Shown piece after piece: positions 1-21,955 of a DNA stretch of 21,955 nt. A model generated the notes under the pieces. That model did not search any database. It saw only the letters and a program-made list of their open reading frames with translations, and had not been told where the DNA came from. Where the stretch lies: the NCBI GenBank assembly GCA_019307645.1, contig JAFDJF010000007.1, forward strand, positions 1-21,955, given 5' to 3'. The DNA is from Deltaproteobacteria bacterium (GTDB taxonomy: Bacteria; Desulfobacterota; DSM-4660; Desulfatiglandales; Desulfatiglandaceae). The position numbers and the translations under genes are program-made. Numbering within the stretch: the stretch's first letter is position 1; every line of letters starts with the position of its first letter.

Positions 1-45
1 TAAAAAATAATCTTGTACCTATCTTGTACCAAACAGCCCGTATGC

Positions 46-81
46 AATAAAAAAGGACTTGAGCGTTTCGCCTAAGTCCTT
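46..81 (-). terminator. Rho-independent terminator of the tRNA-Arg/tRNA-Lys unit
   Basis: Read on the minus strand, AAGGACTT (81-74) pairs with AAGTCCTT (60-53), with a further short GGCG/CGC pairing inside the loop. The stem is followed by a U-rich tail. It lies 11 nt past the 3' end of tRNA-Lys, the right place to end the tRNA transcript. Confidence 0.75.
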
Positions 82-91
82 GATTTTATTA

Positions 92-167
92 TGGTGGGCG
101 TGGCAGGGTTCGAACCTGCGACCAATTGATTAAGAGTCAACTGCTCTGCCAGCTGAGCTACACGCCC
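92..167 (-). tRNA. tRNA-Lys (anticodon CTT)
   Basis: A complete 76-nt cloverleaf can be folded on the minus strand. The acceptor stem is GGGCGTG/CACGCCC, the discriminator is A and the 3' CCA is encoded. The T-arm has GGTTCGAACC. The anticodon loop CTCTTAA, between stem strands ending in TTGA and TCAA, gives anticodon CTT, which reads AAG lysine codons. It lies downstream of tRNA-Arg on the same strand and is probably co-transcribed with it. Confidence 0.97.
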
Positions 168-172
168 TTATG

Positions 173-198
173 CATTCCCACGCTGGAGCGTAGGAACG
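173..198. repeat. REP-like palindrome between the two tRNA genes
   Basis: A 26-bp imperfect palindrome centred on CACGCTGGAGCGT, with flanks ATTCCC and GGAACG. It resembles a short palindromic intergenic repeat (CGTTCCCACGCT-type) that I remember as widespread in sulfate reducers and other proteobacteria, often mobilised by REP-associated tyrosine transposases. Only one copy is visible here, so the dispersed-repeat status is inference. Confidence 0.55.
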
Positions 199-295
199 AG
201 AGAACAAGCAATCCTGCAGATTGATGCAGAAATTGCGAAAAAATGCCATTTCTGGATGAGCACTAACTCGTATTTCATCTAGTTGTTATAATAAC

Positions 296-372
296 TGGCG
301 CGCCCGGCAGGACTCGAACCTGCGACCTACGGGTTCGAAGCCCGGCGCTCTATCCAGCTGAGCTACGGGCGC
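296..372 (-). tRNA. tRNA-Arg (anticodon TCG)
   Basis: A 77-nt cloverleaf on the minus strand. The acceptor stem is GCGCCCG/CGGGCGC, the discriminator is G and CCA is encoded. The D-arm has TAGCTCAGCTGGATAGAGC and the T-arm GGTTCGAGTCC. The anticodon loop CTTCGAA gives TCG, reading CGA/CGG arginine codons. It is the first gene of a two-tRNA unit that is divergent from rplM. Confidence 0.97.
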
Positions 373-384
373 GATTTAAAGAAA

Positions 385-413
385 AATTTAAGCGAGAATA
401 CCGTCTTTGTCAA
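385..413 (-). promoter_or_regulatory. Sigma-70 promoter of the tRNA unit
   Basis: On the minus strand a consensus TTGACA (413-408) is followed by a 17-nt spacer and TAAATT (390-385). It ends 12 bp upstream of the tRNA-Arg 5' end, as expected for a stable RNA promoter. It is back-to-back with the rplM promoter, so one small control region of about 80 bp serves both translation units. Confidence 0.7.
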
Positions 414-435
414 CACAAATTTTCTAAAAAATAGC

Positions 436-464
436 TTGACATATATGACAAATTTCCTTAAATA
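436..464 (+). promoter_or_regulatory. Sigma-70 promoter of rplM-rpsI
   Basis: TTGACA at 436-441, a 17-nt spacer and TAAATA at 459-464, 34 bp before the rplM start. An AGGA ribosome-binding site at 488-491 sits 7 nt from the ATG. No L13-binding leader structure was recognised. Confidence 0.65.
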
Positions 465-498
465 GTCTTTTTTATCGCTTTTCAGACAGGATATAACT

Positions 499-927
499 AT
501 GAAAACATTTGTTGCAAAAGAACACGAAGTCACTAAAAAATGGTATCTGGTGGATGTCGAAGACAAGGTTGTCGGAAGAATCGCAACCCAGATTGCCACA
601 CGTTTGAGGGGCAAACACAAGCCCATATTTACGCCACATGCGGACACAGGTGATTTTATTGTTGTCGTCAACGCTGACAAGGTCATGTTTACCGGCAGAA
701 AATGGGACAACAAAATCTATTATCGGCACACAGGATATCCGGGCGGTCTGAAAGAGATTTCTGCAAAGAAATTGCTTGAGAAAAACCCTGAGGATATTCT
801 GCGTTTCGCTGTCAAACGGATGCTTCCCAAGAACAGCCTGGGACGGCGTCAGCTCAAAAAATTAAAGATATATGCCGGTCCGGATCATCCGCATGAGGCA
901 CAACAACCAGAGAAATGGGAGATTTAG
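499..927 (+). CDS. rplM: 50S ribosomal protein L13
   Basis: The 142-residue protein has the length and sequence typical of bacterial L13, an early-assembling 23S rRNA-binding protein of the large subunit. Family signatures visible include [16 protein letters not shown] near residue 16, the [19 protein letters not shown] stretch around 44-62, the [13 protein letters not shown] segment, and the [21 protein letters not shown] motif near the C-terminus. The ATG at 499 has an AGGA 7 nt upstream and follows a good promoter. The next gene, rpsI, begins immediately after the TAG, the usual rplM-rpsI pairing. The gene itself appears intact. Confidence 0.98.
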
Positions 928-1267
928 ATGGCAGAGGATTTATGGTACAGGCCAGATGATTATCAATCATAAAACCATGGATCAATATGTTGTCCGTGAG
1001 TCGGACAGGATGCTTATCATGGAGCCCTTAAAGGCCAACGACCAGGCCGGCAAGTTTGATATCAGAGTAAATGTCAAGGGTGGCGGTATTCTTGGACAGG
1101 CCGGTGCAATCAGACACGGCATCAGCAAGGCTCTCGTCATTGCAGAGCCCGAATCGAGGGCAGCACTCAAAAAGGCCGGCTTCCTGACCAGAGATTCAAG
1201 GATGAAGGAGCGAAAAAAATACGGTCAGCCGGGCGCCAGAGCCAGGTCTCAATATTCAAAACGTTAG
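928..1267 (+). pseudogene. rpsI: 30S ribosomal protein S9, frame broken near the N-terminus
   Basis: S9 binds the small-subunit head, and its C-terminal tail reaches the P-site tRNA. From about 957 the frame reads a normal S9: [14 protein letters not shown], then [19 protein letters not shown], then [17 protein letters not shown], and the universal C-terminal SKR. The expected start is the ATG at 928, just after rplM, giving MAEDLWY. That is a typical S9 beginning, but this frame stops after 14 codons. The conserved N-terminal ATGRRK...ARV block of the family is missing. The simplest explanation is a deletion of about 50 nt between codon 7 and the [10 protein letters not shown] segment, with a net frameshift. 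The downstream frame can be extended back to an ATG at 872 inside rplM, but that would encode an unrelated leader. S9 is normally essential, so an assembly error is quite possible. Confidence 0.88.
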
Positions 1268-1305
1268 TTGGTTTTCCCTTATTGATTTTGAAATGCACAT
1301 GGACA

Positions 1306-1332
1306 GGGAGCTCAAACGAGCTCCCTTTTTTT
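1306..1332 (+). terminator. Rho-independent terminator after rpsI
   Basis: A perfect GGGAGCTC/GAGCTCCC 8-bp stem with an AAAC loop is followed by seven T residues. It lies 39 bp past the rpsI stop and closes the rplM-rpsI operon. Confidence 0.92.
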
Positions 1333-1370
1333 GTGGTATAAAAGAAGACGAATTTATTCACACCCGTTCG

Positions 1371-1521
1371 TTTTACTCACTCGAGACACGGAGAACGCAG
1401 AGAGAAAAATTCTTTTGTCCAATCGGGAGACGGCGATTGGACAAAAACCTCAGGCCTGACGGCATTGAAAAGCATCCTTCTTCTCTGTGGCCTCGGTGCT
1501 TCGAGCGAAGCGAGTGATAAA
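1371..1521. repeat. Nested inverted-repeat intergenic element
   Basis: This fills most of the 340-bp gap between rpsI and truA. The outer ends TTTTACTCACTCG and CGAGTGATAAAA (about 1371-1383 and 1511-1522) are inverted. Inside them, CACGGAGAACGCAGAGAG faces CTCTGTGGCCTCGGTGC. The core is a perfect 12-bp inverted repeat, TTTTGTCCAATC (1413-1424) and GATTGGACAAAA (1435-1446). The whole could fold as one long hairpin. Short reading frames crossing it follow repeat symmetry and look non-coding. CACAGAG/CACGGAG-type motifs resemble a repeat I recall from other sulfate-reducer genomes. Confidence 0.6.
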
Positions 1522-1607
1522 ATCTAAAACCCTGCAAAAACTGTTTTTGGACAAGAATGGTATAAGGTAAGAAAGCTAGAACCGTTGTTTTCTTATCAAA
1601 AAATCCC

Positions 1608-2354
1608 GTGGACAGTAAAAACATCAAACTGACTCTGAGCTATGACGGCAGTCAATACCATGGATGGCAGCGCCAGGATAATGGCATCTCACTCCAGGAA
1701 GTTATTGAAGAAAAGCTCAAAACAATGGTCGGGGCGCCTGTTAAACTGATTGCATCGGGAAGAACAGATGCGGGGGTCCACGCAATAAACCAGGTCTGTA
1801 ATTTCACGACCCTCTCAGACATTGATCCCGACGCAATCAAAAGAGGCCTGAACTCCCTTCTCCCGGATGATATTCATGTAAAAACCGCTGAGTATGTGCC
1901 CATGGAATTTCATTCCAGGTACAGTGCCAGGAGCAAGGTCTATGAATACAGGATCTTGAATCGAAAAGACCCTGATGTGTTCCTGCGTCATTATCTCTGG
2001 CACATCAGGATACCCCTGGACAAAAAGGAAATGGCCGGTTGCCTGTCTGCCCTGAGAGGCACCCATGACTTTTCCTCTTTCAGATCTTCGGGAAGCGGGA
2101 ACACAAATCCTGTCAGATCAATCTCAAGGGCCGAACTTCTCGAAACTGATGGAGATGACATACTCCGGATTATCATTGAAGCCGATGGTTTCCTGAGGCA
2201 TATGGTTCGAAATATTGTGGGCACAGTGGCAGGGGCGGGTCTGGGCAGGATTAGCGCTGACAGGTTCAAGGAAATACTTGAGACAAAAGACAGGCGGGCC
2301 GCCGGTATCAAGGCCCCGGCACAGGGGTTGTTTCTGGTGAGCGTTTTATATTAA
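1608..2354 (+). CDS. truA: tRNA pseudouridine(38-40) synthase TruA
   Basis: TruA converts uridines 38, 39 and 40 of the tRNA anticodon arm to pseudouridine. The 248-residue protein is full length for the family. It shows LSYDGSQYHGWQRQ at 10-23, the catalytic motif SGRTDAGVHA with nucleophile Asp54, the FHSRYSARSKVYEYRI segment, and the C-terminal FLRHMVRNIVGT block that contacts RNA. The start is GTG 1608; no ATG occurs in frame upstream before the TAA at 1563, and no strong ribosome-binding site is seen. An extended -10-like TGGTATAAG lies at 1558-1566. Its stop overlaps, tail to tail by 4 bp, the convergent small gene. Confidence 0.96.
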   Translation: MDSKNIKLTLSYDGSQYHGWQRQDNGISLQEVIEEKLKTMVGAPVKLIASGRTDAGVHAINQVCNFTTLSDIDPDAIKRGLNSLLPDDIHVKTAEYVPMEFHSRYSARSKVYEYRILNRKDPDVFLRHYLWHIRIPLDKKEMAGCLSALRGTHDFSSFRSSGSGNTNPVRSISRAELLETDGDDILRIIIEADGFLRHMVRNIVGTVAGAGLGRISADRFKEILETKDRRAAGIKAPAQGLFLVSVLY

Positions 2355-2503
2355 CCTCTGTCATCTTTAAGGGACTCACGTACTGTCTGATGAATCTGCT
2401 TCCACACATCTCCAAAAGAGTTGACTGATAACCTTCCCATCTCAATAAATTTGACCACGATCTCTTTGGTGACCTTGAGAACAAGCTCCTCTTCATTTTT
2501 CAT
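2351..2503 (-). CDS. Small conserved-looking hypothetical protein, 50 aa
   Basis: The start ATG at 2503 is chosen because AGGAG stands 7 nt upstream; a longer in-frame extension to 2590 has no such signal. The product is a 50-residue, soluble, mixed-charge protein (MKNEEELVLKVTKEIVVKF at the start, then GRLSVNSFGDVWKQIHQTVR). It has predicted helical character and no Cys, signal peptide or membrane segment. It resembles short uncharacterised proteins I associate with Desulfobacterota, but no function is known to me. It overlaps the truA 3' end by 4 bp in opposite orientation, so the two transcripts would be antisense at their ends. Confidence 0.65.
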   Translation of the reverse strand: MKNEEELVLKVTKEIVVKFIEMGRLSVNSFGDVWKQIHQTVRESLKDDRG

Positions 2504-2590
2504 GGTGTATCTCCTGAGAGAATAAATATCCGGGTCTGGAGGGTCCGGCTTTGTTTTCACCCCTGAAGGGTGTATAAAGACTTGGGCCAC

Positions 2591-2800
2591 AAAAGTGAGC
2601 TAAAATGACTAAAGTGAACTAAAGTGAGCTAAAGTTGTGGTGCGCTTCGCGGTCAATTTTAAAATTTCACAACACGTTCAAATACACAAAGTATACTTTG
2701 AACACGATTTCTTATTCTTATTACATACATGGCTGCGCTTTCAGCGCACTCCATAACTTTAGATCACTTTAGACACTTTAGATCACTTTAGTTCACTCAT
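2591..2800. repeat. MITE-like element with arms of 10-bp tandem units
   Basis: The left arm (2591-2640) is about four copies of a 9-10 bp unit AAAGTGARCT ending in AAAGTTGTGG. The right arm (2751-2800) begins CCATAACTTTAG and carries the same unit in reverse (ACTTTAGATC). The two 50-bp arms are imperfect reverse complements around a 110-bp AT-rich centre. The centre holds small palindromes, including GTTCAA...TTGAAC at about 2667-2704 and TGCGCTTTCAGCGCA at about 2734-2748. No ORF lies inside. It fills much of the 490-bp gap between the 50-aa gene and the radical SAM gene. The unit length matches one helical turn, so serial protein binding is another possibility. Confidence 0.65.
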
Positions 2801-2881
2801 AGGCACTACAATCCACAGCATAGCCAACTGACTCTGACCCGGCCCTAAGGACCAGGTTTTTGAAACCCAAATAGATTTTTG

Positions 2882-2928
2882 GGCTCCCGCCAAACGGAAG
2901 AAGGCCTTTCTTAAATTCAGCGGGAGCC
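2882..2928. other. Perfect 9-bp stem with inner palindrome (structured spacer)
   Basis: GGCTCCCGC (2882-2890) and GCGGGAGCC (2920-2928) are perfect inverted repeats. The 29-nt loop contains a second palindrome, AAGAAGGCCTTTCTT. It lies 66 bp beyond the stop of the minus-strand radical SAM gene. No clear U-tract follows on either strand, so it is not a standard terminator. It may be an RNA 3'-end structure or a repeat. Confidence 0.5.
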
Positions 2929-2993
2929 ACGATTAGGAAAAACCCAGAAAGCCCTCCCTAGACCTTTAAACGTATCAGGGCGGTGATAAAAAA

Positions 2994-4007
2994 TCAATAG
3001 GTCCAAACACCCGGGATTTCAGAACTGCACCCGGGACAACGGCCTTCCGTGATCATGTTCTCAATAACATTGAAGCCGAACCGGTCGATGAGGAGCTTGC
3101 CGCACTCATGGCAGAATGTCTTCTCTCCCTCATCTCCGGGGACATTACCCGAGTAAACATATGTCAAGCCTGCCTCATATCCGATTTCCCTTGCCCTTCG
3201 AATGCTGTCAGAAGATGTGGAAGAAATGCCGGTAAGGTGATAGGTGGGATGAAACCGGCTGATGTGCCAGGGAATGTTTGGATCAAGGTCTGAAAGAAAA
3301 CGGGCAAGGTCCCTGAGTTCCTCGACAGAGTCATTAAGGCCCGGAATCAAAAGAGTCGTTACCTCCAGCCACACGCCCATTTTTTTCATGGTCTTCAGTG
3401 TGTTAAGAACCGGTTCCAGTTTCGCCCCGCACTGCTCCCTGTAAAAGCTCTGGCTGAATGCCTTGAGATCCACGTTCGCTGCGTGAAGATCAGGGAATAT
3501 TTCCTCGAGACATTGCTCTGTCATATATCCGTTGGACACAAAAACATTTTTAAGTCCCTTTGACACAGCCATCCGTGCCGTGTCTGCAGCGAGCTCGAAA
3601 TATATCGTAGGTTCGGTGTATGTATATGAGATGGTTACAGCATGGGAATCCAGGGCCTCTTTTACAATCTGATCCGGTGTCATGTCATCGCCCATGATCC
3701 GATTATGGTCTGAAGGCATTTGGGAAATATCTGAGTTCTGACAGAAAAGGCACTTGAAATTGCACCCCACTGTGGCTACGGAGTAAGAACGGGTTCCGGG
3801 CAGAAAATGGAACAGGGGCTTCTTTTCAATGGGATCGCAGTGTGCGGCAATCACTTTTCCGTATACAAGACTGACGAGTGTTCCTGAGTGGTTTTCCCGA
3901 ACACCGCAGAGCCCTCTCTGCCCTTCAGTAATAATGCAGCGGTGGTTGCATAAGTGACAGCGGACCTTCTTGTCTTCCAGTTTTTTATACAGGTAGGCCT
4001 CTTTCAT
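2994..4007 (-). CDS. amrS: AmmeMemoRadiSam-system radical SAM protein (AmrS-like)
   Basis: A 337-residue radical SAM enzyme related to pyruvate formate-lyase activating enzymes. The [4Fe-4S]/SAM-binding motif is GCNFKCLFCQN (Cys82, Cys86, Cys89). The N-terminus has a Cys cluster (C17, C20, C24, C34: CHLCNHRC...RGLCG) and the C-terminus a CHEC...CPGC pair (299-302 and 324-327), both typical of the AmrS family. The segments PLFHFLPG, SYTYTEPTIYFELA and LIPGLNDS also match. Family members usually occur with a Memo-like and an AMMECR1-like protein; neither is in this window. The true substrate is unknown. The start ATG has AAGGAG 10 nt upstream and lies inside the end of the methyltransferase gene (23-bp overlap), so translational coupling is likely. 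Confidence 0.9.
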   Translation of the reverse strand: MKEAYLYKKLEDKKVRCHLCNHRCIITEGQRGLCGVRENHSGTLVSLVYGKVIAAHCDPIEKKPLFHFLPGTRSYSVATVGCNFKCLFCQNSDISQMPSDHNRIMGDDMTPDQIVKEALDSHAVTISYTYTEPTIYFELAADTARMAVSKGLKNVFVSNGYMTEQCLEEIFPDLHAANVDLKAFSQSFYREQCGAKLEPVLNTLKTMKKMGVWLEVTTLLIPGLNDSVEELRDLARFLSDLDPNIPWHISRFHPTYHLTGISSTSSDSIRRAREIGYEAGLTYVYSGNVPGDEGEKTFCHECGKLLIDRFGFNVIENMITEGRCPGCSSEIPGVWTY

Positions 4008-4803
4008 GTCCCGGATCTCCTTTGCCGCGGTTTAAATCTTCAAGTGTCCTGGCCCCGATCAGAGAATTGCCTGCCTTCTTCAGCTTGATTTTCAAGGGAA
4101 GATTGTCCGTCTTGATCCGATAGTGCATTTTGACTGAGAAACCCAGAAAAAACCCGAAAGGAGAATGCCGCCCCTCCCAAAGGTTCTTTCCAAAAGGCAT
4201 CAATCCCTCAACAAAAGAAGGACGTATCGTGATGCACTCCCATGAAACGGGGACAGGGCCATAGGCCATCTGCAGGAGAGATTTCATCTGCCAGAAATTA
4301 TAAAATCTGGCACGATTGAACAGTGGATCGCCGAGATAGCCCTGGGCCCTCCTCAGAAGCCCGTTCCAGGAAATGCTGTTTATTACGCCAACAAACACCT
4401 TACTGTTTGCCACCCTTCCCGCTTCTCTTAAAGCCCTGAGCGGGTCATCCAGAAATTCGAGAGAATTAATAAAGACGGCCAGGTCAAACTCATTATCCTC
4501 AAAAGGAAGGGATTCGGCAGTTCCGGTCCTGAGGCCGCAGCGTTTCCCGAGCCGTTCCTCTGCTTTATTGATCATGTGGGGTGAAGCATCTATGCCGCTC
4601 ACGTTCAGCCCCAGCTTGCTGAAAACAAGGAGATGATTCCCCGAACCACAGCCTATATCCAGGACCCTTTCCCCGGGCTTTGGCTCAAGCAGCGCCACAA
4701 TGAGCTTCTCAATGGACCTGTCTATGGTCCGACCCTGGGATGAACGGTACCAGGTCTTATAGGCCTGCTCGATTTTTTTGTCGAAAATGAGTCCCATGGG
4801 CAT
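3985..4803 (-). CDS. Class I SAM-dependent methyltransferase (Methyltransf_11 type)
   Basis: A 272-residue cytosolic Rossmann-fold methyltransferase. SAM-binding motif I is VLDIGCGSGN (47-56), the acidic ribose-binding Asp is at 72 (GIDASPHMI), and the post-motif FDLAVFINSLEFLDDPLRALREAGRV begins near 106. The C-terminal 130 residues, including a RIKTDNLPLKIK segment, are not diagnostic, so the substrate is unknown. The start is uncertain: ATG 4803 or ATG 4797, with no clear ribosome-binding site. It overlaps the downstream radical SAM gene by 23 bp, so the two form an operon. This pairing suggests the two enzymes act in the same pathway, but that is inference. Confidence 0.85.
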   Translation of the reverse strand: MPMGLIFDKKIEQAYKTWYRSSQGRTIDRSIEKLIVALLEPKPGERVLDIGCGSGNHLLVFSKLGLNVSGIDASPHMINKAEERLGKRCGLRTGTAESLPFEDNEFDLAVFINSLEFLDDPLRALREAGRVANSKVFVGVINSISWNGLLRRAQGYLGDPLFNRARFYNFWQMKSLLQMAYGPVPVSWECITIRPSFVEGLMPFGKNLWEGRHSPFGFFLGFSVKMHYRIKTDNLPLKIKLKKAGNSLIGARTLEDLNRGKGDPGHERGLPV

Positions 4804-4911
4804 CAAGAAGAAAGTAACAATAGGATCAAATTCCTGAATCTTGTATAGACAATCTTGAAAGGGTCCAAAAAAACATTACTTCAATGGCTTAGGTAAGATC
4901 CAGCAAAATGT

Positions 4912-4925
4912 AATGTGTACACATT
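4912..4925. promoter_or_regulatory. Perfect 14-bp palindrome, possible operator
   Basis: AATGTGTACACATT is its own reverse complement. It lies 109 bp upstream of the methyltransferase start in a spacer with no gene. A dimeric regulator could bind it, but no -35/-10 pair was convincing beside it. Confidence 0.35.
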
Positions 4926-4949
4926 TGGTACCGGGATACCCAGTGCAGA

Positions 4950-5092
4950 TTTTTCAAAATTGTCTGCCCTTCGGGAGCGCCGATTTCACCGAATCTACTT
5001 CGTTATCAAGCGCTTGCGGTAAAGCACTACAGCTGCGCGCTTGATGCCTTGCATCTCCGGCAAACTCGACGCTTGCAAAATTCAGGAAATAA
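4950..5092. repeat. Probable dispersed intergenic element with ATCAAGCGC hairpin
   Basis: This lies in the nearly 400-bp gene-free stretch 4804-5201. ATCAAGCGC (5005-5013) and GCGCTTGAT (5037-5045) are perfect inverted repeats around a GC-balanced loop. Flanking text such as CTACTTCGTTATC and GATGCCTTGCATCTCCGGCA resembles an intergenic repeat I remember from desulfobacterial genomes. Short reading frames here have no ribosome-binding site and an unconvincing composition. Boundaries are approximate. Confidence 0.45.
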
Positions 5093-5193
5093 ATTTCGTG
5101 TTTCCTGCCTGTACGAAAACCTCATCCGTTTCAGCCTTAAGGTATGAAAATGACCTCTCGGATGCAAGCAGAAACTCTATTTGGGTTGTAGAA

Positions 5194-5213
5194 TTCACGG
5201 TTCAGGGTTTCAG
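5194..5213. repeat. Short heptamer-like repeat block (GGTTCA type)
   Basis: TTCACGGTTCAGGGTTTCAG contains the GGTTCA/TGAACC unit seen again near 7000, 7150, 18640 and 21930. It covers the end of the 92-aa minus-strand gene and supplies its TGA stop, so the gene's C-terminus may have been set by this repeat. Confidence 0.55.
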
Positions 5214-5480
5214 TTCTCGGACCCAGATGTTTAAAAGGCCAAGGCTGATTTCGTTGTCCGCCTCAGGCATGTTGCCCATATCAAGGGCACGAACCAGCCG
5301 GCCGAGGCTCCAGCGAACATCCTCTACGGTTACCACGATCCCTTTGGAAGAAAGCATTCGGTCACGGTATTCCAGGGTGGTCCGGACCAGGGTTGAAAAT
5401 ACCTGACGGACGGCATCCGTATCCTGCCCTGAATCTTCCAGCACGCGAAAAAAGAGTTTTTCAATATCACTGGATTCCAA
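5202..5480 (-). CDS. Hypothetical protein, 92 aa, coupled to the DUF6485-like gene
   Basis: A mostly helical soluble protein of about 92 residues (IEKLFFRVLEDSGQDTDAV early, then VVTVEDVRWSLGRLVRALD in the middle) with no recognised domain. The best start is TTG 5480. It follows the upstream gene's TAG by 2 nt (TAGAATTG), suggesting translational coupling rather than its own ribosome-binding site; there is no in-frame ATG upstream. Its stop codon falls in a GGTTCA-type repeat. Codon use looks coding, but assignment is by context. An opposite-strand frame covering the same DNA looks like a shadow. Confidence 0.55.
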   Translation of the reverse strand: MESSDIEKLFFRVLEDSGQDTDAVRQVFSTLVRTTLEYRDRMLSSKGIVVTVEDVRWSLGRLVRALDMGNMPEADNEISLGLLNIWVRELKP

Positions 5481-5482
5481 TT

Positions 5483-5686
5483 CTATACCGTTCCCGCCTT
5501 GACGAGCCTCGAAAAATGTTCAAAAGATCGATCGTATGTTGCTTCCGCATCCTTCGGGAAACAACACCCGGGAAGCTGTCTCATGTCCAGGTGATAGGCA
5601 ATGCATTTGCAGCAAATCCCTTTTCTGGAGCAGGGTTCATAGGAACAGTTGCATCTTTCCATGTTCTTTTCCTGATTACAATCCAT
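5483..5686 (-). CDS. Small Cys-rich protein, DUF6485-like
   Basis: A 67-residue protein with nine Cys, seven of them in residues 3-28 ([19 protein letters not shown]). It then has [14 protein letters not shown] and a C-terminal TYDRSFEHF helix. This pattern matches my memory of the DUF6485 family, whose function is unknown; the Cys spacing suggests metal or Fe-S binding. The start ATG 5686 is chosen because an excellent AAAGGAGG lies 6 nt upstream; a longer in-frame start at 5719 has no such site. The next gene begins 2 nt after its stop. Confidence 0.75.
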
Positions 5687-6161
5687 ATCCGACCTCCTTT
5701 TGATACCTGAGATGAGCAATTTTCCTTCATTTTCCGCCTTATGTCTACACAGAAATTCCTGTTCAAGCGGCCGGGTCTTTGACGGTCCCGGAGCACCCGG
5801 TCTTCCGGCACAAAAAAGAACACAATTGTTTCAAGAGTTTTCGTGACAATTGCTTGATTTTTTTTTATCTTTGCTTTCAAATGTGGTGACCCATTTTTCA
5901 AAAGTCCATGTTTATTCAAAAAAACCATAAAAACCGGTTCAACTGTATACCAAAGTGAACGTTCTTCAAGTTCTGTCACAACCCTCCTGCAAGAGGGAGG
6001 CGGCGGTTTTCAAGGCACCGACTTTTCAATTTTCCATTCAGTCCCGATGTTGAGGGCCTGCAAAATCTCTTTTGCAAAATTAATTATAACAGACTTCTTT
6101 GGCGTGTTATCTGTAACCAACTAATTTTATTAGCCTTTAGGAACTATAACGGTTGAAAACA

Positions 6162-6176
6162 TTTCCGATTCGGAAA
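6162..6176. promoter_or_regulatory. 15-bp palindrome upstream of the sigma-54 promoter
   Basis: TTTCCGA and TCGGAAA are perfect inverted repeats around one T. The site is centred 108 bp upstream of the TGG element of the sigma-54 promoter, a usual distance for an enhancer-binding activator. This role is inference from position and symmetry. Confidence 0.4.
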
Positions 6177-6276
6177 CTCTGCGATTCCCCCGTAAAACCG
6201 TATGAACGGATAGTTTATTAAAATTGTTTAAAATTGTTCTAAGTTATAGTTTCAAATGCATTTATAACCATAACTA

Positions 6277-6292
6277 TGGCATGGGAATTGCT
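6277..6292 (+). promoter_or_regulatory. Sigma-54 (RpoN) promoter
   Basis: TGGCATGGGAATTGCT fits the -24/-12 consensus TGGCAYRNNNNTTGCW at every fixed position. The start of transcription would be near 6303, giving a leader into the NusG-like gene. Expression would need RpoN and an AAA+ enhancer-binding protein. None is encoded in this window. Confidence 0.75.
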
Positions 6293-6440
6293 TGTTATTA
6301 AGATTTCAATGTACTGCTTTTATCGATTTATCAGCCAGATAAAGCACGGCCTTGCCATCATGCACTGATGACGGTGGAACTGAAGCGTTTTGAAACTGGC
6401 CAATCGAAAAAGCTCATCTCTTAAACTGGATATACACTCA

Positions 6441-6953
6441 ATGAACCAGAATTTTCCAAAGTGGTATGCGCTTCACACGAGAAGTCATTTCGAGCAAAAG
6501 GTTTATGACGGACTGCGAGGCAAATCAATAGAGACCTTTCTGCCCCGCATCCAGGTGATGAGCAGGCGTAAAGACCGTCGAAAAAAAATCCTCGTACCGT
6601 TGCTTCCCGGTTATGTGTTTGTTCGCACAGACCTTCATCCCGAAGAACACCTGCATATTTTAAAAACGACCGGTATTGTCCGTATGATCGGTTTCAAGGG
6701 AAAACCCGTTCCCGCGAACGAAGACGAGATATCTTCACTGATGGTCCTGGACGGAACAGACCGCACTGTACAGAACCGCACCTATATGAAAAAAGGTGAT
6801 CGGATAATGATCATGGAAGGTCCGTTGAAAGGGCTCGTGGGGTTTTATCTTCGCCACAACGGTAGACACGACAAGGTCGTGGTATCAGTTGAGCTTCTAC
6901 AGCGATCCATTGAAGTTGAAATCGAGGGCTGGGCTCTGGAAAAAATCTCGTAA
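6441..6953 (+). CDS. NusG-family transcription antiterminator (RfaH/UpxY/LoaP type)
   Basis: A specialised NusG paralogue that would ride on RNA polymerase and suppress termination in selected long operons. The 170-residue protein has an N-terminal NGN domain (KWYALHTRSHFEQKVYDGL at 7-25, LVPLLPGYVFVRTDL at 51-65, then GIVRMIGFKGKPVP) and a C-terminal KOW motif (KKGDRIMIMEGPLKGLVGFY, about 117-136). It lacks the extended NGN insertion of some housekeeping NusGs and is not beside secE/rplK, so it is not the housekeeping copy. ATG 6441 is preferred from the family N-terminus; an in-frame TTG at 6390 is possible, and neither has a strong ribosome-binding site. It sits behind a sigma-54 promoter. 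Such genes usually lead polysaccharide operons, but here the T2SS cluster follows about 430 bp downstream. Confidence 0.9.
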   Translation: MNQNFPKWYALHTRSHFEQKVYDGLRGKSIETFLPRIQVMSRRKDRRKKILVPLLPGYVFVRTDLHPEEHLHILKTTGIVRMIGFKGKPVPANEDEISSLMVLDGTDRTVQNRTYMKKGDRIMIMEGPLKGLVGFYLRHNGRHDKVVVSVELLQRSIEVEIEGWALEKIS

Positions 6954-6995
6954 AACGAGCCTGCCGCAATCCGGTTTTGGGTAAATCAGTGGTAA

Positions 6996-7161
6996 CTGGT
7001 TCAAGGGTTCACGGTTCAGGGGTTTGTGGACCAACCGTGAACCCCTGGCCCAGACCTGGCATAACAAGATGCGGTGATGGGAAGCCACGTAATCATAAGC
7101 AGTGAAAGCAGTTTCATGTTCGCATTCCGTCGCGCCAGGGCAGGCGCTGAACCCTGAACCT
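6996..7161. repeat. GGTTCA-type repeat region with a 12-bp hairpin
   Basis: The 430-bp gap between the antiterminator and gspG has no gene. GGGTTCACGGTT (7005-7016) and AACCGTGAACCC (7033-7044) are perfect inverted repeats, built from the same GGTTCA/TGAACC units found elsewhere. A further pair of units (CTGAACCCTGAACCTAAC) is at 7148-7165. No U-tract follows the hairpin, so termination is not evident. Confidence 0.6.
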
Positions 7162-7230
7162 AACAACCTGAGCAGTTACAATCAGTGTCTCACTCTATTC
7201 GACATCATGTGATCGAAGGGGCGGAGCTAT

Positions 7231-7360
7231 GTTTACCCTAACGTTGCATAAATCCTGTCGACAAAAACCGTTTCACTCGCGCTATAGTGCATGACTACAC
7301 ACACATTTCACGCACTCTAACACGTTTTTGTTCGAAGTTTTATGCAACGTTAGGGTTTAT
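7231..7360. mobile_element. MITE-like element A upstream of gspG
   Basis: ACCCTAACGTTGCATAAA (7235-7252) and its exact reverse complement (7339-7356) bracket 86 bp. The similarity extends inward through CGACAAAAAC near 7259-7268 and GTTTTTGTTCG near 7324-7334. No ORF lies inside. Its right end is about 20 bp from the gspG start, so it must carry or have replaced the gspG promoter. The same terminal motif recurs at 8036-8051 in element B. Confidence 0.7.
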
Positions 7361-7379
7361 TCAATATCTGGAGACTCCC

Positions 7380-7817
7380 ATGAATGCACGTCACGGTAAA
7401 AAACGCTTTGCAGGAACAGACGGATTTTCTCTCATAGAACTTCTGGTCGTCATCATTATTCTCGGTCTTCTTTCAGCGCTCGTAGCGCCCAAATTTTTTG
7501 GAAAGGTGGACAAAGCCAAGACGAAGACGTGCAAGGCTCAGATTGAACTTCTGGGATCGGCATTGGACAGCTTCCGTCTTGACAATGGAAAATACCCCAC
7601 AACTAATGAGGGATTGAATGCCCTGAGAGAAAAACCGGACGAACTGAAAGACTGGGACGGACCGTATCTGCCCAAACCTGTCCCTGCGGACCCATGGGAA
7701 AGGGCGTATATCTACACATGCCCTGGCGAACACAGTGATTATGATCTTTACAGCTATGGCAGAGACGGTGTGGCGGGTGGAGAAAAAAGCGACCGGGATG
7801 TTGTCAGCTGGGAGTAA
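7380..7817 (+). CDS. gspG: Type II secretion major pseudopilin GspG
   Basis: The main subunit of the T2SS pseudopilus, processed at the inner membrane. The 145-residue preprotein has a class III leader cut between Gly15 and Phe16 (DGFSLIELLVV), with Glu20 at the +5 position and a hydrophobic helix to about residue 36. The globular part has KTCKAQIELLGSALDSFRLDNGKYPTTNEGL and the calcium-site region YSYGRDGVAGGEKSDRDVVSWE, both diagnostic of GspG rather than a type IV pilin. The start ATG 7380 has TGGAGA 6 nt upstream; a longer frame to 7287 would run into element A. It stands apart from the rest of the T2SS genes, between elements A and B. Confidence 0.96.
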   Translation: MNARHGKKRFAGTDGFSLIELLVVIIILGLLSALVAPKFFGKVDKAKTKTCKAQIELLGSALDSFRLDNGKYPTTNEGLNALREKPDELKDWDGPYLPKPVPADPWERAYIYTCPGEHSDYDLYSYGRDGVAGGEKSDRDVVSWE

Positions 7818-8053
7818 ACCCTTTAGTTGCATAAATAACATGGCTAACTGGTTTAAAATACTATAATAATAGACGCATTCATCTTTTTGTATGCTCTGCT
7901 GGAATTCACCCCAAGTGACATCCTGAAAGCAGTCAAAAGCAGCCATGTTATTTACCCGATGGGAAAGTCCCGCCAGGCGGGATAAAGTACTATAGCTTCA
8001 CCCTTTCCGCCTTGGACCTGGGGCATCCTCGACTTTTGCAACGTTAGGGTAAA
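7815..8053. mobile_element. MITE-like element B between gspG and gspE
   Basis: The 253-bp gap is not coding. The left end, TAAACCCTTTAGTTGCATAA (7815-7834), is a degenerate copy of the element A terminus. The right end, TTTTGCAACGTTAGGGTAAA (8034-8053), matches it in reverse. Nested inside are a perfect 13-bp inverted repeat, AAATAACATGGCT (7833-7845) and AGCCATGTTATTT (7941-7953), and a 15-bp palindrome TCCCGCC-A-GGCGGGA (7968-7982). The gspG stop lies in the left end. The element splits an otherwise tight operon. Confidence 0.65.
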
Positions 8054-8070
8054 ATCAAAAAGTAAATCAC

Positions 8071-9708
8071 ATGAGTATCCTGACCCTTCAAATGATGAAC
8101 AGCCTGAAGAAGATTTTTCCGCGAAGACCAACGCAGCCTGAGGGCGGTATCATTTCCCCGGTCCAGCCATCAGACCTCGTAGCGGACGTGCCGGAAATCG
8201 ATGAAGACAAGTTCCCTCAATCCCCGCCATCCCTCAAGGTGCTGCCTCTGCCTTTCATGAAAAGGTTCCGCTTTGTGCCTTTGGAGGATTCCGGGGAATT
8301 TGTTATCGTTGCAATGGCCAATCCACTGGACTTTAACACGCGTGAAGCAATCCTGAATGCGTACGGCAAACCCGTAAAAGTAGTCAGAGCATCTGAAGAG
8401 ACCATATCCCAGTTTATTTACCGCTGGTATGAAGCTGAAGCGGATATGACTTCAGAGAAAGGAGAAGGCGCTGAAAACGTCATCCTGACTGCGGAAGACC
8501 GGCTGTGGGACGACCCGGAACATCTGAAAGACATGGCCTCTGAGGCTCCTGTCATCCGGCTGGTGAATCATATAATCAATAACGCCCTTGAATCAGGGGC
8601 CTCCGATATTCACATCGAACCTCGAAAGCAACACGTTCAGGTACGGTACCGGATAGACGGAATCCTCCATGATCGCGAGACACTTGCCAGGAACCTGCAG
8701 GCTGCCATAACTTCCAGGATAAAGCTTATGGCAAAGATGGATATTGCTGAAATGCGACTTCCTCAGGACGGAAAAATCAAGTTCATGACAGGGAGGAAAG
8801 AGGTGGACATCCGTGTGTCCTGCCTTCCCACCAGCATTGGCGAAGGCCTGGTACTGAGACTTCTCCACAAAGAAGATGTTCAGCTGGCCCTTGAAAACCT
8901 GGGTTTTCCCTCTTCGATCCTGGATCAGTTCAAGGACATCATTTCTCTGCCATACGGAATGCTTCTTGTCACAGGTCCCACCGGATCCGGAAAGACCACA
9001 ACGCTTTATGCAGCGCTGAATGCCATAAACACTCCGGAAAAAAAGATTGTGACCGTGGAAGATCCGGTAGAATATCAGCTCGAGGGGATCAACCAGATTC
9101 AGGTGCAGCCTAACATCGGACTCACATTTGCAACAAGTCTCAGGTCCTTCCTCCGTCATGATCCTGATATAATGCTGGTGGGTGAAATAAGGGACATGGA
9201 AACAGCGGATATCGCCATGCAGGCAGCTCTCACCGGGCACATGGTCTTTTCCACACTCCACACGAATGATGCTGCAGGGACCATAATCCGACTGGAAGAG
9301 ATGGGTGTGGAAAGATTCATGGTAACATCATGTGTTGCCGCCGTGCTTGCTCAGCGGCTCGTGAGAAAAGTCTGCCCCAATTGTCAGGAAGATGTCTCCA
9401 TTTCAGATGAAAAAAGGTCTCTGATGGCACAAGAGATGGATTTGTCTCCCGCCCTGATGGTCCCCAGTTTCCGGAAAGGCATGGGGTGCACAGAATGCGG
9501 AGGGACCGGGTATCGTGGGCGATTGGGCATTTTTGAACTGCTTCCACTGAATGATTCAATCCAGCAGGGGATCATAGAAGGCGCCAGCCGGGCCGAGATA
9601 AACCGCGAAGCACTTTCCGAGGGCATGATATCTTTGAAGATGGATGGACTTGACAAGGTCCGCCAGGGAATCACGACCTACGAAGAAGTTCTGAGGGTAA
9701 CGCGCTGA
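8071..9708 (+). CDS. gspE: Type II secretion ATPase GspE
   Basis: The cytoplasmic hexameric ATPase that powers pseudopilus assembly. The 545-residue protein has an N-terminal GspE domain (about 45-120), then the core with Walker A GPTGSGKT (302-309), the Asp box VTVEDPVEYQLEGINQ (327-342), Walker B IMLVGEIRD (367-375) and a His box around HMVFSTLHTND (390-400). A tetra-Cys zinc site is present (C435, C438, C473, C476), typical of GspE. The first ATG is 8071; another lies at 8092. Neither has a good ribosome-binding site, perhaps because element B ends only 17 bp upstream. The stop overlaps the gspF start (TGATG). Confidence 0.97.
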   Translation: MSILTLQMMNSLKKIFPRRPTQPEGGIISPVQPSDLVADVPEIDEDKFPQSPPSLKVLPLPFMKRFRFVPLEDSGEFVIVAMANPLDFNTREAILNAYGKPVKVVRASEETISQFIYRWYEAEADMTSEKGEGAENVILTAEDRLWDDPEHLKDMASEAPVIRLVNHIINNALESGASDIHIEPRKQHVQVRYRIDGILHDRETLARNLQAAITSRIKLMAKMDIAEMRLPQDGKIKFMTGRKEVDIRVSCLPTSIGEGLVLRLLHKEDVQLALENLGFPSSILDQFKDIISLPYGMLLVTGPTGSGKTTTLYAALNAINTPEKKIVTVEDPVEYQLEGINQIQVQPNIGLTFATSLRSFLRHDPDIMLVGEIRDMETADIAMQAALTGHMVFSTLHTNDAAGTIIRLEEMGVERFMVTSCVAAVLAQRLVRKVCPNCQEDVSISDEKRSLMAQEMDLSPALMVPSFRKGMGCTECGGTGYRGRLGIFELLPLNDSIQQGIIEGASRAEINREALSEGMISLKMDGLDKVRQGITTYEEVLRVTR

Positions 9709-10916
9709 TGCAACGTTTCTCATATGAAGCTGTTGATCCTCAGGGTCGCAAAATTGTGGATTCGGGGGAGGCCTGGGACAGGGAGTCTCTTTTAATAAAC
9801 CTGCATTCCAGGGGTATGGTCCTGGTCAGGTGGCTGGATGATGAGCGCTCTGGTTCACGTTTGTTTAAGCGGTCAACACAGACGCTGGGTGCCGGAGAGC
9901 TCCTGCGGGTTACCAAAAACCTGTCACATCTCTTGAAATCCGGCGTGCCCATGGACAGGACCCTGACCATCATAGCCGACTCCGCAAGGCAGGAATCCAT
10001 TAAGACAACGGTAACATCTCTCAAAGAATCCATACAGGGGGGCAGCACTCTTTCCGAGGCCATGGCCAAGAGATCTGATGAGTTTAACAATCTTTATGTG
10101 AACATGGTCAGAGTCGGTGAAATGGGCGGCATACTGCCTCAGGTAATGGAAAACCTGGCACAATTCATGGAACGTTCCCGGGAAATCAGGAAATTCATCA
10201 TCTCTTCCTCTGTCTATCCTGCTATCCTTCTCTTTGTAAGCATTGTATCGGTTCTTGTAATAATGGGATTCGTTGTCCCCCGCTTTGCAGGCATATTCAG
10301 CGATCTCGGACAGGAAATTCCTTTTTCCACAGAGATCCTTATCCGGATGAGCAACTTTTTGAGACAATGGGGCTTGTGGACACTGCTGTTTGTCGCCCTT
10401 TGTTCCGTATGGTTGTGGCGCATGGCACAGACCCCGGGAGGCAAAGATCGCCTCGACAGCCTGATTATCCGATCCCCGTTTTTCGGTGCACTGGTAACAG
10501 ACATTCAGGTCAGTCGTTTTGCAAGGACTCTCGGGACGCTTGTTGTGAGCGGGGTACCTTTGCTCAAGGCCCTGTCTATTGCCCAGGATGTTGTAGAAAA
10601 CAATGTGGTAAAAGCAGCTGTAGATCACATCTATCACCAGGTCAAGGAAGGAAAGAGAATAAGTGCACTGATGAAGGATCAGGACACATTTCCTGCCATG
10701 GCCGTGCAGATGGTTTCACTTGGAGAAGAGAGCGGCAAACTCGGCGAAATGCTGGTCCTTGTGGCCGAAGAACTGGACAACAGTATCCAGGCAAAAATAA
10801 AGGCCTGTCTTGCACTTCTTGAACCCGCAACCATCCTCTTTATGGGACTTATCATCGGTGGGATCGTCATCTCTATGCTTTCAGCTATTTTTGGGATCAA
10901 TGAGATTCAGTTCTAA
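9708..10916 (+). CDS. gspF: Type II secretion inner-membrane platform protein GspF
   Basis: The polytopic platform that couples the GspE ATPase to the pseudopilus. The 402-residue protein is full length. It has two T2SSF repeats (about 66-189 and 268-391), each with a VRVGEMGG/VSLGEESG motif (134-141 and 336-343). Three membrane segments lie at about 167-190, 221-239 and 372-395. The N-terminus FSYEAVDPQGRKI is typical. The ATG overlaps the gspE stop by one base, and the end overlaps gspH by 17 bp, so it is translationally coupled on both sides. Confidence 0.97.
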   Translation: MQRFSYEAVDPQGRKIVDSGEAWDRESLLINLHSRGMVLVRWLDDERSGSRLFKRSTQTLGAGELLRVTKNLSHLLKSGVPMDRTLTIIADSARQESIKTTVTSLKESIQGGSTLSEAMAKRSDEFNNLYVNMVRVGEMGGILPQVMENLAQFMERSREIRKFIISSSVYPAILLFVSIVSVLVIMGFVVPRFAGIFSDLGQEIPFSTEILIRMSNFLRQWGLWTLLFVALCSVWLWRMAQTPGGKDRLDSLIIRSPFFGALVTDIQVSRFARTLGTLVVSGVPLLKALSIAQDVVENNVVKAAVDHIYHQVKEGKRISALMKDQDTFPAMAVQMVSLGEESGKLGEMLVLVAEELDNSIQAKIKACLALLEPATILFMGLIIGGIVISMLSAIFGINEIQF

Positions 10917-11352
10917 AACCGGATTCACGCTGGTAGAAATACTGGTTGTGATGGTCCTGCTGGCCATCGTCGGCGCTCTTGTCTTTGTCAGCGCAGGAAA
11001 AACCATGGCAGGCAACCAGAACAAGGCCTTTGCCCGGGAGATGATATCCCTCTGCAAAAAGGCCCGACGGATGGCCGTGAATGACGGCGTGCCAACAGCC
11101 TTTAATATTTCCTCCAGCCAGAGGCGTTGCTGGGTCGGCGACAGCACAAAATCACTTGAAATCCCCGAGCAGATGCTCATTGAAGGGGAAGGAATCACTC
11201 AATTGAACGAAGATGTGTATACTATCGGGTTCTATCCGGACGGAAGTTCGGGTGGGGGAACGCTCACACTTTCCGTATTCGGTCAAACCGTTTATGCCTT
11301 CAGAATAGACATCCTCACAGGAATGCTCATCCGGATAGAGGAGGATGCCTGA
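10900..11352 (+). CDS. gspH: Type II secretion minor pseudopilin GspH
   Basis: A 150-residue prepilin-like protein with leader MRFSSKTG, cleavage between Gly8 and Phe9, Glu13 at +5 and the helix FTLVEILVVMVLLAIVGALV. The rest (KARRMAVNDGVPTAFNISS, then FYPDGSSGGGTLTL) has the beta-rich GspH fold pattern. The start ATG 10900 is the one directly before the leader and lies inside the gspF end, with GGGA 5 nt upstream. In T2SS, GspH is a minor pseudopilin below the GspIJK tip complex; position after gspF supports this. Confidence 0.92.
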   Translation: MRFSSKTGFTLVEILVVMVLLAIVGALVFVSAGKTMAGNQNKAFAREMISLCKKARRMAVNDGVPTAFNISSSQRRCWVGDSTKSLEIPEQMLIEGEGITQLNEDVYTIGFYPDGSSGGGTLTLSVFGQTVYAFRIDILTGMLIRIEEDA

Positions 11353-11791
11353 ACGGATGGACCACTGCTGTAAACCATCCCAATGCCGCAGGAGATATAG
11401 CTCAAAGAGAGCAGGATTTACGCTCCTTGAAGTATTGGTCGCGCTTATGGTCGCAGGAATTTCTCTGGGAGCTGTTTTTCAGGCATTTTCCCAATCCAAG
11501 AGGATATCCTGGAAAGCGGATGAAAGACTGGAGAGCGCCCGCATCGCACAGAACATCCTTGCAGATTCCGCATTGATAGGTGCCGCACTCAGAGACGAAG
11601 GAAAGGAAGGGGTTGTGGAGGGAGAAACCGGGTGGAAATACACTATCTCTGTAAAACCCCTTGAATATCGTCCTGAAAATGGGGAAAATCTTCTCGAAAT
11701 CCCGGCTATGCTGGATATACGTCTGTGCCTGGCCCATGACAGTGGTCAGAAAGAGAAGTCCTTTTGCCTGAACCGTTGGTATCGCCGCTGA
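11345..11791 (+). CDS. gspI: Type II secretion minor pseudopilin GspI
   Basis: A 148-residue pseudopilin with an unusually long, Cys- and Arg-rich leader. Cleavage is expected between Gly24 and Phe25 (RAGFTLLEVLVALMVAG), with Glu29 at +5. The post-helix part SKRISWKADERLESARIAQNILAD is characteristic of GspI, which nucleates the tip complex with GspJ and GspK. Two starts are possible: ATG 11345, overlapping gspH by 8 bp, or ATG 11357, better spaced from the GAGGAGG at 11338-11344. The end overlaps gspJ by 28 bp. Confidence 0.92.
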   Translation: MPERMDHCCKPSQCRRRYSSKRAGFTLLEVLVALMVAGISLGAVFQAFSQSKRISWKADERLESARIAQNILADSALIGAALRDEGKEGVVEGETGWKYTISVKPLEYRPENGENLLEIPAMLDIRLCLAHDSGQKEKSFCLNRWYRR

Positions 11792-12453
11792 AGACAAAAA
11801 GAGGCAATCAAAGCGGTTTTACGCTACTTGAGCTCCTGGTAGCCATGGTTCTTGTCTCCATGGTAACTCTGGTGGTGGCCATTGCCCTGAGGCTCTCTAT
11901 TGAATCCTGGGAAGGTGGGGTCGAAGAAGGAGAGGACATTCAACTGTGGGTGGCCATCCCCTCTCTCATGACAAAACAGCTTGATTCCCTGACGAGAATT
12001 GACCCTTTTGAAAAAACAGGCGGGAAACAGCAGCTGCCATTTTGTGGCCAAAAACACGCTCTTTCATTTTTCACCGCCTATGCCCCGCAAGGGTCCCCTC
12101 TGCAGGGGCTTTTAAAAATAACCTATCTTTTTAAAGAAGAAGAGAAAACTCTTTATCTTTTTGAACAGGTCATTACAAGGGAAGAAGATCTTAATGATGA
12201 ATACGACCCCCTGTCCGACAAGTGGGGAAACTCTTTTAAGCCAATGAGCCAGGTGCCCGGAATTTCGGGCTTTGATCTGACATACACAGGCCAGAATATA
12301 CAAGACCCGCAAGAGGCGGACGACTGGAAGGAAATCTGGAAGTGCACATCAAAATCCCTGCCAACAGGGCTGGGGTTAAAGCTCAGAATTGGAACAGGCC
12401 AAAATGCGCATGCACGCAGCCTGTATTTCCGACTGGGAGGGATTGGGCCATAG
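11764..12453 (+). CDS. gspJ: Type II secretion minor pseudopilin GspJ
   Basis: A 229-residue protein with a class III leader cut between Gly18 and Phe19 (QSGFTLLELLVAMVL), Glu23 at +5 and a large beta-rich C-terminal part, the size expected for GspJ. No ATG precedes the leader; the start is inferred as TTG 11764, with a purine-rich AGAGAAG about 6 nt upstream. TTG 11776 is an alternative. Family features include GFDLTYTG and a final LGLKLRI strand. It overlaps gspI and abuts gspK (TAG then ATG). Confidence 0.9.
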   Translation: MPEPLVSPLKTKRGNQSGFTLLELLVAMVLVSMVTLVVAIALRLSIESWEGGVEEGEDIQLWVAIPSLMTKQLDSLTRIDPFEKTGGKQQLPFCGQKHALSFFTAYAPQGSPLQGLLKITYLFKEEEKTLYLFEQVITREEDLNDEYDPLSDKWGNSFKPMSQVPGISGFDLTYTGQNIQDPQEADDWKEIWKCTSKSLPTGLGLKLRIGTGQNAHARSLYFRLGGIGP

Positions 12454-13284
12454 ATGGTTATTGCTGGTAGCATAAAATCCAATAACGGAAGTGTCCTGAT
12501 CATTGTCCTGTGGTCTCTGGTCCTTATCGGTTTCCTGGCTGGGGAATATCTGGATCATAATCGCGGGAAGGCATGTCTGGCGGTTAATGCCTGGGATTCG
12601 CTCAAACAGAAAGAAGCCGTCGACTCGGTGTTGAATCTCTTTGCAGCCGATTCCTGGCCAATCCCGGGCGATAATAACAGATTCGGAACCTGGACCGCTT
12701 TTTCTCCCGGGGGATTTGATCTGTGGGTGAAGGTTGACAGCGAATCAAACAGAATAAACATCAACACAGCCTCGGACGGCCAGATGAGAAACAAGATGCT
12801 GGAACTGCTGGGTGAAGACCACTTTGACAAATCCAACCAGTTAACAGATGCCATTCTCGACTGGCGGGATACAGACACCCTGCTAAGGACAAACGGGGCT
12901 GAGGCAGACTTTTACGATTCCCGGGGTCTTCCCTATAAGCCTGCAAATGGGCCGTTCAAGGTGCTTACAGAGCTGCTCCTTGTAAAAGGGGTGACCTCGG
13001 ATGTTTTCTGGGGAGACCCGATAACCGGCCTTTTGACCGAAGAAGAGGAAGAGATAGAACCACTTCATTTTTCCCTTTTGGATGAATTCACCATCTATTC
13101 CAGGAACGTCAAAAGGGTAAACATTGTGGTTCCGGGTAAACAAAACGGTTATACGCTCATAACAGCTTTCCTGGAAAAAGAAAAAGGCAGGTGGAAAGTT
13201 CTGCAGCTTTACAGGACTATGCGGGTATCAGCCGGCAGGGAATCGCAATTCCTCAATCAAACGGAGCCCGGCGTTGAATCTTAA
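12454..13284 (+). CDS. gspK: Type II secretion minor pseudopilin GspK
   Basis: The large tip pseudopilin. The 276-residue protein has leader MVIAGSIKSNNG, cut between Gly12 and Ser13, and lacks Glu at +5 (Ile17). That absence is the known hallmark of GspK. The helix-hairpin-helix-like region has ININTASDGQM (101-111) and the signature DWRDTD (136-141), followed by FYDSRGLPYKPANGPFKVL. The start ATG directly follows the gspJ stop. The end overlaps gspL by 11 bp. Confidence 0.94.
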   Translation: MVIAGSIKSNNGSVLIIVLWSLVLIGFLAGEYLDHNRGKACLAVNAWDSLKQKEAVDSVLNLFAADSWPIPGDNNRFGTWTAFSPGGFDLWVKVDSESNRININTASDGQMRNKMLELLGEDHFDKSNQLTDAILDWRDTDTLLRTNGAEADFYDSRGLPYKPANGPFKVLTELLLVKGVTSDVFWGDPITGLLTEEEEEIEPLHFSLLDEFTIYSRNVKRVNIVVPGKQNGYTLITAFLEKEKGRWKVLQLYRTMRVSAGRESQFLNQTEPGVES

Positions 13285-13885
13285 TAACCTCTCTCTGCTG
13301 ACAAAAGATTATTTTTTCGGTAACCCCGGGTCAACTTTGACCGGACGGGATATAATCGGGTTACATCTTGAAAAAGAAAAACTCCATTATGTCTGTCTGA
13401 CAAGGGCTCGTGGAGGGTGGATCCCGGCGCGTCCGGGCCCGGCCCTCGACCCGCTCGGCAGCGTTGAGGAACCGGCGCCCTGGTCTCTCAAGCAGTTCCT
13501 GGAATGGTTGACCGTATTTCCTCTGGTGGAAGGCGCCTCGGCCCCCAGAAAGCGAGCCGTCTATCTGACCCTCCCAAGAAACTGCTTCTCTGCCAGAGAC
13601 CTTCAGCTTCCTCCCATGCCGATGGAGGATGCCCTGGTATCAGTGGAAAACAGTCTGCCCGTCTGCTGTCATCTTCCAATTGAAGAAATATACTACGATA
13701 TTTGGTATCAGTGGAAAACAGTCTGCCCGTCTGCTGTCATCTTCCAATTGAAGAAATATACTACGATATTCACCTCTGCCGTACAATCCAGGGAAATATT
13801 AATGCGCTTATTGTCTACGCTGCCCGCAGGGACATGGATGAATACCTGGACATTTTCCGGGAAACAGGGCACATGGATTCACTGA
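13274..13885 (+). CDS. gspL: GspL, N-terminal part (frame lost in a tandem duplication)
   Basis: GspL is the inner-membrane assembly protein that binds GspE by its actin-like cytoplasmic domain and pairs with GspM. This frame begins at TTG 13274 (no ATG; overlaps gspK) and reads the start of the cytoplasmic domain (TGRDIIGLHLEKEKLHYVCL, then RAVYLTLPRNCFSARDLQLPP) up to EEIYYDI at about residue 143. Then a perfect 68-bp duplication shifts the frame, and the remaining roughly 60 residues are unrelated to GspL. Removing one repeat copy joins this part to the next frame as one 473-residue GspL, the usual family size. As sequenced, it would yield a truncated protein. Confidence 0.85.
   Translation: MNLNNLSLLTKDYFFGNPGSTLTGRDIIGLHLEKEKLHYVCLTRARGGWIPARPGPALDPLGSVEEPAPWSLKQFLEWLTVFPLVEGASAPRKRAVYLTLPRNCFSARDLQLPPMPMEDALVSVENSLPVCCHLPIEEIYYDIWYQWKTVCPSAVIFQLKKYTTIFTSAVQSREILMRLLSTLPAGTWMNTWTFSGKQGTWIH
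13635..13770. repeat. Perfect 68-bp tandem duplication inside gspL
   Basis: Bases 13635-13702 and 13703-13770 are identical, with no spacer. The unit starts TGGTATCAGTGGAAAACAGT and ends ACTACGATATT. Since 68 is not a multiple of 3, the duplication breaks gspL; taking out one copy restores 474 codons including the stop. The junction creates a TTG (13702) that could restart the correct frame. It may be a real, readily reversible duplication or an assembly fault. Confidence 0.98.
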
Positions 13886-14763
13886 GAGGGATTTTCCCCG
13901 TATCGTTCGGGATAGGCGCCTGGTTGAACATACAGCGGTATCCCATGCCTATCGGTCTGATACTCCCCCAGGACAGCGCCTATGAACTGGCCGTATTTCA
14001 GAAGAAAGGCTGCCTGTTTTCCGGGACGTGGCCCCTGTCTGAAGGAATCGAGGAGGGAGATCTCCTTGCGGCCGCAGCAAAATCAAAATTCCAGGGCCTG
14101 GGTGAAAACATATTCTATCTCCACAACGGCGGGACACCGGCCTTACCTTCACCCTCACCGAACCGCCTGGACCAGCTGCCATTGGTTGCTGAAAATCCGG
14201 GCATGGCCGCTGTTGCACCGGCCATATCCGGTCAGCAGGAAATATCAATTGACGGGACCCCGCCGCGTCTGAAAACATTTCAGACCGTAAGGCTCGCAGT
14301 CCCACTTGTTCTTATTCTTATCCTGACTATTTTCCTGATGACATGGAATGTGAAGTGGGGTATTTCCAGTCATCAGGAGGACATCAATATCCTGAAAGCT
14401 GAGATTCATGAGTTAAAAAAGAAACTCGAGCCAATAGAACAAAACCGTACGACATTCAGGGAAGCCGGCAGAATCCTTGAGGACACCCGTGAATTCATGA
14501 AAACAAAACCCAGACTTTTCAGCCATATCAATGAAGTGGCCCGCTGCCTGCCCGGGGACACGTGGTTCTCTCATTTTGATTTTAAAAGCACGGTGATGAC
14601 CCTCAAGGGGGAGAGTCCGGATGCATTGAAGGTCATAGAGGCGCTCCGCACATCCAGCATGTTTGGACAGGTAACCCTGAAGGGGTCTGTCAACAGGAAC
14701 AAAACCGGGGCAGAAAGATTCAGCCTGACCATCAAGTTGAAGAACAATGAAGCCGATAAATAA
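13702..14763 (+). CDS. gspL: GspL, remainder: rest of actin-like domain, membrane span, periplasmic domain
   Basis: This is the correct GspL frame after the duplication, 353 residues if started at the TTG made by the junction. It repeats VSVENSLPVCCHLP...EEIYYDI and then carries on through the cytoplasmic domain (INALIVYAARRDMDEYLDIF, GLILPQDSAYELAVF). A Pro/Ala-rich linker follows, then one membrane span (VRLAVPLVLILILTIFLMTW), a coiled coil (DINILKAEIHELKKKLEPIEQ) and a small PilN/GspL-type periplasmic ferredoxin-like domain ending LTIKLKNNEADK. Separate translation from the TTG is possible but not shown. The end overlaps gspM by 17 bp. Confidence 0.87.
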   Translation: MVSVENSLPVCCHLPIEEIYYDIHLCRTIQGNINALIVYAARRDMDEYLDIFRETGHMDSLRGIFPVSFGIGAWLNIQRYPMPIGLILPQDSAYELAVFQKKGCLFSGTWPLSEGIEEGDLLAAAAKSKFQGLGENIFYLHNGGTPALPSPSPNRLDQLPLVAENPGMAAVAPAISGQQEISIDGTPPRLKTFQTVRLAVPLVLILILTIFLMTWNVKWGISSHQEDINILKAEIHELKKKLEPIEQNRTTFREAGRILEDTREFMKTKPRLFSHINEVARCLPGDTWFSHFDFKSTVMTLKGESPDALKVIEALRTSSMFGQVTLKGSVNRNKTGAERFSLTIKLKNNEADK

Positions 14764-15310
14764 TAAGATGCGTCTATGGATTCTGGGTGGTATACTGATC
14801 ATCATATCTGTTCTGGTATGGCGGGTACACGTCTGGTCACCGTTACAGGATCAAAAGGATGAATTAGAAGTTGAATTATCCCTGGTCTCACAGGAGCGTG
14901 ATCGTCTGGCACAAAGGCTGGAAAGGCTTTCCGATACAGAACAGAACCACCGGAAAATGGAAGAGACCCTGGCTCAGTTCGCGGGTTTAGTGGTCCAGGG
15001 GGACAGCCCGGAAGAAATATCCGCCCACACACAGCTATGGGTGCAGGAATTTCTGGAGAACCAGGGGCTTTTGCTTAAGGCTTATAAAGGGCTTTCTCCA
15101 TCCAAGTGGCGGGATTATCCCTTAAGTCGCGTACAATTTCATCTGGGCGCCACCACTCAAGGGCTTTCCGACCTTCTCGAGAATCTCGAAAATATGAAAA
15201 AAGCCGTCCGGATTGAAAAACTTGGTGTGAACTACAGGCGCAGCAGGGAAAACGACCTTCTCGTCTCCTTAAACCTCAGCACACTCTTTGTGGAAGGACT
15301 TAAGGAATGA
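14747..15310 (+). CDS. gspM: Type II secretion assembly protein GspM (PilO-like)
   Basis: A 187-residue inner-membrane protein with a short cytoplasmic N-terminus, one membrane span (about 9-27), a coiled coil (about 36-70, rich in Glu, Arg and Leu) and a small periplasmic ferredoxin-like domain (RVQFHLGATTQGLSDLLENLENM, then VRIEKLGVNYR and LLVSLNLSTLF). This is the GspM/PilO architecture, which pairs with GspL. The start ATG 14747 lies within the gspL end; ATG 14768 is an alternative. The stop overlaps the gspD start (ATGA). Confidence 0.9.
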   Translation: MKPINNKMRLWILGGILIIISVLVWRVHVWSPLQDQKDELEVELSLVSQERDRLAQRLERLSDTEQNHRKMEETLAQFAGLVVQGDSPEEISAHTQLWVQEFLENQGLLLKAYKGLSPSKWRDYPLSRVQFHLGATTQGLSDLLENLENMKKAVRIEKLGVNYRRSRENDLLVSLNLSTLFVEGLKE

Positions 15311-17484
15311 TAGATCAGAAAAGGGTACGACCGATTATGAGATTCATTGATTTTAGAGTCTGTGTGTGGATTGTACCGGTGATGATGATTTTTTTTGTTT
15401 CATTCTCAGTCTCAGGCTGCGCTGCAGGCAAAGGGGGCAATGAGATTGCAGACGTCATCGAAGAGCCCGTTGACTCATCTGTCAAAACCGAGAGTACCCG
15501 AAAAAATATTCCCCATGCCCAAACCGCTATCGAAGAGAGTACAGATGGGGATTTGATTCAGAAAAATCAGAACACGCCCTCCACGAACCGGATACGACCC
15601 ATAAAGCGGCCGGCTGAATTAAAGCCACTCCTGGCCGTCATGCCAGGGAGGACTTCCGGTCAGAAAAAAAATGTGGGCCCTAGCCCAAAAATACACGTGG
15701 AGCTGGCCTTTGACAATGCAGATCTTCACGAAGTCCTGGACGTTACACTATATGAGCTTTTCAGGGTCAACTACATGGTGGACCCCAGTATTAAGGCCAA
15801 GGTCACCTTCCACCTGTCCGGTGATTTCACCAAAACACAGTTCATTAATGTCCTGAACAATGTGCTACAGTTAAACGGTCTTGCCATTGTGAAGGGTCCC
15901 GGGGATATCTTTAAAGTGGTCCGCCGCGCATCAAGCGCCGGTTCCGGCAATGCGCCACTGGCTGCTGAGGCAGAAGCCGGTCAAGCCGGGGACGTCACAC
16001 GCATGCTCCGACTCAGATATATCGCGGCTGCAACCGGCGCCAGAAACATCCAGCCGTTTCTTTCAAAAAATGCTGTTGTGGTAGCGGATGCAGTCACAAA
16101 TTCTCTGGTTATCACGGATACCCGGGATAACCTGAACAAGGCCGCGAGCATCCTTGGCATGATGGACGTGGAATACTTTGCAGATATTTCCTGGCGAGTC
16201 TTTCCCATAAAGGAATCAGATGCTCCTGAGATGGCCAGGGATCTGGAACGGATACTTAAAACCGGTGGTCTTTATAACAGGCCGGGGGCTGATAAGGGCG
16301 GTTTCGAGATTATCCCCATAAAAACTATGAATGCGCTCCTGGTAGTCTCCCGATGGCCATCCATGCTCAAGCTTATCGATGACTGGATCAACGCGATGGA
16401 CCATGCCGATGATTCCGGAACAAACGTCTTTGTATACTTTGTGGAGAACGGTACGGCTGTGGAGCTGGCAGATATTTTGAACCAGCTCTATGGCGGCACA
16501 TCCACGGGGACATCAAAAAAAGTGGCCATTGTTAGGCCATCAGCCAAGGCAGGCCTTTCCGGTGAACTTTCAGGTGAGGTCGAAATCATACCGGATGAAA
16601 CCAACAATGCCATTGTGTTCAAGGCAAGCGGCAGAGATTACAGGATCATCAAGGAAGTTCTGAAAAAGTTGGACATCGTGCCCAGGCAGGTGCTCATCAA
16701 CGTGGTGATCGCCGAGATTACACTGGACGGTTTACTCGAGTATGGCGTGCAATGGTTTTTGAAAGACCGCGCTCAATCGGGCTACAAACTCCAGGGGAGA
16801 CTTGATGACGGAATAGAACTGCCAATCGATACGGTCCTGGGCGGGGGTGTGAAAGGTCTAACGCTTGCCCTGTACGATTCAGACGATCTTTTAAGAGGTC
16901 TTATTATGGCCCTTGAAACGGAGGGAGAGGTGAATATTCTTTCTTCTCCAAACATCCTGGCGGTGGATAACAAAGAAGCTATCATTGAAGTCGGGGAGCA
17001 GGTCCCCATCCCCACAGGCGAGACCATTACCGAAGGCGGGACGACGATCACGAGCATTCAATACCGGGACACGGGGGTCCTTCTCAGGGTCACGCCTCAT
17101 ATTAACTCGAGTGGGCTCATCAAAATAGAACTGGTCCAGGAGGTGAGCGAAACAGGGACCAAAGACCCGGAATTAAACGCTTATTCTTTCCTCAATCGAA
17201 GAGCGGAGACGTCCCTTGTCATCGACAACGGCCAAACCATTATCCTTGGCGGGCTAATGAGGTCGAAACTGGATACGAGCGGTTCAGGGATCCCATTTCT
17301 AAAAAGCATTCCGCTCCTGGGTTATCTCTTTGGGGGGACATCAAAAAAGATTGCCAAGACTGAATTGATTTTTCTTATCACGCCCCGGATTATAAATACG
17401 CGGGCAGAGGCAGACGCCATTACCAGAGAATTTTCCAAACGGGTGGACAGTATGAAAAAACTAATAGAGGAGAAAAGTTTTTAG
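15307..17484 (+). CDS. gspD: Type II secretion secretin GspD, with lipobox
   Basis: The outer-membrane secretin channel. Domains of the 725-residue protein: N-terminal hydrophobic signal (18-37) ending in VSG-Cys38, a lipoprotein signal peptidase II site; a linker of about 85 residues; N0 (about 128-205, KIHVELAFDNADLHEVLDV); N1 (about 231-290); N2 (about 296-365); N3 (about 373-457); and the secretin core (about 460-696). The core has VGEQVPIPTGE (562-572), LRVTPHINSSGLIKIELVQEVS and DNGQTIILGGLMRSK near the end. No C-terminal pilotin-binding S-domain is obvious after residue 700. The lipid anchor suggests a self-piloting liposecretin, as known for HxcQ. The start overlaps the gspM stop by 4 bp. 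An element follows 7 bp after the stop. Confidence 0.96.
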   Translation: MIDQKRVRPIMRFIDFRVCVWIVPVMMIFFVSFSVSGCAAGKGGNEIADVIEEPVDSSVKTESTRKNIPHAQTAIEESTDGDLIQKNQNTPSTNRIRPIKRPAELKPLLAVMPGRTSGQKKNVGPSPKIHVELAFDNADLHEVLDVTLYELFRVNYMVDPSIKAKVTFHLSGDFTKTQFINVLNNVLQLNGLAIVKGPGDIFKVVRRASSAGSGNAPLAAEAEAGQAGDVTRMLRLRYIAAATGARNIQPFLSKNAVVVADAVTNSLVITDTRDNLNKAASILGMMDVEYFADISWRVFPIKESDAPEMARDLERILKTGGLYNRPGADKGGFEIIPIKTMNALLVVSRWPSMLKLIDDWINAMDHADDSGTNVFVYFVENGTAVELADILNQLYGGTSTGTSKKVAIVRPSAKAGLSGELSGEVEIIPDETNNAIVFKASGRDYRIIKEVLKKLDIVPRQVLINVVIAEITLDGLLEYGVQWFLKDRAQSGYKLQGRLDDGIELPIDTVLGGGVKGLTLALYDSDDLLRGLIMALETEGEVNILSSPNILAVDNKEAIIEVGEQVPIPTGETITEGGTTITSIQYRDTGVLLRVTPHINSSGLIKIELVQEVSETGTKDPELNAYSFLNRRAETSLVIDNGQTIILGGLMRSKLDTSGSGIPFLKSIPLLGYLFGGTSKKIAKTELIFLITPRIINTRAEADAITREFSKRVDSMKKLIEEKSF

Positions 17485-17491
17485 GCAATAC

Positions 17492-17808
17492 TGATGAACC
17501 CGTAAAAAGCGGGGCTGTGGGGGTCTCTTTTTAGAAGTCCGCATCACAAATGACGTCTGCGATTATACCCGCCAAGCCTGGATTTTAAGCAACGTCAAGG
17601 CAGCAAAGGCCAACTTGGAGCGAAAGACGCGCTTTGTCTTCCCCTAAAAACAAATTGCGTATCAAGCTGCCGTCATTTTGGAATGACTCACAAATATGCG
17701 GGCTTCTAAAAAGAGACCCCTACGGCCCCGCCCGATCCGGAGTTATTGAGAAGTTACGCTTCTGGACTCCGGTTTTCACCGGACTGACAACTTTTTACGG
17801 GACCATCA
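17492..17808. mobile_element. MITE-like element C between gspD and the gspC-like gene
   Basis: The outer inverted ends are TGATGAACCCGTAAAAAG (17492-17509) and CTTTTTACGGGACCATCA (17791-17808), with 2 mismatches. Inside are 36-bp inverted arms at 17509-17544 and 17696-17731 with 3 mismatches, containing GGGGTCTCTTTTTAGAAG and CTTCTAAAAAGAGACCCC. A smaller CCGG hairpin lies near 17766-17786. There is no ORF of note. The outer end resembles a desulfobacterial intergenic repeat I recall (TGATGAACTCGTAAAAAG). It fills almost the entire 361-bp gap. Confidence 0.75.
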
Positions 17809-17845
17809 ATTTTGAACCTTATAACCTGAGTTGTTACGGAAAAAC

Positions 17846-18577
17846 ATGAAAAAGATCATTCTACTTTCTCTCATTCTCTGTCTTTCCTGCCCGTTTTGGG
17901 CACTGGGAGCATCGTCCCCTATGGTTGAACGGCATATTTTTTCGCCTGAGCCTGATGGGAAGGGGTCCCATAAATCACCCATGGCGCTGAAACTGGAAAA
18001 AGAACTCATATTCACCGGAGTGATCATATCGTCTCAGGGAAAATGGGCAATTATCCGTGAAAAGGGGAAACGGACGGACGAAGATGTCAGCGGACTCCGC
18101 AAGGAGGGAGATGAAATAAAGGGAATGGTTATCAAAAAAATCGCCGGCAATTTCTTGATACTGACAGGGGAAGGAAAGGATGTGCGTCTGAACCTTTATC
18201 ATGAAGGAAAGCCGCGGCCGGCCATGCCCGCAGGGTCAGGATCGCCTTTTGTTTCAGCTGAAAAAATTCTAGAGGAGCCGCCTGCCCCTTCCTCAAAATC
18301 CAGGACCACCTCAACCCGGGTCAAATCAAGAAGTCCGCATGCCCGGGCCTCAAAGCCGCCAACCAGGGCGCCTAAACAGAAAAGCAGCGCATCCCCTCCG
18401 AAAACTAATCCATTTCAGCAGGAAACGCCTCCGACCCCCTTTCAGCAAGGCGCTCAAAACCCTTTTCTAGAGCAACATCCCTCCCCATTTCCCCAGGAAA
18501 CTCCCCCTAATCCATTTCTACAACAAGCCCCCCCCAACCCTTACCTTGAACAACCCCCAAATGCAGATGTAGAATGA
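17846..18577 (+). CDS. GspC-like exported protein with Pro-rich tail
   Basis: A 243-residue protein with a cleavable-looking signal peptide (MKKIILLSLILCLSCPFWALG). It then has RHIFSPEP and a GspC homology-region-like beta domain (LEKELIFTGVIISSQGKWAI..., EGDEIKGMVIKKIAGNFLIL, DVRLNL, about 50-117). In T2SS this domain contacts the N0 domain of GspD. A basic Ser/Thr/Pro linker follows (about 140-185). The tail then repeats NPFxQ/PPxPF-type units (NPFQQETPPTPFQQ, NPFLEQ, PFPQETPPNPFLQQ, NPYLEQPP). Unlike classic GspC there is no N-terminal cytoplasmic part and no PDZ domain. ATG 17846 is chosen over an upstream TTG at 17831. The function is inferred from the domain and from its place at the end of the T2SS cluster. 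Confidence 0.72.
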   Translation: MKKIILLSLILCLSCPFWALGASSPMVERHIFSPEPDGKGSHKSPMALKLEKELIFTGVIISSQGKWAIIREKGKRTDEDVSGLRKEGDEIKGMVIKKIAGNFLILTGEGKDVRLNLYHEGKPRPAMPAGSGSPFVSAEKILEEPPAPSSKSRTTSTRVKSRSPHARASKPPTRAPKQKSSASPPKTNPFQQETPPTPFQQGAQNPFLEQHPSPFPQETPPNPFLQQAPPNPYLEQPPNADVE

Positions 18578-18621
18578 ATGATGGTAAGTTAGGCTTCAAT
18601 GTTTAGGCTATGGTAAATCCC

Positions 18622-18661
18622 GAACTTTGAACCTCTGAACCGTGAACCCCTGAACCCGGGG
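18622..18661. repeat. GAACC heptamer-like tandem repeat
   Basis: Four to five degenerate 7-8 bp units (GAACTTT, GAACCTCT, GAACCGT, GAACCCCT, GAACCCGG). They lie in the 185-bp spacer between the gspC-like gene and rfbD. Same family as the blocks near 5200, 7000, 7150 and 21930. Confidence 0.7.
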
Positions 18662-18762
18662 CCTGTGAGCCCTTACCCTTTTTGGAAGTTGCTTTTTTCT
18701 TTAAGCATGTGATATCAAGCTATCAAATGTTAAGAATCTTTGCAGAACCGCGGAGGCAGAGG

Positions 18763-19665
18763 ATGAAAATCCTTATTATCGGTGCCAATGGTCAGCTTGG
18801 CTGGGAACTGTCAAGAAGGGCTGCGGCAATGGGATTTGATACCGTACCCCTTGATCTTCCAGGATTTGATATTACCGACCGTTCTCAAGTCCAAAAAGGA
18901 GTGGGACAGGCAGGTGTTTCTCTGGTGATTAATGCCGCAGCCCATACTGCCGTAGATCAGGCAGAATCAGAAGAAGAACTTGCCTTTGCCATAAACCGGG
19001 ATGGGCCGTCCTACCTGGCCTCGTCCTGTGCTGAGGCTGGAATTCCACTCATACATATTTCCACGGATTATGTCTTTGATGGCACCAAGAAAAGCCTGTA
19101 CTCTGAAAACGACCCGGTCTGCCCCCTCGGGGTTTATGGTAAAAGCAAAGCAGACGGCGAAATCCGAATCAGGGAACATCTTCGGGAGCATATTATCCTG
19201 CGCACAGCCTGGCTTTACGGCGTTCACGGCCACAATTTTGTCAAGACCATGCTCCGCTTGGGAAGAGAGCAGGATCGGGTGAGGGTTGTCTCAGACCAGT
19301 ACGGCTGCCCGACATATGCCGGCGATCTGGCCGATGCAACCCTGGACATTGCAGGCCGCATACGCGACGGAAAGAACATTGCCTGGGGGACATATCATTA
19401 TTGCTGCAAAGGAGAAACTTCCTGGCTCGGCTTTGCAGAAAAAATTTTTAAACTGGCGAGTCAGTACGTTCCCGTTAAAGTTGAAAAAGTGGAGGGCATA
19501 ACCACAGAGGACTATCCTACCCCCGCAAAAAGACCTGCCAGGTCCGGTCTTGATTGCTCTTTTATTGAAACACAATTCGGAATTAATCCAAGACCGTGGC
19601 AGGAAAGTCTGGAAGAAATGATCGCGCATATATTTGACACCGAAAATGAAAATAACGCTTTATAA
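18763..19665 (+). CDS. rfbD: dTDP-4-dehydrorhamnose reductase
   Basis: The last step of dTDP-L-rhamnose synthesis: NADPH-dependent reduction of dTDP-4-dehydro-L-rhamnose, supplying O-antigen and polysaccharide. The 300-residue protein is an extended SDR: nucleotide-binding GANGQLG (7-13), NAAAHTAVDQAE (57-68), catalytic Thr101 in STDYVFDG, and Tyr125/Lys129 in VYGKSK. Also present are RTAWLYG and VVSDQYGCPTYAGDLA, both strongly family-specific. ATG 18763 is selected because of GGAGG at 18752-18756 and the fit to family N-termini. rfbA, rfbB and rfbC are absent nearby. It overlaps lptF by 20 bp, so it is coupled to LPS export. Confidence 0.95.
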   Translation: MKILIIGANGQLGWELSRRAAAMGFDTVPLDLPGFDITDRSQVQKGVGQAGVSLVINAAAHTAVDQAESEEELAFAINRDGPSYLASSCAEAGIPLIHISTDYVFDGTKKSLYSENDPVCPLGVYGKSKADGEIRIREHLREHIILRTAWLYGVHGHNFVKTMLRLGREQDRVRVVSDQYGCPTYAGDLADATLDIAGRIRDGKNIAWGTYHYCCKGETSWLGFAEKIFKLASQYVPVKVEKVEGITTEDYPTPAKRPARSGLDCSFIETQFGINPRPWQESLEEMIAHIFDTENENNAL

Positions 19666-20791
19666 ATACATTGTTAACGAAATATGGCCAACATTTCTGG
19701 CGTGCCTGTTTGTTTCTGTTTTTATTGTTGTATCGACAAAAATGCTGTCCATTATCGATTTAATCGTAGCCAAAGGGGTTCCCATAGCTCAGGTAGTCTG
19801 GATGGTTGTTTACCTGCTCCCGGACATCATCGCGTTCGCCCTGCCTGCGGCCAGCCTCATTGCAGTTGTACTTGCCTTCCTGCGTCTCTCTGTTGACAGC
19901 GAGATCATCGCCTTAAAGTCATCCGGAATCAGTCTTTATCAAATCCTGCCCCCTGTTGTTCTGCTCTCCTGCATGGGGCTTTTAATCTCGATCGCGATAA
20001 GTTTCATTGGCGTGCCCTGGGGCAACAGCTCTTTCAAAAATTTGATTTACCAGATCGCCGAGTCTAAGGCGGACCTGGGTATCAAGGAACGGGTTTTCTC
20101 CGAACCCTTTCATAATGTGGTGTTTTATGTGAACCATTACTCCGAGCAGGAAAAAGAGATGAAAGATGTTTTTGTCACGGACAGCAGGGACAGTTCTGTC
20201 ACGAACACCATAATTGCCGAAAAAGGCAGAGTCTTCTTTCATCCTGAAGAAAAAATTATTACGCTCCGATTCAAAAATGGCACTATTTTTGTTGTTGAAA
20301 AGGATCTGCAATCTGCCAGAACCATAAAATTCAAAACCTATGACCTCAATATCGGGCTGAAGGACATCATGGCCGCCCTTGCATCAAGACGAAAGTCCCC
20401 CAAGGAAATGACCGCAGGCGAATTGATGAAGCATTTAAGGGCTGTTCCAAAAGGCGAGGCTGAACATAACGAGATGATGATCGAACTTCTGGAAAAATAC
20501 ACCATCCCTCTGGCCGTTTTCCTGATGGGAATCATAGGAATGCCGCTGGGGGCTCAATTGAAGGGTAGAGGCCTTTCTCTGGGTATCGGGGTAAGCCTGG
20601 CCGTTTTTGTCATATATTATCTGTTCCTTGCAGGGGCAAGGAGCGTCTGTGAGACAGGGGCTTTGCCACCTGCAATAGGCGTCTGGATCCCTGACCTGTT
20701 CTTATTTGTCGCCTGCATCTATCTATTGCGACGGGTGGCCAAAGAACAAACCATCAATTTCATGCCGGGTCTTCTCAAGCACAGGCCGTAA
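19646..20791 (+). CDS. lptF: LPS export ABC transporter permease LptF
   Basis: A 381-residue YjgP/YjgQ-family permease that, with LptG and the LptB ATPase, extracts LPS from the inner membrane toward the LptC/A/D bridge. It has three N-terminal membrane spans (about 10-35, 55-80, 95-125), a periplasmic beta-jellyroll domain (about 130-270: VFSEPFHNVVFYVNHYSEQE, then IIAEKGRVFFHPEEKIITLRF) and three C-terminal spans, with the family motif KYTIPLAVFLMGIIGMPLGAQ. ATG 19646 is preferred over TTG 19634 from the usual family start (short basic stretch then span 1). It begins inside the rfbD end. lptG follows after 47 bp. Confidence 0.93.
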   Translation: MKITLYKYIVNEIWPTFLACLFVSVFIVVSTKMLSIIDLIVAKGVPIAQVVWMVVYLLPDIIAFALPAASLIAVVLAFLRLSVDSEIIALKSSGISLYQILPPVVLLSCMGLLISIAISFIGVPWGNSSFKNLIYQIAESKADLGIKERVFSEPFHNVVFYVNHYSEQEKEMKDVFVTDSRDSSVTNTIIAEKGRVFFHPEEKIITLRFKNGTIFVVEKDLQSARTIKFKTYDLNIGLKDIMAALASRRKSPKEMTAGELMKHLRAVPKGEAEHNEMMIELLEKYTIPLAVFLMGIIGMPLGAQLKGRGLSLGIGVSLAVFVIYYLFLAGARSVCETGALPPAIGVWIPDLFLFVACIYLLRRVAKEQTINFMPGLLKHRP

Positions 20792-20838
20792 CTCAGGTTG
20801 GATAGGACGGCCATAATCATCCACTTGATCATACGCAC

Positions 20839-21915
20839 ATGGGAATACTAACAAAATATTTGTGTAGAGAATTTTTTAAGTTACTGGTGCTTTGCCAGAG
20901 CTTATTTATCTTTCTGTACCTAATCATAGATTTCACCCAAAAAATTGACAATTTCATGGAGGAGAATGCATCCAACACCTCGATGTTTTTATTTTTCGTT
21001 TATAAAATCCCCCTCATTGCTGTCCAGATGGCACCTGTGGCAGCCCTGATATCAGTTATTATCCTGTTTTCTTTAATGAAAAAAAACAATGAAATAAACG
21101 CCCTGAAAGCCAACGGCATAAGTGTTTTCAGCTTATCCCTCCCTGTGCTGTTTTCTTCAATGGTTCTGACAATCGCCGTTTTTCTTTTCTCCGAACTGGC
21201 AGTCCCTTATGCCAGCACAAAAAGCAACGATATATGGTACGAGGAGGTTAAAAAACAAGGCCAAAGGCGTTTCTATAATCGCAACAACATATGGTACAAG
21301 GGAACAAAGGCCATCTACTGGATCAAACACTTTGACGAGGAACAGATGGTTATGGAAACCCCTTCATTCTATTTTTTTGACGATTCTTTTCATTTGATCA
21401 AACGGGTAGACGCCAAAAGAACCATCTGGACGGGAGACGGATGGAAAGCAGAAGATGGGATCATGCTGCAAATGGGAGACGGAAATTTCTATAAACTTGA
21501 AAAGTTTAAAGAAATCGACCTCATGTTGCCGGAAAATCCCGAAGTGTTTTTAAAGACACTCAAAAGTCCGGAAGAAATGAGCTTCTGGGAGCTCAAGCGC
21601 TATGCGGAAAAAACAGCGAACGAAGGTTATGATGAGACCAGATATCGGGTCGACCTGAACGGAAAGCTGGCTTTTTCCTTACTCAGTTTTGTGATGGTCC
21701 TGTTCGGGATTCCCGCCGCACTTGGATTGAAAAAAGGGGGGGCTCCGCTTGCCGTGTCTCTTGGCATTGCGGCCTGTTTCGTTTATTACCTCATCCACGG
21801 CCTTGCTCGGTCGCTTGGGTTCGCCGGAGTCCTGCCACCCGTTTTTTCAGCGTGGCTTGCGAGTTCAGCGTTTCTGTTACTCGGTATCTATCTGATGATG
21901 CGCCTGGAAACATAA
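20839..21915 (+). CDS. lptG: LPS export ABC transporter permease LptG
   Basis: A 358-residue partner of LptF in the LptB2FG exporter. Membrane spans lie at about 12-32, 50-80 and 97-122, then a jellyroll domain (about 125-255: RFYNRNNIWYKGTKAIYWIK, AKRTIWTGDGWKAEDGIML) and C-terminal spans with LSFVMVLFGIPAALGLKKGG. The motif KNNEINALKANGISV near 87 is characteristic of this family's coupling helix. The order lptF then lptG is standard, and the divergent sequence of the two fits a heterodimer. The ribosome-binding site is weak. A tandem repeat begins 5 bp after the stop. Confidence 0.93.
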   Translation: MGILTKYLCREFFKLLVLCQSLFIFLYLIIDFTQKIDNFMEENASNTSMFLFFVYKIPLIAVQMAPVAALISVIILFSLMKKNNEINALKANGISVFSLSLPVLFSSMVLTIAVFLFSELAVPYASTKSNDIWYEEVKKQGQRRFYNRNNIWYKGTKAIYWIKHFDEEQMVMETPSFYFFDDSFHLIKRVDAKRTIWTGDGWKAEDGIMLQMGDGNFYKLEKFKEIDLMLPENPEVFLKTLKSPEEMSFWELKRYAEKTANEGYDETRYRVDLNGKLAFSLLSFVMVLFGIPAALGLKKGGAPLAVSLGIAACFVYYLIHGLARSLGFAGVLPPVFSAWLASSAFLLLGIYLMMRLET

Positions 21916-21919
21916 GATA

Positions 21920-21955
21920 GGGGTTCAGGGGTTCAGGGGTTCAGGGGTTCAGGGG
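21920..21955. repeat. GGGGTTCA 8-bp tandem repeat, running off the window
   Basis: Four perfect units of GGGGTTCA plus GGGG, cut by the window edge. The unit is the reverse complement of the TGAACCCC-type units seen upstream of rfbD. Copy number is likely unstable and hard to assemble. Confidence 0.9.

Follow-up and report, generated by a model that had tools for sequence, protein, structure and literature searches.

The gspL gene of a type II secretion operon is interrupted by a perfect 68-bp tandem duplication that breaks its reading frame. The duplication occupies positions 13635–13770 of the window, the 21,955-base stretch of DNA analysed here, and consists of two abutting copies on the forward strand. 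Copy 1 (13635–13702) is readable in the gspL frame, and copy 2 (13703–13770) is in frame with the downstream part of gspL only. Tandem Repeats Finder reports a period of 68, 2.0 copies, 100% match and no indels, a separate repeat search returns the identical pair, and direct comparison finds the copies string-identical, all as described in the sequence-only reading that preceded this work. The gene is split into two frames because 68 is not divisible by 3 (68 mod 3 = 2). A perfect abutting match of this length is far above chance expectation. Since the copies are perfect and are absent from the relatives examined, the duplication is, judged from its sequence, either private among those relatives and recent or a fault of assembly; the same two options had been proposed at the outset. 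We favour a recent local duplication that leaves a one-off null allele of gspL in an otherwise complete-looking operon, and we give this account about an even chance of being right.

The upstream piece of gspL runs on the forward strand from a TTG start at 13274 to a TGA stop at 13883–13885. Of its 203 codons, the first 143 match GspL and the last 60 are out of frame. The downstream piece (13702–14763, forward strand) is open for 353 codons from the TTG formed at the repeat junction and carries a PilN domain (PF05137). Its frame is closed on the 5′ side by a TGA at 13681, within copy 1, which leaves 13702 as its earliest point of entry. P0003, the record for the window itself in the protein collection, is a 296-residue part of the downstream piece (13873–14763, forward strand), and its ATG start at 13873 overlaps the stop of the upstream piece by 13 bp.

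Both pieces were compared with P0001, a near-identical and continuous 473-residue protein from a Deltaproteobacteria MAG. The upstream piece corresponds to residues 1–143, with 140/143 identical, and the downstream piece to residues 121–473, with 349/353 identical, the start codon being one of the four differences. Residues 121–143 of P0001 are encoded twice in the window, and no GspL residue is missing. These matches upheld, without any deletion being made, the earlier claim that removal of one copy gives a GspL of 473 residues. At this level of identity no decay is visible on either side of the break. A chimeric join of two organisms was considered and rejected because both pieces match this one relative protein at 98–99%.

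The surrounding operon lies on the forward strand. gspL sits between gspK (12454–13284; Pfam T2SSK_1st above cut-off, NCBIfam gspK below cut-off) and a gspM-like gene (14747–15310; NF040576 below its curated cut-off, no Pfam match). The frames for gspG, gspE, gspF, gspH, gspI and gspJ fall within 7287–12453. gspG scores above its NCBIfam cut-off; for gspE and gspF the gsp models rank first with scores below the curated cut-offs; and gspH, gspI and gspJ were assigned only from position and pseudopilin-like N-termini. The gspM-like gene is followed by the gspD secretin (15307–17484; TIGR02517 above cut-off), beyond which lies a gspC-like gene whose name rests on position and look, with no Pfam or NCBIfam match. 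The ten other gsp-like frames are comparable in length to their counterparts at the same positions in the gene order of two relatives introduced below, L001 and L002, within the reach of those loci; these neighbours were compared by length and order. Decay of other gsp genes, which had been named in advance as evidence against a reversible state, was looked for on this basis and none was seen, so that operon decay was set aside. Within the window, no gsp gene other than gspL is seen to be broken. A plasmid search with GspE gave, among the matches listed (at least 5,000 records), only sequences below 60% identity.

GspL appears to be a fair name for the interrupted gene, from its operon position plus structural matches. 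PilN is the only Pfam domain above cut-off in the two pieces, where it falls in the downstream one, and it is present in 18/18 members of alignment A2. A sequence profile searched against solved structures gave no GspL match and three weak matches unrelated to secretion. The structure modelled for P0001 has low confidence (mean pLDDT 53.7, pTM 0.34). Foldseek with this model returned eight matches at E ≤ 0.001, all to P. aeruginosa PilM chains (best E 4e-5), followed by one FtsA chain and the cytoplasmic domains of V. vulnificus GspL, PulL and V. cholerae EpsL (E 0.003–0.02). The periplasmic domains of EpsL and PulL were also matched (E 0.02–0.08), and a GspE-GspL complex was among the matches. 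For the cytoplasmic part, TM-scores on this low-confidence model were low, at 0.2–0.25 by query. The gene thus resembles GspL, EpsL and PulL in being flanked by gspK and a gspM-like gene and in the Foldseek matches to their domains, but differs from them in being split and in having PilN as its sole above-cut-off Pfam domain. In the low-confidence model, the duplicated residues 121–143 map to a helix-strand segment of the cytoplasmic portion.

We compared the duplication site with that of related genes at both the protein and DNA levels. A search of the protein collection returned 29 proteins, and a second profile round returned 30, the sole addition being P0030, which is outside alignment A1. 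In A1, 24 of the 29 rows cross residues 101–163, with no gap or insertion. The rows P0002, P0003 (the window's own), P0004, P0010 and P0027 start inside the gene, and their coverage of the site is incomplete. P0002 and P0010 start at a Met just upstream of the repeat site, P0004 starts at the same internal ATG as P0003, and P0027 likewise begins inside the gene; P0002, P0010 and P0004 are on contigs of 4193, 1694 and 1205 bases. The internal starts of P0002, P0004, P0010 and P0027 may reflect contig edges or independent breaks. A search for N-terminal gspL pieces in the protein collection gave 47 candidates, none at E ≤ 0.001.

A genome scan gave 15 pattern matches and yielded two relatives with DNA at this locus, L001 (Desulfobacteraceae bacterium UBA5623) and L002 (uncultured Desulfobacterium sp.), with approximately 60% and 57% protein identity, respectively. 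Their gspL frames are open for 473 and 471 codons. Alignment of the window with each shows one clean 68-column gap at the site, and L002 has an additional 6-base gap elsewhere. Among 99 genomes near L001 and L002, 29 have some match to P0001, and identity exceeds 50% in L001 and L002 only. The intact one-copy gene is seen in P0001 at the protein level and in L001 and L002 at the DNA level. The sequence-only reading had suggested looking for repeats at the same place in related gspL genes. There is no tandem repeat at the site in either of the two relatives with DNA and no insertion in any of the 24 proteins aligned across it.

A scan for exact tandem repeats provides a rough background for how often such duplications occur. 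The scan covered units of 20–500 bp, excluding units themselves built of a shorter repeat, in 71 records (946,352 bases, including the window; L003 and L004 were dropped as repeats of L001 and L002). Four exact tandem arrays were found: the 68-bp array in gspL, two in L035, and one with an 87-bp unit in L059. The non-window DNA (about 0.92 Mb) comes from other genomes, which makes the background only a rough one, and holds a single exact tandem duplication besides a CRISPR-like array, that duplication being in frame. This is the L059 repeat (12200–12394), with 2.24 copies within a 661-codon ORF. The L035 arrays (12693–12845 and 13555–13832) have 61- and 122-bp units and one palindromic repeat common to both; judged by eye, they resemble a single CRISPR array in which spacers are duplicated.

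On the favoured account, a 68-bp stretch inside gspL would have been duplicated recently in this lineage, shifting the frame, and the duplication would be present in the living genome. Because the GspE ATPase is held at the inner membrane by the platform protein GspL, the two-copy allele is expected to be secretion-null, and the cell would lack a working GspL and hence a working secretion machine. One copy could then be lost by slipped replication or recombination, as with other perfect abutting repeats. The allele would be an ordinary unstable mutation rather than an evolved switch. The main competing explanation is an assembly artefact in which two pieces of one genome sharing a 68-bp overlap were abutted with the overlap unmerged, the living gspL being intact; we regard this as a serious possibility, if a little short of evenly probable. 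Perfect identity, exactly 2.0 copies and zero microhomology at the duplication ends are what an unmerged overlap gives, although the last is not diagnostic: 57% of 20,000 random 68-bp units drawn from gspL likewise have no end microhomology. An artefact also agrees with the match of both gspL sides to one relative protein, with the absence of any other visibly broken gsp gene, and with the rarity of exact tandem duplications in the DNA of other genomes, at one per about 0.92 Mb outside the CRISPR-like array. The window, whose 21,955 bases equal the length given for the contig of P0003, is probably the whole contig and terminates in a short GGTTCAGG array, which suits a fragmented assembly. Against an artefact, 68 is not known to correspond to a common assembler overlap length, and the usual tendency of assemblers is to merge repeats, not to create them.

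The duplication had also been read as a reversible off state that lets secretion flip between off and on in a population. As an evolved, maintained phase-variable switch this is unlikely, indeed most improbable in our estimate, and flipping in a population is unproven. The rest of the operon looks complete, as a switch would need, and perfect abutting repeats do lose copies at measurable rates, by analogy with the cases of pneumococcus, tolA and M. tuberculosis promoter repeats given below. Nevertheless, the site carries no repeat in 2/2 relatives with DNA or in 24/24 aligned proteins, so that the hypermutable tract kept at one site that is the hallmark of an evolved contingency locus is not seen among them. 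Loss of a copy moreover has no return path. The off state would then need a fresh duplication with no end microhomology to guide it, and reversion alone does not make a two-way switch. The window is also a single sequence from one assembly, and neither a one-copy allele of this population nor a mixed population was seen. The claim of flipping is therefore unsupported, and we dropped the switch as the main reading because the relatives examined keep no repeat at the site. A related scenario, in which a genuine two-copy allele and a one-copy allele occur side by side within one natural population, with secretion-off cells acting as public-goods cheaters able to revert, has in our view only a very slight chance of being correct.

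A third alternative is that GspL is split but working: translation would yield both pieces, the second started at the junction TTG or through reinitiation at ATG 13873, and the two would assemble together. From the TTG at 13702 on, the pieces jointly miss no residue, and the 13-bp overlap between the upstream stop (13883–13885) and ATG 13873 has a geometry that fits termination-reinitiation. A start at ATG 13873, however, would drop residues 144–177, and the low-confidence model places the break within a helix-strand region (residues 117–147) of the cytoplasmic part. No candidate start stands out in anti-Shine-Dalgarno energy: the values are −1.0 for the junction TTG, −2.8 for GTG 13711, −4.8 for ATG 13834 and −4.6 for ATG 13873, compared with a background mean of −3.6 (507 start-like triplets, 7001–18500) and −5.8 for the native gspL start. 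A weak start signal is no obstacle in itself, as the native starts of gspE (−0.4), gspM (−1.0) and the gspC-like gene (−1.5), as assumed here, share the weak range of the junction TTG. The energy test has little power because the gspE and gspM starts score no better than that TTG. Of the earlier suggestion that the junction TTG might permit split expression, the existence of the TTG stands; positive evidence for its use did not emerge, its energy being weaker than the mean in this low-power test. Overall, a working split protein seems very improbable.

Returning to the favoured account of a recent null allele, loss of one 68-bp copy is plausible by analogy with other genes. In pneumococcal capsule genes, a spontaneous sequence duplication within the ORF is reported to silence the gene reversibly, the cases given being cap3A, cap8E and tts (Waite 2001, 2003; via PMC4022640, PMC4243769 and PMC2995930). 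The window likewise has an exact, frame-breaking tandem duplication within a single ORF, as in these genes, where the duplication inactivates the gene and is described as reversible. The cited sections report both states and reversion for the pneumococcal capsule, whereas the window offers a single sequence of a secretion gene from one assembly. Reported rates come from other genes, none from the window sequence. Reversion of an insertion of ≤9 bp in pneumococcus is expected at no more than ~10^-5 (PMC4022640), tandem-repeat contraction in E. coli tolA occurs at 6.9×10^-5 and at 15% of that rate without RecA (PMC3477136), and copy number of M. tuberculosis promoter tandem repeats varies in isogenic populations at 10^-2 to 10^-3 (PMC12817950). 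The tolA repeats resemble the present case in being intragenic and tandem, and they contract at measurable frequency. They differ in forming a multi-copy array of 15-bp units across natural strains whose loss, in the part of that study cited, is mostly RecA-dependent; the window has a single frame-breaking duplication that is absent from the relatives examined (PMC3477136). Copy loss at a measurable rate, as first claimed, is thus plausible from other genes, and its supposed RecA-independence does not sit well with tolA.

The confirmed observation is the perfect, frame-breaking 68-bp duplication, and its meaning depends on its origin. If real, it would be a further natural case in which a short tandem duplication inactivates a gene, the organism here being uncultured and Deltaproteobacterium-like, and it would serve as a reminder that alleles of this kind, which may be revertible, ought not to be taken for decay. 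If it is an artefact, it would be a typical trap, in which a join that duplicates sequence exactly makes a core gene look frameshifted when it is not. In neither case does the duplication alone show regulation of secretion.

The window holds several other repeats. Short GGTTCAGGGG-type repeats occur on both strands at 5184–5210, 6998–7024, 18628–18657 and 21919–21955, and the last bases of the window lie within an array of this type, which is probably the reason that the contig stops. A TGCAACGTTAGGGT motif is present three times around gspG, once inverted (7232–7254, 7340–7364 and 8031–8058). Between gspD and the gspC-like gene, a 36-nt inverted repeat (17509–17544 and 17696–17731, 92% complementary) surrounds 151 nt, with an additional 10-bp complementary pair flanking it by eye. 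This unit has no Rfam match at the gathering cut-off and looks like a small non-autonomous mobile element.
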